A DNA stretch of 64,000 nucleotides, from assembly GCF_002874775.1 (NCBI RefSeq), contig NZ_CP020991.1, positions 1,555,225-1,619,224 on the forward strand, written 5' to 3'. Below are positions 1 through 64,000 of the stretch, in pieces; within the stretch, counting starts at the first letter, position 1; every line of letters starts with the position of its first letter. This DNA is from Monoglobus pectinilyticus (lineage in GTDB: Bacteria > Bacillota > Clostridia > Monoglobales > Monoglobaceae). A program made the translations under genes and the position numbers. The notes below the pieces were generated by a model. That model was not told where the DNA came from. It did not search any database and worked only from the letters and a program-made list of their open reading frames with translations.

Positions 1-797
1 CCTAATATCTCAGAGGCAGTGCGGGAGAGTTCTTTTCCTTTCATGCCGTCATTTATCAGTTTAAGTATAACCGTTTCAGCATCGGGCAAATTCGCTCGGT
101 GTTTTTCTTTTATTTCCTCAGGGTCAGCGCCTTTTATTATTAGAACAAACTCACCTTTGGGAGGATTGTTTTCAAAATGTTCAACTGCGCCTTCTAAAGT
201 AGTTCTTATATATTCCTCATATTTTTTTGTTATTTCCCTCGCGGCGGTTATTTGACGTTTTCCTCCGAATGTTTCAAGCATATCGGCAAGGGTCGCTTTG
301 AGTTTATGCGGCGCTTCATAGAATATCATAGTTCTCGTTTCGTTTTTTAAACTGAGGAGGTGATCTCTGCGGCTTTTTTTGTTTACCGACAAAAATCCTT
401 CAAAAGTAAACCGTCCTGTTGGAAGTCCGGAAGCCACAAGTGCAGTGGAAAAGGCGCATGGACCTGGCAGAGCTTCTACTTTGATTTCATTTTGTACGCA
501 AAGCATAACGATATCCTCTCCCGGGTCTGAGATTCCGGGCATTCCGGCGTCTGTGACCACAGCTATATTACATCCGTCTAAAAGTTTTTCAATTAAATGG
601 GCGCCTTTTTCTTTTTTGTTATGTTCATAATAGCTGGTTATTGGCTTTTTTATTCCCAAATGATTCAATAATTTCATACTGACCCTTGTGTCTTCAGCTG
701 CAATCAAATCTACGGATTCAAGTGTTTTAATAGTTCTCAGTGTTATATCGTCAAGATTTCCGATTGGGGTCGGACATAAATATAATTTACCTTTCAT
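1..797 (-). CDS. rsmI: 16S rRNA (cytidine1402-2'-O)-methyltransferase RsmI, 3' end outside window
   Basis: Reading leftward from ATG 797 the frame stays open to the window edge, giving 265 codons of a family that is usually 270-290 residues, so only the last residues are missing. It begins MKGKLYLCPTPIGNLDDIT, the TPIGN signature of RsmI, and continues with the AEDTR, SYYEHN and VTDAGMPGISDPG motifs of the SAM-binding tetrapyrrole-methylase-like fold. RsmI 2'-O-methylates C1402 of 16S rRNA in the decoding centre. Its first codons overlap the end of trmN6 by 11 bases, so the two are translationally coupled. The same pairing (yabB-yabC) exists in Bacillus subtilis. Function is by family; the motifs are seen directly. 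Confidence 0.95.
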   Translation of the reverse strand, partial: MKGKLYLCPTPIGNLDDITLRTIKTLESVDLIAAEDTRVSMKLLNHLGIKKPITSYYEHNKKEKGAHLIEKLLDGCNIAVVTDAGMPGISDPGEDIVMLCVQNEIKVEALPGPCAFSTALVASGLPTGRFTFEGFLSVNKKSRRDHLLSLKNETRTMIFYEAPHKLKATLADMLETFGGKRQITAAREITKKYEEYIRTTLEGAVEHFENNPPKGEFVLIIKGADPEEIKEKHRANLPDAETVILKLINDGMKGKELSRTASEIL

Positions 798-1581
798 AAC
801 TTTCTCCTTCGCTTTTATCTTTTAATTCGGCGGTTCTTTCATATATTAAATTAATTTCATCGGTATATTTTGCGCCTGTTTCTTCATATATATATAATGG
901 AGGCTCTAGGACAAGTTTTGGCCTTCCGCAGTAGGTTCCTTCTAAAAGTATCATTGTGGCAGTTTTTTTATAAGAAGGATGTACAAATCTGAGTCGTTTA
1001 GGTTCAATTTTATAGTTTCGCATAAGTGTAACAAGGTCTATCAATCGTTCAGGACGATGTATCATAGCAAGCTTTCCGCCGGGCATTAGCAGTTCAGATG
1101 AGCTTTTTATAATATCCTCAGCATTACACAGTATCTCGTGCCTGGCAATCGCCGCAGAATTGTGTTTACTTATAAGCCCTCCGCCATATTCTTTGTATGG
1201 AGGATTGCAGACTATATTATTGAAAGAACTTTTTCCAAATATATCGCTGGCAAACTTTAAGTCTCCGCAGACCATATTAATTTTTTTAGATAAATTATTT
1301 AGGATTACAGAGCGTGATGCCATATCTGATACATCTTTTTGAATTTCCAGGCCGATTATTTCTTCTGCGGCAGATTTGTGAGATAATAGTATTGAAATTA
1401 TACCGTTACCGGCACACATATCCATTGTTCTGGAACCGGATTTTATCCCTTTTGAGGCGAAATGTGCCAGCAATACTGCGTCCACGCCAAAACAAAACTG
1501 ATTTGGATTCTGTATCAGTTTTAAATTATTTAAATGAAGGTCGTCAATTCTTTCGTTTTTGTTTAATAAAGTGTTATTCAT
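787..1581 (-). CDS. trmN6: tRNA1(Val) adenine-37 N6-methyltransferase family (TrmN6/YabB-like)
   Basis: A 264-residue class I SAM methyltransferase. The SAM-binding loop is MDMCAGNG at residues 53-60 and the N6-adenine catalytic motif NPPY is at 126-129. The N-terminal QNPNQFCFGVDAVLLAHFA segment is typical of the YfiC/YabB group, which modifies A37 of a tRNA. The ATG start is fixed by the conserved beginning; only a weak GGA ribosome site precedes it. It lies upstream of, and overlaps, rsmI. The exact tRNA substrate in this organism is inferred from the family. Confidence 0.88.
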   Translation of the reverse strand: MNNTLLNKNERIDDLHLNNLKLIQNPNQFCFGVDAVLLAHFASKGIKSGSRTMDMCAGNGIISILLSHKSAAEEIIGLEIQKDVSDMASRSVILNNLSKKINMVCGDLKFASDIFGKSSFNNIVCNPPYKEYGGGLISKHNSAAIARHEILCNAEDIIKSSSELLMPGGKLAMIHRPERLIDLVTLMRNYKIEPKRLRFVHPSYKKTATMILLEGTYCGRPKLVLEPPLYIYEETGAKYTDEINLIYERTAELKDKSEGESYER

Positions 1582-2133
1582 TGTATTTTAATTCCTTTTT
1601 TGAGTTCATATAATGTTCATATTTGCGCGTTTATGTTCATAAAATGTTAACATGTGCAAACTGTATAATAAAAATTGATTTTCATTGTGCAAAATAAACA
1701 AAAGAGTAGTTTGTTTCAGAAATATAACAAAATAAAATCAACGCAAATTCGGTGTTTACGAAAGCTTTATCTTAAAATATTTCTTAATATTACAACTCTG
1801 TTACATTTGTATTACAATGCAAAAAATGAGTTTTTTCGCTATAATTTCCTGATATAATGCCATAAAAATAGTATAACAGAAAAGTGGATTGAGCACAATA
1901 ACCAAAATTGGCAATCGTCAGGAAAAAAGAAGAGCAAATAAAAGAAAAAAGCTAAAATTATTAGAATATAAGAGAAAACATTTGATTTTGTGCCGGTGCT
2001 GGATTTAAACTTGACTTAGACGATTTGAGACAATTTTGAAGGTTTGACGGATTTTCTAAGTCAATATATAATAGCCAGCGTGACAGAGATAAGGAATATT
2101 GTTTTATTCCAAAAATTTATTTGAGGTGATTCG
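1582..2133. other. Divergent intergenic region between trmN6 and the 3D-domain gene
   Basis: AT-rich stretch of about 550 bases. Near trmN6 it carries three GTTCATA copies at 1604, 1615 and 1635 (TATGAAC in the trmN6 direction), spaced 11 and 20 bases. Two TATAAT-like boxes at 1840-1845 and 1853-1858 lack a convincing -35. The right end holds the clear promoter of the next gene. I see no reading frame, tRNA or recognised riboswitch here. Confidence 0.5.
2044..2072 (+). promoter_or_regulatory. Sigma-A type promoter of the 3D/G5 gene
   Basis: TTGACG (2044-2049), a 17-base spacer and TATAAT (2067-2072). Transcription should start near 2079, about 55 bases before the ATG, which leaves no room for a long riboswitch leader. 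Confidence 0.85.
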
Positions 2134-3171
2134 ATGTTTACAAGACTGATGAGAAAGTTACACTTATCAGCCAAAAATTGTGCAGCAGCTGCTTTATGTT
2201 CAACTTTTATTGTAGCAACATGCTGTAGTTTTGCATATGCAACTCCGAGTACCGTTACGATTTGTGACGGAGACAATACTCCGATTACGGTAAAAACAAG
2301 TGATACCAGCGTTGGTAAAGTTTTAGCAAAGCAAGGTATATCACTTAATGAGGGCGACGAAACAAATGTTGCTTTAAATGATACGGTTTCAAATAATTCA
2401 GTAATTCAGATTAACAGAGCTATACCGGTTAGAGTTACTATAAACGGTGTTACTAACGAGTATAGCACAACAAAAAAGCTTGTTTCAGATGTTCTTGCTG
2501 ATGTTGGCGTTGAGGCTTCCGATGATGAGGTCACACCAAGAATGACAGATGTTATTGAAGCCGGTGACGAAATCATTGTAAACCAGGAAGAGAGCCAGAT
2601 AGTAACAGTATCTGAAAGAATCTCGTATCAAACAGAAGAAGTTGAAAATGTGAATTTAGCTCCGGGGCAGAGAGTTGTTACAAGAGAAGGCTCTGACGGA
2701 GAAAGAGAAATCACATATAAGATTTATTATCAGGACGGCGCTGAGATATCAAGAGAAAGAATCGGTGAAATTGTATTAGCAGAGCCGGTAAATGAGATAG
2801 TTGAATATTCACCGCAGGAAGAATTTGAAGTTGGAAAAATACCTGCTTCTAGACCTACAAATTATTCAAGAGTAGAAACATTTACAGCGACAGCATATGA
2901 CGCGTCTTATGAAGACAACGGTCCTTGGGCCGGCGTTACATCAACAGGTATGCCTATGGGATATGGTGTAATCGCAGTTGACCCGACGGTTATTCCTTAC
3001 GGAACAAAGATGTATATTGAGTCTGCTGATGGAAAATATATTTATGGTTACGCCATTGCAGGAGACTGCGGCGGAGCTATAAAAGGCAAGAGAGTAGATT
3101 TATTCTACTGGTCTAAGGCTCAGTGTAATGAGTTTGGAAGACGCGCAGTAAATATTTATTTCTTAGATTAA
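2134..3171 (+). CDS. Secreted DUF348/G5/3D-domain protein (YabE-like wall hydrolase)
   Basis: 345 residues. A signal peptide or membrane anchor covers about 1-36 (hydrophobic, ending FAYA). Two ubiquitin-like DUF348 segments follow at about 39-90 and 95-150, then a G5 domain at about 153-226, then a C-terminal 3D domain at about 248-345 with its Asp-rich double-psi fold and the motif GDCGGAIKGKRVDLF. The 3D domain is the catalytic fold of lytic transglycosylases related to MltA, Rpf2 and Sps. The protein probably trims peptidoglycan outside the membrane, as YabE does. The SD GAGGTG sits 5 bases before the ATG. It is a single-gene unit with its own promoter and a strong terminator. Confidence 0.87.
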   Translation: MFTRLMRKLHLSAKNCAAAALCSTFIVATCCSFAYATPSTVTICDGDNTPITVKTSDTSVGKVLAKQGISLNEGDETNVALNDTVSNNSVIQINRAIPVRVTINGVTNEYSTTKKLVSDVLADVGVEASDDEVTPRMTDVIEAGDEIIVNQEESQIVTVSERISYQTEEVENVNLAPGQRVVTREGSDGEREITYKIYYQDGAEISRERIGEIVLAEPVNEIVEYSPQEEFEVGKIPASRPTNYSRVETFTATAYDASYEDNGPWAGVTSTGMPMGYGVIAVDPTVIPYGTKMYIESADGKYIYGYAIAGDCGGAIKGKRVDLFYWSKAQCNEFGRRAVNIYFLD

Positions 3172-3180
3172 TAAAACATG

Positions 3181-3206
3181 ACCGCCTAAGCTTAGGCGGT
3201 CTTTTT
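3181..3206 (+). terminator. Rho-independent terminator after the 3D gene
   Basis: Perfect 10-bp inverted repeat ACCGCCTAAG/CTTAGGCGGT (3181-3200) followed by a run of five T. Confidence 0.95.
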
Positions 3207-3233
3207 ATTTTGATTACAAAACCTGAATATTAC

Positions 3234-3262
3234 TTGACCTTTAATACTAAAAGTGTTATCAT
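3234..3262 (+). promoter_or_regulatory. Promoter of the Lrp-aminotransferase operon
   Basis: TTGACC (3234-3239), a 17-base spacer and TATCAT (3257-3262). The expected start near 3269 is 24 bases before the coding sequence. Confidence 0.8.
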
Positions 3263-3292
3263 TATATAAATTTATTGATGGAGGTATGACTT

Positions 3293-3793
3293 ATGTCTAA
3301 TTATTCAAACCAGGATAAAATACTTGAAATACTGCACAACGACTGCAGACTGCCCTTAGAAGAGATTTCGGTAATGACCGGAATCGCCGCACAAGAAGTC
3401 GCCGCCATCATCGACGATTTAGAAAAAGACGGTACTATTTTAGGTTATGGCGCTAAAATTAATTGGGATAAAGCGGCAGGCCCGGATTCTGTTACTGCTT
3501 ATATAGAGCTTCGCGTTACTCCGCAGAGAAACCAGGGTTTTGATAGAATAGCTGAGAGAATATACCAATATCCTGAGGTTAAGTCCGTCAACCTTATGAG
3601 CGGAAGTTATGATTTTGGAATTACTGTTGAAGGTTCTAATATAAAAGAAATTTCACTTTTTGTGTCGCAGCATTTGGCTCCTATGGAATCTGTAGTTGGA
3701 ACCGCCACTCATTTTGTCTTAAAACGCTATAAATTTGACGGTATAGTATGCTCGCAGCCTGAGAAGGATGAAAGGGAGGTAATATCCCTATGA
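3293..3793 (+). CDS. Lrp/AsnC family transcriptional regulator, probably AlaR-like
   Basis: 166 residues. An N-terminal helix-turn-helix (about 1-55, with ILHNDCRLPLEEISVMTGI) is followed by a RAM ligand-binding domain (about 65-150). It overlaps the downstream aminotransferase by four bases (ATGA). This gene pair matches yugG-yugH of B. subtilis, where the Lrp protein AlaR activates the alanine transaminase gene alaT. That role is inferred from the order; the effector, plausibly alanine, is not visible in the sequence. The SD TGGAGG is well placed. Confidence 0.88.
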   Translation: MSNYSNQDKILEILHNDCRLPLEEISVMTGIAAQEVAAIIDDLEKDGTILGYGAKINWDKAAGPDSVTAYIELRVTPQRNQGFDRIAERIYQYPEVKSVNLMSGSYDFGITVEGSNIKEISLFVSQHLAPMESVVGTATHFVLKRYKFDGIVCSQPEKDEREVISL

Positions 3794-4968
3794 GTTTTAA
3801 TCCTGAAAAAATGATAAATAAAACGGTAAGCAGTATGCCGCCGTCCGGTATAAGACGTTTTTTTGACGTTGCGGCCGAGATGGAGGACTGCATATCTTTA
3901 GGAGTTGGAGAGCCTGACTTTGTCACTCCGTGGCATATTAGGGACGAGGGAATTTATTCTCTGGAAAAGGGGCATACGCATTATACTTCAAATTCAGGAT
4001 TAAAAGAACTAAGAGTTGAAATCTGCAACTATATGAAACGCAGATTTTCTTTGAATTATAATCCTGATGACCAGGTAGTGGTTACCGTCGGCGGAAGTGA
4101 GGCTATCGACCTTTTTATACGTTCTATAGTTGAGCCGGGTGATGAAATTTTGGTATGTGAACCTAGTTTTGTGTGCTACAAGCCTATAGTATCATTAGCC
4201 GGAGGAATACCGGTGGTTATAGAGACAAAGGCAGAGAATGATTTTAGATTGACGCCTGAGGAATTAAAATCAGCTATAACAGACAGAACCAGAGCCGTTG
4301 TGCTTCCGTTTCCAAACAACCCAACCGGAGCTGTTATGACTAAGGAAGACCTTGAAGGAATAGCTGACGTTTTAAGAGGAACAGATATAATGGTCTTATC
4401 AGATGAAATATATGCTGAACTTACATATGGTGATAAAAGACATGTATCTATTGCTGAAATTGACGGTATGTATGAAAGAACTGTTGTTGTCAGCGGTTTT
4501 TCAAAAGCGTATGCTATGACAGGTTGGCGGCTTGGATACGCGGTAGGTCATCCGGCCTTGATAAAAGCTATGACAAAGGTTCATCAGTATGCGATAATGT
4601 CTGCGCCTACAACCGCTCAGTATGCCGCAATAGAGGCGTTAAAAAACGGTGACAGTGACATAGAAACGATGAGGGATGAATATAATTACCGCAGACAGGT
4701 TATAGTCGCAGGTTTTAACAAGCTAGGGCTTAGCTGTTTTGAGCCGAAGGGCGCGTTTTATTGTTTCCCATGCATTAAGAGCACAGGTATGGATTCAAAT
4801 ACTTTTTGTGAAAACTTATTATACAGCAAGAGACTCGCTGTAGTGCCGGGCACTGCATTTGGCGAGAGCGGAGAAGGCTTTATTAGGTGTTCATATGCTT
4901 ATTCAATAAAAAATATAAATGAGGCTTTAAGCAGAACAGAAGCATTTTTGAAAGAAATTAAAAGATGA
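3790..4968 (+). CDS. PLP-dependent class I/II aminotransferase, likely alanine transaminase
   Basis: 392 residues, the usual length for fold-type I aminotransferases. Visible active-site motifs are PNNPTGA (about 175-181), DEIYAE (about 205-210) and the PLP lysine K239 in SGFSKAYAMTGWRLGY. A C-terminal substrate-binding Arg lies in the GFIRCSYA segment. It starts inside the stop region of the Lrp gene, so the two are translationally coupled. The context favours the AlaT/PatA subgroup over a general aspartate aminotransferase, but sequence alone does not fix the substrate. A bidirectional terminator follows. Confidence 0.88.
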   Translation: MSFNPEKMINKTVSSMPPSGIRRFFDVAAEMEDCISLGVGEPDFVTPWHIRDEGIYSLEKGHTHYTSNSGLKELRVEICNYMKRRFSLNYNPDDQVVVTVGGSEAIDLFIRSIVEPGDEILVCEPSFVCYKPIVSLAGGIPVVIETKAENDFRLTPEELKSAITDRTRAVVLPFPNNPTGAVMTKEDLEGIADVLRGTDIMVLSDEIYAELTYGDKRHVSIAEIDGMYERTVVVSGFSKAYAMTGWRLGYAVGHPALIKAMTKVHQYAIMSAPTTAQYAAIEALKNGDSDIETMRDEYNYRRQVIVAGFNKLGLSCFEPKGAFYCFPCIKSTGMDSNTFCENLLYSKRLAVVPGTAFGESGEGFIRCSYAYSIKNINEALSRTEAFLKEIKR

Positions 4969-5031
4969 TTTTCCATACTAAAATTATGGATTATTCGAAA
5001 TGTACTGTGATAAAAATAAATATAAATAACA

Positions 5032-5070
5032 AAACTGATTCCTTTTAATTGAGGAATCAGTTTTTGTTTT
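5032..5070. terminator. Bidirectional terminator between convergent genes
   Basis: AAACTGATTCCT (5032-5043) pairs perfectly with AGGAATCAGTTT (5052-5063) around an 8-base loop. T-runs flank it in both directions, so it can serve the aminotransferase on the plus strand and the MetRS-like gene on the minus strand. Confidence 0.88.
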
Positions 5071-5109
5071 ATTGTGTATTTTATAAAATGCTAATTTAGA
5101 TTTTTGTTT

Positions 5110-7137
5110 TTATCTCGCTTTCATGGGAAAGAAATCAAATCTCGGCTCAAGAAATTTTAATCTGTGTTCTGTTTCGCCGTTAGCTTTTGCTAAATCTGTA
5201 AGGGTGTCAAAAACATGCTCCCAGTTCCATATGTCTTTGCCAAATCCTAAATATTCACAGAGCAGTTCAGTACCTTTTGGAGCGACAGGGTGCATTAGCA
5301 CCATAGCGGTTTTTACCATATGCAAGGTATCTATCAGCACCTGATTTCTCTTTTCAGGATCAGCTTCAGCGTCTTTAATATTTTTTGCCCAAAATTTGTT
5401 TGCATTTCTTATATAGGTGTCCATCAGATTCATAACTGTGTGAAACTCAAACTTATACATAGCGTGTTCATATTTTAGTATAGTCTCTTTTGCGTCATGC
5501 AGCACCTCTTCAGAAACCTGACCCATAGGCATAATTGGTTCTCCGTATTTTTGAATGGTATAAAAGCATGAGCGCGCTACTCTGTTAAACACATTGGATA
5601 ACATTTTGCCTTCGCGCTCTACAGGGTCAGCGTCTTTTTCGCCGGCTGACGGGTTCAGAGGTTTCGGCTGGAAGCTAACGCTTTTTAAGCTTAGTCCTAA
5701 ACCTAAAAAATGCGCTCTCAGCTGTTCCGCAGTATAATACTCCAGCAAATCCTCAGCCATTGGAGGCTTAATATCTCCGCTGCTGCTTGCTTTTTTGTTA
5801 AGAAACAAAATATGGTTGTTGGCAACAAGCGTGGGGAGCGTATACTGTCCGTCAGACGGGAATGCTGTCAGATTTTCCTTGCCTTGAAGCGCTATGAACA
5901 TTGCCATTTCAGCTATTCCGTAAAAATATATATTATCTTGACCAATGAACTGGAACACTTCAGAATCAGTGCTTTTCCAATATTTTTCCCATTCATCTTC
6001 GGGTTTTCCCTGCTGTTTTAAATATGTCTTTGTAAACGAAATCGGTGCCCATAATGATTCGGGCCATACCCAAATTGTCAGCCCATCTTCGCCATCCAGT
6101 ACAGGAGCTGGAACGCCCCATTCGATGTTGCCTGTAAGGCGGAACGGAACCAAAGTTTTGCCGGCGCGGAACCGTATGTTATTATCGTTTAACAGTTCTT
6201 TTGCTTTGTCACGGTCATTCAAATTTATAAATTCGATAGAAAATGAGGTCTTGTTGTCCTCCAAATTCAGAATATGCTCCGGCATTTGTGACTTGATTGC
6301 GGTGTATTCGTCTATAAAGTCTTTTTTAATGTAAATCATCGGAGGAAGCATAAATTCTTTTATTGTGTTGTATACAAGCGGCCGTGAATTGCCTTTTTCA
6401 GGAAGGCTGTCAACATATTCGTTCATCAGTTCATTAAACTTTGTTATGTCAATGTACCAATTCACAACGTCACGCATTTCAGGAGTTTCGCCTGTTAATG
6501 TGCTTTTGGGGTCAATCAGGTCAGCCGGCATATATTGGTGCCCCAGCGAACACTCGTCTGCATATGCTTTGTCGCTCTGGCATTTATCAACAGGACATTT
6601 TCCTATGACCTGTCTGCCGTTTAAAAATTGTCCTGCTTTAGCGTCATAGAATTGAGAGGTTACCATTTTCTCGAGATGTCCGTTTTCGTACCATTGCTGC
6701 ATTAATGCACTGCTTACGGCAGCATGTACATCTTTGGACTCTCCAAGTCCTGAAGCGGCAAAGAGATTTAAGCTTATATCATATTTGCCAAGAACTTCTT
6801 TCTGACTTTCATGGTTTATTCTGACAAAATCCTCAATGCTTCCGTCGAATTCCCCTGTTTCGCAAAGTTTTCTGTAACTTTCGACAATAGGTGAGCCGTA
6901 ACAGTCAGTACCTGAAACAAATATAACGTTCTCTTCTCCAATACGGTCGCGCAGAAAACGCGCAAAACAGTCTGCCTGAACAAATACGCCGCCTACATGT
7001 CCAAAATGAAGCTTTTTGTTGCCGTAAGGCATACCTCCTGTCACAACTGCCCTTTTGGGAAATGATGGTCTAGGGAGGTCAAATACACTTATTTTTTTAG
7101 GTCTGTACTGCTCATTATTTTGATTGTTTTTACCCAT
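5110..7137 (-). CDS. Methionyl-tRNA synthetase-like class I synthetase with degenerate KMSKS
   Basis: 675 residues. The class I nucleotide motif is HFGH at 44-47. Zinc-knuckle residues are C181, C186, C196 and H200, followed by the ADLIDPKS segment of MetRS. FIGQDN (D401) and an anticodon-domain RNANKFW are also present. The KMSKS position reads KASSS (449-453), losing the second lysine, and the VWLDAPIGY pocket is changed to VWPESLWAP. An extra block of about 45 residues sits near 285-335. It lies 47 bases after gltX in the same direction with SD AAGGAG, so it is probably cotranscribed. It could be a divergent but active MetRS or a paralogue with another role; a canonical metG is not in this window. 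Confidence 0.8.
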   Translation of the reverse strand: MGKNNQNNEQYRPKKISVFDLPRPSFPKRAVVTGGMPYGNKKLHFGHVGGVFVQADCFARFLRDRIGEENVIFVSGTDCYGSPIVESYRKLCETGEFDGSIEDFVRINHESQKEVLGKYDISLNLFAASGLGESKDVHAAVSSALMQQWYENGHLEKMVTSQFYDAKAGQFLNGRQVIGKCPVDKCQSDKAYADECSLGHQYMPADLIDPKSTLTGETPEMRDVVNWYIDITKFNELMNEYVDSLPEKGNSRPLVYNTIKEFMLPPMIYIKKDFIDEYTAIKSQMPEHILNLEDNKTSFSIEFINLNDRDKAKELLNDNNIRFRAGKTLVPFRLTGNIEWGVPAPVLDGEDGLTIWVWPESLWAPISFTKTYLKQQGKPEDEWEKYWKSTDSEVFQFIGQDNIYFYGIAEMAMFIALQGKENLTAFPSDGQYTLPTLVANNHILFLNKKASSSGDIKPPMAEDLLEYYTAEQLRAHFLGLGLSLKSVSFQPKPLNPSAGEKDADPVEREGKMLSNVFNRVARSCFYTIQKYGEPIMPMGQVSEEVLHDAKETILKYEHAMYKFEFHTVMNLMDTYIRNANKFWAKNIKDAEADPEKRNQVLIDTLHMVKTAMVLMHPVAPKGTELLCEYLGFGKDIWNWEHVFDTLTDLAKANGETEHRLKFLEPRFDFFPMKAR

Positions 7138-7184
7138 GTTTTTTCTCCTTCTATATAAAAACAGAATCTTTTGTAGTTTATATT

Positions 7185-8831
7185 TTAACCTGCAATAGCC
7201 AAATTAATCCTTCTTGTCATTTCGTCTTCGCCGATTATTTGACATATCTCCCAAAGGTCGGGCGAGTTAGTGCGTCCTGTTATAGCTACACGTATAACTC
7301 CGCTGACGTCGCTGACGCTGCCCTTATACATATCGGGATTTTTTTTGAAATCTTTTGGTTTCACGGCATAACCCATTGATTCGGTAATATCTCTGATTTT
7401 TTGAAACCATTCGGAATTGTCGTCTTTTATATTAAACGAGGTTAAATATTGTTTTAGAATTTTATATCGGTCTTCCTTAGATACCCTTTCAGGAAATTCA
7501 TCTTCAACTTTAAACGTTTCAGGGAAGTAGAATGAGAAGAAATCGCGTGCCTGTTTCCAGCTTGTCAGGTCTTTTCTCGGTCTGTTTCCGTTTCTGCCAA
7601 CGTCAATGATTTTTTCGGAATAATTTTTGTCTCGGGTAAACAGCTTATAAAATTCAGGGTCATATTCTTTGAGCCAATCAGAAAATTCGTCATAAATCTT
7701 ATTTGCCGGTGTTCTTAGAAGAACCTCGCGGCTGACATCCTCGAATTTCATAATATCAAACAGCGCTCCCGAATTGCTCATTTTGTCTAAACTAAATTTA
7801 AAGTCATCAATCGGGGCGTCGGGATTTTCTAATCTCCACTCTTCAAAATTGGAATTTAAAACAGTCATGAGATATTCCCAAACAGCTCTCGGTGCATATC
7901 CTTCACTGCGGTAATATTCGAGACCAAGCTCAGGGTCTTTTCTCTTTGAAAGTTTTCTTTTTGTGTCACCGTCCATTTTCATCAGAACCGCTGTGTGGCA
8001 GTATACAGGTCTGTCAAAGCCTAAGGCGTCAAATAACTGAACGTGTATCGGCAGAGTTGAAAGCCATTCCTCGCCTCTTACCACATGGGTTGTTCTCATT
8101 AAATGATCGTCTATAACATGAGCGAAATGATAAGTTGGTATACCATCGGATTTGAGCAGAACAAAATCCTGATAGTTTTCAGAAACGTTCAGCATTCCTC
8201 GAATCCCGTCATATACTTCAACGTGGTTATTTTCGTCTCCGTTTGACTTAAATCTCAGAACATATTTATCGCCGTTTTCAATCCGTTTCTTAATATCATC
8301 TATAGAAAGGTCACGGCACTTTGCCCATTTACCGTAATATCCGAAATTGAGCTTGTCCGAAATCTGTTCCTCGCGCATTTTTGAAAGGTCGTCCTCCGAA
8401 CAGAAACAAGGATACGCCAGCCCCTTCTTTACCAGCTCTTTGGCGTAGCATTGATAAACTTCTTTTCTTAAACGCTGGCGGTATGGTCCATAAGCTCCAT
8501 TATCACCGTCGACAGAGGCGCCCTCGTCAAAGTGAATACCAAAAAAGTCCATAGCTGATATAACCAGCTCAACTGCGCCTTCAACCTCGCGTTTGGCGTC
8601 TGTATCCTCAATTCTGAGAAAGAACGTGCCGCCGTTTTGATGAGCGAGTCTCTCTCCTATTATTGCGTTGTATAGATTACCTAAATGCACAAATCCTGTG
8701 GGGCTTGGGCCTATACGCGTGACCGGCGCGCCTTCCGGAAGGCTACGTTTGGGATATTTTTCTTCATAATATTCAGGTGTTTTATCAATACCGCCGAAAA
8801 GAAGTTCGGCAAGCTGCTCATTTTTATTCAT
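7185..8831 (-). CDS. gltX: Glutamyl-tRNA synthetase
   Basis: 548 residues from the ATG at 8831, preceded by AGGAGA. A longer in-frame opening to 8900 is rejected because it would start inside the promoter -35. The class I motif HLGN lies in RIGPSPTGFVHLGNLYNAI, and the second motif is KLSKRK, both normal for GluRS. The protein charges tRNA-Glu and, in many Clostridia, also misacylates tRNA-Gln for later amidation. The C-terminal anticodon domain is present. First gene of a likely gltX-metRS-like operon. Confidence 0.95.
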   Translation of the reverse strand: MNKNEQLAELLFGGIDKTPEYYEEKYPKRSLPEGAPVTRIGPSPTGFVHLGNLYNAIIGERLAHQNGGTFFLRIEDTDAKREVEGAVELVISAMDFFGIHFDEGASVDGDNGAYGPYRQRLRKEVYQCYAKELVKKGLAYPCFCSEDDLSKMREEQISDKLNFGYYGKWAKCRDLSIDDIKKRIENGDKYVLRFKSNGDENNHVEVYDGIRGMLNVSENYQDFVLLKSDGIPTYHFAHVIDDHLMRTTHVVRGEEWLSTLPIHVQLFDALGFDRPVYCHTAVLMKMDGDTKRKLSKRKDPELGLEYYRSEGYAPRAVWEYLMTVLNSNFEEWRLENPDAPIDDFKFSLDKMSNSGALFDIMKFEDVSREVLLRTPANKIYDEFSDWLKEYDPEFYKLFTRDKNYSEKIIDVGRNGNRPRKDLTSWKQARDFFSFYFPETFKVEDEFPERVSKEDRYKILKQYLTSFNIKDDNSEWFQKIRDITESMGYAVKPKDFKKNPDMYKGSVSDVSGVIRVAITGRTNSPDLWEICQIIGEDEMTRRINLAIAG

Positions 8832-8871
8832 TACAAAATCTCCTAAACCAATTAATAATATAATACCAAGT

Positions 8872-8900
8872 ATTTTACTATTTTTTCCTAAATAAGTCAA
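8872..8900 (-). promoter_or_regulatory. gltX promoter
   Basis: On the minus strand TTGACT (8900-8895), a 17-base spacer and TAAAAT (8877-8872). It places transcription start near 8865, 34 bases before the gltX ATG. There is no T-box leader. Confidence 0.8.
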
Positions 8901-8945
8901 GTATTCGCTGGTTTTATTATATGGTTGATTTCAGAAGTTTCATAC

Positions 8946-9461
8946 TTAAAAAATCTGTGCGAGCAGGACTGACATAACCATTCCGCACAAATCCGCACTT
9001 AGCGCGGCAAATAACGTGTAGCGTATATTTTTTATTCCAACGCTTCCAAAGTATACAGCTATTGTATAAAAAGTGGTTTCAGTAGAGCCCATCATTATTG
9101 ACGCTATTTTGCCCTGCATAGAGTCAGGTCCCAGGTGTTCAAATATATCGGTTACCGTAGCCAGCGCCGCACTGCCGGAAATCGGTCTTAAAAAACTAAG
9201 CGGAACTACTTCCGGCGGCATATGTATCAAATTGGTAACAGGGGAGATTGCGTTGGTGATTAGTTCAAGACATCCGCTTTCACGGAACATAGCTATTGCC
9301 ACCATAAGTCCTATAAGTGACGGAACTATGTTAAATGTGGATTCAAGCCCCATTTTGGCTCCGGATACAAAGCAATCATAGATATCAACCTTTTTTACAA
9401 ATCCAAAAATCAGAAAAATAAATATAAAAAATGGGACTGAGTACATAGATACTATTTCCAT
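8946..9461 (-). CDS. spmB: Spore maturation protein B
   Basis: 171 residues, nearly all hydrophobic, with several membrane segments and the nucleoside-recognition (Gate) domain shared by SpmA and SpmB. Motifs include RESGCLELI, RPISGSAALATVTDIFE and GSTETTFYTIAVYFGSVG, typical of SpmB. The start overlaps the end of spmA by 10 bases. SpmA and SpmB act together in spore core dehydration and heat resistance in B. subtilis and Clostridium perfringens. The pair supports, but does not prove, that the host sporulates, since homologues also occur in some non-sporulating bacteria. Confidence 0.92.
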   Translation of the reverse strand: MEIVSMYSVPFFIFIFLIFGFVKKVDIYDCFVSGAKMGLESTFNIVPSLIGLMVAIAMFRESGCLELITNAISPVTNLIHMPPEVVPLSFLRPISGSAALATVTDIFEHLGPDSMQGKIASIMMGSTETTFYTIAVYFGSVGIKNIRYTLFAALSADLCGMVMSVLLAQIF

Positions 9462-10054
9462 AGTTTATGCCCCCTGTCTTTTTGATGCGTCTGAAATAGT
9501 TTGGCGACAGTGATTCCAACAGCCAGCGCGCATAATTCACATATCCAAATAGGCAGAATGACCTCGCCCGGGTTTGCCGAGCCATAGCTTTGACGAAGTG
9601 ATATTAGGGTAGTTGGTATCAGCTGCAAAGAGGCTGTGTTTAATACCACAAACATACACATTTCATCAGTGGCGGATTTTTTGCATTTGTTAAGCTTATC
9701 CAGTTCTCCTACAGCTTTGATTCCTAAGGGAGTTGCCGCGTTGCCCATTCCGAGCAGGTTTGCTACCACATTCATAACCACGCTTCCGAACGCGCTTGAT
9801 TTTGGGTCAAGTTTTGGAAATATAAATTTTAATATTGGATTTAAGGCTTTGGCTATAATTTTTATTAAGCCGCCTTCTTCACCTATTTTAGATATACCTG
9901 TCCATAGACACATTATACCTAAAAGTGAAATGCAAAGAGTGACAGCGTCTCCGGCTCCGCTGACAGCCGCCGCCGCGGTCTGTTCAACATGTCCGGTAAA
10001 TACCGATACTATAAGTGATATTATTATCATTCCGCCCCATATGTAGTTCATCAT
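9452..10054 (-). CDS. spmA: Spore maturation protein A
   Basis: 200 residues from the ATG at 10054, chosen because AGAGAGG lies 8 bases upstream. An earlier in-frame ATG at 10081 would place that ribosome site inside the coding region. The protein is a polytopic membrane protein with the Gate-domain signature NVVANLLGMGNAATPLGIKA and TGISKIGEEGG. It is coupled to spmB by overlap. I do not see a convincing sigma-A promoter upstream, which would fit control by a sporulation sigma factor, although I cannot identify one. Confidence 0.92.
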   Translation of the reverse strand: MMNYIWGGMIIISLIVSVFTGHVEQTAAAAVSGAGDAVTLCISLLGIMCLWTGISKIGEEGGLIKIIAKALNPILKFIFPKLDPKSSAFGSVVMNVVANLLGMGNAATPLGIKAVGELDKLNKCKKSATDEMCMFVVLNTASLQLIPTTLISLRQSYGSANPGEVILPIWICELCALAVGITVAKLFQTHQKDRGHKLWK

Positions 10055-10386
10055 AAGCATTACCTCTCTTGTATAGTGCAATAGAATTATTGTTTTGTAA
10101 TATAAGTTTTACTAAATTGTAAACAGCATTCTTCATGATTCTCCATAAATATTGGCCGAATGTATGTATAATACTGTATGGTAATATTTGTAAATAAATG
10201 TTTTGACCATAGTATTTAAGGGAAACACGAAAATTTTGTCACTTAGGCAACTCGTATATATTGTATAATATATTGGCTCAGTGCACTATATATTCCGGTT
10301 TTGATTTGATTATAAACCTCTCTTTTCGACAAAATACGATTATATTGTCCACTTTTCAAAATCGTTAAAATTATTATAAAAAACGC

Positions 10387-10415
10387 TTGCATAAAGCAAG
10401 GGCTTGTAGTAGAAT
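10387..10415 (+). promoter_or_regulatory. mraZ / dcw cluster promoter
   Basis: TTGCAT (10387-10392), a 17-base spacer and TAGAAT (10410-10415), with the predicted start near 10422. It heads the whole division and wall cluster and lies just upstream of the AAAGTG box array. Confidence 0.75.
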
Positions 10416-10429
10416 ATACGTGGTGGGGG

Positions 10430-10486
10430 AAAGTGTACTAAAGTGTATTAATATGCCATGAAAGTGGTACGAAATGACTTAAGTGT
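10430..10486 (+). promoter_or_regulatory. Candidate MraZ operator: phased AAAGTG boxes
   Basis: AAAGTGT at 10430, AAAGTGT at 10440, AAAGTGG at 10461 and TAAGTGT at 10480, with weaker matches at about 10450 and 10472, so the register is one DNA turn. MraZ proteins bind several direct repeats with a 10-bp period upstream of their own gene; in Mollicutes the reported repeat is AAAGTG(T/G)NNN. The position just after the transcription start fits autorepression. Confidence 0.72.
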
Positions 10487-10536
10487 GGAGCACATTGCCC
10501 TAAAACCAAAAAAGTTGGTTGAAAGGAGGCGGCAAA

Positions 10537-10944
10537 ATGTTAATAGGTGAATATATGCAAACTGTGGACGCTAAGTTCAGGGTTAACATTCCATCTAAGT
10601 TTAGAACCGATTTGGGTCAGACTTTTGTCGTCGCTAAAGGAATCAACTGTATTTCGATATATCCGAAAGATGAATGGATACGGTTTTTGGAAAGTTTGAA
10701 AGATATGAAAAAACTTAGGTTTTTCTCTGCCGGTTCAAGTGAGTGTGAACTTGATACGCAGGGAAGGATAGTTGTTCCGGTCAGTCTTCGTGAATATATT
10801 GGTCTTCAGAAAGAAATAGCGGTTATAGGTGCGTTCAAGCATGTTGAGATATGGAATAGGGATAAGTGGTCGGAGTATTTTGACGACGACGCTTATAAGG
10901 CCGAAAATATAGAGTCAATTATGGAGCAGGAAGATTTTATATAG
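10537..10944 (+). CDS. mraZ: Transcriptional regulator MraZ
   Basis: 135 residues from the ATG at 10537, with AAAGGAGG seven bases upstream. A longer TTG opening is rejected because it contains that ribosome site. Two SpoVT/AbrB-type half domains carry the duplicated MraZ signature: DAKFRVNIPSKFR near residue 12 and DTQGRIVVPVSLREY near 75. MraZ forms a ring-shaped oligomer that binds its own promoter and tunes the dcw cluster. It is the first gene of that cluster here. Confidence 0.95.
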   Translation: MLIGEYMQTVDAKFRVNIPSKFRTDLGQTFVVAKGINCISIYPKDEWIRFLESLKDMKKLRFFSAGSSECELDTQGRIVVPVSLREYIGLQKEIAVIGAFKHVEIWNRDKWSEYFDDDAYKAENIESIMEQEDFI

Positions 10945-10969
10945 AAATTTGAACGCAGAGGAAGCTTCT

Positions 10970-11905
10970 ATGGAATTTAATCATATTTCAGTTTTGTTGA
11001 ATGAAAGCGTTGCAGCGCTGAACGTAAAGCCTGAAGGAGTGTATCTTGACGGCACGCTTGGCGGCGGCGGACATTCGTCTCTTATATGTGAAAAACTTGG
11101 CGAATCCGGAACTCTTATCGGTATTGACCGAGATACTGCCGCACTTAATGCAGCCGGTAAAAAACTTGAAAAATATAAGTGCAGGAAATTAACTGTTCAC
11201 GATAATTTTTTTAATGTAAAAAATATTTTAGAAAGTCTTAAAATCCCTAATATTGATGGAGCAATTCTAGATTTGGGCGTGTCATCTCCGCAGCTTGATG
11301 AGGCAGAACGCGGATTCAGCTATAATTCCGATGCACGGCTTGATATGAGAATGAACAGGGACGACAAACTGACGGCATATGATGTTGTTAACAATTATAC
11401 TTTTGATGAACTGAAACAATTGCTGTTCAGGTTTGGAGAGGAAAAGAATGCCTCAAAAATAGCCGCTAATATAGTGAAAGAAAGAGAAAGAAAGACAATA
11501 GAAACAACGCGGGAGCTAAGTGAAATTATAAAGAGGTCATTTCCTCCGAAAAAAAGGTATGGGGACAAGCATCCTGCCAAGAGAAGTTTTCAGGCTATTA
11601 GAATAGAGGTCAATCATGAACTTGATGGTCTGAAAGAAGCAATTTGTGATTTTATAGAATGTTTGAAGCCGGGCGGACGTTTGGCTGTGATAACCTTTCA
11701 TTCGCTGGAGGATAGAATTGTAAAGACTGCTTTTGCAGAATTGGCCAGAGGATGTACCTGCCCGAAAGAATTTCCGGTTTGTGTTTGCGGAAACTCGCCG
11801 AAGATAAAGATAATAAACAGAAAACCAATAGTTGCCGGAAAAGATGAACTTGAAAAAAATAACAGAGCCCATAGTGCAAAATTACGAATAGCAGAAAAAA
11901 TATAA
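10970..11905 (+). CDS. rsmH: 16S rRNA (cytosine1402-N4)-methyltransferase RsmH
   Basis: 311 residues from the ATG at 10970 (AGAGGA upstream), matching the usual RsmH start MEFNHISVLLNE. The SAM site DGTLGGGGHS is near residue 28. LDLGVSSPQLD, ERGFSY and the C-terminal ITFHSLEDRIVK are all family signatures. It methylates N4 of C1402, the same nucleotide that RsmI modifies on the ribose, so both C1402 enzymes are encoded in this window. Position directly after mraZ is conserved. Confidence 0.96.
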   Translation: MEFNHISVLLNESVAALNVKPEGVYLDGTLGGGGHSSLICEKLGESGTLIGIDRDTAALNAAGKKLEKYKCRKLTVHDNFFNVKNILESLKIPNIDGAILDLGVSSPQLDEAERGFSYNSDARLDMRMNRDDKLTAYDVVNNYTFDELKQLLFRFGEEKNASKIAANIVKERERKTIETTRELSEIIKRSFPPKKRYGDKHPAKRSFQAIRIEVNHELDGLKEAICDFIECLKPGGRLAVITFHSLEDRIVKTAFAELARGCTCPKEFPVCVCGNSPKIKIINRKPIVAGKDELEKNNRAHSAKLRIAEKI

Positions 11906-11942
11906 TCGAATGTTAAAAAGTTTAATTGAAAGGGATGGTAAA

Positions 11943-12761
11943 GTGCCTGAGAAACAAAAGACAGCATATAGAAGACAAGCACCTTTGTCGCAAAGCAGGA
12001 ATTACCGGGCGGAAACAAGAGGCACTTCATCATATGGCGGTGCTTATGGTGCTCCGCGTTATCAGGAGAACATGAATTATAGGTATCCCGGAATAAACAG
12101 CACTGAAATCAGAAACACTCAGTATGCAGGTACAGAAAGACTAAGAACAGGCAGTTATGAGAGCAGAAAATCTTATAGAGCCCAAAGCGGTGTATATCAG
12201 GAAAAGAGACCGAGTTCGAATCGGAGAGGTAATTCAACTGTTAATATTCAGGATAAATCATATATGAGGGGGTATTATCCACCTGTGTATACGGCTCCGT
12301 CAGAAAGGCCTATGGCAAACGGAATGCGGACATCATCAGTTTCCGTTTATGAAAGGCCGCTGGGATATACCGGCGGAACCACGGTGACTGTTCCGGGCAG
12401 AGAGGTTCAGAGAAAAATTCTGACCCGTGAGGAGCGGTTAGAAAATAAAAGAAAATTAAAGGCTCGTGTATTATCTATTTTAGGCATAGCAGTGATATTT
12501 TTAATGTGTGTGCTGATGCTTTACAGACAGAGTGCAATATTTGGTAAAAATCAGGAAATAGAAACGTTGAATTCAGAATATAGTAAAATTCTTGTCACAA
12601 ACGAAGGAATACAGTCAAGTATAGATAAATCAATTGAACTGGGAAACCTTGAATCAGTCGCTAAAAATCAACTGGGAATGGTTAATCCGGATTCGTCTCA
12701 GATATTTTATATAGATATGGGAATAAAGGATGAAGTAGTTAAATCTTCTTCTTCAAAATAA
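11943..12761 (+). CDS. FtsL-like division protein with a long disordered cytoplasmic tail
   Basis: 272 residues if translation starts at GTG 11943, which has GAAAGGG eight bases upstream; the in-frame ATG at 11910 has no ribosome site. Residues 1 to about 165 are low-complexity and rich in Arg, Tyr, Ser and Gly, without a fold I recognise. One membrane segment follows (about 178-197), then a short coiled coil (KNQEIETLNSEYSKI) and the NLESVAKNQLGMVNP motif typical of FtsL/DivIC. Place in the cluster (between rsmH and the PBP) is the FtsL position. Normal FtsL is about 90-120 residues, so the N-terminal tail is an unusual addition. Confidence 0.82.
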   Translation: MPEKQKTAYRRQAPLSQSRNYRAETRGTSSYGGAYGAPRYQENMNYRYPGINSTEIRNTQYAGTERLRTGSYESRKSYRAQSGVYQEKRPSSNRRGNSTVNIQDKSYMRGYYPPVYTAPSERPMANGMRTSSVSVYERPLGYTGGTTVTVPGREVQRKILTREERLENKRKLKARVLSILGIAVIFLMCVLMLYRQSAIFGKNQEIETLNSEYSKILVTNEGIQSSIDKSIELGNLESVAKNQLGMVNPDSSQIFYIDMGIKDEVVKSSSSK

Positions 12762-12889
12762 AATGAAATACAAAATGGGTATAAAAGTTATTAAAATATG
12801 TTCTATTTTATAATTTTATATAATAAACTTTCCACAAAGAACGGCGGCCTAAATTTGGTCGCCTTGTTGTAATTAATGGAGGAATAAAT

Positions 12890-15139
12890 ATGGCAGAGCA
12901 TAAGGGTAAAAAAAAGGGCGGGAAAGTTACCAGGCTTATGACTGTATTAATAGTATTTTCAGTGATGTTTATAGCACTGATATTTCGCGTCGGCTGGCTT
13001 CAGACGGTTAGGGGGAAGGACTTGTCAAGACAGGCTTTAGACCAGCAGACAAGTGATAATACGGTCAGCGCCAAACGCGGAAATATATATGACAGGAACT
13101 ATAAAGTGCTTGCAACCAACACTACGGTTGAGACTATAAGTATAACTCCTGAAACGCTGCGTACATCTATCAGTAAAAAAAATATGACTATTGATGAGGT
13201 TGCTCAGAGATTTGCCGATATTTTGGAACTTGAAAAAGACGCGGTAAAGGATAAAATATCAAAAAAGATTCAAAATGAGACTTTAAAGAAAAAAGTGGAT
13301 AAGACGGTTGCCGACACCCTTAGAGAGTATGTAAATGCTTCGGGACTCAGCGGTGTAGCTTTCACAGAGGACGTTAAACGATACTATCCGTATAATAATT
13401 TTGCAGCGCAGGTTATTGGTTTCTGCGGTACGGACAATCAGGGCCTTGAAGGTGTTGAGAGTATTTACGATGAAGAACTCAGCGGTGTGCCGGGAAGGGT
13501 AGTGTCGGCTCAAAAATCAACCGGTCTTGAGGATAATAACGGATATGAGAATTATATAGCTGCTCAGGATGGAAATAGTGTTGTTTTGACTATTGACGAA
13601 ACAATACAGAGCTATGTTCAGAAAAATTTAGAAGCCGCAGCCGCAGATAATAAGGTTAACGAGGGAGCGGCGGCTATTGTAATGGATGTTAACACAGGCG
13701 AAATACTTGCTATGTGTACAGAGCCGGATTATAATCTTAATGCTCCGTTTGAAATAACAGAAGCAATCGAACAAAAATATCCGGGTATAAAAGAAGAACT
13801 TGAAAATTTAGACGGGCAGGAATATAATGCGAGGCTGGGAGAAGTAATGCAGACGGTTAGGCGTAACAAAGCGGTAGTCGATTCTTATGAACCGGGTTCT
13901 ACTTTTAAGTCTGTTGTCGCTTCGATAGCTTTAGACACCGGTTCATGTACACTGAATGACTCATTCACCTGCGGCGGTTCATTTGTGGTTGCAGACAGAG
14001 CAATAAAATGCGCCAATACTAACGGTCATGGGTTGCAAAACTTTACTCAGGCAGTACAAAACTCGTGTAACCCTGCTTTTATACAAATTGGTCAAAAGAC
14101 AGGAAAAGAAAAGTTTTTGACAGGTGTTGAGGCATTTGGATTCTTTAAGAAGACCGGAATAGAGATTCCCGGTGAGGCAACGGGTCTTGGATTTACAAAA
14201 GACAATATGACAGATGTCGATTTGGCAACATCGTCATTCGGACAGTCTATAACAGTAACGCCTCTTCAAATGGTAGCTGCAGTCAGTGCTGTCGCTAACG
14301 GCGGAACATTAATGAAACCTCATATAGTAAAACAAATAGTTAATTCCGATATGGGAATAGTTGAGAACACCGAGCCTGAAATGGTGAGACAGGTGATTTC
14401 AAAAGAAACAAGTAAAGAAATGTGCAGTATACTTGAATCAGTTGTATCAGTCGGCGGAGGTAAAAATGCGTATCTAGCAGGATATAGAATAGCAGGAAAG
14501 ACCGGTACGTCAGAGAAATACCCCCGCGGAAACAGTAAGTATGTAGCGTCATTTATAGGGTTTGCTCCGGCGGATGACCCTCAGGTTGTTTGCCTTGTAA
14601 TCCTGGATGAGCCAAATGGCGATTCATATTATGGCGGTACTATTGCGGCACCGGTAGTTCGCGATATTCTGGGCGAAACATTGCAGTATTTGGGGGTTGA
14701 GCCGAAATATAACAGTTCTGAGGAAGAATATGTTGATGTTGAAATTCCTGATGTTACAGGAATGAGTAAGTCTGACGCAGGGATAGCAATTGATGAGAGC
14801 GGCCTTGAGGTTAAGTTCAGCGGCGAGAGTGACCTTATAGTTGACCAAATACCAAAAGCGCACACTAGAGTGACTCAGGGAAGCACAGTTGTTTTGTATA
14901 CCGAGGGCAATAAGGCAACTCGTTCTGTTGCGGTGCCGAATGTTGTAGGAAAGACGCCGGCGGAAGCAAATTCAACTTTAGTCAGCGAGGGTTTGAACGC
15001 AAAAATCAAAGGAGTTTCAAAATCGGGTAAAAATGCAACATGTATCGGTCAATCACCGGTTGAAGGAACTATGGTAGAACCCGGAACAGTGGTTTCGCTT
15101 AACTTTAGATATGATGAATCTGAGACTACAAATGATTAA
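12890..15139 (+). CDS. Class B penicillin-binding protein with PASTA domains (SpoVD/PbpB-type)
   Basis: 749 residues. A short basic cytoplasmic end and a membrane anchor at about 17-36 precede the dimerization domain with RGNIYDRN near 63. The transpeptidase has the catalytic S337 in STFK, SCN at 392-394 and KTGT near 530. Two PASTA domains end the protein (about 612-672 and 680-742). It cross-links peptidoglycan with FtsW at the septum or spore cortex. SpoVD and PbpB both look like this, and since only one such gene lies in the cluster I do not choose between them. SD TGGAGG precedes the ATG. An imperfect hairpin (about 12842-12862) precedes the ribosome site. Confidence 0.92.
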   Translation: MAEHKGKKKGGKVTRLMTVLIVFSVMFIALIFRVGWLQTVRGKDLSRQALDQQTSDNTVSAKRGNIYDRNYKVLATNTTVETISITPETLRTSISKKNMTIDEVAQRFADILELEKDAVKDKISKKIQNETLKKKVDKTVADTLREYVNASGLSGVAFTEDVKRYYPYNNFAAQVIGFCGTDNQGLEGVESIYDEELSGVPGRVVSAQKSTGLEDNNGYENYIAAQDGNSVVLTIDETIQSYVQKNLEAAAADNKVNEGAAAIVMDVNTGEILAMCTEPDYNLNAPFEITEAIEQKYPGIKEELENLDGQEYNARLGEVMQTVRRNKAVVDSYEPGSTFKSVVASIALDTGSCTLNDSFTCGGSFVVADRAIKCANTNGHGLQNFTQAVQNSCNPAFIQIGQKTGKEKFLTGVEAFGFFKKTGIEIPGEATGLGFTKDNMTDVDLATSSFGQSITVTPLQMVAAVSAVANGGTLMKPHIVKQIVNSDMGIVENTEPEMVRQVISKETSKEMCSILESVVSVGGGKNAYLAGYRIAGKTGTSEKYPRGNSKYVASFIGFAPADDPQVVCLVILDEPNGDSYYGGTIAAPVVRDILGETLQYLGVEPKYNSSEEEYVDVEIPDVTGMSKSDAGIAIDESGLEVKFSGESDLIVDQIPKAHTRVTQGSTVVLYTEGNKATRSVAVPNVVGKTPAEANSTLVSEGLNAKIKGVSKSGKNATCIGQSPVEGTMVEPGTVVSLNFRYDESETTND

Positions 15140-16200
15140 AATTTATAATTTTAAGGTTTATTTTTGGCATGAATTATAAAAAAGTGATTTAATCATTTTG
15201 GAGGTTAAAATAAAATTTTATATAATTTGTTTAGGCAAAAAAGCGTTTATAGCAAAGGGTGCTGAGGTATAAAATCTCAATAAGATAATAATGCAGAGTT
15301 CGCCGGCTAAATATGCAAATATATACACAAATCAAACAGAAGTGTAACAAAATAATTTATTTATAAAATAAAAGTAATTTATGGCAAACAACGGCAGGGC
15401 GGTCAAAGACCGCCGCGCAAGGTGAGCAGCTGCAAATAATCAGATATATTAAAATAAATCTAAAAAAACATAGCAAGGTAATTGCCAGCAAAATAAAAAT
15501 AGCGCTAAAATAAGAGCAATTTATAGCAAACAACGGCAGGGCGGTCAAAGACCGCCGCGCAAGGTGCGCAGCCGCAAATAAGCAGATATATAAAATAAAT
15601 CAAAAAAACATAACAAGGTAATTGCCAACAAAATAAAAATAGCGCTAAAATAAGAGTAATTTATAGCAAACAACGGTAGGGCGGTCAAAGACCGCCACGT
15701 AAGGTGCGCAGCCGCAAATAAGCGGATGTATTAAAATAAATCTAAAAAAGCATAACAAGGTAATTGACGGCAAAATAAAAATAGCGCTAAAAAAAAGTAA
15801 TTTGTGGCAAACAACGGCAGGGCGGTCGAAGACCGCCGCGCAAGGTGCGCAGCCGCAAACAAGCAAAGAAATTTACATAAATTTCTACTAAATCATAATA
15901 ACTAATTGACTTTTTATTTATATTAGCTATATAATATAAATAACTATAATCAACATTATAACAGTAAAATAATCACAAAAAGTGTGCGCCATAAAATATA
16001 TTTTATATAAATTATAAGTAATCATATTTAAGCAAAAAGATTATGTAATGAGATAAAGCGAAAAATACATAATTCTAAAGGTTCTAATAAATATTTATAA
16101 ATTAAAAATCTAAGCTTATAACTTTTACAAATAAATTGAGTTTTAAAAGTATATAGTAGAATAAGAAAAGTTTTATTGATATTACACAGGAGGAATAATA
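15140..16200. other. Gene-free kilobase between the PBP gene and murE
   Basis: 1,060 very AT-rich bases in a cluster that is otherwise tightly packed. They contain the 141-bp tandem repeat array (15362-15880), a perfect 9-bp palindrome directly after it (15867-15886), and a weak promoter-like pair TTGAGT (16136-16141)/TAGAAT (16157-16162) with only a 15-base spacer before murE. The murE SD AGGAGGA ends the region. I see no coding sequence. Confidence 0.7.
15362..15880 (+). repeat. Four-copy, 141-bp tandem repeat with a conserved GC-rich hairpin
   Basis: Units are marked by GCAAACAACGG at 15384, 15526, 15666 and 15807, so the period is 140-142 bases; the outer units are partial. Each copy contains the perfect hairpin GGCGGTC-AAA-GACCGCC (first copy 15398-15414; one copy has GAA in the loop), then GCGCAAGGTGCGC, then an AT-rich stretch ending at the palindrome AGCGCT. 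The hairpin core is better conserved than the AT part. Open frames across it on the minus strand repeat with the unit and are not credible genes. Confidence 0.92.
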
Positions 16201-17655
16201 ATGACACTTTCAGAATTGTTGAAGGATGTAAATATTAAAAAAATAGATGGCGGCGGAAGCATGAAAATAAGTGGTATAGCCTGTGATTCCAGAAAAGTAA
16301 AACCTGGAAACGTTTTTGTTTGCATAACAGGTTATGAGACTGACGGACATAAATATGCTAAGTCTGCTGTTGAAAACGGTGCGGTGGCTGTGGTAGCCGA
16401 ACATGACCTTCCTACAGTTGACGTCCCCTGTGTTATCGTTGACAACACAAGAAAGGCTATGTCTGAAATGGCGGCAACTTTTTATGATTATCCTTATAAA
16501 AAGTTTAAGCTTATAGGAATAACCGGAACAAACGGAAAAACTACGACTACTTATTTGATTAAATCAATTCTTGAACATCTTGGAAAGAAAGTTGGGCTTA
16601 TCGGCACAAATCAAAATATGATAGGCGATATGATAATGGAAACCTCAAGAACAACGCCAGACTCTTTGGAGTTGATGCAGCTGTTTGATATGATTGCCTC
16701 TCATAATGTGGATTATGTTGTGATGGAAGTTTCTTCTCATGCGCTGGCTCTTGACAGAGTGACGGCGTGTACGTTTGATGTAGGGGCGTTTACCAATATA
16801 ACCCAGGACCATTTAGATTTTCATAAGACTATGGAGGAATATTTGGCGGCAAAAAGCATATTGTTTAATATTTGCAATACCGGCGTAGTCAATAAAGATG
16901 ACGCCCGCAGCGAATATCTTATTGAAAATGCAAGGTGCCGGAATATGATAACATACGGTATAAATCAGGATTGTGATTTAAAAGCGTCTAATATAATTCT
17001 GAATGAAGACGGTGTAAAATTTGATATAAATTACGGTGGTATGGAAGAACACGTCGACTTGCCGATACCCGGTGAATTTTCGGTATATAACGCGCTTACA
17101 GCGATAGGCTGCTGCATGGCTGAGAACATACCTCTTGATTTGGCTGTTGACGGTCTTCATAGTGCTAAAGGCGTTAAGGGAAGAATAGAAATAGTAAGAA
17201 CGCCGGGTACAAATTATACAGTTATAATTGATTATGCGCACACTCCGGACGGACTTTTGAATGTTATAAACGCCATACGTGGATTTGCAAAAGGACGAAT
17301 AGTCACACTATTTGGGTGCGGCGGTGACAGGGACGCCTCAAAAAGACCAATAATGGGCAAGATAGCAGGAGAACTCTCGGATTTTTGTATAGTTACAAGT
17401 GATAACCCGAGAACTGAGGATCCTGAAAAGATAATAAAGCAGGTAGTTGAAGGAGTAAAACAGACAGACTGTGATTACGAGGTTATAACAAATAGATTCT
17501 CCGCAATTGAATATGCACTTGACCACGCGAAAAAAAATGATATAATATTATTGGCCGGTAAAGGTCATGAGACTTACCAGGTTTTAGGAAAAGATACTAT
17601 AAAGTTTGATGAAAGGGAAATAGTTCAAAAACTTTTAGGGTGTTACGATAAATAA
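16201..17655 (+). CDS. murE: UDP-MurNAc-L-Ala-D-Glu:meso-diaminopimelate ligase
   Basis: 484 residues. The Mur ligase ATP loop GITGTNGKTTTTYLI is near residue 108-120, followed by a central domain with MEVSSHALALDR and the C-terminal domain. The motif DNPR at 401-404 (TSDNPRTEDP) is the meso-diaminopimelate specificity signature; lysine-type MurE enzymes differ there. It adds the third residue of the stem peptide in the cytoplasm. SD AGGAGG lies 8 bases before ATG. It starts the second half of the dcw cluster. Confidence 0.96.
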   Translation: MTLSELLKDVNIKKIDGGGSMKISGIACDSRKVKPGNVFVCITGYETDGHKYAKSAVENGAVAVVAEHDLPTVDVPCVIVDNTRKAMSEMAATFYDYPYKKFKLIGITGTNGKTTTTYLIKSILEHLGKKVGLIGTNQNMIGDMIMETSRTTPDSLELMQLFDMIASHNVDYVVMEVSSHALALDRVTACTFDVGAFTNITQDHLDFHKTMEEYLAAKSILFNICNTGVVNKDDARSEYLIENARCRNMITYGINQDCDLKASNIILNEDGVKFDINYGGMEEHVDLPIPGEFSVYNALTAIGCCMAENIPLDLAVDGLHSAKGVKGRIEIVRTPGTNYTVIIDYAHTPDGLLNVINAIRGFAKGRIVTLFGCGGDRDASKRPIMGKIAGELSDFCIVTSDNPRTEDPEKIIKQVVEGVKQTDCDYEVITNRFSAIEYALDHAKKNDIILLAGKGHETYQVLGKDTIKFDEREIVQKLLGCYDK

Positions 17656-17748
17656 TAACAAGCTGTTTTAACGGCAATATTGTAACAAAATATTATGAAT
17701 TTGATTGTGATTGTGTGGAAGTCAGTGGATTACTAAGGAGATAGTTTT

Positions 17749-19149
17749 ATGAAATGGTGTATGAATATCAACAAACTTGCTGAAATCACCGGAGGAATAG
17801 CTTACAATTGCAGCGGAGATGAGATAGTTAAAAACGTAGTCAGAGATGACAGAGAAGTATCCGACGGAACTGTTTTTGTTGCTCTTAAAGGAGAAAATAA
17901 TAACGGTCATAGATTTGTTCAGAGAGCCGTAAATAACGGTGCTGCATGCTGTGTGGTTGACAAAGAGGAAGGAAGCTTCGGAAATCTTCCTGTTGTTGCT
18001 GTAGACGATACATTCAAAGCGCTGAGAGATATAGCGGCGTTTTATAGAGAACAATTTAATATTCCGGTAGTCGGAATCACAGGAAGCGTTGGAAAGACTT
18101 CAACAAAAGGTATGATAGCCTCTGTATTGGGCAACGAATATGTTACGCTGAAGACGGAGGGTAATTATAATAATGAGGTCGGAGTTCCGCTTACTATTTT
18201 TAGACTTACGGATAACGACGAAGCGGCAGTTATAGAAATGGGTATGAGCGCTTTTGGTGAAATTTCAAGGCTTTCTAAAATAGTTAAGCCGGATACTGCG
18301 GTAATCACCAATATTGGTATTTCACATATGGAACATTTGGGCAGTCAAGAGGGAATATGCAAGGCTAAATTTGAGATTCTTGATGGTTTGTCTATAGACG
18401 GAACCATTATCTTGAATGGAGACGATGAATTTCTCTGGGAGAAAAATGGAGAGCTGGATTATGAAACCTTATATTATGGTATAGAAAATAAATCCTGTGA
18501 CGTTGTAGCGACGGATATAAAATTATACTCGTGCGGCAGTGAGTTTAACGTAAAAATAGATGGTGTTGACTATAAATTTGAGACTAATGCACCAGGTATA
18601 CATCATATATATAATGCGCTGGCCGCGATACTTGTAGGATATAGGTATAACCTTAAAGTGGAAAGCATGATAAAGGGAGTTCACGATTTTGTGCCGGAGG
18701 GATTAAGACAAGTTAAGACAAATTATCCTAAGTTTACAGTAATAAATGATTGTTATAACGCATGCCCTGATTCTATGGGCTCCGGGCTTGACGTTTTGGT
18801 TTTAACGGCTGAAGAAAACGGCGGAAACAGCAGAAAAGTTGCTTGTTTGGCTGATATGCTGGAGCTTGGAGAGACTTCGGAGCAGGAACATTATAAAGTG
18901 GGGCTGATGTGCGCCGAGAAGGGGATTGACTGTTTGATAACAATAGGCGATATGGCCGGAAACATAGCCAAAGGCGCAATAGACGGCGGTATTAACTCAA
19001 GCGATGTATATGAATTCGGAGATAACGAATCAGCTATATCGCGTCTTGGAGGAATAATAAAAAATAATGATGTTATATGGATAAAAGGCTCAAGAGGTAT
19101 GCATCTTGAGAAAGTTGCGGAAGCGCTTGATAAGATGGGAAATTCATAG
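17749..19149 (+). CDS. murF: UDP-MurNAc-tripeptide:D-Ala-D-Ala ligase
   Basis: 466 residues, with the ATP loop GITGSVGKTSTKGM near residue 107-120, the central EMGMSAFGEISRLS segment and NDCYNACPDSM, both typical of MurF. It completes the UDP-MurNAc pentapeptide. AAGGAG sits 8 bases before the chosen ATG. The 93 bases between murE and murF show no promoter I trust, so cotranscription is likely. Confidence 0.95.
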   Translation: MKWCMNINKLAEITGGIAYNCSGDEIVKNVVRDDREVSDGTVFVALKGENNNGHRFVQRAVNNGAACCVVDKEEGSFGNLPVVAVDDTFKALRDIAAFYREQFNIPVVGITGSVGKTSTKGMIASVLGNEYVTLKTEGNYNNEVGVPLTIFRLTDNDEAAVIEMGMSAFGEISRLSKIVKPDTAVITNIGISHMEHLGSQEGICKAKFEILDGLSIDGTIILNGDDEFLWEKNGELDYETLYYGIENKSCDVVATDIKLYSCGSEFNVKIDGVDYKFETNAPGIHHIYNALAAILVGYRYNLKVESMIKGVHDFVPEGLRQVKTNYPKFTVINDCYNACPDSMGSGLDVLVLTAEENGGNSRKVACLADMLELGETSEQEHYKVGLMCAEKGIDCLITIGDMAGNIAKGAIDGGINSSDVYEFGDNESAISRLGGIIKNNDVIWIKGSRGMHLEKVAEALDKMGNS

Positions 19150-19188
19150 TATTGAGAGCTAAAACTGTTTTGATTGGAGAGGGTAATT

Positions 19189-20166
19189 ATGAATTACTTG
19201 ATTTGGGGAGTTATAGCATTAGTATTGTCAGTATTATTTGGAATATTTGTAATACCAATGCTGAGGAGATTAAAATTCGGTCAGGAAATACGTGAGGAAG
19301 GCCCGGCGTGGCATGCAAGCAAATCAGGGACGCCGACAATGGGCGGAATAATATTTATTTTGAGTATTATTGTAACCCTCGTTGCAATGTTTGTTTGGAC
19401 AGCGTCCGACGGGATTTCTATGGGAAATACAGTGGATTTAGTTTTGGTAATTTTACTTTCACTGGCATTTGGAGCTATAGGATTTATCGATGATTACATA
19501 AAAGTGGTCAAAAAAAGAAACTTAGGTCTTACCGCCGCCCAGAAATTTAGTCTTCAGTTCGTTGCTGCTCTGATTTTTGCTACTGTTGTGGCGATTGGAG
19601 GAAGTACCGGAACGGTGATTGACCTTCCGTTTACTTCGGTGGATTTTGACCTGAGCTGGTTTTATATACCATTTGTGATTTTTGTAATGCTTGCAACCGT
19701 TAACAGTGTGAATTTGACAGATGGGCTTGATGGTTTAGCGACTTCTATAACAATTGTTATTTCGATATTTTATATGCTGATTTCTACAAGTATGGGCAAT
19801 CATGCTATGTCGTTGCTGGCAGCAGTTTTGTGTGGTTCTTTGGTAGGATTTTTGCTTTTTAACTGGAAACCGGCAAAAGTTTTTATGGGTGATACAGGTT
19901 CATTGTTTTTGGGCGGCGCTGTGTGCGGTCTTGCTATAATGCTGAAACAGCCTATAACGCTTTTAATTGTTGGATTTGTGTATGTTATGGAAACGTTGTC
20001 AGTAATTATGCAGGTAACGTCATATAAACTGACCGGAAAGCGTATATTTAAAATGTCACCAATACATCATCATTTTGAAATGTGCGGGTGGAGTGAAGTA
20101 ACAATTGTGTGTGTATTCTCAGCAGTGACGGTTTTGCTTTGCGCGCTGATGTATTATTTTGGTTAA
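19189..20166 (+). CDS. mraY: Phospho-MurNAc-pentapeptide transferase
   Basis: 325 residues from ATG 19189 with GGAGAGGG upstream. It is a polytopic membrane enzyme with about ten membrane segments. Family motifs are SGTPTMGG near 45, DDYIKV near 100, NSVNLTDGLDGLA near 177-189, FMGDTGSLFLGG near 230 and the HHHFE loop near 292. It moves phospho-MurNAc-pentapeptide to undecaprenyl phosphate to form lipid I. The next gene is ftsW directly, with no murD between. Confidence 0.97.
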   Translation: MNYLIWGVIALVLSVLFGIFVIPMLRRLKFGQEIREEGPAWHASKSGTPTMGGIIFILSIIVTLVAMFVWTASDGISMGNTVDLVLVILLSLAFGAIGFIDDYIKVVKKRNLGLTAAQKFSLQFVAALIFATVVAIGGSTGTVIDLPFTSVDFDLSWFYIPFVIFVMLATVNSVNLTDGLDGLATSITIVISIFYMLISTSMGNHAMSLLAAVLCGSLVGFLLFNWKPAKVFMGDTGSLFLGGAVCGLAIMLKQPITLLIVGFVYVMETLSVIMQVTSYKLTGKRIFKMSPIHHHFEMCGWSEVTIVCVFSAVTVLLCALMYYFG

Positions 20167-20199
20167 TTTTATTTATGTGCAGATAGGAGGAGTATCGAC

Positions 20200-21597
20200 T
20201 TGTCAGATGAAAGAAATCCGAGAAAAAAAGCCGGAAACAATAATATAGGCCGGCGTGCTTCAAGTAAATATAGTAAAACGCCGAGAAACTCCGAAAATAG
20301 AAACAACGGATATTATTATAAAAGCATCAGTCATAATGAACCTGTGCAAAACAGAGCGCAGAGCAAACATTATGAGAGCAGTTACATAAAAAAATCACAG
20401 AGCAGGATACAGGAACCGGTTAGAACGCAAGTTCCTCGCCGGGAAACCGCGTCAAAAAATCAAGGAGTAAAATATACTGCTAAAAACTTTCTTAGGGTAG
20501 GCGGAATAAAAATAAGACGCGGCGCGCTCGATTATCAGTTTTTATTGACAACGATTATCTTGGTTGCGTTTGGTATGATTATGCTGTATAGTGCCAGCAG
20601 TTCAAGGGCCTATGCTGCTACCGGCGACAGTATGTATTTTATGAAAAGTCAGTTTGGCGGACTTCTAGTAGGTATAGTGGCTATGATTGGCTGTATGATG
20701 GTGGATTATCATGTTATTGCCAGATTGTCTCCGGTATTGTATGCAATATGTATTATTCTTTTGATATTGGTATTAATCCCCGGAGTGGGAACAACCTCAA
20801 ATGGAGCTACCCGTTGGCTGTTTGGTTTTCAGCCGTCAGAAATAGTAAAATTTGCGACATTACTGGTTGTAGCTGTATATTTGGAAAAATACCAGGATAA
20901 ATTGGGTAACTTCTTCCGAGGATTTTTGCCTTGCCTTTTGATTTTAGGAGTAGTCGGAGCGCTGCTCATGATGGAGCCGCATTTCAGCGCTACTATATTG
21001 ATAACCCTTACAACATTGCTTATGATGTATGTGGGCGGAGCGAAAATAAGACACTTTATTATTTTGGCTATTCCTGCGTTTATTGGCGGAGTGGCAATGA
21101 TATTTGCTGAACCTTACAGACTGCAGAGACTGTTGTCTTTCGGTGATCCATTTGCCGATAAGCAAGGAGCCGGCTGGCAGATTGTTCAGTCTCTTTATGC
21201 CATTGGTTCGGGCGGTGTGTTCGGCGTTGGATTTGGACAGAGCAGACAGAAATACATGTCTCTGCCGGAACCGCATAATGACTTTATTTTCTCAGTATTG
21301 TCAGAAGAATTAGGTTGGGTAGGAGCTATAGTGGTTATAGTTTTATTTCTGTTCCTTATATACAGAGGGATACGTATAGCTCAGAAGGCTCCGGACACTT
21401 TGGGGAAACTTATTGTTATTGGATGTATAGGTCTGATAGGATTTCAGGCGATGATAAATATCGGCGTTGTTACGGCGTCGCTTCCCGTAACGGGAATGCC
21501 GCTTCCTTTCTTTAGTTACGGAGGAACAGCGCTGGCTATAACTATGGGTGAAATCGGCTTGGTGCTTAACGTCTCCAGGCAGGAGAAGGTGTTATAA
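20200..21597 (+). CDS. ftsW: FtsW/SpoVE/RodA-type lipid II polymerase with basic N-terminal tail
   Basis: 465 residues from a TTG start with TAGGAGG nine bases upstream. Residues 1 to about 105 are a disordered, Arg/Lys/Asn/Ser/Tyr-rich cytoplasmic tail. The SEDS core follows with about ten membrane segments and the motifs GATRWL, FQPSEIVKFA and PHNDFIFSVLSEELGWVGA, ending with the PFFSYGGTAL signature. SEDS proteins polymerize glycan strands together with the class B PBP encoded upstream. FtsW or SpoVE cannot be separated by sequence alone. The stop codon overlaps the murG start by one base. Confidence 0.92.
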   Translation: MSDERNPRKKAGNNNIGRRASSKYSKTPRNSENRNNGYYYKSISHNEPVQNRAQSKHYESSYIKKSQSRIQEPVRTQVPRRETASKNQGVKYTAKNFLRVGGIKIRRGALDYQFLLTTIILVAFGMIMLYSASSSRAYAATGDSMYFMKSQFGGLLVGIVAMIGCMMVDYHVIARLSPVLYAICIILLILVLIPGVGTTSNGATRWLFGFQPSEIVKFATLLVVAVYLEKYQDKLGNFFRGFLPCLLILGVVGALLMMEPHFSATILITLTTLLMMYVGGAKIRHFIILAIPAFIGGVAMIFAEPYRLQRLLSFGDPFADKQGAGWQIVQSLYAIGSGGVFGVGFGQSRQKYMSLPEPHNDFIFSVLSEELGWVGAIVVIVLFLFLIYRGIRIAQKAPDTLGKLIVIGCIGLIGFQAMINIGVVTASLPVTGMPLPFFSYGGTALAITMGEIGLVLNVSRQEKVL

Positions 21598-22709
21598 TGA
21601 GAATTTTATTTGCTGGCGGCGGCACTGCAGGTCATATTAATCCTGCTGTCGCTATCGCCAATTATATTGCTGATAAGGAAAGCTCCCAAATAGCCTTCGT
21701 TGGAGTTGAGGAAGGGCTTGAGGCGGAGCTTATTCCACGTTTGGGATATGATTTGTCACTTATAAAGATACATGGTTTTGAAAGAAAGCTTAACTTTCAG
21801 AATTTCAAAAATTTATTTGAACTTCCTAAAAGCATTCATGATTCAAAAAAAATTATAAAGAAGTTTAATCCTGACATAGTTATCGGCACCGGAGGATATG
21901 TCGCAGGGCCTGTGTTATTTGCGGCGGCAAAACTTGGTATACCGACGCTTATACACGAGTCAAACGCATATCCAGGAGTAACTACAAAAATTCTATCTAA
22001 ATATGTCGACACAGTTGCTCTCGGTTCAAAAGCCGCCGAGCCATACATAAAATCAGCTAAACATATAATTTACTCGGGTAATCCTGTTCGTCCGTCTATA
22101 TTATCTACAAGCGAGTTTGAAGCCCGCCGCGTCTTAAAACTTGACGAGCGTCCGTTTATAGTCTTTTTTGGCGGCAGTATGGGAGCTAAAGATTTTAATA
22201 AGACAGTGGTTGATTGGATAAGCGGTGTTATAAAAGATAATAAGTATCAAATCATGATGGGTACCGGAAAATATTTTCAATATGATGATGTTATTAATAG
22301 ATTTGAGAACAATGGTATTGACCTGAAGAAATACCGAAGCGTTAGAGTAAGCGAATATATTTATGATATGAATATTGTAATGTCGGCCGCCGATTTAGTT
22401 GTCTGCCGTGCCGGGGCGAGCACACTGAGCGAATTAACTGCATTGGGAAAACCTTCAATACTTGTGCCGTCTCCATATGTTACTGCCAATCATCAGGAAC
22501 ATAATGCCAGGGCAATAGAAAAAGAAGGCGGAGCAAGAGTTATATTGGAAAATGAATTTACTGCTGAAGTTCTTAACAAAAATATAGAAAGTCTTGTAAG
22601 CAGTAAAGAAAAGCTTAAAAATATGAGAAGAGCCGCTAAAAGTGTTGGCACTACAGCGGCGACAGAGGAAATTTATCGTGAAGCGAAACGTTTGCTGAAG
22701 AATAATTAG
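21597..22709 (+). CDS. murG: UDP-GlcNAc:lipid I N-acetylglucosaminyltransferase
   Basis: 370 residues of a GT-B fold. The first glycine loop is GGGTAGHINPA (7-17), the second is GGSMGAKDFN near 197, and the UDP site carries VVCRAGASTLSEL near 267. IGTGGYVAGPV and HESNAYPG are also MurG signatures. It makes lipid II at the inner membrane face. The ATG overlaps the stop of ftsW (TAATG), indicating translational coupling. Confidence 0.97.
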   Translation: MRILFAGGGTAGHINPAVAIANYIADKESSQIAFVGVEEGLEAELIPRLGYDLSLIKIHGFERKLNFQNFKNLFELPKSIHDSKKIIKKFNPDIVIGTGGYVAGPVLFAAAKLGIPTLIHESNAYPGVTTKILSKYVDTVALGSKAAEPYIKSAKHIIYSGNPVRPSILSTSEFEARRVLKLDERPFIVFFGGSMGAKDFNKTVVDWISGVIKDNKYQIMMGTGKYFQYDDVINRFENNGIDLKKYRSVRVSEYIYDMNIVMSAADLVVCRAGASTLSELTALGKPSILVPSPYVTANHQEHNARAIEKEGGARVILENEFTAEVLNKNIESLVSSKEKLKNMRRAAKSVGTTAATEEIYREAKRLLKNN

Positions 22710-22798
22710 TATATTCAATAACCGCTTTTCACAAACCGTCCTTGACTGCATACTATATTGTGAAAGAATATTAATGTAGCCAGATGGAGGAGATTTTG

Positions 22799-24070
22799 GT
22801 GACCGACGGTTATTTATCTATAAACGGAAGAAGGCGTCTTTTTGGAGAGACCTCAGTTCAGGGTTCAAAGAACTCGGCTCTGCCATGTCTGACCGCCTGT
22901 TGTATGTGTGAGAAAGGGTGCTGTAATTTATGCAGATGTCCTTACCTTTCAGATGTTGAAAATACTTTGGAAATAATGGAGACGCTAGGGTGCCGATGTA
23001 ATTATGATTCTGAACGTGAATTAGCAAATATTTCGGCGGAGAGTATTTTCGGAAGCACAATAGAGCCTGAAATGATGAACAGGATGCGTTCTTCAATATT
23101 GTTTCTGGGAGTTCTTCTGTCTCGAATCGGAGAGGCAGACGTTGGTTATCCCGGAGGCTGTGAATTGGGAGCAAGACCAATTGATTTGCATTTAAAGGCT
23201 TTTAGAAAGCTGGGAGTACAGATAGAGGAAAGTCAGGGAGTTATACACTGCAGAATAAAATCTAAACTTAAACCGTGCTCTGTATCGCTGTTATGCCCCA
23301 GTGTTGGAGCAACCGAAAACATAATGCTGCTTATGGCAAAGTCGGATGGTGAGACAGTTATAAGAAATGCGGCAAGAGAACCCGAAATTGTGGATCTTCA
23401 AGATTTTCTGAACCTTATGGGGGCGGACATAAAAGGCGCCGGCAGTGACGTTATTGTTATAAATGGTGTAAAAAAGCTTCATGGCGCTGATTTTGAAATA
23501 ATGCCGGATAGAATTGTTGCAGTTACATATATGGCCGCTGTTGCAGGCTGCGGAGGAGAGATTCTGTTAAAGGGAATCAACTTGGAGCATTCTTCAATGT
23601 GCAATTCAATTTTAAAGGATATAGGTGCAGATATAAGAAAAACCGGAGATGGAGCCATAATATCTATGAGCGGCCGGCCCAGGGCGGTTAACACCATTAA
23701 AACTTTATACTATCCGGGATTTCCAACTGATGCGCAGCCGCCGTTTATGGCTGTTATGACGGTTGCGGACGGCACTACGGTGTTCTTAGAATCAATTTTT
23801 GAAAATCGTTTCAGACATGCGTCTGAGCTGGCAAAGCTGGGTGCTGATATTGATGTAAACATGTGTCAGGCAACCGTTAGGGGACGGGAGTTTCTAAGCG
23901 GTGCGGATGTTAGGTCATATGATTTGAGAGGCGCCGCGGCTATGGTAATAGGCGGATTAATGGCGGAAGGCACGACGAGAGTCGGAGGACTGCCGCATAT
24001 TGAAAGAGGATATCAGGATATAGTCAGTGATTTGGAATCTTTGGGTGCTGACATTCGTATTGTATACTAA
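22799..24070 (+). CDS. murA: UDP-GlcNAc 1-carboxyvinyltransferase
   Basis: 423 residues from GTG 22799, placed 8 bases after GGAGG; the ATG at 22784 overlaps that ribosome site. The substrate motif KNSALP is near residue 23. The catalytic cysteine C121 lies in GGCELGARPIDLHL, the residue alkylated by fosfomycin. PTDAQPPFMA and ENRFRHASEL near the end complete the EPSP-synthase-like fold. It commits UDP-GlcNAc to peptidoglycan. In B. subtilis the comparable place in the cluster holds murB; murA here is common in Clostridia. Confidence 0.93.
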   Translation: MTDGYLSINGRRRLFGETSVQGSKNSALPCLTACCMCEKGCCNLCRCPYLSDVENTLEIMETLGCRCNYDSERELANISAESIFGSTIEPEMMNRMRSSILFLGVLLSRIGEADVGYPGGCELGARPIDLHLKAFRKLGVQIEESQGVIHCRIKSKLKPCSVSLLCPSVGATENIMLLMAKSDGETVIRNAAREPEIVDLQDFLNLMGADIKGAGSDVIVINGVKKLHGADFEIMPDRIVAVTYMAAVAGCGGEILLKGINLEHSSMCNSILKDIGADIRKTGDGAIISMSGRPRAVNTIKTLYYPGFPTDAQPPFMAVMTVADGTTVFLESIFENRFRHASELAKLGADIDVNMCQATVRGREFLSGADVRSYDLRGAAAMVIGGLMAEGTTRVGGLPHIERGYQDIVSDLESLGADIRIVY

Positions 24071-24097
24071 ACTGAAGAGCCGTTATAGGAGAATATC

Positions 24098-25402
24098 ATG
24101 CAAAAGAAAAGAAACATTAAAAAGAGCAGAATAGACATTGAAAAAGCAAGGGCAAGACGGAAACTAACAGCTATATCTGTGCTGTCAGTAGTTGTTTTAG
24201 CAGTTCTTGCCCTTTGTTTTTTGCTTATGGCACCAATGTTTAATATAAAAAATATAGTTTGCGAGGGTAATGACAAAATAAGTTATGATACCATTGTTGA
24301 TGCCTCACAAATTAAAACGGGCGGAAATATTTTTTTGACAAATCTGAGTTCTCCGAAAAAAAATGTTGAATCTTTAGAGTATGTGGAGGATTGTCAGGTA
24401 AGCCGCGTTTTTCCCGATACTGTTAAATTTACAATTACTGAAAGACAGCCGGCGGCTTATTTCAGCGTCGGAGATTTTCTTACTGTTACAGACACAAACG
24501 GGCGGGTTGTTGACACCGTTACTAACAATGATGATGTGTATCAAATAACATCGTCTAAAATAAAAGAGGAGATAGTTGAACCCACCGGCAGTCCGGAACC
24601 TGAAGAAGATAATACGAAAACTGAGGACGATTCCATTTGGGGCTACGATGATGACGGAGACCCAATATACAAGGTGAACGGCGGTCATTACGAGTTTGAC
24701 AATGACGGCAATAGATATTTTGTTGATGATTCACCCACCAGTTCTCCGGCGGCAGAGAATTCAGAGGAGCCAACTGAATTGGAATCAGGAAATAATTTTG
24801 ATGAATTGAACCGGACTTCAAATGGTGAAATTATTTACAACGCTCCGATAATATATGGAGTTGGAATAACAAAATATCAAGTTGGACATAGGATTCAAAG
24901 TAATGATGAGGACAAGCTGGACAATGTTATAGAAGCTGTAAAGTCTTTATCAAAAGCGGGACTTTTGGAAAGAACCACCAAAATAGATGTAAATAACATA
25001 AATGATGTGAAGTTTTGGGTCGAAGACAGACTGGAAGTATGGTTTGGTACATTTGATAACTTTGATTATAAAGTAAAATTCGTAACTTCTGTTATTGACA
25101 GTAACCTATCAAAGTATGAAGAATCAATATTGGATTTCAGGGATTCAAAACTGTATGTACGCAGTATTGAAACAGGAGAACCTAAAGTGCTGGAAGTTAG
25201 TCCGGAGCCGAATAGTGATGAAGAGGATTCAAAATCTTCGGCAAGACCGAAAGCGTCTCCTATTCCGACAGATGATGAGGATGATGAAGGTTTAGCGGAT
25301 GATGAAGAGCAGGATGAAGAAAATCCCACATCAACTCCGAAAAATGATAATTCTAAAAACGAATCAAAACATACTCCAACTCCAAAGACTCAGAGAAATT
25401 GA
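24098..25402 (+). CDS. DivIB/FtsQ division protein with acidic insertions
   Basis: 434 residues. A short basic cytoplasmic end, a membrane segment at about 25-47, then a POTRA domain (FNIKNIVCEGNDKISYDTIV) and the FtsQ/DivIB core (VEDCQVSRVFPDTVKFTITERQPAAYF). The core is interrupted at about 160-235 by a Asp/Glu/Pro/Ser-rich stretch that contains two related DDDGD/DNDG segments, and the last 70 residues are a very acidic tail with Pro/Thr repeats. DivIB stabilises FtsL and DivIC at the septum. The family core is normally about 260 residues, so the acidic parts are additions. It is the last gene of the cluster. Confidence 0.88.
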   Translation: MQKKRNIKKSRIDIEKARARRKLTAISVLSVVVLAVLALCFLLMAPMFNIKNIVCEGNDKISYDTIVDASQIKTGGNIFLTNLSSPKKNVESLEYVEDCQVSRVFPDTVKFTITERQPAAYFSVGDFLTVTDTNGRVVDTVTNNDDVYQITSSKIKEEIVEPTGSPEPEEDNTKTEDDSIWGYDDDGDPIYKVNGGHYEFDNDGNRYFVDDSPTSSPAAENSEEPTELESGNNFDELNRTSNGEIIYNAPIIYGVGITKYQVGHRIQSNDEDKLDNVIEAVKSLSKAGLLERTTKIDVNNINDVKFWVEDRLEVWFGTFDNFDYKVKFVTSVIDSNLSKYEESILDFRDSKLYVRSIETGEPKVLEVSPEPNSDEEDSKSSARPKASPIPTDDEDDEGLADDEEQDEENPTSTPKNDNSKNESKHTPTPKTQRN

Positions 25403-25529
25403 TAGTCAGTACAGATTTGAGTTAGACAGCATTGGTATGGTATTGGTAAAAGGTATAAAAGACAAGGGCGATATTAAAAATAATCCAGCGTTAGAAGAAG
25501 CGTTTTATTTAGGTAAGTGTTTAATTTAG
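25403..25529 (+). pseudogene. Possible 3' remnant of an unidentified gene
   Basis: Right after the divIB stop, in another frame, about 42 codons read in normal protein-like composition (SQYRFELDSIGMVLVKG, then NNPALEEAFYLGK) and end at TAG 25529. There is no ribosome site and no start before ATG 25428. I do not recognise the family. It may be a decayed gene end or a chance reading frame. Confidence 0.25.
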
Positions 25530-25981
25530 CAAAATCCAATTTGAGAGACCAATCCACTTCGCTTTTTCGGGATAGGAGCATATACTTTTAAGTTGTTTTT
25601 AATACCGGCAGCAGGACAAAGCGGTTATAATTTGCAAAAAAAATAGGACTTCATTTTGTTTGGAGCGGATTCCGAATGTTAGACCAAGAATCTAACAATT
25701 GGGGTTAGCTCACTTAATTGAAGTCCTATTTTTGTTCGCTGTAACAATGAAGTGAAAACAGTGCCTAAGGTTTGAAAATTACAAATTCTTTAAAAATATT
25801 TTATATAGTCTTTTGTATATAAGACTATATTCATTTAAAAGTCTGTTATAAAATGGGTTCTTTAATATATAAAGCAAGCTATTTGTCCTAAAGTTTTAAA
25901 ATCTTTTTCATAGTTTGTTTATATCTTTGAGAAAGTAAAATAGGTTATATATAATATTAGTTTTGGTGTGTGAGAGTTATC
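25530..25981. other. Convergent intergenic region between divIB and the MFS gene
   Basis: About 450 bases with no gene. They hold the 95-base inverted-repeat element at 25639-25733 and a second perfect inverted repeat ATATAGTCTT (25803-25812)/AAGACTATAT (25821-25830) with an 8-base loop. The rest is AT-rich and unremarkable. Confidence 0.5.
25639..25733. terminator. Large structured inverted-repeat element, likely bidirectional terminator
   Basis: AAAAATAGGACTTCA (25639-25653) pairs perfectly over 15 bp with TGAAGTCCTATTTTT (25719-25733). The 65-base interior folds further: CGGATTCCG, and GTTAGA/TCTAAC around a 7-base loop. T-runs end the stem in both directions (five on plus, eight on minus). 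It could instead be a small mobile element; no target duplication is visible. Confidence 0.65.
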
Positions 25982-27277
25982 TTATTTTTCCAGCCGCCAT
26001 ATATGCGGGTCTTTTCTAAAGATTAAGCATGTGATAAGCCCGATAAATCCCAGCCATAAAAATAAAAAAGCGGCTCCGGCGCCTTTTCCTTGCCCAAATA
26101 ATGTAACAAATATGCTTGCAGCTGATTGTGACGCCATGAACGGTTCAAACACTTTGTCAACCAGAAATCCTCCAAGAAAATAACCGATTGGTATAGTGAA
26201 AAACTGTAATGTGTTTCTCGCAGAATATACGCGGCCTTGCATATTAAGAGGGATATGGTTTCTGAAAAGAACATCCATGTTTGCGTTCATAAACGGTATG
26301 GCTATCCATCCTAAAAATGCTCCGATACACCAAACGGGAACGCTTTTTCCAAATGCAAGGAAAAAGTTTTCTGTGCTCATTGCAAGCAGAAGAGAATTGC
26401 AAATTATACGAACCCGGCTTTTGGGTGATGGAATCAGTGATACGAGTATGCTTCCTCCAACCATTGCGAGACCTGATACCGCATTGACTATTCCGAGTGC
26501 AGACTCACTGCCGGAGCTTTTGGATAGAACCATAGCCGGAAGCGCTGCTTCAAAAACTGAAGCGGTAAAATTTATTGCAGCCAAAAATAGTATGAGGTCT
26601 AAAATTCCACGGTTGTGTCTCAGATACCGTATTCCGCTTTTGGCGGATTCGAGCACGGATTCTGCTTTAGCGTTCTCAGTTGATATAACTTTTGGTATTT
26701 TTACAAAGAACAGCAGTGATAAGAAAGCTATTACGAATGTAAATAAATCAAACGCAATAATCGTTTGAATATTGCTCAGCGCCAGCAGTGCGGTAGATAT
26801 GACGGGAGTCATAACGTTTACCAATGAATTTGAGAATGCTCTCATACCGCTCGCTTTTTGATAATGTTTTTTAGGTGTAAGCAGACTGATAGTTACATCT
26901 GCTGACGGTTGCTGTATTGAGTTCATAAGACCGTTTAGTGCATTCAAACAATATAAATGCCATATTTGCAGTTTGCCAAACAGCAGCAGAATCAGGACAG
27001 ATACAGTGCAAACAGCAGCAAAGCTGTCGCAGACAAGCATAGTTGCTTTTTTGTTCCATTTGTCGCTTAACGCTCCTGCAAATATGCTTATAATGACATA
27101 AGGCGCATATGAACATATTGAAAGCATTGAGGTCTTTAAAGCGGACCCTTGCTGCTGATATGACCATATTATTAACGCAAAATTTGTCATTGAACTGCCG
27201 AGGGTTGAAAATGATTGTGTGAGCCACAGTATAATAAACGAATGCAGCTCATATATTAATTTTTTTATTTTATTCAT
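25982..27277 (-). CDS. MFS efflux transporter (drug:H+ antiporter-like, MFS_3 group)
   Basis: 431 residues with about twelve membrane segments. The N-terminal half resembles macrolide-efflux-type transporters: the LWLTQSFSTLGSSMTNFALIIW opening segment and the loop-2 motif GALSDKWNKKATML that corresponds to MFS motif A. A central basic loop separates the two halves. The substrate cannot be read from sequence. The gene is preceded by a translated leader and alternative RNA structures, which suggests induction by a ribosome-targeting compound. The SD AAAAGGAG lies 10 bases before the ATG. Confidence 0.82.
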   Translation of the reverse strand: MNKIKKLIYELHSFIILWLTQSFSTLGSSMTNFALIIWSYQQQGSALKTSMLSICSYAPYVIISIFAGALSDKWNKKATMLVCDSFAAVCTVSVLILLLFGKLQIWHLYCLNALNGLMNSIQQPSADVTISLLTPKKHYQKASGMRAFSNSLVNVMTPVISTALLALSNIQTIIAFDLFTFVIAFLSLLFFVKIPKVISTENAKAESVLESAKSGIRYLRHNRGILDLILFLAAINFTASVFEAALPAMVLSKSSGSESALGIVNAVSGLAMVGGSILVSLIPSPKSRVRIICNSLLLAMSTENFFLAFGKSVPVWCIGAFLGWIAIPFMNANMDVLFRNHIPLNMQGRVYSARNTLQFFTIPIGYFLGGFLVDKVFEPFMASQSAASIFVTLFGQGKGAGAAFLFLWLGFIGLITCLIFRKDPHIWRLEK

Positions 27278-27280
27278 ATT

Positions 27281-27410
27281 GACTTTGCTCCTTTTAATTT
27301 TGAAATTATCTCATAAAATGCAAAGTCTTTTAGGGACATTCTGTTTTATTGCTCTATGCGGTTCGTCCCTATTTGACCTTGCATAGAGCTTCAGCAATAC
27401 TAAGCTTCAT
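27281..27410 (-). promoter_or_regulatory. Two-state translational attenuator upstream of the MFS gene
   Basis: Four pairings are visible on the minus strand. A: GCTCTATGC (27389-27381) with GCATAGAGC (27359-27351), plus GGT/ACC inside. B: TAGGGAC (27371-27365) with GTCCCTA (27337-27331). C: GACTTTGC (27327-27320) with GCAAAGTC (27288-27281), extended by TTTTA/TAAAA, enclosing the pump SD. D: the same GACTTTGC with leader GCAAGGTC (27382-27375), one G-U pair. A+C hides the SD. B+D stack as one hairpin around an AAA/AAA loop and leave the SD free. A excludes D and B; C excludes D. Confidence 0.75.
27369..27410 (-). CDS. 13-residue leader peptide of the MFS attenuator
   Basis: ATG 27410 to TAG 27369 encodes MKLSIAEALCKVK. 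The SD AGGAGG (27420-27415) is perfect and four bases before the ATG, stronger than that of most genes here. The stop codon is the first triplet of pairing arm B, and codons 8-12 contain arms A and D. Position and overlap with the arms are what mark it as a regulatory leader. No peptide homology is claimed. Confidence 0.7.
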   Translation of the reverse strand: MKLSIAEALCKVK

Positions 27411-27446
27411 TTTTCCTCCTAAGTATTTATTTAAAATATAAAATTT

Positions 27447-28559
27447 TTATTCTAAGCCGTTCATTACAAAATCCACAAGATCCTGTGTTGAATTTGGTTT
27501 TGCTATTGACTTCATTGCTTCCTGCATAAGTTTCATCCGGTCATCGTTAACAAACATTTGATAAACCGCTTCATCTATTGGATTTGTGCTGCTTATTCGC
27601 ATGGCCGCTCCGGCGTTTAATAGAAACTCTACGTTTCTGTCCTCCTGACCCGGAATCGGGTTATTAATAAGCATTGGTATCTGTTTTGCAAGCGCTTCGC
27701 TGGTGGTAAGCCCTCCGGGTTTTGTTATAATACAGTCGCAGGCGTCCATAAACACATCAACGTTGTTGATATACCCATAACTGTATATTTTTTTCCGTGT
27801 TTCCATACTGTCTATTTTTGTTTTAAGCTTTTTATTGTTTCCGCTGACAGATACAATTTCAAAATCCATATCAAGCTTATCCAATTCTTCAATTTCTTTA
27901 TATACAGCTCCAAACCCCATACTTCCGCTCATAACAAGTATTGTATGTTTACTGTGGAGATTTAGAATCTCTTTAGCCTTACTTTTCTCAATTTTTCTTG
28001 AGAATTTAGTACCGATTGGTATTCCCAGTGGTAAAAACTTGTTTTCTGGAAAGCCCTTTTTTATTCCCTGGATAGTAAGCCTTTCATTAGCGATAATATA
28101 GTAATCAAGCAAGCTGTCTTCCCAGTAAGGATGTATAGTGAAGTCTGTTATTACTCCAATAGTTTTAGCGTTAAGACGTTCTATTGATGAAATATAAGTA
28201 ACCAGCAGCGCAGCGAATATGTGTGTGCAAATAATAAAATCAGGTTTTTCTTTTTGAATAAGTTTTATCAGACTTCTTGACAAAACTGAATTTGTTATTC
28301 TATTCAGTCCGTGTATGCCGGCACCGGACTGTACTCCGCGTTTTTCGCACATTCTATATACGCCGCCGTAGATTTTAGGTATAGCTTTGGTGGACATAAG
28401 ATAAATCTTATTTACAGAATCTGATAAAATCGGGTTTATAAATTTGTATACATCCAGGTATTTGCATTCGACGCCGCACTCGTTGAAACGTTTGCTGATC
28501 ACCATGGCTGTTTGGTTGTGTCCTTGTCCTGCTGTTATAGATAATACTAAACCTTTCAT
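27447..28559 (-). CDS. GT28-family diacylglycerol glucosyltransferase-like protein (UgtP/MGDG synthase type)
   Basis: 370 residues. The N-terminal MKGLVLSITAGQGHNQTA is the GxGHN loop of the MGDG synthase domain, followed by the Rossmann half with VMSGSMGFGAV near 195 and the donor site TKPGGLTTSEAL near 275 and the NPIPGQEDRN loop near 300. Such enzymes add sugar to diacylglycerol at the cytoplasmic membrane face, giving glycolipids that can also anchor lipoteichoic acid. It lies 52 bases after addA and just upstream of the attenuated pump gene, in the same direction. Confidence 0.82.
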   Translation of the reverse strand: MKGLVLSITAGQGHNQTAMVISKRFNECGVECKYLDVYKFINPILSDSVNKIYLMSTKAIPKIYGGVYRMCEKRGVQSGAGIHGLNRITNSVLSRSLIKLIQKEKPDFIICTHIFAALLVTYISSIERLNAKTIGVITDFTIHPYWEDSLLDYYIIANERLTIQGIKKGFPENKFLPLGIPIGTKFSRKIEKSKAKEILNLHSKHTILVMSGSMGFGAVYKEIEELDKLDMDFEIVSVSGNNKKLKTKIDSMETRKKIYSYGYINNVDVFMDACDCIITKPGGLTTSEALAKQIPMLINNPIPGQEDRNVEFLLNAGAAMRISSTNPIDEAVYQMFVNDDRMKLMQEAMKSIAKPNSTQDLVDFVMNGLE

Positions 28560-28611
28560 TGGACTTCCTCCTAATTTTGCCGGTTTGTGTGTTTTCAGTA
28601 TTTATCAGGGC

Positions 28612-31600
28612 TTATATATTTACAGCTGTTCCAGGTTTAAGAAAGAATATAATCCGTTCCTTTATTTTCTTTCCAAATATTGATTCAATGCCCTTTGTGT
28701 AATAATCCATTTGGATTTTGTATTTTTCAGCTTGTTTAGGCGCATAAATGGCAGAACAGTTGTCAGTCTTATAATCCAATAAAACTATCTCGTTGTCTTC
28801 GATAAAGAAGCAGTCGGCGACGCCTTGAACAATGATTTGAGCGTTTTTGGAATCAGAACTTACTTTATCTCCATATATTTCTGAAGCGCTTACAGGAAAC
28901 AACAGTTTAAATTCTCTTTTAAGACTTCCTTTTAAATATGCGTTCCGCATTCGGCAGCCGATTTCAGAACTGTAAAATTTAATGATTGAATCTTTATCTA
29001 TTAAAGAAATTTGACTGTTGGTTAAAACATTATTGGCATAAAGTGATGTTATTTGTTCAGTTATTTGCTCTTCAGACTGAGTAAACTCCGGGTTTATGTG
29101 CTGCATTATGTAGTGAGTAATAGTTCCTATTTCGGCGGCGTCTCCGCTGGAGGCAGAGTGGAATGTTCTGTCGGCGATACTGCTTAAAATCGGAGTATAT
29201 TCACCATCCTGCTCGGTTAGACTGTCCTGCATGCTTCTTTTAATTTCACTAACCGAAAGTTTTAAGGGGATGCGGGTCAATTCCTCATTAGGGTATAAAT
29301 AATTAAGGTTGTTATACAATTCGTCAGCGAGCTCTTTGCTTATGGGCTCGTCTGTTGGTTTTGAAATCGATATGTCTTCATTGATTGTTTTTTCACAGTC
29401 TATTGATTCTTTTTGTGATAAGTTTATATTTTCATCCGTATAACTTATATATTTGAATTGAATATTCTGAGCTTCATCAATTTTTAGCTCGGATATGTCG
29501 GATTCCATTACCTCTCTAAGTTTTTCTGCGTTCTTTTGCGGCAAGTATCCCAAGACTATCCAATCCCTGAAAATTTTGCTGTTTTCAAAATATGGACTGA
29601 TGATTTCTCCTCGTGTGTTCAAAATTGGACGTTTCCAGCCTTTTGACTGGCCGGGAGATTCATTGGTGCAGGAAATTATAAGTTTTTCCTTTGCCCTGGT
29701 CATGGCTACATATAAAAGACGGATTTCTTCCGCTTTTGATTCTTTCGCTTTTTTATATTTGATTAAATCTAATGAAAGACATGAGTGTTTTATACGTTTA
29801 TCTACATCAATATATTCCATTCCTATACCGTATTTTTCATCGTAAAGAACAGAATCTCCGCCGGGTCTGCCGTAAGTAGTTCCGGCTAAAATTACAACAG
29901 GATATTCAAGCCCCTTTGACTTGTGAACTGTGGTGATTGATACCGCTGACGATGCGCCGTTAGTGCTTTTGGCTTGTCCCATACCTGAAGAGCTGTCGTT
30001 AATTTTGTTAAGATAATCTACAAAACTGAAAAGACCTTTAAAAGCGCGTCTCTCATAATCTCCCGCTCTTTGAAGCAATATTTTCAGATTGGCCTGCCTG
30101 ATATTTCCGCCGCTCATTGATCCGGCTACCGCTAGATAATCTAGGTCATAGCATATTTTATATATGAGTTCATCCGTACCCATATATTTTGAAAAACCGC
30201 GCATTTTATTTAAAACATCAAAAAATTTTTTGGCTTTTGTATTGTCGTTTTGCGCGGCAGTTTTAACACAATAATAAAAGTTGCCGTGCCGGTTTAAAGT
30301 TCTTATTTCGGCAAGTTCATCGGCTGTAAAGCCAAAGATAGGGCTTCTCATGACAGCAATTAAGGGTATGTCTTGCAGTGGATTGTCTATTATCTCTAAA
30401 AAACTTAAAACAGTTTTTATCTCAATAGTGTCTAGGTAACCTTCGTTGCTGTCAGAAATAACCGGTATATTATATTCTCTTAATACCTGTTCGAATATAG
30501 GAGCTGTATTCTTTGTAGAGCGGAGAAGAATAACAATATCGCCATATTCAACCGGTCTTTGTTCTCCTGTTTTCGAGTCGTATACAGACAGTTTATCAAA
30601 CGTCACCAATTTTGATATTCTTTCTGCAACTGTTCTTGCTTCAAGCTCATGTTTGTTTTGAAACGCAGTTTCGCGCGTGTCAGAACCCGAAGATTTGTCC
30701 AGCACGTCAGTCATTATCAGTTCTGTTTTATAATCTGAGGGATTTTTAACTTCCGGATAATCTGCGCCGCTTTGCAGCCGTTCATCTTCTGTATAGTCTA
30801 TTTCTGCTGTAGATTTAGACATTACGTTTTTAAATAGATAGTTTACGCTGTCTATAACATTCTTGCGGCTTCTGAAATTGTCTGACAGACGTATAAGATG
30901 TCCGTTGTTATTTTCACCGGAATATTCGGTCAGCTTATTAAGAAACAATTTTGGAGACGCGTTTCTAAATCCATATATGCTTTGTTTTAGGTCTCCAACC
31001 ATAAATATGTTTCTTTTTCCTCCTGATATAAGCTGAAATAACTTGTCTTGAATATTATTTGTGTCTTGATATTCGTCAACAAATATTGCTTTGTATTTAT
31101 TGCTCAAAGTTTTACAAAATTCTGTCGGGGAGCCGTCGCTCTTCATTATCAGCTTAATAAGCTGATGTTCTAAATCACTGAAGTCAAGGGAGGAACGCAT
31201 AAGTTTCAGACGTGTATGTCTGCGTTCCAGCATAAGTATGATGTTTTTTAACGTTTTTATCCGAGGATACAAAAGACTTATAGAGCTGCTTAAACTATCT
31301 ATGTTTTCATATGAAAACAGTTTGTTACTCTTAAATAGTTTTTTTGCTTCTTCTCTTATATCTGCTATATTTTTGAGGACTTCGGCAAGATATGCGTCTT
31401 CTTTGTCTTTTTTGCTGATTCTGGGTCTGGTTAAAAATTTTATGTTTTGTCTATTCTCTATATATTCTTCAATATTGCCGCACTTCATTATTTCACGAAA
31501 CATCTCTGCTTCTTTTTCAAAGAATACTGCGTGTGTATGTTCTTCAGGCAGTTCCTTTTCTGATATTTCAATAATTGTATTGTAATAGTCAAGAAGTTGT

Positions 31601-32280
31601 CTTGTTGAATTCTTTATGCAGCTAAGAAATATATTTTCCCACTCTGTGCCGGATACAGTACCTGATTTATAAACTTCAAAATACATTTTGACAGAGTTGT
31701 TCAGCCATTTTGATGGTTCTGCCAGGCTTCTTGAAAACTTGTATATATTGGTGATTGCACGTCTGAGATTATCATCATTTTTTATTCCGCCATGACCTAA
31801 AGTGAGCTCCTTAAAAGATGGCAATATGTCAAAGCGTTCATAGTATCTTTCCAAACAATCTTCTAAGGCGTCTTTAAGCAAAAGTTCATTTTCTGCTTCG
31901 CCGATTAGAGAGAAACCGGCCGGGATATTTGTTAGATGAATGTTATTGCTGATTATTTTTTGGGCAAACGAATGGATGGTAGAAACATCGGCTGCGGTAA
32001 TTTTGGTGGTTTGAGACCTGAGATGCTGATTATCAGGAATTTCTTTTAGCTTTTTTTCTATAGCGGCTGCTATTTTGTTTTTCATTTCCCTGGCTGCGGC
32101 GTTGGTGAAAGTCAAAACAAGAATTTCATCAACGGAAACAGGTTCGGTAGGGTCTAGTATTTTTCTGATTATGCGCTCAACTAAAACAGCTGTTTTTCCG
32201 CTTCCTGCGGCTGCAGCAACAAGAATATTCTGTTTGTTTTCATATGTAATAGCCTCTTTCTGAGCTGCGGTCCAATTCAT
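28612..32280 (-). CDS. addA: ATP-dependent helicase/nuclease subunit A
   Basis: 1,222 residues, normal for AddA. A UvrD-type helicase with Q-motif TAAQKEAI near 4-11, Walker A AAAGSGKTAVL near 22-32, motif II VDEYQDTN near 398-405, GDLKQSIYGFRNA and a C-terminal TTVHKSKGLEYP, then a RecB-type nuclease with LLDYKTDN near 1167. The AddAB complex resects double-strand breaks for recombination and degrades unprotected linear DNA. AddB normally lies directly upstream, but here the upstream neighbour is a dCMP deaminase gene 15 bases away and no addB is in the window. Confidence 0.95.
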   Translation of the reverse strand: MNWTAAQKEAITYENKQNILVAAAAGSGKTAVLVERIIRKILDPTEPVSVDEILVLTFTNAAAREMKNKIAAAIEKKLKEIPDNQHLRSQTTKITAADVSTIHSFAQKIISNNIHLTNIPAGFSLIGEAENELLLKDALEDCLERYYERFDILPSFKELTLGHGGIKNDDNLRRAITNIYKFSRSLAEPSKWLNNSVKMYFEVYKSGTVSGTEWENIFLSCIKNSTRQLLDYYNTIIEISEKELPEEHTHAVFFEKEAEMFREIMKCGNIEEYIENRQNIKFLTRPRISKKDKEDAYLAEVLKNIADIREEAKKLFKSNKLFSYENIDSLSSSISLLYPRIKTLKNIILMLERRHTRLKLMRSSLDFSDLEHQLIKLIMKSDGSPTEFCKTLSNKYKAIFVDEYQDTNNIQDKLFQLISGGKRNIFMVGDLKQSIYGFRNASPKLFLNKLTEYSGENNNGHLIRLSDNFRSRKNVIDSVNYLFKNVMSKSTAEIDYTEDERLQSGADYPEVKNPSDYKTELIMTDVLDKSSGSDTRETAFQNKHELEARTVAERISKLVTFDKLSVYDSKTGEQRPVEYGDIVILLRSTKNTAPIFEQVLREYNIPVISDSNEGYLDTIEIKTVLSFLEIIDNPLQDIPLIAVMRSPIFGFTADELAEIRTLNRHGNFYYCVKTAAQNDNTKAKKFFDVLNKMRGFSKYMGTDELIYKICYDLDYLAVAGSMSGGNIRQANLKILLQRAGDYERRAFKGLFSFVDYLNKINDSSSGMGQAKSTNGASSAVSITTVHKSKGLEYPVVILAGTTYGRPGGDSVLYDEKYGIGMEYIDVDKRIKHSCLSLDLIKYKKAKESKAEEIRLLYVAMTRAKEKLIISCTNESPGQSKGWKRPILNTRGEIISPYFENSKIFRDWIVLGYLPQKNAEKLREVMESDISELKIDEAQNIQFKYISYTDENINLSQKESIDCEKTINEDISISKPTDEPISKELADELYNNLNYLYPNEELTRIPLKLSVSEIKRSMQDSLTEQDGEYTPILSSIADRTFHSASSGDAAEIGTITHYIMQHINPEFTQSEEQITEQITSLYANNVLTNSQISLIDKDSIIKFYSSEIGCRMRNAYLKGSLKREFKLLFPVSASEIYGDKVSSDSKNAQIIVQGVADCFFIEDNEIVLLDYKTDNCSAIYAPKQAEKYKIQMDYYTKGIESIFGKKIKERIIFFLKPGTAVNI

Positions 32281-32295
32281 ATAATCCCTCCGGGT

Positions 32296-32784
32296 CTAGT
32301 ACCCCATGGTGCCTTCAAGCGATTCATCGTTTTCAATCCATTTATCAACAGGGATAACTTCATATTCTGTCGGTGTTCGGCGTACTATTACCTCTTCTAT
32401 ACCGGCGTTTATAACCAGCCTTTTGCACATTGCACAGCAGTTTGCGTCACCTACAAGCTCTCCTGTTTTGGCGTCTCTGCCTGCCAAATATAGAGTGCCG
32501 CCAATCATATCACGGCGTGAGGCGCTTATAATGCAGTTGGCTTCCGCATGTACGCTTCGGCACATTTCGTATCTTTCGCCTCGGGGAATGTTAAGCTTGT
32601 CCCGCATGCAGAACCCGAGGTCAGAGCAGTTGTTCCGTCCCCTTGGTGCGCCTGTATATCCTGTCGATATAATCTCATCATTTCTGACAATTATAGCTCC
32701 AAAATTGCGCCTTAGACAAGTTCCGCGTTCGATAACTGTTTCTGCTATATCCAAATAGTAGTTCGCTTTGTCGACTCTTTGCAT
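32296..32784 (-). CDS. dCMP deaminase family protein (ComEB-like)
   Basis: 162 residues of the zinc cytidine-deaminase fold. The zinc site is H79-A-E81 with C117 and C120; the usual PCxxC reads CCxxC, a variant that keeps the ligands. The GYTGAPRG segment near 42-49 matches dCMP deaminases, which supply dUMP for dTMP synthesis. It has its own promoter and GGGAGGG ribosome site and precedes addA, so both probably share a transcript. Confidence 0.87.
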   Translation of the reverse strand: MQRVDKANYYLDIAETVIERGTCLRRNFGAIIVRNDEIISTGYTGAPRGRNNCSDLGFCMRDKLNIPRGERYEMCRSVHAEANCIISASRRDMIGGTLYLAGRDAKTGELVGDANCCAMCKRLVINAGIEEVIVRRTPTEYEVIPVDKWIENDESLEGTMGY

Positions 32785-32816
32785 ATTATAGCCCTCCCAA
32801 AAACAAATTTATTTAT

Positions 32817-32845
32817 ATTATAAGTTATTTTTTAAAATTATTCAA
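32817..32845 (-). promoter_or_regulatory. Promoter of the dCMP deaminase-addA unit
   Basis: On the minus strand TTGAAT (32845-32840), a 17-base spacer and TATAAT (32822-32817). It lies back to back with the tsaE promoter, the two -35 boxes being 10 bases apart. Confidence 0.75.
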
Positions 32846-32850
32846 TAGGT

Positions 32851-32884
32851 TTATATTGACTTTGTTGCATAATGTCAATATAAT
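32851..32884 (+). promoter_or_regulatory. tsaE promoter overlapped by a perfect 10-bp inverted repeat
   Basis: TTGACT (32856-32861), a 17-base spacer and TATAAT (32879-32884). TTATATTGAC (32851-32860) and GTCAATATAA (32874-32883) form a perfect inverted repeat with a 13-base gap covering both boxes, which looks like an operator. Confidence 0.8.
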
Positions 32885-32933
32885 ATAATAAAGACTTCAT
32901 TTTATTGAAGAAACTAAAGATAGAGGTAAATAT

Positions 32934-33353
32934 ATGAAAATATATAAGTCTAACTCGGTTGAGGATACTGCGTCAGCTGCCGGTGAATTGGCGGCTGAGC
33001 TTAAACCGGGCGATGTTATTGCTTTGGTTGGAGATTTGGGTGCAGGAAAAACCGCTTTCGTTAAGGGAATAGCAAAATACTTTCATTCTAAAAATGATGT
33101 ATTGAGTCCAACGTATACTTTGGTTAACGAATACGGCGGTGATATTCCAATATATCATTTTGACGTATACCGTCTCGCCAACCCCGCGCTTGATGAATGC
33201 GACTGGATTGATGAGTATTTGTTTGGCAATGGTATAACAATTATTGAGTGGGCTGACAATATTAAAAATATCTTGCCCGAAGGGACTATACGGGTTGAAA
33301 TAAAGGCGTATCCTGAAAAGGGTGAAGATTACAGGGAGATAAAGATATGTTAG
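32934..33353 (+). CDS. tsaE: tRNA t6A biosynthesis ATPase TsaE
   Basis: 139 residues. Walker A is GDLGAGKT near 33-40, followed by the TsaE signature SPTYTLVNEY and HFDVYRL, and the IIEWADNI strand. TsaE works with TsaB and TsaD to attach threonylcarbamoyl to A37 of ANN-reading tRNAs. It overlaps tsaB by 7 bases. TsaD is not in this window. Confidence 0.95.
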   Translation: MKIYKSNSVEDTASAAGELAAELKPGDVIALVGDLGAGKTAFVKGIAKYFHSKNDVLSPTYTLVNEYGGDIPIYHFDVYRLANPALDECDWIDEYLFGNGITIIEWADNIKNILPEGTIRVEIKAYPEKGEDYREIKIC

Positions 33354-34060
33354 TGTTAGGGATAGACACATGTTGTATGCCGGCGACGTCTGCAGTGTAT
33401 GACGGAGAAAAATTGGTTGGAGAAGCTATAGTTAACTGCGGTAAAACCCACTCGCAAAAAATAATGCCTCAAATAGAAGCTTTGCTCAATTCGCTGGAAC
33501 TAAAACCTGCAGATATAGATTGTTTTGCTGTTGCGGCAGGTCCCGGTTCTTTTACAGGTGTCAGAATAGGAACGGCAACGATAAAAGCGATGGCGCATGC
33601 TGCGGGAAAACCGTGCGCAGCGGTTTCAACGCTTGAAGCGCTGGCCAATAACGTTCCATACTTTGACGGGATAATTTGCCCGATTTTGGATGCCAGGAGA
33701 AATCAGGTATATACTGCTGAATTTTTAGGAGACGGTACTCTAACGCGTGTTTGCGAAGATAAAGCCGTTAGTTTAGAATCTCTTTTGGACGAGCTGAAAA
33801 ATTTGAAAAAAAAGGTTTTGTTTTTAGGAGACGGGGTTTTGGTTTATAGAGAAGAAATTTTAGAATATTTAGGAGATAATGCAAAATTTGCAAAGGGAAA
33901 CAACAATCTCAATATGGCCGGCTCTGTAGCGGAATTAGGGTATGAGGCGGCGCTTTCGGGAGATACAATAAGTTATGCGGAACTCGCGCCGAATTATATA
34001 AGGCTTTCGCAAGCTGAGCGTGAACGTTTGGAGAGAAAAACCGAAACAAAAGAAATTTAA
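33347..34060 (+). CDS. tsaB: tRNA t6A biosynthesis protein TsaB
   Basis: 237 residues of the ASKHA fold, with LGIDTCCMPATSAVYD at the start, HSQKIMP near 33 and the conserved AAGPGSFTGVRIG near 64-76. TsaB is the inactive homologue of TsaD that scaffolds the t6A complex. It starts within the end of tsaE. The usual third gene rimI is absent here; a D,D-carboxypeptidase gene follows 15 bases later. Confidence 0.94.
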   Translation: MLVLGIDTCCMPATSAVYDGEKLVGEAIVNCGKTHSQKIMPQIEALLNSLELKPADIDCFAVAAGPGSFTGVRIGTATIKAMAHAAGKPCAAVSTLEALANNVPYFDGIICPILDARRNQVYTAEFLGDGTLTRVCEDKAVSLESLLDELKNLKKKVLFLGDGVLVYREEILEYLGDNAKFAKGNNNLNMAGSVAELGYEAALSGDTISYAELAPNYIRLSQAERERLERKTETKEI

Positions 34061-34075
34061 AGGAGAACATAAGAC

Positions 34076-35680
34076 GTGAAATTTAAAAGAATTTTTTCAG
34101 CTATTTTAATTTTGTTAATGAGTGCAGCAATTTGTCTTTCACCTGTATTGATTTATTCTGAAAACGGAACTTCTTCATCGGATTCATCCACTGTCAGGAC
34201 AAATAAAGAGGATAATTCGGACGAAGAAGATAATTCAGATACAAATTCTGATGTTAAATCTGATAAGAAGACAAATGATGACGATGATAGGGAGAGCGGT
34301 ACCATAAGGGGAAGCAAACCTACATCAACTCCGGCCGCAAAATCTTCTAAATCTGCTTCTTCAAAAGCTACAGCAACTCCGGAACCAAAGGCCGAGCCAA
34401 CTAAAAATCCGAGAGTCGGCGACGGCGGAAAACCGATTTTGGCTGAGCAGGAGGCCGCTATATTAGTAAACTGTCTGAATGGAGAAGTTATGTTTGAACA
34501 AAATTCAGACAAACAGATTTATCCTGCCAGCACTACTAAGATAATGACCGCTTTGCTAACTTTAGAAGCAATAGACCGCGGCGAGATAAATTTAAATTCT
34601 GCCTTTCTTATAACCCCGGATATGCTTGAAGACTTACCTGCCGACGGTTCCAGTATGCAGCTTAAAGAGGGCGAAGCCATGACGGTTCAATATCTGCTCG
34701 AGGGACTTATGGTGGAGTCCGGAAACGACGCAGCTCAGGCTTTGGCTGTAATTGTTTGCGGAGATGTTCCAACTTTTGTTGAGAGAATGAATAACAAGGC
34801 TGAGGAACTTGGTCTTAGCGGAACTCATTATATGAATGTTCATGGGCTTCATGACGAGGAGCATTATACAACTGCTGCGGATTTATGTACGTTATCAAGA
34901 GAAGCTATGAAAAATAAAACTTTTAGGAGTATTGTGGCTATGTCGCAGGCAAATATTCCGGCGACAGATAAAGTTGGGGCAAGAACGCTGATAAACACGA
35001 ACGGATTGTTGTCAACTTTAAAATATCCCAATTATTTTTACCAGTATGCGACAGGTATAAAGACCGGGCACACGAGCCAGGCTGGGTATTGTTTGGTGTC
35101 TTCGGCGCAGAAAGGCGATCTTGAGGTTATCGGTGTCGTTATGAATTGCAAGACAGAGGACGACAGACATTACGATTCAAAAAATATGCTGGCTTATGCT
35201 ATTGATAATTATAAGGCTGTGACAGCCATAACAAAAGGAGATATGGTCGGCGAGATAAAGGTGCGTTTCGGAAGCGGCACAGACCATACAACATTATCAA
35301 CCAACAGCAATATTATAGTTACGGTGCCAGAGGACGCAAATTCCGAGGATTTGAAGATAGAGACTTCTCTGCCTGAATATATGGCGGCTCCTGTAAACGA
35401 GGGGGACAAGATAGGAACAGTTAACGTTGTTCTTAACGGAGAAGTTGTTGGGAGCGGAGACTTAATAGCTGATTTTTCTGTAAAGCGTCATCCGCTTGGA
35501 TTTCTTATGCAGTTTTTTAGTTATATATGGAGTTTTTGGTTCGTAAAAATATTAATAGTCATTTTGGCTGCTGCTTTAGTTATATTTATAATTTATATGA
35601 TAATTAATATAAGAAGAAATATAAAGCTGGCTGAAATGCGCAGAAGAAGTTCACGTTCAAAACGTCCTCCAAGAAGATAA
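34076..35680 (+). CDS. D-alanyl-D-alanine carboxypeptidase (peptidase S11, PBP5/DacF-type)
   Basis: 534 residues from a GTG start with AGGAGA upstream. Signal peptide at about 1-28, then a long Ser/Asp/Lys/Pro low-complexity linker to about 120, then the S11 domain with STTK near 152-155, SGN near 218 and KTGHTSQAG near 327. The C-terminal PBP5-like beta domain is followed by a membrane helix at about 482-510 and a basic cytoplasmic end. It removes the terminal D-Ala of stem peptides on the outer face. The C-terminal true membrane helix differs from the amphipathic anchor of classical PBP5. Confidence 0.92.
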   Translation: MKFKRIFSAILILLMSAAICLSPVLIYSENGTSSSDSSTVRTNKEDNSDEEDNSDTNSDVKSDKKTNDDDDRESGTIRGSKPTSTPAAKSSKSASSKATATPEPKAEPTKNPRVGDGGKPILAEQEAAILVNCLNGEVMFEQNSDKQIYPASTTKIMTALLTLEAIDRGEINLNSAFLITPDMLEDLPADGSSMQLKEGEAMTVQYLLEGLMVESGNDAAQALAVIVCGDVPTFVERMNNKAEELGLSGTHYMNVHGLHDEEHYTTAADLCTLSREAMKNKTFRSIVAMSQANIPATDKVGARTLINTNGLLSTLKYPNYFYQYATGIKTGHTSQAGYCLVSSAQKGDLEVIGVVMNCKTEDDRHYDSKNMLAYAIDNYKAVTAITKGDMVGEIKVRFGSGTDHTTLSTNSNIIVTVPEDANSEDLKIETSLPEYMAAPVNEGDKIGTVNVVLNGEVVGSGDLIADFSVKRHPLGFLMQFFSYIWSFWFVKILIVILAAALVIFIIYMIINIRRNIKLAEMRRRSSRSKRPPRR

Positions 35681-35758
35681 AGAATTAAATAACAATTGAA
35701 TAGATAGAATTCTAAGTAAAATATGAACAAAAAAGATGAATTGTTAACATAAAATATC

Positions 35759-35787
35759 TTGCCTAGTCAGTTATTTCGTGGTATAAT
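35759..35787 (+). promoter_or_regulatory. Promoter of the small-multidrug-export family gene
   Basis: TTGCCT (35759-35764), a 17-base spacer and TATAAT (35782-35787), 99 bases before the ATG. Confidence 0.65.
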
Positions 35788-35885
35788 ATCTCAAATATAT
35801 TTTGTATATAATGATAACGGAATATTTTTATGTTTCGAATTCTATGAAAACCCAGCGTTTGGCTGTTTTATCGGAGGATTATTTC

Positions 35886-36395
35886 ATGACTGAACCTATA
35901 ATGACTTATATCTGGACTTTTATATTGGCTGTTATGCCTATTTCAGAGATAAGAGGCTCAATAATTTATGGCTTGTCACAAGTCGATCACAACTTTTTGA
36001 ATATTTTATTTATATACGTTTTATCTGTTATTGCTAACTTTTTACCTGTTCCGTTTATTCTATTAGCGTTCCGCCCTATTATAAAGTGGTTGAAAAAGAC
36101 CAAATTGTTGGGCAAGTTCGCTACATGGCTTGAAGCAAGAACACATAGAAAGGCCGGGGATATATCCAGAAAAAGCTCAAAGGCGGCGGCTGTTGCGATA
36201 TATATATTTGTTTCAATACCTTTTCCCACAACGGGAGCGTGGACAGGTTCAATGATTGCCGGGCTTCTTGATATGAGAGCAAAATATGCATTGCCGGCAG
36301 TGCTTTTGGGAATAATGACCAGCGGAGCTATAATGACTTTGCTTGTTACCGGCGCTCTTAATTTAGGTTCGTTCGGCGAATGGCTTACACATTAA
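35886..36395 (+). CDS. COG2426 / small multi-drug export family membrane protein
   Basis: 169 residues from ATG 35886, chosen for GGAGG eight bases upstream; the longer frame from 35802 has no ribosome site. Four or five membrane segments, with the family motifs AVMPISEIRGSI near 17 and PFPTTGAWTGS near 118. The family name does not mean a proven drug pump; the function is not known. No close gene partner is suggested by context. Confidence 0.75.
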   Translation: MTEPIMTYIWTFILAVMPISEIRGSIIYGLSQVDHNFLNILFIYVLSVIANFLPVPFILLAFRPIIKWLKKTKLLGKFATWLEARTHRKAGDISRKSSKAAAVAIYIFVSIPFPTTGAWTGSMIAGLLDMRAKYALPAVLLGIMTSGAIMTLLVTGALNLGSFGEWLTH

Positions 36396-36448
36396 AACCG
36401 TTTAGTAAATTTTTATCGTAATTATGATACTATGAAAGGAATTTTTTG

Positions 36449-36925
36449 ATGAGTGATATAAATTCTCAGAAACAAAAAAAACAGTCGGCTAAAGGCAGGA
36501 AATCCATGCTTATTATTGGTATTATACTCTTAAACATATCAATATTTATGGCGGCATTTGTGTTTTCATTTAATATGATAATCAATCCAATAGAAAAGCG
36601 TGATATCCAGGTGCAGACGCTGACTGACGAGAATACAAAACTTAAAAGTGATTCTCAGCTTTTGCAGGACCAGCTGGATGTTGTACAGTCAGAACTTGAT
36701 TCATATAAGAAAAAGTATGGAGGTTCCTCAAATTCAAGCAAAAGTAATGCCTCCGGTTCTTCAAGCAGCAGTAAAAGCAACTCTGAAAGCGGAGAAAAAT
36801 CTTCGGACAGAAGCAGTTCTAACTCGTCAAACGAAGACGATGATGAAGACAACAGTTCCTCAAGAAGCAGAAATGTTTCTGGGAGCGGATCAAGCGAGAG
36901 AGACTTAAATATGGATAATGATTAG
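36449..36925 (+). CDS. Small membrane protein with coiled coil and Ser-rich acidic tail
   Basis: 158 residues from ATG 36449 (AAAGGA upstream). Basic cytoplasmic end, one membrane helix at about 22-45, then a coiled coil (about 55-92, TLTDENTKLKSDSQLLQDQLD), then a Ser/Asn/Asp-rich tail to the end. The layout resembles FtsL/DivIC-type bitopic proteins, but no family motif is visible and I do not assign a function. It sits 51 bases before pyrH where rpsB and tsf usually stand in Firmicutes. Confidence 0.7.
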   Translation: MSDINSQKQKKQSAKGRKSMLIIGIILLNISIFMAAFVFSFNMIINPIEKRDIQVQTLTDENTKLKSDSQLLQDQLDVVQSELDSYKKKYGGSSNSSKSNASGSSSSSKSNSESGEKSSDRSSSNSSNEDDDEDNSSSRSRNVSGSGSSERDLNMDND

Positions 36926-36946
36926 TCTTAACGACTTAAAATATAG

Positions 36947-37681
<735 letters not shown>

Positions 37682-37712
37682 ATTATAATATAAAAAGAAA
37701 GGGATGTTAGAT

Positions 37713-38255
37713 ATGAAGGAATCCGAGAACAAAATGAAGAAAGCGGTTGACGCTTTAGAGAGAAATTTATCTCAAATTCGTGCAGGGCGTGCGAATCCTG
37801 CAATATTGGATAGGGTAACTGTTGAATATTATGGTGCTCCCACACCTTTGGCACAAGTCGGCACTGTTTCAGTTCCGGAAGCAAGAATGATTGTTATTCA
37901 GCCTTGGGACGCAAGTATTTTGGGTGACATTGAAAAAGCGATTAACGCGTCGGATATAGGAATTCATCCTAATAATGACGGAAAGGTTATTCGTTTGAAC
38001 TTTCCTCCTCTTGATGGTGAAAGAAGAAAAGAGTTGGTTAAGGAAGTTTCAAAGCGCGGCGAGGAAGCTAAAGTTGCTGTCCGCGGTGTGAGACGTGATT
38101 CTATAGAGCGTTTTAAGAAACAGAAGAAGGCCGGAGAAATTACCGAAGACGGTCTTCTTGACCTTGAGGATGATATTCAAAAGCTCACTGACAGATATAT
38201 TAAGCTTATTGATACAATAGTTAAAGAAAAAGAAGATGAGATTTTAGAAGTATAG
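37713..38255 (+). CDS. frr: Ribosome recycling factor
   Basis: 180 residues from ATG 37713 (AAAGGG nine bases upstream; the ATG at 37704 is too close to it). The tRNA-like RRF fold is shown by [12 protein letters not shown] near 23-34, [38 protein letters not shown] and a helical C-terminus. It splits post-termination ribosomes with EF-G. Short gap after pyrH suggests one transcript. Confidence 0.97.
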
Positions 38256-38277
38256 ACAGTTCGGAAGGGGTATGACT

Positions 38278-39027
38278 GTGTTTTTTAAAATAGGGAGGAG
38301 AACAGCCCATTCCGGGAAGCTTGATTTAAGCCGTGTGCCGAAACATATTGGTATTATTATGGATGGAAACGGCAGATGGGCAAAAAGAAGAGGTTTGCCA
38401 AGAAGGGCCGGACATAAAGCCGGAGCTGATAATCTTGAGAGAATATGTGATTATTGCAACTCAATAGGAGTTAAGGCTTTAACAGTATATGCGTTTTCAA
38501 CTGAGAATTGGAATCGTCCTAAAGATGAAGTTGACGCGCTGATGGAATTGCTTTATAATTATCTTTTAACTGTTGAAGAGAAGTTTAAGAATAGAAATAT
38601 GAAGCTTCAAATAAGCGGTGATATTGCTCCTCTTTCTCAGAAAATTAAAGACGCGATTGTTCATGCGGAAGAAGTCACTTCAAGCGGTGATGGACTTGTA
38701 CTTAATATTGCTTTAAATTATGGCGGCAGAGCGGAGATAGTTAATGCTGCCAGGCTTGCCGCTGCTGCGGTTTCTGAAAGACAAATTACCGTTGAAGATA
38801 TAACAGAGGAGTATTTTGGAGGGCTTATGTATACTTCGAATCTGCCTGAAGTGGATTTGATAATACGGCCCAGCGGCGAAAAAAGGCTGTCAAATTTTCT
38901 TTTATGGCAGGCGGCATATGCTGAGTTTTGGTACAGTGATATATGCTGGCCTGATTTTACAAATAAGGATATGGAGCAGGCGATTATAGATTATCAGAAC
39001 CGTGACAGACGTTTTGGGCGGATTTGA
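38278..39027 (+). CDS. uppS: Isoprenyl transferase (undecaprenyl diphosphate synthase)
   Basis: 249 residues from GTG 38278 (AAGGGG seven bases upstream); ATG 38272 is in frame but only one base from that site, so the start is uncertain by two codons. Motifs are HIGIIMDGNGRWAKRRG with the catalytic Asp, YAFSTENWNRP near 78, and the C-terminal RPSGEKRLSNFLLWQ near 200. It makes the C55 lipid carrier used by MraY and MurG encoded earlier in the window. Confidence 0.96.
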   Translation: MFFKIGRRTAHSGKLDLSRVPKHIGIIMDGNGRWAKRRGLPRRAGHKAGADNLERICDYCNSIGVKALTVYAFSTENWNRPKDEVDALMELLYNYLLTVEEKFKNRNMKLQISGDIAPLSQKIKDAIVHAEEVTSSGDGLVLNIALNYGGRAEIVNAARLAAAAVSERQITVEDITEEYFGGLMYTSNLPEVDLIIRPSGEKRLSNFLLWQAAYAEFWYSDICWPDFTNKDMEQAIIDYQNRDRRFGRI

Positions 39028-39143
39028 TAAAAATAAATTGTAATTATGAGCTTTGTTTTAATTTGGATTATTTAAGAAATTTTTGCCGGAAACGCATTAT
39101 TTGGAGTTGGATAGTTTATTTACGGCTTTAGGAGGCGTGGAAT

Positions 39144-39977
39144 TTGAAACCGAGTTTAAAGATGAGGGTTTTAACAGCGGCGGTTGGAGTGCCGGTTATT
39201 GTTTTGATTTTATTGGCTCCGACTTGGGTTATGCTATGCACGGTTATATTGTGTTCGCTTATTGGAATTTATGAATTCTACGACGCAGTGAATATGAAAA
39301 AAGAAGTGCCGCTGCTTTGTCTGTTTGGTTTTTTAGGGACCGTTATACTACCTTTGTGTGCGTTTTTGCTTCCGAAACAAATATTAACATGCGCCTATGG
39401 ATATCTTGTTATTTTATTTTTGGCAATGCTCGGCAGCAATCGTAAAATAATGATTACAGACGTGGCAATGCTGATTATAAGCCTTATCTATATTCCTTTT
39501 ATGCTGTCTCATCTCCTTTTTATAAGACGTTTAGATTTTGGAAATATATTGGTTTGGCTCGTGTTTCTAGGTGCGTTTATGACTGATTCGTGTGCATTTT
39601 TTGCCGGAAAGCTCTTTGGAAAGCATAAGCTTTGCCCAAATATCAGCCCCAAAAAGACAATTGAGGGAGCTGTCGGCGGAGTTATAGGCTGCGGCCTTGG
39701 ATTTTTGCTGTTTGCTTTTATTATTAATACTTTTATTTCAGCATATATAGGCGGAGCAGAAATGAGTTATATGCTTATGTTTATTTTGGGTGTAATAGCG
39801 TCTTTTGTTGCTCAAATCGGCGACCTTACAGCGTCGCTTATTAAGAGGCAGTTTGGAATAAAAGATTTTGGAAAAATGTTCCCGGGTCATGGAGGAATGC
39901 TTGACAGATGCGACAGTATAATAATGGTTGCTCCGGTTGTTTTTATTTTTGCAGCTCAGATAAGTTTGTTTATATAA
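39144..39977 (+). CDS. cdsA: Phosphatidate cytidylyltransferase
   Basis: 277 residues from a TTG start, nine bases after TTAGGAGG. About eight membrane segments. The CDS signature SLIKRQFGIKDFGKMFPGHGG followed by DRCDS lies near 230-260. It makes CDP-diacylglycerol for phospholipids. The 116-base gap after uppS shows no promoter I trust. The uppS-cdsA-dxr-rseP order is conserved across bacteria. Confidence 0.95.
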   Translation: MKPSLKMRVLTAAVGVPVIVLILLAPTWVMLCTVILCSLIGIYEFYDAVNMKKEVPLLCLFGFLGTVILPLCAFLLPKQILTCAYGYLVILFLAMLGSNRKIMITDVAMLIISLIYIPFMLSHLLFIRRLDFGNILVWLVFLGAFMTDSCAFFAGKLFGKHKLCPNISPKKTIEGAVGGVIGCGLGFLLFAFIINTFISAYIGGAEMSYMLMFILGVIASFVAQIGDLTASLIKRQFGIKDFGKMFPGHGGMLDRCDSIIMVAPVVFIFAAQISLFI

Positions 39978-40023
39978 AAGTGTATGTTTAATAATTTTAT
40001 AACTTTAATTTGAAAGCGGTAAA

Positions 40024-40064
40024 GGGATAGGGGGATGTTTGCTGCCTGTCCCATTATCGTTTTT
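40024..40064 (+). terminator. Possible weak terminator between cdsA and dxr
   Basis: GGGATAGG (40024-40031) can pair with CCTGTCCC (40045-40052), one G-U pair, followed after 8 bases by five T. It lies inside an otherwise continuous operon, so at most it would attenuate. Confidence 0.3.
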
Positions 40065-40102
40065 CATTTTTGTTGGTATTATAATATAAAAATGGTGATA
40101 TA

Positions 40103-41275
40103 ATGAATAAAAGGGAAAATTTGGATTTAAGAGTTTCAATATTAGGCTCAACGGGTTCTATAGGAACCCAGGCACTTGAAGTAATAGATGATTTAAAAGG
40201 TATAAAAAATATTCACGTTATTGGTATTTCCGGGAATAAGAATATAAGGCTTTTGGAGGAGCAGGCCAGAAAATATCATCCAAAGCTGGTTGCTGTTCCG
40301 AATGAGGATGACGCGAAACAATTGAAAATATCTCTTGCTGATACATCTGTAGAAGTTGTGTCAGGTTCTGAAGGGCTGTCAATGGTTTCCGCAGACTCGG
40401 ATGTTGATATGGTTTTGTCAGCTATTGTTGGATTTGCGGGGCTTGTTCCGACAATGCAGGCTATTAAATGCGGCAAGGACATAGCTCTTGCCAATAAAGA
40501 GACGCTTGTAACCGCAGGTAATCTTTTTATGGAAGCAATAGCAGAAAATAATGTGCGTCTGCTTCCGGTTGACAGTGAGCATTCTGCAATATTTCAAAGT
40601 ATGCTTGCCGGAAATCACAGAGAGGTAAAAAAAATATTGCTCACCGCTTCGGGCGGACCATTTTTTGGAAAGACGAGAACTGAATTAGTGAATGTAACGA
40701 AAAGTGACGCGCTAAAACATCCTAACTGGGATATGGGAGCTAAAATTACAATTGACAGCGCTACGCTTATGAATAAAGGCCTAGAGGTTATAGAGGCGAA
40801 ATGGCTGTTTGGCGTGGATATTGATGATATTGAAGTCGTTGTTCACAGAGAGAGCATAATACATTCTATGGTAGAATTTTGTGATAACAGTATAATAGGG
40901 CAAATGTCTCTACCTTCTATGAAGCATCCAATTCAGTATGCGTTTACGTATCCTGAAAGACTTCCGTCTGCTGATATGCAGGTTAATTTTAAGGAATTGG
41001 GTAAAATGACTTTTTATGAGCCTGACCGTAAAACTTTCAGGTGTCTTGATTTAGCAGAAAAGGCAGGAAAAATTGGAGGAACCATGCCAACTATAATTAA
41101 CGCGGCAAATGAAGCGGCAGTTAATGGTTTTCTTAATGGGAAGGTGAAATTTTTAGAGATTGCAGAGATTGCAGAGAGCGCTATGAGCGAGTTTAGTTCG
41201 ATTCAGAATCCTTCCCTAAACGATATTATTGAGACTGACAGAGAGGTGCGTGAGACTATATGTCAACGTTTTTAA
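40103..41275 (+). CDS. dxr: 1-deoxy-D-xylulose 5-phosphate reductoisomerase
   Basis: 390 residues. NADPH loop SILGSTGSIGTQ near 12-23, ALANKETLVTAG near 128-140, the substrate and metal segment LLPVDSEHSAIFQ near 152-164 and GGPFFG. It commits isoprenoid synthesis to the MEP pathway, which feeds uppS. It is the target of fosmidomycin. The end overlaps rseP by 16 bases. Confidence 0.96.
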   Translation: MNKRENLDLRVSILGSTGSIGTQALEVIDDLKGIKNIHVIGISGNKNIRLLEEQARKYHPKLVAVPNEDDAKQLKISLADTSVEVVSGSEGLSMVSADSDVDMVLSAIVGFAGLVPTMQAIKCGKDIALANKETLVTAGNLFMEAIAENNVRLLPVDSEHSAIFQSMLAGNHREVKKILLTASGGPFFGKTRTELVNVTKSDALKHPNWDMGAKITIDSATLMNKGLEVIEAKWLFGVDIDDIEVVVHRESIIHSMVEFCDNSIIGQMSLPSMKHPIQYAFTYPERLPSADMQVNFKELGKMTFYEPDRKTFRCLDLAEKAGKIGGTMPTIINAANEAAVNGFLNGKVKFLEIAEIAESAMSEFSSIQNPSLNDIIETDREVRETICQRF

Positions 41276-42312
41276 CAATTTTAGCGGCTATTATTATTTT
41301 TGGAGTAATTATTCTTATTCATGAGCTTGGACATTTTATAACAGCCCGTATTTTCGGTGTGACAGTAAACGAGTTTGCTATAGGTATGGGACCGGTTATT
41401 TATAAGAAACAGGGGAAAAATACCTTATATTCTATACGTGCAGTGCCGATGGGCGGATTTTGCGCCATGGAAGCAGAGGATGAGGAAAGCGACAGTCCGG
41501 GGGCCTTTACTAATAAAAAGCCGTGGAAGAGGATAATCGTTCTTGCTGCCGGAGCGGCTATGAATATTATTATGGGATTTATTATTGTAACAATTATAGT
41601 TATAAGTTCAGCGGCTTCAACAGGCGGAATAACCTCAACGACTATTGACACTGTTGAATCCCAAAGCGACGCCGCAAGGTTTTTGCAGCCAGGGGATAAA
41701 ATAGTTGGCATTAACGGAACAACAGTTCATATAAAGAGAGATATTTCTTTTGAATTGGGTCAGTACAGCGGTGAGGGAGAATGCGAATTAAAATATAAAC
41801 GTGACGGAAAAGTTTATACTGAAAAATTTACTCCTATGCAGACCACCTTAGAGGATGGAACTCCATATTATTATGTGGGATTTACCGTTAAGCAGAATTC
41901 CATAAATCCTCTGTCTGTTCTTCATGAAGGCTTTTATCAAACAATTTGGATGGTAAAACTTGTATTTGTATCGCTTGGTATGCTGCTGACCGGAGGCGCC
42001 AGCGTAACCGATTTATCCGGACCTGTCGGCGTGGTGTCTGCTATGAGCACTGTTGCAAAAACGGGATTGGCTGACTTTATTTTCTTTGCCGGTTTCCTTG
42101 CAGTAAATATCGGTGTTATGAATCTCCTTCCGCTGCCGGCGCTTGACGGCGGAAGAATTCTGTTTGTGCTTATTGAAATGATATTCAGGAAGCCGATACC
42201 CAGGGATAAGGAAGGATATGTTCATTTTATTGGATTTTTGCTTTTAATAGGACTAATGTTATTTGCAACTTGGAACGATATTGTGAGACTGCTGTCCGGA
42301 TTTTTCGGGTAG
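41260..42312 (+). CDS. rseP: RseP/RasP-type site-2 zinc metalloprotease
   Basis: 350 residues. The zinc motif HELGH is near residue 21-25 in the first membrane helix, a PDZ domain spans about 120-195, and the third metal ligand is in LPLPALDGGRI near 288-298. It cuts membrane proteins such as anti-sigma factors and signal-peptide remnants. Starts inside the end of dxr, so translational coupling is likely. A terminator follows. Confidence 0.95.
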   Translation: MSTFLTILAAIIIFGVIILIHELGHFITARIFGVTVNEFAIGMGPVIYKKQGKNTLYSIRAVPMGGFCAMEAEDEESDSPGAFTNKKPWKRIIVLAAGAAMNIIMGFIIVTIIVISSAASTGGITSTTIDTVESQSDAARFLQPGDKIVGINGTTVHIKRDISFELGQYSGEGECELKYKRDGKVYTEKFTPMQTTLEDGTPYYYVGFTVKQNSINPLSVLHEGFYQTIWMVKLVFVSLGMLLTGGASVTDLSGPVGVVSAMSTVAKTGLADFIFFAGFLAVNIGVMNLLPLPALDGGRILFVLIEMIFRKPIPRDKEGYVHFIGFLLLIGLMLFATWNDIVRLLSGFFG

Positions 42313-42329
42313 CAGCAGATAATAATTTA

Positions 42330-42364
42330 AATCTCTTACAGCAACAAGCTGTGAGAGATTTTTT
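42330..42364 (+). terminator. Terminator of the pyrH-rseP operon
   Basis: AATCTCTTACAG (42330-42341) pairs with CTGTGAGAGATT (42349-42360), one wobble, 7-base loop, followed by T. Confidence 0.88.
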
Positions 42365-42683
42365 AATTAGGAGACTAATAGACTATATGCTTTTTATATT
42401 TTTAAAAAATTATTTATGACATTAATTCTGCCGCCAATTTTGATGTATGATAATAATGCAGAACAGCAGAACGTCACGCAAAATAATAAATTTATATTCT
42501 TATTGATTATTATAAGAAATCAAATACCTTATAGGTTTCTGCTGTAACGTAAAAACAATATATTTTTAAAAAAACGGATAACCTAAGGAGTTATCGGACC
42601 AGATTTGGTGCCAAACTTGCCGTACAAGAGCATGTGAATGCAGTAAATAATCTGCTACCATAAAAATAAACATTAACTGCTAC

Positions 42684-42712
42684 TTTACGTTAATTTTTTA
42701 TGCTGTTATAAT
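42684..42712 (+). promoter_or_regulatory. Candidate proximal promoter of the pectate lyase gene
   Basis: TTTACG (42684-42689), a 17-base spacer and TATAAT (42707-42712). A weaker upstream pair, ATGACA (42416-42421) and TTTGAT (42439-42444), also with 17 bases, would transcribe the whole structured region instead. Confidence 0.5.
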
Positions 42713-42753
42713 ACAAATATAAGAGAAATGAAAAATTAAAAGGAGTGGCAATT

Positions 42754-45276
42754 ATGAAAACTAATTTGAAAAGAAGATTGTGTTTAATTATTTCTCTGGT
42801 ATTTTTACTGAGTGCAGTAAGTTTTTCAGCTGCAGCGAATCAAACCACTGTGTCTTTAATTCACAGTGAGGGCTGGCTTGAAACAGCATATGTGACTTGG
42901 AATGAATATTCGGGTGCTGATGGTTACAATGTTTACTGCAAACAAGCCGGAGGGGAATATTTTAAGCTGGATGATGAATTGGTTAGAACATATCCGGGAT
43001 ATTTCAGGGCGGACGCTTTGGGACTGCCTGAGGGTGAATATATTCTAAAAGTGGTTCCGGTAAAAAACGGCGCTGAGATAACTGATGCATCAGCCGAAAC
43101 AGGAGCGCTGTCCGTGATGAAACATGCACGCGAGGGTTTTGCTTTTTCTAAAAATTCTCCATACGGAACATCAAGCGGCGCGTATAATGATGACGGCACA
43201 CTTAGAGAAGACGCAGATGTTATCTATGTTACAAACGGGAATAAAGATACCGTTACAATAAACGGCGATGAATCGTTGGGAGTTGGTCTTTATAATATTT
43301 TGGCTTATAGAGAGTCAAAGAAGATAAAGACAACTTTGTGCATAAGACTTATCGGCCGTGTTGATGAACCGGCGTTAACAGATAATCATACAGTGAGGTT
43401 TATCAACACCGGAAATATAACTTTGGAAGGTGTTGGCGACGACGCGCTAATATATGGCTGGATTATCACACTAAAAAGAAGCAGCAATTTTGAGATGAGA
43501 AATTTCGGAATGATGTACGGCGGTGAAGGAACCACAGGTTCGGCTGTTGTTCTTGATACTGATAATAAAAACTTTTGGGCGCACAACTGTGACTTTTTCT
43601 ACGGTGCGCCGGGCAAGGACGCTGACCAAATTAAAGGCGACGGAGCTATAGATATTAAGTCAAGGTCAGATTATGTGACTGTTGCGTATAACCATATGTG
43701 GGATTTGGGCAAGACTTGTGTCTCGGGCGGTCCGTGGGAAAACAGCAATATGTATACTGATGAAGCCAAGATTTATGCTACATATCATCATAACTGGTTT
43801 GATCATACAGACTCAAGGCATCCGAGATGCGTAGTTGGCAGTAACCATGTATATAACAATTATTATGATGGCAATGCACTTTATGGAATCGGTGCGGCAA
43901 TGAAAACATCGGTATTTTCAGAAAATAATTATTATAGAAATTGTCAAAGACCAATGATAATAGCGTCTCAAGGCAGCGACTGTTACAACTCTGAAACAGG
44001 AACATATAATGATAAGGGAACTCTTTCAGGCCAAATGGGCGGTATGATAAAATCCTACGGGGACGTAATTGTTGGAGCAAAAAGGTTTTATACATATCAG
44101 AACACTCCTGACGTGGGAGAGTTTGACGCGTATATAGCAAACAGCCGTGATGAGGTTGTGCCGGAAACGGTAACAGCCAAAAAAGGCGATGAAGTAGGAA
44201 AAGGGACATATAATAATTTTGATACCGATCCCAGCATTATGTATGAGTACAGTGTAGATACCGCGGAAGAAGCTGTTGAAAAGGTAAAAAAATATGCGGG
44301 CAGAGTAAACGGCGGAGACTTTAAGTGGACCTTTGATAATGCGGCTGAGGATACGAACCACGAAATAATTCCTGAACTTTTGGAGGCTATAAAGTCATAT
44401 AAGTCAAAACTCGTTGCTGTTGCAGGAGGCGCTGTTCCAGTAGAACCGCCTTATGTAACGCCTACATCTGAGCCCACCAAAGACCCGGATGCAACCTCGG
44501 CGCCAACGGCAAAACCTCCGGGAGATATAACAAAAATACCAACGGGCGTAACCAGTTATGCAAAGGATTGGTTCGGCGGACAGAGTATGTCTGCCGGTGA
44601 TATATCAAATGATGGTTATGTCGGCTGCTATAAGGGATCCGGAAACAGTTATAAGACAAATAAGTTTACGGCAGGAGATGTATCAATAACAAGAGGATAT
44701 CAAACTAAACAGGTAGATTCACGTTCATTTTATTGTATTCCTGAGAGCGAATGTTTGGTTACGGTGTATTTTTATTCAAACGGTTCTAATTATTTAGGGT
44801 TATATACTACTGATTTAAGCACACCGGCAGCTACTTTTACACCTGAGGCAGGAGGAGACTGTTCGTTCACCTATCATTTTACAGAAGTGGGATCGCCATT
44901 GTATATAGCCGGACCTGTCGGAGATATAAATTTGGCCGGCATTTCCGTTGCAGAAGCGGGCGGCAATCCGACTGAGAGCCCGGAACCGACATCAACTCCA
45001 TTTGAATACCAAATAAACAGCGCCGAATATGTTAACGGGAATCTTGAAGTTGAGATAAAATATAATAAAACAGAGAGTTCGGAAAATGCAAGTTTAATCG
45101 CTGCTGAATACAATAAATACGGAATATTAATCGGCTTTAAAACAGCGGATGTTTCAGGCAACGGAAAATTTGTTATAAATGGATTGCAGGAGACAGCAGA
45201 AAATAAAGTTGTACTTTATATTTGGAATAGTTCTGATAATATTACACCGCTTTCAGACAGTTACGAAGTTAAATAA
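42754..45276 (+). CDS. Secreted modular pectate lyase (polysaccharide lyase family 1 type)
   Basis: 840 residues from ATG 42754 (AAAGGAG nine bases upstream). Signal peptide about 1-27. A fibronectin-III-like segment (about 28-125) precedes the right-handed beta-helix PL1 domain (about 140-480) with VTVAYNHMWD, HHNWFDHTDSRHPR and VYNNYYDG. A Pro/Thr linker (about 560-590) leads to a second module of about 160 residues that may bind carbohydrate, another linker, and a C-terminal beta domain of about 85 residues. It cleaves polygalacturonate outside the cell. Binding modules are inferred from layout only. It stands alone, not in a visible PUL-like cluster. Confidence 0.88.
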   Translation: MKTNLKRRLCLIISLVFLLSAVSFSAAANQTTVSLIHSEGWLETAYVTWNEYSGADGYNVYCKQAGGEYFKLDDELVRTYPGYFRADALGLPEGEYILKVVPVKNGAEITDASAETGALSVMKHAREGFAFSKNSPYGTSSGAYNDDGTLREDADVIYVTNGNKDTVTINGDESLGVGLYNILAYRESKKIKTTLCIRLIGRVDEPALTDNHTVRFINTGNITLEGVGDDALIYGWIITLKRSSNFEMRNFGMMYGGEGTTGSAVVLDTDNKNFWAHNCDFFYGAPGKDADQIKGDGAIDIKSRSDYVTVAYNHMWDLGKTCVSGGPWENSNMYTDEAKIYATYHHNWFDHTDSRHPRCVVGSNHVYNNYYDGNALYGIGAAMKTSVFSENNYYRNCQRPMIIASQGSDCYNSETGTYNDKGTLSGQMGGMIKSYGDVIVGAKRFYTYQNTPDVGEFDAYIANSRDEVVPETVTAKKGDEVGKGTYNNFDTDPSIMYEYSVDTAEEAVEKVKKYAGRVNGGDFKWTFDNAAEDTNHEIIPELLEAIKSYKSKLVAVAGGAVPVEPPYVTPTSEPTKDPDATSAPTAKPPGDITKIPTGVTSYAKDWFGGQSMSAGDISNDGYVGCYKGSGNSYKTNKFTAGDVSITRGYQTKQVDSRSFYCIPESECLVTVYFYSNGSNYLGLYTTDLSTPAATFTPEAGGDCSFTYHFTEVGSPLYIAGPVGDINLAGISVAEAGGNPTESPEPTSTPFEYQINSAEYVNGNLEVEIKYNKTESSENASLIAAEYNKYGILIGFKTADVSGNGKFVINGLQETAENKVVLYIWNSSDNITPLSDSYEVK

Positions 45277-45661
45277 TAGAAAATAAATTAAAAGTAATAA
45301 ATTTCTTCCCAATTAAAAAACTACATAGGAGATTTATGACAAAAAATAAAAATTATTAGCTGTTCTATGAGCCGGTATTATAATACCGGCTCAGTTTTTT
45401 GAAAAAGTATTAGATATAAAACGGTTTGTAAATTTCATTTTAATAGTGAAGATAAAATTAATTAACTTTATTTATTAAGTCTTATGACTTTTTTTGTTTT
45501 ATTTAATGATTTAAAATATTAAAAAATATATAAATACAAAATAATAAACAAATATGTTATTTTGGGTTGTAAAAAAAGTATTTACTATAACTTTAGTGTT
45601 ATGGAAAATAAATCTGAAAAACTTAAATTTTTCGGATAATATAAATTATATAAATTTTTAC
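45277..45661. other. AT-rich gap between pectate lyase and rplU
   Basis: Holds the pectate lyase terminator at its left side and then about 260 bases of very AT-rich DNA without any frame, repeat or RNA that I recognise. Confidence 0.5.
45369..45400 (+). terminator. Strong terminator after pectate lyase
   Basis: GAGCCGGTATTA (45369-45380) directly followed by TAATACCGGCTC (45381-45392), perfect, then T6. Confidence 0.95.
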
Positions 45662-45690
45662 TTGACAAAATTTTTAAGCTATGGTATATT
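45662..45690 (+). promoter_or_regulatory. rplU promoter
   Basis: TTGACA (45662-45667), 17-base spacer, TATATT (45685-45690); start expected near 45697. Confidence 0.9.
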
Positions 45691-45696
45691 ATATCG

Positions 45697-45766
45697 GTAA
45701 CCGCGCAGAAGGGGTTTTATTAAGTTGCGGAAGCCACCCCAATGGCGAGTCTTGGGTAATAGGAGG
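45697..45766 (+). promoter_or_regulatory. Ribosomal protein L21 leader
   Basis: The 80-base 5' leader of rplU carries the arrangement I associate with the Firmicutes L21 leader (CCGCGCA, AGGGGTT, TTGCGGAAGCCACCCC). Pairings seen are GGGGT/ACCCC, CCGC/GCGG and CCCAA/TTGGG, the last just before the ribosome site AGGAGG. L21 is thought to bind its leader and lower its own expression. A covariance search would confirm this. Confidence 0.75.
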
Positions 45767-45776
45767 TATTACGATT

Positions 45777-46085
45777 ATGTACGCAGTTATAGAAACAGGC
45801 GGAAAGCAGTATAAGGTTGAACAGGGCGATACAGTTTTTATTGAAAAGCTTGATGTTGAAGCCGGAGAAACTGTTACGTTTGATAAGGTCTTGATTGTCG
45901 GCGGTGACGACGTTAAAGTCGGCGCTCCTTACGTTAGCGGAGCAAGCGTTACAGCTACTGTTGCTAAGAACGGCAAGTCAAAGAAAATTATTGTTTATAA
46001 GTACAAGCCTAAAAAGCATTATCACAAGAAGCAGGGACATAGGCAACCGTATACAAAGGTTGAGATTTCAGCAATCAATGCATAA
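45777..46085 (+). CDS. rplU: 50S ribosomal protein bL21
   Basis: 102 residues from ATG 45777, with AGGAGG ten bases upstream; a longer in-frame opening from 45681 would run through the leader and -10 box. Starts [18 protein letters not shown] and ends with the KRRQGHRQP-like [14 protein letters not shown] motif of L21. Confidence 0.97.
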
Positions 46086-46127
46086 GTATTGATTTTCATA
46101 ATTTTTGATAGCAAGGAGTGATTAAGA

Positions 46128-46388
46128 ATGGCTCATAAGAAGGGAATGGGTAGTACCAAAAACGGAAGAGATTCCGAGTCCAAACGCCTAGGCGTTAAAA
46201 AGGGCGATGGTCAGCCTGTTATTGCCGGAAATATCCTCGTTAGACAGAGAGGAACTAAGATTTACCCCGGAGTGAACGTTAAAAAGGGTAGTGATGATAC
46301 TTTGTTCGCACTCGTTGACGGAAGAGTTAAGTTTGAACGTAAGGGCAAGACAAAGAAACAGGTTTCTGTTTACGAAATTGTTCAGTAA
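46128..46388 (+). CDS. rpmA: 50S ribosomal protein bL27, without N-terminal extension
   Basis: 86 residues: [20 protein letters not shown] onward, normal core with [15 protein letters not shown]. Most Firmicutes L27 carry an extension of about nine residues ending in FFA that the protease Prp removes, and prp (ysxB) lies between rplU and rpmA. Here the protein starts directly at the mature end and the 42-base gap has no prp. SD AAGGAGTG upstream. Confidence 0.96.
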
Positions 46389-46405
46389 TTTAAACAGCTA
46401 TAGTG

Positions 46406-46434
46406 GGGTGGACTTTGTCCGCCCTTTTGTTTTT
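46406..46434 (+). terminator. Terminator after rpmA
   Basis: GGGTGGAC (46406-46413) pairs with GTCCGCCC (46417-46424), one G-U, loop TTT, followed by TTTTGTTTTT. A longer AT-rich inverted repeat follows at about 46435-46488. Confidence 0.85.
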
Positions 46435-46534
46435 ATATATTAAGTTTAAAATAATTGTATAGGATTATTGTTTTAAACTTAATATATAGTTAGAGCTATA
46501 TCCAGCGCTCTTAGAGCGGAACAGGAGGAAAAAT

Positions 46535-47809
46535 ATGTTTTCAGACAGTGCGAAAATATTTATTAAAGCGGGTGACGGCGGAAACGGAGCGGTTACCTTT
46601 CATAGGGAGAAATACGTGGCGGCCGGCGGACCGGACGGCGGCGACGGAGGAAAAGGCGGAAATGTCATTTTTGTTGCTGATAAGAATGTTAATACGCTGG
46701 TTGATTTCAGATACAAAAGAAAATTTGCCGCTGAGAACGGCGGAAACGGCAGAGACGCGAACAGGAATGGCAAAAACGGAGAGCATCTTAGGATTAACGT
46801 CCCTGTTGGAACTATAGTCAGAGATGAAAAAACGGGACTTGTTATATGTGATTTGAAACAGGACGGCGAGGAGTTTGTTATTGCAAAAGGTGGTATAGGA
46901 GGCTGGGGAAACGCCCATTTTGCGACCGCTACCAGACAAGTGCCGAGATTTTCAAAACCAGGCGCGCCTGGCGATGAGAGAATGGTAACTTTGGAATTAA
47001 AATTAATCGCTGATGTTGGGCTGCTGGGATTTCCTAATGTGGGAAAATCTACATTCCTATCCATTGTCAGTGACGCGAGACCTAAAATAGCTAATTACCA
47101 TTTTACTACTCTGCAGCCTAATTTGGGTGTAGTGAATATGGGTGACGGTTCATTTGTTGTAGCTGATATACCCGGAATTATTGAGGGCGCACATGAAGGA
47201 GTTGGGCTTGGTCATGAGTTTTTAAGGCATGTTGAGAGAACAAAGCTGCTTCTGCACGTTGTTGATGTTTCAGGAATTGAAGGCAGAAACCCGATTGAAG
47301 ATTTTGATACAATAAATAATGAACTTAAACTGTATAGTGAAAAGTTGGCTCAAAAACGTCAGATAGTTTTAGCTAATAAATCCGATATACCGGGGTTTGA
47401 AGAAAATTATGAGGCGTTTAAGAAAGAGATGGAGGACAGAGGGTATACGGTCTTTAAGATATCGGCGGCTACTAAAGCAGGGATAAGCGAAGTTCTGAAA
47501 TACACCTATGAAATTCTTTCTAAAATTCCTGATGAGGAGTTTGAAGAAGAATACGAAATGTTTGATTTGGAGTCAGACAGAAAAGCTGACGATACGATTA
47601 CAGTCAGTGTGGAAGACGGAGTTTATCATGTTGAGGGCAGACGGGCACAGTTTATTGTAGGTTCTACCAATATGGAAGATTATGAATCCCTGCAGTATTT
47701 CCAGCGTGCACTTATAAAAAGCGGTGTAATAGACAAGCTAAAAGAAGCCGGAATCCAGGACGGAGACCCTGTTGAAATATATGGATGTGAATTTGACTAT
47801 GTTGAATAA
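46535..47809 (+). CDS. obg: Ribosome-assembly GTPase Obg/CgtA
   Basis: 424 residues. The Gly-rich Obg fold (1-158, with GGNGAVTFHREKYVAAGGPDG), the GTPase domain with GFPNVGKST near 165-173, DIPG near 212 and NKSD near 285, and a C-terminal OCT domain (about 345-424). It acts in 50S maturation and, in B. subtilis, in stress and sporulation signalling. The SD AGGAGG is strong. The rplU-rpmA-obg order is conserved. Confidence 0.97.
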   Translation: MFSDSAKIFIKAGDGGNGAVTFHREKYVAAGGPDGGDGGKGGNVIFVADKNVNTLVDFRYKRKFAAENGGNGRDANRNGKNGEHLRINVPVGTIVRDEKTGLVICDLKQDGEEFVIAKGGIGGWGNAHFATATRQVPRFSKPGAPGDERMVTLELKLIADVGLLGFPNVGKSTFLSIVSDARPKIANYHFTTLQPNLGVVNMGDGSFVVADIPGIIEGAHEGVGLGHEFLRHVERTKLLLHVVDVSGIEGRNPIEDFDTINNELKLYSEKLAQKRQIVLANKSDIPGFEENYEAFKKEMEDRGYTVFKISAATKAGISEVLKYTYEILSKIPDEEFEEEYEMFDLESDRKADDTITVSVEDGVYHVEGRRAQFIVGSTNMEDYESLQYFQRALIKSGVIDKLKEAGIQDGDPVEIYGCEFDYVE

Positions 47810-48542
47810 TTTTTTAAATTGGCTTAGTATCTCGGGGTTTAATAATTTGCATATACTGGAGTCTGTAAAAATATATTTGATGATGCTGCCTTTTATTGTA
47901 TTGGCGCAGTGTTTAATAGCTAAAAATTCACATAAATTAGGTAATGATTATAATCTGCACCGTGTCATTACGGTGCAGATTTTCTGCTTTCTATGCGTCG
48001 GCATTTTAACAACAACAGGTGTTCCTGATATAAAATATATTATTGCTCATAAATATTCACTGGACTTAGATATTATTAATTATAGCAAAGCGGCAATGGA
48101 AAGGTTGTCTCCTATTACCAGCAAACTTATTTATCTTTTTAATCCGGCTGAAATACATATTAATCCGTATCGTATGTATTTTAATGACCAAATGAGTTAT
48201 ATTCTGAACGTCATTTTATTTGTTCCCTTTGGATTCTTATTCTCTGTTCTGAGTATTGATAAATCAAAAATCGGATGGAAAAGGATTGCAGTAATAGGTT
48301 TTTTGTTTTCATTTTCAATTGAATTTATGCAATTATTTAATAGGAGAACCACAGATTTAGATGATTTAATCACCAATACATTCGGAGCGGTTTTGGGATT
48401 TATAATTTATATGATATTATATAAAAGAAAAAGATTGAATTTTATTACGAATATGCGGTGCAGCGGAAGTTTTATAACTCTTTATGAATGTGAAATATAT
48501 ATTGTATTAATATATGTTTTATGGTTGTTGAACCCAGTGTAA
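47799..48542 (+). CDS. VanZ-like family membrane protein
   Basis: 247 residues if it starts at ATG 47799, which overlaps the obg stop by 11 bases; no good ribosome site is seen, so the start is uncertain and coupling to obg is likely. About six membrane segments. The C-terminal half has the VanZ signature NVILFVPFGF followed by FSIEFMQLFNRRTTDLDDLITNTFGAVLGF. VanZ proteins give low-level teicoplanin resistance in one case, but most chromosomal members have unknown roles. Confidence 0.82.
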   Translation: MLNNFLNWLSISGFNNLHILESVKIYLMMLPFIVLAQCLIAKNSHKLGNDYNLHRVITVQIFCFLCVGILTTTGVPDIKYIIAHKYSLDLDIINYSKAAMERLSPITSKLIYLFNPAEIHINPYRMYFNDQMSYILNVILFVPFGFLFSVLSIDKSKIGWKRIAVIGFLFSFSIEFMQLFNRRTTDLDDLITNTFGAVLGFIIYMILYKRKRLNFITNMRCSGSFITLYECEIYIVLIYVLWLLNPV

Positions 48543-48586
48543 ATTCGTGTGAAATTATAAATAAAAAAGAAATTATATGGAAAATA

Positions 48587-48615
48587 TTGACATGAAATGT
48601 ATTTCATGTTATAAT
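48587..48615 (+). promoter_or_regulatory. Perfect consensus htrA promoter with palindromic operator in its spacer
   Basis: TTGACA (48587-48592), 17-base spacer, TATAAT (48610-48615): both boxes match consensus. ACATGAAAT (48590-48598) and ATTTCATGT (48601-48609) form a perfect 20-base palindrome that fills the spacer exactly, so a bound dimer would block RNA polymerase. The regulator is not known. Confidence 0.9.
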
Positions 48616-48649
48616 AGCACTAATTCAATTTGAATGGTGCTATTTTTTT
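48615..48649 (+). terminator. Terminator of the obg-vanZ unit, overlapping the htrA promoter
   Basis: TAGCAC (48615-48620) with GTGCTA (48637-48642), inner ATTCA/TGAAT (48623-48627/48631-48635), then seven T. Its left arm lies before the htrA start, so it can only fold in readthrough from upstream. Confidence 0.82.
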
Positions 48650-48700
48650 GTTGTATTTATATAAATGTGAATTTAAAGAACAAATTTTGGAGGATAATTT

Positions 48701-49855
48701 ATGAAAAAAAGAATTTGTTTGGCAGTGTCTGCAGCGCTGATTTCATCTTGTTGTATTGGATATAGTGTTTTTTCTTTAGAAAAACCAAATATATTCGTTA
48801 ATGGAAATCAAATAGAAACCGACGCTTTTATTCAGGACGGCGTTACCTATGTTCCTTTGAGGGCGGTTAGTGAAAGTTTGGGCGCAGATGTTGCCTGGAA
48901 TGAAGAAACACAGGAAATTAATATTAGTCAGTCTCAGTCAGGCGCGGATATTTATTCATATGCTATTAATAAAATTTCGCCCAGTACTGTTGCTATAGTG
49001 GGGAACTATACCGGAAACACTACCGCAACTTATCAGGATAAATATGCGGAGGGTATAGCTCATGGTACCGGAGTTGTAATTACGTCGGGGGGAGAAATAC
49101 TGACAAACGCTCATGTTGTTGAGGATATGTCGTCAATAATTGTGATTTTGTCAAACGGCGAAGGTTATGAAGGGAAAGTTAAGTATATCGACAGTGACCT
49201 TGATTTAGCTGTTGTTAAGATTGAAAAATTGGGTCTTACGGTAGCTCAGTTTGCTGATGAAAGTTCGATTTATCCAGGAAATCAAGTAGTTGCTGTCGGA
49301 ACTCCGGTATCAATGTCACTGCGGAACTCGGTTTCAGCCGGGATTATCAGCGGTGTAAACCGAAGCACTTCGAGCGATTATAAGCTTATTCAGACCGACG
49401 CTGCAATTAATCCCGGTAACAGTGGAGGTCCGCTGGTTAATTTAAACGGAGAGGTTTTGGGTATATGTTCTTCCGGGTATGTTGGAACAGGAATTGAAGG
49501 GCTCAGCTTTGCGATACCTATATCGGACGTAAAATATGCAATAAATCAATTTCAAACATACGGCAAAGTAAAAAGACCAAGCTTTGGAGGGGAGTTCCAG
49601 GAGAGCGCAGCTGCGAAATATGGACTGCCAAGTAATGAAGGCCTCACGTTCTCGGGAATAGTTCCGGGCGGAGCCGCAGCAAATGCCGGAATACAGAATG
49701 GCGATATATTAATCTCTGTCGACGGCGTTTATGTAAATTCTAAAATAGACTGGAACGAACTATCAAAAAACTATTTGCCCGGAAGCGGTGCCGGCGTGCA
49801 GGTAAAGCGAGGGGATAGTTTTATAGATACATATATAACTTTTGATGAAAAATAA
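48701..49855 (+). CDS. HtrA/DegP-like trypsin-type serine protease with CuAO-type stalk and PDZ
   Basis: 384 residues. Signal or anchor about 1-25, a copper-amine-oxidase N-terminal-like domain about 28-75 (VNGNQIETDAFIQDGVTYVPLRAVSESLGADVAWN shape), the protease with His in TNAHVVED near 136, Asp in DLDLAVVK near 167 and Ser in NPGNSGGPL near 240, and a PDZ domain about 300-380. It degrades or refolds damaged exported proteins. The stalk domain replaces the usual single membrane helix plus linker. SD TGGAGG. Confidence 0.9.
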   Translation: MKKRICLAVSAALISSCCIGYSVFSLEKPNIFVNGNQIETDAFIQDGVTYVPLRAVSESLGADVAWNEETQEINISQSQSGADIYSYAINKISPSTVAIVGNYTGNTTATYQDKYAEGIAHGTGVVITSGGEILTNAHVVEDMSSIIVILSNGEGYEGKVKYIDSDLDLAVVKIEKLGLTVAQFADESSIYPGNQVVAVGTPVSMSLRNSVSAGIISGVNRSTSSDYKLIQTDAAINPGNSGGPLVNLNGEVLGICSSGYVGTGIEGLSFAIPISDVKYAINQFQTYGKVKRPSFGGEFQESAAAKYGLPSNEGLTFSGIVPGGAAANAGIQNGDILISVDGVYVNSKIDWNELSKNYLPGSGAGVQVKRGDSFIDTYITFDEK

Positions 49856-49887
49856 AAATATAAGAATTAAAAGCGGAGGATTATAAG

Positions 49888-51876
49888 ATGAAAAATATTT
49901 TTAAAAAATTATTGGCTATGGGGATTGCGCTGATGATGGTGTCAGCATGTGTTTATCTGCCGGCATTTGCGGCTTCCGGAGACAATGAAGAAAACAATGA
50001 AAATATAGTTGTAGGCGATATTTTAGACGAGATAGGCAATGAAAATTCAGATAACAATGAAGTAACTGAAAAGAAAATTACAATTGCGTTTAAAATTGGA
50101 GACAGTATTTTAAAAATCAATGATCAGGATGTTGCTGTAACAACACCATATGAGCAGAATGGCACAACGCTTGTGCCGCTTAGGGTTATAACCGAGGCGT
50201 TTGGAGCCACTGTAGAATGGAACGACGCTGATATGGGCGTTACACTTACATATGAGGATGTTGTAATAAATATATGGATAGACAGGACGGATGCTTTGGT
50301 TAATGGTCAAAAGACTACATTGCTTTTGGCTCCTCAGCTGACAAACGATACTACAATGGTACCTCTTAGATTTATTACTGAAAATTTTGGCGCTGATGTT
50401 TCATACGATGACGCTACAGAAGCTATTTTAGTTGAGAAAACTATAGTTGAGGAAGGCGCTGTATCAGATTATTCTTCTATACTGCATAATACGGACAAAG
50501 AGTATATAGGGGACAGTTATTACGGATGGTCTATGAAAGCGTCAAAAAGTTTAAGCGTAGCAGACCGTGCGTTTGATGGAAGAAATACTGTTTTTGCTTA
50601 TGGAGATAAAGCGGCTATAGGAATATTTATAACAAGATTAAACGGTATAACAAAAGATGAAGTGTTTACATTATTTAAAGAGACTGCAGGCAACAAAACT
50701 ATTACAAAACAGTCGGAAAGCAAAGACTCTCAAGGTAACGATTGTCTTATAATAGAAACAAAATCATCTACTATAAAAGAATATCAGAAGCATATTATAT
50801 CTGACGGACTGCTTTATACAGTTTTAGTTGAAGTCAGTCTGGACGGTGGAGACATGGATTCTATTTCTCTTGCTGAGACATTTTCCATTAACGTAAAGGA
50901 TTTTAAAAACGCTGTGGATTTGTCAGACGTTGTAAATGGCAAGAGAACTTATGAGAATAAAAACTTAAAGTTCAAATTAGATATGCCCGCCGACTGGTAT
51001 GAGTCATCAAATAAAGATATAGAAAATGTTATAACTTTTACAAACAGAGAAAGTTACAGTGATAACTCATACAGCTATGTTGGAGTATCTATTCAATCCG
51101 TAGATAATATTTCTTCTATTGATAGCTGGGCCAGACATGACTATGAGGGAAATAAAGAATTATATAATTTGGATTACGCAGAATTCAGTGACAGCGTGAA
51201 AACTAAATCATTTTTAGGAAACGATGCAAAGTATTACACATACAGTGTTAAGAATAGTGATGGCAAAGTGGTTGAAACTATGGAAGACATCTTCTTTGTT
51301 CAGGGTGATTATGCTTATAATTTTGCATTCAAGGTTGTTGGAAACGGCGACGCTGATATGGACGCGATAAAGAACTCTGTTACTGTTAAAGATATTGACA
51401 AGTCTAAAGTTGGAAGTTTGTTGGTTAAACAAGAGGATGATATTACATATACAACAGTAAATGGGTCAGCTAACGTAGAATACTCCGCACCGATGACATG
51501 GAATATAAATCGTGATGCTGGGAGCAACTCTTCAATGGTAAATAATGGCGTAGATACGTCTGTTATTGTTTTTGCAATTGATGGAAACTATCGTATTGAG
51601 GATGCTTTGAATTCAATGCTTAAAGATTATTCAAAAAAGAGTAAAAACTATAAGTTAATAAAGCCGGCCTCTTATACTGCTGTAGGAAGCAAGAAAGGAT
51701 ACCGTGCGGTTTTCTCTTATGAAGATAATCAAGGTTTGGCTTATATAATGGATATTTTTATTTGCAATGACGGTAATAATTGCGTTCAATGTATCCTTGA
51801 TACTCCGATAGAGTATTATGGAGCAAAGAATATAAAGATTTTTGAAACAGTTATTGATTCGGTTAATGTAAAATAA
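49888..51876 (+). CDS. Secreted CuAO-stalk protein with repeated PsbP/Mog1-like modules
   Basis: 662 residues. Signal peptide about 1-30. A copper-amine-oxidase N-terminal-like unit pair covers about 65-188 (TTLVPLRVITEAFGATVEWND and TTMVPLRFITENFGADVSYDD). The rest looks like three similar alpha/beta modules of about 130-150 residues (around 195-345, 350-515 and 525-660), each with a predicted membrane-sensor style MPADWYE or APMTWN strand; I compare them to the PsbP/Mog1 fold by eye only. Function unknown. It lies 32 bases after htrA with SD GGAGG and probably shares its promoter. Confidence 0.75.
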   Translation: MKNIFKKLLAMGIALMMVSACVYLPAFAASGDNEENNENIVVGDILDEIGNENSDNNEVTEKKITIAFKIGDSILKINDQDVAVTTPYEQNGTTLVPLRVITEAFGATVEWNDADMGVTLTYEDVVINIWIDRTDALVNGQKTTLLLAPQLTNDTTMVPLRFITENFGADVSYDDATEAILVEKTIVEEGAVSDYSSILHNTDKEYIGDSYYGWSMKASKSLSVADRAFDGRNTVFAYGDKAAIGIFITRLNGITKDEVFTLFKETAGNKTITKQSESKDSQGNDCLIIETKSSTIKEYQKHIISDGLLYTVLVEVSLDGGDMDSISLAETFSINVKDFKNAVDLSDVVNGKRTYENKNLKFKLDMPADWYESSNKDIENVITFTNRESYSDNSYSYVGVSIQSVDNISSIDSWARHDYEGNKELYNLDYAEFSDSVKTKSFLGNDAKYYTYSVKNSDGKVVETMEDIFFVQGDYAYNFAFKVVGNGDADMDAIKNSVTVKDIDKSKVGSLLVKQEDDITYTTVNGSANVEYSAPMTWNINRDAGSNSSMVNNGVDTSVIVFAIDGNYRIEDALNSMLKDYSKKSKNYKLIKPASYTAVGSKKGYRAVFSYEDNQGLAYIMDIFICNDGNNCVQCILDTPIEYYGAKNIKIFETVIDSVNVK

Positions 51877-51931
51877 TTTCAAGTTTGAAAAGGGTTTGCA
51901 AGAAAACACCTCTTTCAAAAATACTCCACAA

Positions 51932-51979
51932 AAAACGGTGCTCTTTTTATGGCTAAAAGTCTGAAGAGAGCGCCGTTTT
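51932..51979 (+). terminator. Terminator after the CuAO-stalk gene
   Basis: AAAACGGTGCTCT (51932-51944) pairs with AGAGCGCCGTTTT (51967-51979), one wobble, around a 22-base loop; the T-run is the stem end TTTT. Confidence 0.7.
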
Positions 51980-52089
51980 CTCACGATAATAGAGTATTTT
52001 GTGATTTGCTGTCATAATTTTGTGTTTTGCATCCCCTTTTGTTTAACACTATTATAATTAGTTATATTTTACAAACTTTAAAAATACTC

Positions 52090-52118
52090 TTGACAAGCGG
52101 AGTAAAATAAGTTAAAAT
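52090..52118 (+). promoter_or_regulatory. ylxM-ffh promoter
   Basis: TTGACA (52090-52095), 17-base spacer, TAAAAT (52113-52118), 66 bases before ylxM. Confidence 0.85.
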
Positions 52119-52183
52119 ATCAGAGTTGTAAAGCTAATTTGCTTTACAAGAGGTTTTATAGACTGAGAGCGGACTGAGGTATT

Positions 52184-52558
52184 ATGGAGAAAAATGTTAA
52201 GGTCGCATTATTGTTTGACTTTTATAGAAATATGCTCACTTCAAGACAGGCTGAGAGCATAGATTTATATTATAACGAGGATTTATCGCTGGCTGAAATA
52301 AGCGAACATATGGGGATAACCCGCCAGGGCGTCAGAGATAATATTAAACGGGCGGAGAACACCTTGTTTGATACTGAGGATAGACTTGGGCTTGCATCCA
52401 GATTTCTTAAAATAAAATCTGATTTGTTGAAAATTGATGATATAATCCGTGATATTGAAGCTTCTCCTAATGTGAAATCTCTGTCAGATGATATAAAACA
52501 TAAGATTAATGATATATTGATTATAATACATGATATAAATAATATTGAGACGGAATAG
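52184..52558 (+). CDS. ylxM: YlxM/p13-like DNA-binding protein (UPF0122)
   Basis: 124 residues. A sigma-70 region-4-like helix-turn-helix is visible at about 18-60 with LTSRQAESIDLYYNEDLSLAEI and ITRQGVRDNIKRAE. YlxM is always found with ffh and is thought to act on the signal recognition particle system; the Streptococcus homologue stimulates Ffh GTPase with scRNA. It has its own promoter and precedes ffh by 46 bases. Confidence 0.93.
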   Translation: MEKNVKVALLFDFYRNMLTSRQAESIDLYYNEDLSLAEISEHMGITRQGVRDNIKRAENTLFDTEDRLGLASRFLKIKSDLLKIDDIIRDIEASPNVKSLSDDIKHKINDILIIIHDINNIETE

Positions 52559-52604
52559 TTTTTTGTGAATTCGGTGGTTTTAGAGAATTTATTGAGGTGT
52601 ATAT

Positions 52605-53984
52605 ATGGCATTTGAAAGTTTATCTGAAAAACTTCAGAACACATTTAAGAAGCTCAGGGGAAAAGGAAAAGTATCTGAGAAAGATTTAAAGGCAGCAATG
52701 CGTGAAGTTAAGCTGGCGCTTCTTGAGGCTGACGTAAACTTTAAGGTTGTAAAAGACTTTGTCAGGGATGTTTCTGAGCGTGCCGGCGGAGCGGAAGTAA
52801 TGGAATCATTAACTCCGGCTCAGCAGGTAATAAAAATAGTAAATGAAGAATTGATAAAATTAATGGGCGGTGAAGCTGAGAAGCTGAATATTGCTTCAAA
52901 ACCTCCCACAATTATCATGATGGCAGGTCTGCAGGGGGCCGGAAAGACTACTACTGCGGCGAAACTCGGCGGACTGCTGAAGAAGCAGGGAAAGCGGCCT
53001 TTGCTGTGTGCGTGTGACGTTTATCGTCCGGCGGCAGTAAAGCAGCTCCAGGTTGTGGGCGGTCAGCTGGAACTTCCGGTTTATGCTGAAGAGGGCGTTA
53101 CCGATGCTGTTGGTATAGCTAAGCGCGGTCTTGAACATGCGGTTCAGCATTCTAACGACGTATTCATTATTGATACTGCCGGACGTCTTCATATAGACGA
53201 ACAGCTTATGGATGAATTGAAAGAGATTGTCAGAGAAGTAAGCCCTACTGAAATTCTTTTGGTAGTTGACGCTATGACCGGACAGGACGCGGTAAACGTT
53301 GCTGATAAGTTTAACAGTGAGCTTGAAATTTCAGGCGTTGTTTTGACTAAGCTTGACGGTGATACCAGGGGCGGTGCAGCATTATCTGTAAGAGCTGTAA
53401 CTCAGAAACCTATCAAGTTTTGCGGTATGGGAGAGAAACTCACAGACCTTGAACAGTTTTATCCGGATAGAATGGCTTCAAGAATTTTGGGCATGGGAGA
53501 TATGCTCAGCCTTATTGAAAAGGCTGAACAGGCTTTAGATTTAAAGAAAGCCGAAGAACTCGAAAAGAAGCTGATGACCCAAAAGTTTACTTTCTCGGAT
53601 TTTCTTGACCAAATGGAACAAATGAAAAGTATGGGTCCTATTCAAAACGTTTTGGGTATGATTCCCGGGGTGAATGCAAAAGCTCTTAAAAACGCAAGTG
53701 TTGATGAGAAAAAAATGGCTCATATAGAGGCAATTATAACATCTATGACGACTGAGGAGAGAGAGCTTAAAGATAAGCTTACTCCGTCGAGAAAAGAGAG
53801 AATTGCAAAAGGAAGCGGTACTTCTATAGTTGAGGTAAACGCATTGCTTAAACAATTTGAGCAGATGCAGAAAATGGTTAAACAGCTTTCCGGCGGCAAT
53901 ATGAATAAAAAGTTTAAAAGAAAAGGGCTCGGCGGAATGATGGGCGGCCCGGGAATGGGCGGCAAAGGCAGATTTCCGTTTTAA
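52605..53984 (+). CDS. ffh: Signal recognition particle protein Ffh
   Basis: 459 residues. N domain (1-90), GTPase domain with GLQGAGKTTT near 106-115, DTAGRLHID near 188-196 and TKLDGDTRGG near 247, and the Met-rich M domain (about 300-459) ending GGMMGGPGMGGKGRFPF. It binds signal sequences and 4.5S/scRNA and delivers ribosomes to FtsY. SD GAGGTG. Confidence 0.97.
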   Translation: MAFESLSEKLQNTFKKLRGKGKVSEKDLKAAMREVKLALLEADVNFKVVKDFVRDVSERAGGAEVMESLTPAQQVIKIVNEELIKLMGGEAEKLNIASKPPTIIMMAGLQGAGKTTTAAKLGGLLKKQGKRPLLCACDVYRPAAVKQLQVVGGQLELPVYAEEGVTDAVGIAKRGLEHAVQHSNDVFIIDTAGRLHIDEQLMDELKEIVREVSPTEILLVVDAMTGQDAVNVADKFNSELEISGVVLTKLDGDTRGGAALSVRAVTQKPIKFCGMGEKLTDLEQFYPDRMASRILGMGDMLSLIEKAEQALDLKKAEELEKKLMTQKFTFSDFLDQMEQMKSMGPIQNVLGMIPGVNAKALKNASVDEKKMAHIEAIITSMTTEERELKDKLTPSRKERIAKGSGTSIVEVNALLKQFEQMQKMVKQLSGGNMNKKFKRKGLGGMMGGPGMGGKGRFPF

Positions 53985-54068
53985 GCTTCAGAGCTTTACA
54001 GCAGTATAAATCAATAGAAAAATAATAAAATTTATATACATTAAGAATTAATTTGGAGGATTTAAAAA

Positions 54069-54314
54069 ATGGCAGTAAAGATTCGTTTAAAGAGAATGGG
54101 AGCAAAGAAGGCACCTTTTTACCGTGTAGTTGTAGCAGACTCAAGATTTCCTAGAGACGGAAGGTTTATTGAGCAGGTAGGAACATATAATCCTATGGTA
54201 GAGCCGGCCGCTGTTGAGTTTGACGCAGAAAAGGTACAGAAGTGGATTGGAAACGGCGCTCAGCCAACTGATACAGTTAAGAGACTTTTAAAGAACAAGG
54301 GTATTATCGACTAA
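54069..54314 (+). CDS. rpsP: 30S ribosomal protein bS16
   Basis: 81 residues starting [26 protein letters not shown] with the family [17 protein letters not shown] and GTYNP motifs. TTGGAGGA is placed well before the ATG. The rpsP-khpA-rimM-trmD order is conserved in Firmicutes. Confidence 0.97.
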
Positions 54315-54348
54315 TTTTAAATAGTTTCCCTTGCGGGAGGATGAAAAA

Positions 54349-54576
54349 ATGAAAGAACTGTTGGAATTTATAGCTAAGTCAATGGTTACTGACCCTGAGT
54401 CTGTTCAGGTTGAGGTTGTCGAGAAAGAAAACCTTACAGTTCTGAAGCTCCATGTCGCTGAAAGCGATATGGGTAAGGTTATAGGAAAGCAGGGAAGAAT
54501 TGCTAAGGCTATAAGAACTGTTATAAAGAGTGCGGGCAGCCGCGAGAATAAAAAAGTTGTTGTGGACATTTTATAG
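54349..54576 (+). CDS. khpA: KH-domain RNA-binding protein KhpA
   Basis: 75 residues from ATG 54349, eight bases after GGGAGG. A single KH domain with VIGKQGRIAKAIRTVIK (the GxxG loop GKQG). KhpA pairs with KhpB (EloR/Jag) and helps control cell elongation and sRNA-linked regulation in Firmicutes. Confidence 0.95.
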   Translation: MKELLEFIAKSMVTDPESVQVEVVEKENLTVLKLHVAESDMGKVIGKQGRIAKAIRTVIKSAGSRENKKVVVDIL

Positions 54577-54579
54577 TCT

Positions 54580-54609
54580 AAAGGTTATCTCGTTTTGAGA
54601 TAGCCTTTT
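54580..54609 (+). terminator. Terminator after khpA
   Basis: AAAGGTTATCTC (54580-54591) pairs with GAGATAGCCTTTT (54597-54609) with one G-U, ending in T4. It separates rpsP-khpA from the following three genes, which could still be reached by readthrough. Confidence 0.8.
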
Positions 54610-54649
54610 AACGTATTGGATATTTTGCGTCTGACAAGAGGTGGCAAAT

Positions 54650-55003
54650 ATGAACACATTCGAAAGAATATATGAGATAGTAAAACAAATTCCCGGCGGC
54701 AAGGTTGCAACTTACGGACAGATAGCGTCTTTGGCAGGAAATCCCCGTCTTGCAAGAGTTGTGGGTTATGCTCTGCATGTCAATCCTGAACCTGACGAAA
54801 TACCGTGTTTCAGAGTGGTGAACAGAAACGGATGCACGTCTAAGGCATTTGCCTTTGGAGGCGAGGATCATCAGAGAATGATGCTGGAACTTGACGGAGT
54901 AATATTTACAGATGATGGAAGAGTGGATTTAGATAAATGTCTGTGGGATGGAAATGTGAATACAGTTAAAATTGAAAAATCAAGCGATATTACAGAGGAG
55001 TAA
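54650..55003 (+). CDS. MGMT-family protein (ATL/Ogt-like), altered PCHR motif
   Basis: 117 residues from ATG 54650 (AGAGGTGG upstream). Only the C-terminal alkyltransferase domain is present: IPGGKVATYGQIASLAGNPRLARVVGYAL and then IPCFRVVNRNG. The active-site motif PCHRV reads PCFRV, so the alkyl-accepting Cys is kept but the His of the relay is Phe. It may be a short Ogt, a weak transferase or an alkyl-DNA sensor like ATL proteins, which lose the Cys. It overlaps no gene but touches rimM. Confidence 0.82.
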   Translation: MNTFERIYEIVKQIPGGKVATYGQIASLAGNPRLARVVGYALHVNPEPDEIPCFRVVNRNGCTSKAFAFGGEDHQRMMLELDGVIFTDDGRVDLDKCLWDGNVNTVKIEKSSDITEE

Positions 55004-55007
55004 AATG

Positions 55008-55511
55008 ATGAAAGATGATTTGCTGGAGATAGGAAAAATTGTTAATACGCATGGTATTAGGGGAGAGGTAAAAATACAGCCTTGGTGTGATGAACCCGAG
55101 TTATTTGACGAGCTGGAGTATTTATTTATAGAAGGGGAAAAATATAATATTGTGCGTAACCGTTTTCATAAAACATGCCAAATCGTTCAGCTGGAAAATG
55201 TGAACAACATTGATGATGCTGAAAGATTTAAAAATAAAATAGTATATATAAACAGAGATGCTTTGGAACTGCCTGAGGGGAGATACTATATTGCCGATAT
55301 TGAAGGGCTCACTGTAAAGGAACAGAACGGCAGAATTTTGGGCGTTGTCGACGAAATAATTAAGACAGGAAGTAATGATGTGTATTCCTTAAAAGATACA
55401 TTCAACAAAAAGCCGGTGCTTATTCCGGTTATTGAAGGAGTGGTTCTTGAGACAAATATAGACGGAGGATATATAGTAGTCAAGCTGCCTAAAGGTTTGA
55501 TTGATGACTAG
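55008..55511 (+). CDS. rimM: 16S rRNA processing protein RimM
   Basis: 167 residues from ATG 55008 (AGAGGAG seven bases upstream; ATG 55005 also possible). LEIGKIVNTHGIRGEVKI opens the RimM N domain; LPEGRYYIADIEGLTV and LIPVIEGVVLETNID mark the PRC-barrel C domain. It binds S19 during 30S maturation. Confidence 0.95.
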   Translation: MKDDLLEIGKIVNTHGIRGEVKIQPWCDEPELFDELEYLFIEGEKYNIVRNRFHKTCQIVQLENVNNIDDAERFKNKIVYINRDALELPEGRYYIADIEGLTVKEQNGRILGVVDEIIKTGSNDVYSLKDTFNKKPVLIPVIEGVVLETNIDGGYIVVKLPKGLIDD

Positions 55512-55561
55512 GAATTTATTTCTTGTATAAGTTTTGAAAAGGAAGCGGGGATTTTTCAGTT

Positions 55562-56302
55562 ATGAAGTTTGATATATTAACGCTTTTTCCGGAAATGTTT
55601 GAAGCCGTATTGGATAAAAGTATAATAGGCCGGGCTAAGGAAAAAGGTTTGCTTGAATTAAATTATATACAGATAAGGGATTTTGCATTTAATAAACACA
55701 GGAGCGTGGACGATTATCCTTATGGCGGCGGACAGGGCATGGTAATGCAGGCTGAGCCTATTTTTAAGGCGTATGAAAGCGTGACTGAAGATTTAAATTA
55801 TAAACCTTATACTGTTTATATGTCTCCGCAGGGAAGAACTTTCAGACAATCCACAGCAAAACGTATGGCAAAAAAGTATGACCATGTTGTTATACTTTGC
55901 GGACATTATGAAGGGGTGGACCAGAGACTTATTGATGAGATAATAGATGAAGAAATTTCTATTGGGGATTTTGTTCTGACCGGGGGAGAAATTGCGGCGA
56001 TGGCCGTGGTAGACGCCGTTGCGCGTCTGATACCCGGAGTTTTAAAATCTGAGGAGGCTTTTTCGGACGAATCTCACTATAGCGGATTGCTGGAGTATCC
56101 GCAGTATACAAGACCTGAAGTTTGGCATAATGAGAAGGTTCCTGATATATTACTAAGCGGGCATCACAAAAATATTGAGAATTGGAAAAGAAAGATGTCT
56201 ATAGAAAATACTTTTAAAAAGCGCAAGAGCATGCTTAACAAAGCTCGTTTGACAGAAGAAGAACAAGAATTCGTAAAAAAATTAAAATTAGAAAATAAAT
56301 AG
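55562..56302 (+). CDS. trmD: tRNA (guanine37-N1)-methyltransferase
   Basis: 246 residues of the SPOUT knot family. MKFDILTLFPEMFEAVLDKSI, YPYGGGQGMVMQAEP near 58-72, ILCGHYEGVDQR near 114-125, and the C-terminal LLSGHHKNIENWKR near 200. It makes m1G37 in tRNAs reading CNN and prevents +1 frameshifts. The usual next gene, rplS, is absent and a terminator follows. Confidence 0.96.
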   Translation: MKFDILTLFPEMFEAVLDKSIIGRAKEKGLLELNYIQIRDFAFNKHRSVDDYPYGGGQGMVMQAEPIFKAYESVTEDLNYKPYTVYMSPQGRTFRQSTAKRMAKKYDHVVILCGHYEGVDQRLIDEIIDEEISIGDFVLTGGEIAAMAVVDAVARLIPGVLKSEEAFSDESHYSGLLEYPQYTRPEVWHNEKVPDILLSGHHKNIENWKRKMSIENTFKKRKSMLNKARLTEEEQEFVKKLKLENK

Positions 56303-56318
56303 CAATTTTAATAATTTA

Positions 56319-56358
56319 AACGCCTTATTTGAGGAATACTTAAATGAGGTGTTTTTTT
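56319..56358 (+). terminator. Terminator after trmD
   Basis: AACGCCTTATTT (56319-56330) pairs with AAATGAGGTGTT (56342-56353) through two wobbles, then seven T. Confidence 0.88.
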
Positions 56359-56417
56359 CTGTACTGTTAAAACTGAAAGCCATTTTTTGTAATAATGATA
56401 AAATTTTTATAAAACAG

Positions 56418-56446
56418 TTGTTTTTTGTCTTATAATGTGGTAAAAT
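56418..56446 (+). promoter_or_regulatory. Candidate promoter of the zinc-ribbon gene and downstream nadD cluster
   Basis: TTGTTT (56418-56423), a 17-base spacer and TAAAAT (56441-56446). Weak match; an unrelated TATAAT at 56431 lacks a -35. Confidence 0.4.
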
Positions 56447-56521
56447 TATATTTAATTATAATTGTAATAAGTATGTTTGAAAACAGTATATAAATGACCC
56501 AGAAAGGTGGTTGAGTTATCA

Positions 56522-58924
56522 ATGAAGTGTGAAAAGTGTGGCGCTGACATTCCGGCGGGAGCGAAAACCTGTCCCAAGTGCAATGCCGCTGCCCCCCAAA
56601 ACACCGTTCCGCAGAATAAAAATGTTAACACAACTGATAAAAATAAGAGTGCGTCTGCCGGAAAGAAAAATACAAATTCCAATTCCAATCAGAAGTTAAC
56701 TTCGTCAGGCAAGATTAATACTTCAGAACAAGCTCCTTCCGGTACAGAGGATAATGAGTTTGACAGACAGTATTCTCTGATGTTTGAAAGTAATCAGTCA
56801 AATGTTGGAGACGCTGATTATGAAATTGATGAATCTTTGAAAAAGAAAAGGGAAGCAAGATATGACGACAGTTTTGCTAATATGACAGACGACGAGAAAA
56901 TCAAGGCGTTAGAAGCGGCAAGATTGGCAAGAAAAGAAAGACGCGAAAAAAAGCAGGCAAAAAGAAGCGGCGGTATTTTTTCCTCATTCTCCGGTCAGGA
57001 TAAAGAAAATAAGACTGTTAAAGAAACAGTTGAAACCGGTGAGCGTTCTGATTCTTCTGCTCCATTCGGTCAAAGAAGCCATAAAGCTGCCGGTGCCGCA
57101 GAGAGAAAGATTGAAAGAGTACAGAGTTCTTCTGATATTTCAACTGTAAGCGGATCTGCCGATAAGTCTGATGCAGCAGAAAAGCGCCCGAAAAGGAGCG
57201 GCAAGCGTTCAAAAAACTTTAAGGTATCGCCTAAAACCGGTTTGATAGCCGGCGTTATTGTTGCGGTTCTTGTTATAGCGGTTGTTATAGCTTCTGTAAA
57301 TATGGCGTCTAAAGTTACTGCGGGTATTCCGGCAACGCCAACGGTGTATGCTAAGGATAACTCTCTTTATTCCTATTATGGCGGCAAATCAGTAGAGGTC
57401 AGTCAGAATTTCATCGCCAGCGAATATACGGAACAGACTGAACCGACAACAACTCCAAATAGAAACAGATACGATGACGAGGAAGAAACTCCCACGCCGG
57501 CACCACAGTTTGAACCCATAAAAGAAAAAGAGCTTATAAATTATACTGCTGACGGAACTTTGTCTTATTTCCTGGATAATGCTGATTTAAACAATAATAC
57601 AGGTTCATTGCAGTATACTCAGAACGGCAAAAAAAATTCTACAGTTAAGATTGCGGATAACGTATATTATGATATTGAGATTGCTGAAGACGGAAGCGGA
57701 GTTTTATATTTGACGGATACTGATGAATTTGGTGCCGGAGGAACTCTTAATTTTTGGTCTAATATCTCTAAAAAGGCTGTAAAGCTTTCTGATAATGTGA
57801 ATATTGGAAATTTCCGATTCGGACAGAACGGAAACAGTGCCTTATATATAACAGAATATAACGGCGAGTATTTTGTAGGCGATTTATACCTTGCAGAAAT
57901 AACAAAAGGCGAGGTTGCTGAGGCTAAAAAAATAGAGTCTGATGTATACAAGATATTTGGAACAAATCCAACAGGAAAGTCAGTGGTATATGCTAAAAAC
58001 TATAACACTGAAAACGAGTGCTTTGAAATATATCTTAAAAATGATAACTTAGGTGAACCTGTTATGGTCACAGACGGTTCCAGAATAGAACCTGTTTTCC
58101 TGAAAAATTCAGAGGGCATGTATATAGGCGGAACGTATGAGGAGTATTATCAGAGCCTGTATTATGCAAGTCTTGAAAATGGCGAGAAAGAAAAAATTGC
58201 CGGCGGACTTACAGAGATAATAAAGATGAGCAAGGATGAACAGGCTGTAGTTTTCAGAAAGGCAAACGCTGAGGGAACGGCTTTTGATTATTTTTATGCA
58301 AACCAAGCCGGGACAGAAGGTCAGCTGATAGCTGAAAATGTGACTGTGCTTGATGATGAGGACCATAAAAAGGTATCACAGTTTGAAATAAATGACGACT
58401 TTACTAAGGCCGGGTTTATTCAGGGATATGATCTTGCTAATGAGAGCGGAGCATTGTTTGTTGTTTCAATAACTAACGGAGTGGTTGGTTCAGATAAAAA
58501 AATCAGCGACACTGCTTATTCATGCAATATAACACCTGACGGACAGACAATCAGATATGCTGATAATTATGATATAAAATGGAATTTGGTAACACTGAAC
58601 GCATATACAGGCGAACAATCGAAGGTTTTGGCGCAGGAGGTTGGCGCAGGAGCATTTTCTTTTGATAAAACAGGTTCATATATTGTATATGCTAAAAATT
58701 ATAGTTTAGAAACCAGAACAGGAGACGTTTATTGTGTTGACAATAAAGGAAAAACTGTTGATGTTGTTAAAGGCGTAAGTTCATATGGCCTCAAAAATAA
58801 TGGTGAGATAGTGTATTATAATAAACAAGACAACGGTTCAAACTTTGAGTTGTTCTTTACCAGAGAAGACGGTAAAAAGTCAAAGTCTATTGACAAGGAT
58901 GTTACCAAGGTGGTATTATATTAA
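56522..58924 (+). CDS. Zinc-ribbon, single-pass membrane protein with a beta-propeller-like outer part
   Basis: 800 residues from ATG 56522 (GAAAGGTGG upstream). A zinc ribbon (CEKCGADIPAGAKTCPKC, residues 2-19) is followed by about 215 residues of Lys/Ser/Asn-rich disorder, one membrane helix at about 240-262, a short acidic Pro/Thr linker, and about 480 outer residues made of repeats such as DGSGVLYLTD, NGNSALYITEYNGEYFVGDLYLA and DGQTIRYADNYDIKW that resemble TolB/WD40 blades. The function is not known. It ends six bases before nadD. Confidence 0.75.
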   Translation: MKCEKCGADIPAGAKTCPKCNAAAPQNTVPQNKNVNTTDKNKSASAGKKNTNSNSNQKLTSSGKINTSEQAPSGTEDNEFDRQYSLMFESNQSNVGDADYEIDESLKKKREARYDDSFANMTDDEKIKALEAARLARKERREKKQAKRSGGIFSSFSGQDKENKTVKETVETGERSDSSAPFGQRSHKAAGAAERKIERVQSSSDISTVSGSADKSDAAEKRPKRSGKRSKNFKVSPKTGLIAGVIVAVLVIAVVIASVNMASKVTAGIPATPTVYAKDNSLYSYYGGKSVEVSQNFIASEYTEQTEPTTTPNRNRYDDEEETPTPAPQFEPIKEKELINYTADGTLSYFLDNADLNNNTGSLQYTQNGKKNSTVKIADNVYYDIEIAEDGSGVLYLTDTDEFGAGGTLNFWSNISKKAVKLSDNVNIGNFRFGQNGNSALYITEYNGEYFVGDLYLAEITKGEVAEAKKIESDVYKIFGTNPTGKSVVYAKNYNTENECFEIYLKNDNLGEPVMVTDGSRIEPVFLKNSEGMYIGGTYEEYYQSLYYASLENGEKEKIAGGLTEIIKMSKDEQAVVFRKANAEGTAFDYFYANQAGTEGQLIAENVTVLDDEDHKKVSQFEINDDFTKAGFIQGYDLANESGALFVVSITNGVVGSDKKISDTAYSCNITPDGQTIRYADNYDIKWNLVTLNAYTGEQSKVLAQEVGAGAFSFDKTGSYIVYAKNYSLETRTGDVYCVDNKGKTVDVVKGVSSYGLKNNGEIVYYNKQDNGSNFELFFTREDGKKSKSIDKDVTKVVLY

Positions 58925-58930
58925 ATTATT

Positions 58931-59551
58931 ATGAAAAAAATCGGAATAATGGGCGGAACATTCAATCCGCCCCATTTGGGTCATTTTGTTATTGCAGAAC
59001 AGGCGGCCGAACAGCTGGATTTATGCAGAGTATTGTTTATACCTACCGGCAGAATAGTTTATAAAAATACTGATAAATCGGCCGGAGGCTGGGACAGATA
59101 TAATATGCTGGATAAGGTTGTTTCAAAAAATCCGATGTTTGATTTGTCTGATATAGAGATAACGCAGGACGAGACGACATATACGGCTAATACTCTCGCA
59201 AAACTTCGAAAAATTTATCCGAATAATGAGTATGAGATATATTTTATTATAGGTGCTGATTCTCTTGATTATATCGAAAAGTGGTATAAGCCTGAGAAGA
59301 TTTTTGAACAGTGTACGGTAGCTGTTGCCGGCCGGACAGGATTTACTGACGAAAACATGAATGAAAAGATTAATATTTTGAGAAACATGTATTCAGCTGA
59401 TATTATAAGAATAGATGTGCCGTTTATAGACGTATCTTCAAGTATGCTCCGGGAAAGAGTGAAAGAAGGGAAATCTATCAGATATTTTACGGATGACAGT
59501 ATTATAGAATATATTTTAAATAAAGGGCTTTATCAAGCGTGTAAGAATTAA
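58931..59551 (+). CDS. nadD: Nicotinate-nucleotide adenylyltransferase
   Basis: 206 residues. GGTFNPPHLGH (9-19) with the HxGH active site, and the C-terminal SSSMLRERV segment that corresponds to the ISSTxIR motif. It makes deamido-NAD from NaMN and ATP. There is no ribosome site within normal distance of the ATG; the preceding gene ends six bases earlier, so its translation may depend on coupling. Confidence 0.95.
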   Translation: MKKIGIMGGTFNPPHLGHFVIAEQAAEQLDLCRVLFIPTGRIVYKNTDKSAGGWDRYNMLDKVVSKNPMFDLSDIEITQDETTYTANTLAKLRKIYPNNEYEIYFIIGADSLDYIEKWYKPEKIFEQCTVAVAGRTGFTDENMNEKINILRNMYSADIIRIDVPFIDVSSSMLRERVKEGKSIRYFTDDSIIEYILNKGLYQACKN

Positions 59552-59571
59552 TTCTACGGAGGTGTGCCGGT

Positions 59572-60150
59572 TTGTTAGAAATCGACGGGATAAAAAGTGA
59601 ATTAAAAAAAATCCTCAGTGAGAGACGTTATGTCCATTCTTTGGGTGTGGCGGAAGAAGCTGAAAAATTGGCTCGGAGATATGGCGCAGACCAATCAAAG
59701 GCGTATTTGGCAGGACTGGTTCATGATTGTGCCAAAGAGTTTCCGCCGGAAGAGATGGAGGGAATTCTTAAAACTGAATACGGTGTGCCGGTTGATTCTA
59801 TGTCGCGTCTTATGCCCAAAATTCTGCATGGACCATTGGGAGCATGCGAGGCGCAGAGGAAGTTTGAAATTTATGATCCGGAAATTTTAGACGCTATTAA
59901 GTATCATACAACTGGCAAGGGAAATATGAGCACCCTTGCCAAGATAATTTATATAGCTGATTACATAGAGCCAAACAGAGACTTTGAAGGTGTCGAAAAA
60001 CTGCGGCGCTTAGCTTATGAAAATATAGACGAGGCCATAATAGCCGGTATAGATGAAACTATTTTAGATTTAATCAAAAGAGGTCTTATAATTCATCCTG
60101 ACACTGTTCATGCAAGAAACGATTTAATAATCAAGCGCAGCCAGAGATAA
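59572..60150 (+). CDS. yqeK: HD-domain Ap4A hydrolase YqeK
   Basis: 192 residues from TTG 59572, after GGAGGTG. HD-fold metal residues lie in YVHSLGVAEEAEKLA near 20-34 and LAGLVHDCAKEF near 47-58, and YHTTGK near 103. Family members cleave Ap4A symmetrically to ADP. It follows nadD in the order nadD-yqeK-lcp-rsfS-leuS seen in many Firmicutes. Confidence 0.94.
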   Translation: MLEIDGIKSELKKILSERRYVHSLGVAEEAEKLARRYGADQSKAYLAGLVHDCAKEFPPEEMEGILKTEYGVPVDSMSRLMPKILHGPLGACEAQRKFEIYDPEILDAIKYHTTGKGNMSTLAKIIYIADYIEPNRDFEGVEKLRRLAYENIDEAIIAGIDETILDLIKRGLIIHPDTVHARNDLIIKRSQR

Positions 60151-60184
60151 GAGTGCGTGTATAGACAAAGGAGAAGTCGGTATT

Positions 60185-61039
60185 ATGAGAAGAAAATCAC
60201 CGTTTCGCCGCATGATGGCTGTTGTGTTGGTGATTGTATTTGCGTTTGTGGGTTTTAATTTCGGTAAAATGTTCTTTGGCGATAACGCTGAGTCAAGACT
60301 TACAGAGGTTACAAACATTATTGTGGCGGGCGTCGATGTGGACGGTTACAGAACGGACCTCATTTTATTTGTTCAAGTGAATAATATTGATAAAAAAGTG
60401 AGTGTTCTGCAAATACCGCGTGATACTAAAGTTAATAATAAGAGAAATGATAAAAAGATAAATTCCGCTTACTTTTCGGGGATAGAGACTTTGAAAAAAG
60501 AAGTTGAAAGCGTTACCGGACTGCATGCGGACTTCTTTGCAACCATTACTTTTGACGCCTTTAAAGAGATTGTTGACGCTTTGGGCGGCGTTACTGTAGA
60601 AGTTCCTATAGACATGAATTATCATGACCCGATTCAGGGGCTTAGCATCGAGCTTAAAGCAGGAAAACAAAAGCTAGACGGCGAGCATGCTATGATGTTT
60701 ATGAGATTCAGAAAGAATGACGACGGAACAGGATATCCTATGGGAGATCTTGATAGAAATAAAGCGCAGAAAGAGTTTTATTCTGCGGTCATGAAAAAAG
60801 CTTTGAGCCCGATTGGAATATTAAAAGCACCGTTTTTATACAGTGCTGTTATGAAAAACACCACTACAGACTTAAACAATGCCGAGGTTAGGGAACTTAT
60901 GTTTGATATGTTTACTATTGGAAAGAATAATGTTAATATATATCAGCTTCCCGGAGATTCTAAATATATCAGTAACATCTCATATTTTGTTGTGAGCGAA
61001 AGAGAAGCTAAAGCAATGATAAGTGAAAATTTTAGATAA
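60185..61039 (+). CDS. LytR-CpsA-Psr family wall-polymer ligase
   Basis: 284 residues. One N-terminal membrane helix (about 9-27), then the LCP domain with VNNIDKKVSVLQIPRDTKV near 63-81, DALGGVTVEVPIDM near 119, DGEHAMMFMRFRKNDDGTGYPMGDLDRNKAQKEF near 160-198. LCP enzymes move teichoic-acid-like or capsule polymers from lipid carrier to peptidoglycan. AAAGGAG upstream. Confidence 0.93.
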   Translation: MRRKSPFRRMMAVVLVIVFAFVGFNFGKMFFGDNAESRLTEVTNIIVAGVDVDGYRTDLILFVQVNNIDKKVSVLQIPRDTKVNNKRNDKKINSAYFSGIETLKKEVESVTGLHADFFATITFDAFKEIVDALGGVTVEVPIDMNYHDPIQGLSIELKAGKQKLDGEHAMMFMRFRKNDDGTGYPMGDLDRNKAQKEFYSAVMKKALSPIGILKAPFLYSAVMKNTTTDLNNAEVRELMFDMFTIGKNNVNIYQLPGDSKYISNISYFVVSEREAKAMISENFR

Positions 61040-61074
61040 TAAATTTAAGTTTGTATTAAGAAAGGATAAAAAAT

Positions 61075-61431
61075 ATGGCAAGTACTAATGAGACAGTGAA
61101 TAAAATTGTAAAAATACTTGACGGTAAAAAAGGAAGAGATATTGAAGTATTAAATATATCTGAACTTACAACAATGACAGATTATTTTATAATTGTTACC
61201 GGAGGTTCTGATACCCAGGTAAAGGCTTTGTGCGACAATGTTGAAGAGGAGCTTGAAAAGGAAGGTCTTACACCTGTTAATAAAGAAGGATATAAGACGG
61301 CGCAGTGGATTCTTTTGGCGTATGATGAAGTTGTAGTTCATATTTTTCTTGGGGAGACAAGAGAATTTTACGGATTGGAACGTGTTTGGAAAGATGGAAT
61401 AAGGGTCGACGTTTCAGATCTGCTGGTGTAA
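61075..61431 (+). CDS. rsfS: Ribosomal silencing factor RsfS
   Basis: 118 residues with the DUF143 signature LTTMTDYFIIVTGGSDTQVKAL and WILLAYDEVVVHIFLGETREFYGLERVW. It binds uL14 and blocks 30S-50S joining in starved cells. SD AAAGGA. Confidence 0.95.
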   Translation: MASTNETVNKIVKILDGKKGRDIEVLNISELTTMTDYFIIVTGGSDTQVKALCDNVEEELEKEGLTPVNKEGYKTAQWILLAYDEVVVHIFLGETREFYGLERVWKDGIRVDVSDLLV

Positions 61432-61483
61432 AAACAGAAATATTTAAACGTTAATAACAGTAATCAGGAAGGAATGAATAGGA

Positions 61484-63961
61484 TTGAGGTACGATTTTAA
61501 GAATATTGAAGAAAAATGGCAGAAAAAGTGGGAAGACAACGGAGCATTTAAAATAAATGAGGATGATAACGGAAAGCCAAAATATTATGCGCTTGAGATG
61601 TTTCCTTATCCGTCAGGCAACCTTCATATGGGCCATGTCAGAAATTATTCAATAGGAGATGTTGTGGCAAGGTATAAGAAGATGCAGGGGTATAATGTTC
61701 TGCATCCGATGGGCTGGGATTCTTTTGGTCTGCCTGCTGAAAATGCCGCAATTAAAAACGGACTTGATCCCGCTGAGTGGACTTGGTCGAATATCGATAA
61801 TATGCGCGGACAGCTGAAACGGCTGGGATTCAGTTATGATTGGGACCGCGAGGTTGCTACGGCTAAGCCTGATTATTACAAATTTACTCAATGGATGTTT
61901 GAACAGTTATATAAGCATAATTTGGCTTACAAAAAGAAATCATATGTAAACTGGTGTCCTTCATGCAAAACAGTGCTGGCTAATGAGCAGGTTGTTAACG
62001 GCAAGTGTGAACGCTGTAAAAGTGAAGTTGGGAAAAAGGATTTGGAACAGTGGTTCTTTAAAATAACAGATTATGCTCAGAGGCTTTTGGATGATATTGA
62101 TAAGCTCGGCGGATGGCCTGATAAGGTTAAATCCATGCAGACTAACTGGATCGGCAGAAGCGAAGGAGCGGAGATAAGATTTAAGATAGACGGAATGGAT
62201 AAGGAACTCACTGTATACACCACGAGACCCGATACAATTTTTGGCGTTAGTTATATGGTTATTGCTCCTGAACATCCGGTTGTTGGTGAACTGATAAAAG
62301 GAAGCGAAACCGAAGCGGAATGCAGGGAGTTTATAAAAAAGGTTCAGAATCAAAGTGAAATTGTCCGCTCGGCGACAGATACAGAAAAAGAAGGCGTGTT
62401 CACCGGAACATATTTGATTCATCCATTCACAGGTGAAAAAATACCTCTGTATTTGGCTAACTATGTGTTTTTGGATTATGGAACTGGTATAGTAATGGGA
62501 GTTCCGGCGCATGACCAGCGTGATTTTGATTTTGCTAAGAAATATAACTTACCTATAAAAATTGTTATTCAGCCAAAAGGCCAAAATATGAAGTCTGAAG
62601 ATATGACCGAAGCGTTTGCGGCTGAGGGTATAATGGAAAATTCAGGTCAGTTTAATGGCATGGACAGCAAAGAGGCGCTTGATTCTATAATTAAATATAT
62701 AGATGAAAAGGGTATAGGAGAGAAAAAAGTAAACTTTAGGCTCAGAGATTGGCTAATCTCAAGACAGAGATATTGGGGAGCTCCAATTCCTGTGGTTTAT
62801 TGTGAAAAGTGCGGCGAAGTGTTAGTGCCCGAAGAACAGCTGCCGGTGATTTTGCCTGAGAACGTGGAGTTTACCGGTCAGGGAAAGTCACCGCTAAGCG
62901 AGTGTGATGAGTTTGTAAATACAACCTGTCCTAAATGCGGAGGCCCTGCAAAACGTGAGACGGATACAATGGATACGTTTGTATGCTCTTCCTGGTATTA
63001 TTTGAGATATTGTGACCCTCATAATGATAAGATGCCTTTTGATAAAGAAAAGACTGATTATTGGATGAATGTTGACCAATATATAGGAGGAGTTGAACAT
63101 GCGATTCTTCACTTGCTGTATTCAAGATTTTTTACAAAGGCGCTTCATGATTTTGGATATTTGAGCTGTGAAGAACCGTTTGAAAATTTACTGACGCAGG
63201 GAATGGTATTAAAGGACGGAACTAAGATGTCAAAATCACTTGGCAATGTAGTAAGTCCTGAAGAAATAATAGAGAAGTACGGAGCTGATACAGCGAGACT
63301 GTTTATATTATTCGCTGCTCCTCCCGAGAGGGATTTAGACTGGAATGACACTGCTGTTGAAGGGGCTTATAGATTCCTTAACAGAGTTTGGAGAGCTGTT
63401 GAAGATTTAAAATGTTATGTTATCAGTGATACCTCTGATATGTCTGATTTGAATGATGACGATAAAAAGTTAAGGCTTGCGGTTCACACTACAATTAAGA
63501 AAGTTACTGCTGATTGTGAGAGATTCAGTTTTAATACAGCAATAAGTTCTGTTATGGAAATGGTAAACGCGCTTTATGTCTATAAGGAAAAGGTGAACAA
63601 GGAAAACTATAACAAGTCGGTTATAACTGAAGCTTTGGAATCGTTAGTTATATTGCTTTGTCCTTTTGTTCCTCATATTTCATCGGAGCTTTGGGAGCTT
63701 ATGGGAAAAGAAACAGATATAACAAGCGAAAACTGGCTGAAATATGATGATAACGCTTTAGTTGTAGATGAGATTGAGATTGTTCTTCAAATTAACGGAA
63801 AGATAAGAGATAAACTGAAAATCAATCCTGATATGAGCCCTGATGAAATGAAAGAGCTAGCTTTGGAAAGCGAAAAAATACAGGAGCTTATAGACGGAAA
63901 AGAAATAGTAAAGTGTATCGCTGTTCCTAAAAAGCTGATAAATATTGTTGTTAAAGGATAA
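61484..63961 (+). CDS. leuS: Leucyl-tRNA synthetase
   Basis: 825 residues from a TTG start with AAGGA upstream. [18 protein letters not shown] near 39-56 contains HMGH, a zinc motif CPSC/CERC near 160-180, the CP1 editing domain about 225-420 with [10 protein letters not shown], a second zinc finger near 440-485 and KMSKSLGN near 581-588. A complete enzyme with anticodon domain and C-terminal part. No T-box leader is present in the 52-base gap. Confidence 0.97.
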
Positions 63962-64000
63962 AAACTGGAGTTTTGCAAAAGCGGCGGGAAGAGCAGACTA
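63962..64000 (+). other. Sequence after leuS, cut by the window edge
   Basis: 39 bases with no feature visible. Confidence 0.5.

Follow-up and report, generated by a model that had tools for sequence, protein, structure and literature searches.

Translational attenuators of the erm and cat type, such as that of the ermC leader, are among the closest known systems to the leader described here. In the erm systems, a structure that sequesters the Shine–Dalgarno (SD) sequence is opened by a ribosome stalled in a short leader ORF (PMC10219788, PMC4335068). Similarly, cplR of Clostridioides difficile is a clostridial resistance gene with an uORF and an SD-covering hairpin that is opened by stalling, and the passages on its induction name retapamulin and lincomycin as inducers (PMC10201436). 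The mef(E)/mel attenuator, according to its summary in PMC4335068, places a leader peptide ahead of an MFS pump, and toiL of Escherichia coli is presented in the relevant part of PMC12121999 as a uORF in which a stalled ribosome unmasks the ribosome-binding site (RBS). A further relative in kind is uORFC-6-1 before hflX, which the corresponding section of PMC8632094 treats as a uORF from comparative genomics, with an RNA that covaries and a peptide that probably stalls in response to a drug.

Leader ORF and RNA arms upstream of the pump gene

The window, that is, the whole stretch of 64,000 nucleotides that was analysed, carries on its minus strand (27410–27369) a 13-codon leader with a full SD before an MFS pump gene, as had been proposed in the original prediction, and all the RNA arms named there were found in place by sequence. 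Read along the minus strand, the features are:

27415..27420, minus strand: SD of the leader, AGGAGG, from the sequence; an SD-like motif was present in 128 of the 133 distinct pump leaders tested
27369..27410, minus strand: leader ORF MKLSIAEALCKVK-stop, 13 codons, from the ATG at 27410 to the TAG ending at 27369
27381..27389, minus strand: arm A, GCTCTATGC, a putative partner of A' or, through CUCU, of the pump SD; from covariation
27375..27382, minus strand: arm B, GCAAGGTC, the putative anti-sequestrator and a copy of arm D; covaries with C, with three-way agreement of B, C and D
27365..27371, minus strand: arm E, TAGGGAC, nested within the B:C helix; E:E' also occurs in set A3 (see below)
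27351..27359, minus strand: arm A', GCATAGAGC, which covaries with A
27331..27337, minus strand: arm E', GTCCCTA, from the sequence and a comparison of E:E' runs
27320..27327, minus strand: arm C, GACTTTGC, the putative partner of B (ON) or of D (OFF)
27281..27293, minus strand: pump SD, AAGGAG (GGAG at 27291–27288), overlapping arm D, GCAAAGTC (27288–27281)
25982..27277, minus strand: MFS efflux pump of 431 aa, starting at the ATG at 27277; assigned by Pfam and NCBIfam scores

The upstream neighbour of the leader is a glycosyltransferase-like gene, the stop of which lies 36 bases before the leader (best NCBIfam match, diglucosyl diacylglycerol synthase, below the cut-off), and 91 bases separate the leader end from the pump start. 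The pump scored 108.7 bits against Pfam MFS_1 (cut-off 33.4); its nearest NCBIfam model was the H+ antiporter TIGR00900 (168 bits, below the cut-off of 319.6), and a search of PDB sequences with it gave no match. An identity as a Mef macrolide pump was ruled out by the NCBIfam Mef(A) score of 114.4 bits against a cut-off of 675, and judged by its sequence the protein is only distantly Mef-like.

When the window RNA was folded, none of 200 dinucleotide shuffles equalled the real fold (z −3.73), and the two competing folds appeared as the minimum-energy and the centroid structures, with equal energy. No family of Rfam 15 matched positions 26900–27600 at its gathering score; four sub-threshold matches had E-values of 0.87 or worse. 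A simple consensus scan of positions 27200–27700 found no terminator-like site on the minus strand, so control of the pump is probably exerted in translation.

The sister strain TSDC17.2 (L114) has a pump 98.6% identical to that of the window, preceded by the leader MKLCIAEALCKV, with three differences over the 181 bases compared; its record has no feature annotated at the leader position. We also noticed a Ser in the window leader at a place occupied by Cys in the sister strain and in most relatives, and a leader end one codon further on. A search of 11 further genomes of the genus, not all of them complete, gave no pump.

Conservation among related pumps

A search for related loci gave 77, of which 72 were compared together with the window (73 in all); L058, L072, L076, L077 and L078 were left out, being matches that started inside the protein, partial or distant matches, or loci without upstream DNA. 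A word search for the leader, allowing at most 6 of 18 letters to differ, was positive in 68 of the 73, the window included, and missed L070, which was added by the covariance model. The leader was thus found in 69 of the 73 pump loci, and its presence in these relatives excludes chance. The original prediction depended on conservation of the leader start, the SD and the arms, and these were kept in relatives with compensatory changes. In L024, L029, L037 and L059 the script picked irregular arms; these loci were dropped from later counts, leaving 64.

The leader was not found in L003, L004, L005 and L073, either by the word search or by model R2 (described below) at E 0.1. L003, L004 and L005 are Clostridium pumps, 71–73% identical to the window pump, from which the whole leader is absent; the L073 pump is 34% identical. 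In the tree of pump sequences, the three rows from Clostridium formed one clade (100/99) inside a supported group of leader-bearing pumps, which suggests a single loss. The same tree grouped Paenibacillus, Sporolactobacillus and spirochaete pumps with clostridial ones, suggesting transfer or misassigned MAGs. It was used with caution, as 7 of its 72 rows were unreliably long, most probably through wrong reading frames picked by the script.

The leader peptides varied, with MLLINDT, MRRCVV and MRLCRG types among the relatives. In a subgroup mostly of Ruminococcus and Oscillospiraceae (L023, L024, L026, L028, L029, L030 and L062) the arms were seen to have moved, with GCARGGAATGACGG, the complement of which runs into C, and a leader ending in CKE or CRE. 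In one further locus (L085:1501-1667) the leader lies ahead of only an apparent pump-gene remnant.

Covariation of the two folds

Two exclusive folds, one of them closing the pump SD, had been proposed from the window alone, with arm B imitating the SD flank D. In alignment A1, which holds 51 of the 68 leaders (4 irregular, 9 long and 4 near-copies were left out), both folds covaried. The OFF helices A:A' and C:D were 95.7% paired, with slid controls at 43.7% or less, and both sides had changed in 9 of their 17 pairs; the C:D cells taken separately were 98.8% paired. The ON helix B:C was 98.3% paired (slid controls 50.2% or less). Arm C could pair at all eight positions with both B and D in 55 of the 64 loci, compared with a mean of 46 and a maximum of 50 in 1000 shuffles, and among distinct B/C/D triples the full fit of C was seen in 24 of 31 (shuffles: mean 17, maximum 22). 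The best E:E' run had a mean of 7.5 within loci and 5.5 between loci.

Set A3 contains the element where it stands before genes other than this pump (42 of 45 candidates; L163, L167 and L194, close to kept rows, were left out). Here A:A' was 99.7% paired, and B:C plus E:E' 97.4%. In a simple test the longest C-side complement included SD letters in 24 of the 42, so the OFF hairpin is less uniform in A3 than before pumps.

Without drug, the pump SD may be shut in two ways. In one, A:A' would form and C would cover the SD flank (D); in the other, B:C would form and arm A itself would lie over the pump SD. The behaviour of the 5' part of A bears on this second lock. In A1, the three CTC positions of A:A' showed 2, 0 and 0 double changes, against 6 and 16 at the next two pairs; the corresponding numbers in A3 were 0, 0 and 0 against 18 and 14. 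Position 5 of A was C or T in every one of the 64 pump loci, and either base could pair with G. Such constancy is what pairing with GGAG would demand. It is strong and not absolute, because CTC was changed in 3 of the 64 rows and position 5 is G in L108, where the element precedes a gene for a methyltransferase. These exceptions fit the rival view that A pairs with the pump SD only incidentally, through its likeness to an anti-SD, the 5' end of A possibly being conserved only through A' (GGAG). We regard this by-product reading as rather unlikely, in view of CTC positions that hardly change in either set while the neighbouring pairs change with compensation, and of the unbroken C or T at position 5 before pumps. 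A second lock formed by arm A is the reading that we retain.

The same element upstream of other genes

To follow the element in other genomes, two covariance models, R1 and R2, were used; the R1 genome counts are lower bounds, since few candidates were scored per genome. In the genome of the window (2.76 Mb) R1 gave one match and, overlapping it on the opposite strand, a second one at E 0.99. In the order, at least 2 of 51 genomes carried an R1 match (the window genome and L083); in the class it was at least 27 of 391 (both included) and in the phylum at least 5 of 398 (the window genome included). L083 (R1 5.6e-8; R2 42 bits) was judged to be chance or a remnant, because it has only the leader and first hairpin, with no C and D arms and no gene at its end. 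Weaker R1 matches lay before CatA-like genes (followed by Vat-like genes in two loci), Cfr genes and a methyltransferase gene, and before CD3324-family genes followed by Vat-like, GNAT or TrmH-like enzymes.

R2 was built from 36 sequences, eight of them from upstream of non-MFS genes and one from upstream of a distant MFS gene. At E 0.001 (the E-values are rough) it matched 61 of 348 genomes in one family and 48 of 194 in a second. Together the two families gave 126 matches, 4 of which were left out of the locus set. The loci contained 153 matches, of which 151 were carried forward after two weak second matches had been dropped; one site is counted twice (L168, L233). The next gene was an MFS gene in 89 cases and a CD3324 gene in 34; Cfr genes followed 8 matches (7 distinct), ceramidase-like genes 4, CatA-like genes 3, esterase-like genes 2, Lsa-type ABC-F genes 2 and other genes 7 (L083 included), and 2 matches had none; in one of these last two, L207, the sequence at the contig end starts like ABC-F genes. 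In the loci added after R2 had been built, 106 of 118 matches ended within 6 bases of an ORF start, the ORF having been chosen by a script with a preference for near starts.

These names stand for BLAST clusters with HMM-tested representatives. The representatives of Cfr (L111, 621 bits against a cut-off of 550), CD3324 (L087, 110 against 65) and Lsa (L228, 772 against 750) were above their cut-offs; the CatA-like L105 and the Vat-like L087 and L105 were below theirs, and the ceramidase-like L213 had a weak Pfam match below the cut-off. A gene behind CD3324 was found in 32 of 34 cases: five were Vat-like, and the rest were GNATs, alpha/beta hydrolases, nucleotidyltransferases and others. The CD3324-family proteins (L087, L109, L112 and 31 loci between L159 and L227), of about 87 residues and weakly Mor-like, are the second commonest target, with very different enzymes behind them. 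It was also seen that L233 (646200-649300) has tandem copies of the switch, one before an Lsa-type ABC-F gene and one before the next gene, Cfr. Ceramidase-like (L145, L148, L155, L213) and esterase-like (L150, L183) proteins lie behind leaders of the pump type, and they might inactivate the sensed drug; a search of PDB sequences gave no match for the ceramidase-like L213 and various esterases for the esterase-like L183.

At E 0.1, R2 had no match upstream of the plasmid cfr(C) of C. difficile (L116), of a CatA-like gene of Pusillibacter (L113) or of the 26% identical MFS gene of the window genome (L080), nor in L076 and L077.

The arms were read in different frames before different genes. The frame GCT CCA TGC was used in the pump leaders, and also ahead of CatA-like (two leaders), esterase-like (two) and ceramidase-like genes (three). 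Among the CD3324 leaders, 31 of 34 used CTC CAT GCA, as did all 8 rows for Cfr and the two for ABC-F; a few leaders had TCC ATG CAA. The script did not place L104 and probably misplaced L148, and the start of the Cfr leader is uncertain, with no SD before the chosen start in 3 of the 8 rows. With the frame changing in this way, it is the RNA and not the C-terminal peptide that keeps the letters of the arms constant.

On balance we favour the view that the element is a portable RNA switch, conserved in letters and folds, which has been recruited before at least six unrelated gene families (the MFS pump; Cfr; Lsa-type ABC-F; CatA-like; CD3324 with Vat-like or other enzymes; ceramidase-like and esterase-like), its leader being re-read in other frames. 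The RNA would be the constant part and the peptide an exchangeable drug sensor, the stalling arm would serve as an anti-SD in a second lock, and the switch would mark unrecognised inducible genes for resistance to ribosome-targeting drugs.

The leader as a coding sequence

Codons were analysed in 142 distinct leaders out of 155 pump leaders (L110 and L172 were skipped) and numbered from the GCT codon. An in-frame start lay exactly 7 codons before GCT in 107 of the 142 and 5–11 codons before it in 134; 8 had none. Over codons −6 to +4, frame 0 was free of stops in 138 leaders, as against 94 and 109 for the other frames. The consensus was M-x-L-C-I-[A/V]-x-A-P-C-K-V, with Leu and Cys kept through synonymous codons. 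Leu stood at −5 in 107 of 142 and was written with at least five codons (CTT/CTC/TTA/TTG/CTA; third-base entropy 1.95 bits); Cys (TGC/TGT) stood at −4 in 91 and was absent there from the other 51 and from the window allele. Ile was found at −3 in 103, in 100 of them as ATT, and Ala or Val at −2 in 101; codon −1 was free. This codon pattern indicates that L-C-I is selected at the level of the peptide.

Modelling of a stalled ribosome

We infer that ribosomes translate the leader and are stalled in it by a drug acting at the peptidyl-transferase centre, and we consider it quite probable that the element is a leader-peptide translational attenuator in which a drug stalls the ribosome at about codon 5 and frees the pump RBS. 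A ribosome reading on through the leader would cover B, and C would close over D. An antibiotic-stalled ribosome at about codon 5 (after M-x-L-C-I) would have its footprint on A and leave B free; once covered, A could pair with neither A' nor the SD, B would take C and the RBS would open.

A footprint of −15 to +13 was moved along the leaders of 62 loci, and pairing was scored arm by arm together with a wide RBS. This scoring replaced SD accessibility on the four SD letters alone, which gave a blurred picture because arm D adjoins the SD. In the free RNA of the 62 loci, two states coexisted in the model, one with A:A' and C:D and the other with B:C and A:SD; the A:SD pairing (CUCY on GGAG) was 0.90 in the window and on average 0.42 over the 62 loci. 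With the P-site three codons before GCT (−9; codon 5 of MKLCIA), B:C rose to 0.79, and A:A' was 0.07, C:D 0.18 and A:SD 0. Mean RBS openness at this point was 0.51, against 0.32 in free RNA and 0.40 with the P-site moved back by one codon; one codon further on the state was mixed, and from −3 on C:D reached 0.91–0.98. The RBS maximum fell at −9 in 41 of the 62 loci, and the mean peak remained at −9 or −6 when the footprint end was varied from +10 to +15 (22 loci). A gain of more than 0.1 over free RNA was obtained at −9 in 45 of 62 loci. When the gain had to exceed 0.1 over both the free and the read-on states, 33 of 62 real loci passed, compared with 11 of 186 shuffled ones; in the remaining 29 it was 0.1 or less. 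The peak at −9 and −6 recurred in the 34 CD3324 and 8 Cfr rows (one Cfr row being a duplicate); the modelling showed no effect in the ABC-F rows and no clear peak in the CatA-like and ceramidase-like rows.

Across the family, the stall site given by the model falls on the selected residues L-C-I, and this supports the model independently. For the window, it had been predicted that the fold would differ with the leader blocked and that a stall near codons 3–6 would allow the ON state. The folds did differ in the modelling, and, in line with the predicted stall site, the window RNA opened at codons 1–5, or at codons 2–6 with a shorter footprint, and closed later. Its gain was modest (RBS unpaired from 0.32 to 0.47), and since codons 1–5 were about equal, the window as modelled does not by itself single out codon 5. 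The observation behind the original prediction is confirmed as real, and its interpretation as a leader attenuator is supported.

That any stall at codons 1–5 opens the window RBS about equally could also point to a general sensor of translation stress, stalled by many kinds of inhibitor and switching on a multidrug pump, like toiL of E. coli. The loose conservation of the leader peptide would suit this explanation, as would targets elsewhere that include hydrolases, GNATs and kinases. Over the 62 loci, however, one position stands out, a stall at the start codon gives a gain above 0.1 in only 15 of them, and L-C-I appears to be under selection as a peptide. We therefore think a general sensor unlikely and prefer a leader that is stalled by a drug at about codon 5.

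Candidate signal

The Lsa drug range shares the peptidyl-transferase centre with the targets of Cfr, CatA and Vat. The signal is likely to be a drug acting at that centre, because the recognisable targets of the switch (Cfr, Lsa-type ABC-F, CatA-like, Vat-like) converge there; the NCBIfam names assign CatA to phenicols and Vat to streptogramin A. Chloramphenicol, which the section on drug specificity in PMC12121999 describes as stalling after a penultimate Ala, Ser or Thr, is not singled out by the model, since the penultimate residue at the computed stall is Cys. Lincosamides, pleuromutilins and streptogramin A are described, in the parts of PMC12421871 and PMC12121999 that deal with them, as stalling at start codons, the position at which few of the modelled loci opened.

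The frequent Cys at −4 and Ile at −3, beside the computed stall site, could instead mean that the leader senses a shortage of one of these amino acids, the ribosome halting at a hungry codon and opening the RBS by the same folds. This is very unlikely, as Cys is absent from the window allele and the other leaders lacking it at −4, leaders in other frames before other genes share no hungry codon at the stall place, and Cfr, Lsa, CatA-like and Vat-like proteins do not belong to amino-acid metabolism. It is scarcely probable that the RNA itself is a ligand-binding riboswitch with an incidental small ORF: the arms are indeed kept at the nucleotide level across different leader frames, but the leader ORF, its SD and its Leu and Cys codons are under coding selection, the Rfam search of positions 26900–27600 was negative, and the loops vary in length and sequence.

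Comparison with described systems

Leader-peptide translational attenuation is a known kind of mechanism. In the passages of the open PMC literature that were covered, no description of this element was found. As far as was searched, the family seems new, and so do its distribution among several resistance genes, the independence of its arms from the reading frame and the proposed double lock. Two of these points, the putative second SD lock by arm A and the occurrence of the element beyond this pump, go further than the original prediction. If the interpretation is true, a single RNA element reports genes of Clostridia and their relatives that are switched on by ribosome-targeting drugs, and a guild of inducible resistance in gut and soil bacteria would include the uncharacterised pump, the proteins of the CD3324 family and a number of hydrolases and transferases. 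M-x-L-C-I would then be a new short candidate stall peptide for drugs of the peptidyl-transferase centre, and the element would exemplify an attenuator in which the SD is locked twice.

The likeness to erm, cat and mef/msr control that had been claimed for the locus holds for the release of an SD of the erm/cat type; that to mef/msr is only broad. The mef(E)/mel attenuator, as outlined in PMC4335068, is transcriptional, with an MTASMRLR leader and a Rho-independent terminator, and with the leader MKLSIAEALCKVK and no terminator-like site in the scanned part of the window a mef/msr transcriptional attenuator was ruled out. The cplR/vmlR type was likewise ruled out: the portions of PMC10201436 on these uORFs give three codons (MR[I/M], MIN), against 13 in the window leader. 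For cplR the same account has the uORF MR[I/M] together with a transcription terminator, whereas the leaders found here mostly have 11–13 codons, no terminator-like site and other arms. According to the relevant part of PMC12121999, toiL opens on stalls at many positions; here one position dominates over the 62 loci, although not in the window. The uORFC-6-1 element is portrayed, in the section of PMC8632094 devoted to it, with an Arg-Leu-Arg peptide, mainly in Bacillales and before hflX. Compared with the erm/cat type, the anti-sequestrator B of the present element lies directly after arm A, inside the leader and upstream of A', arm A would double as an anti-SD, and both the peptide and the arms are unrelated.
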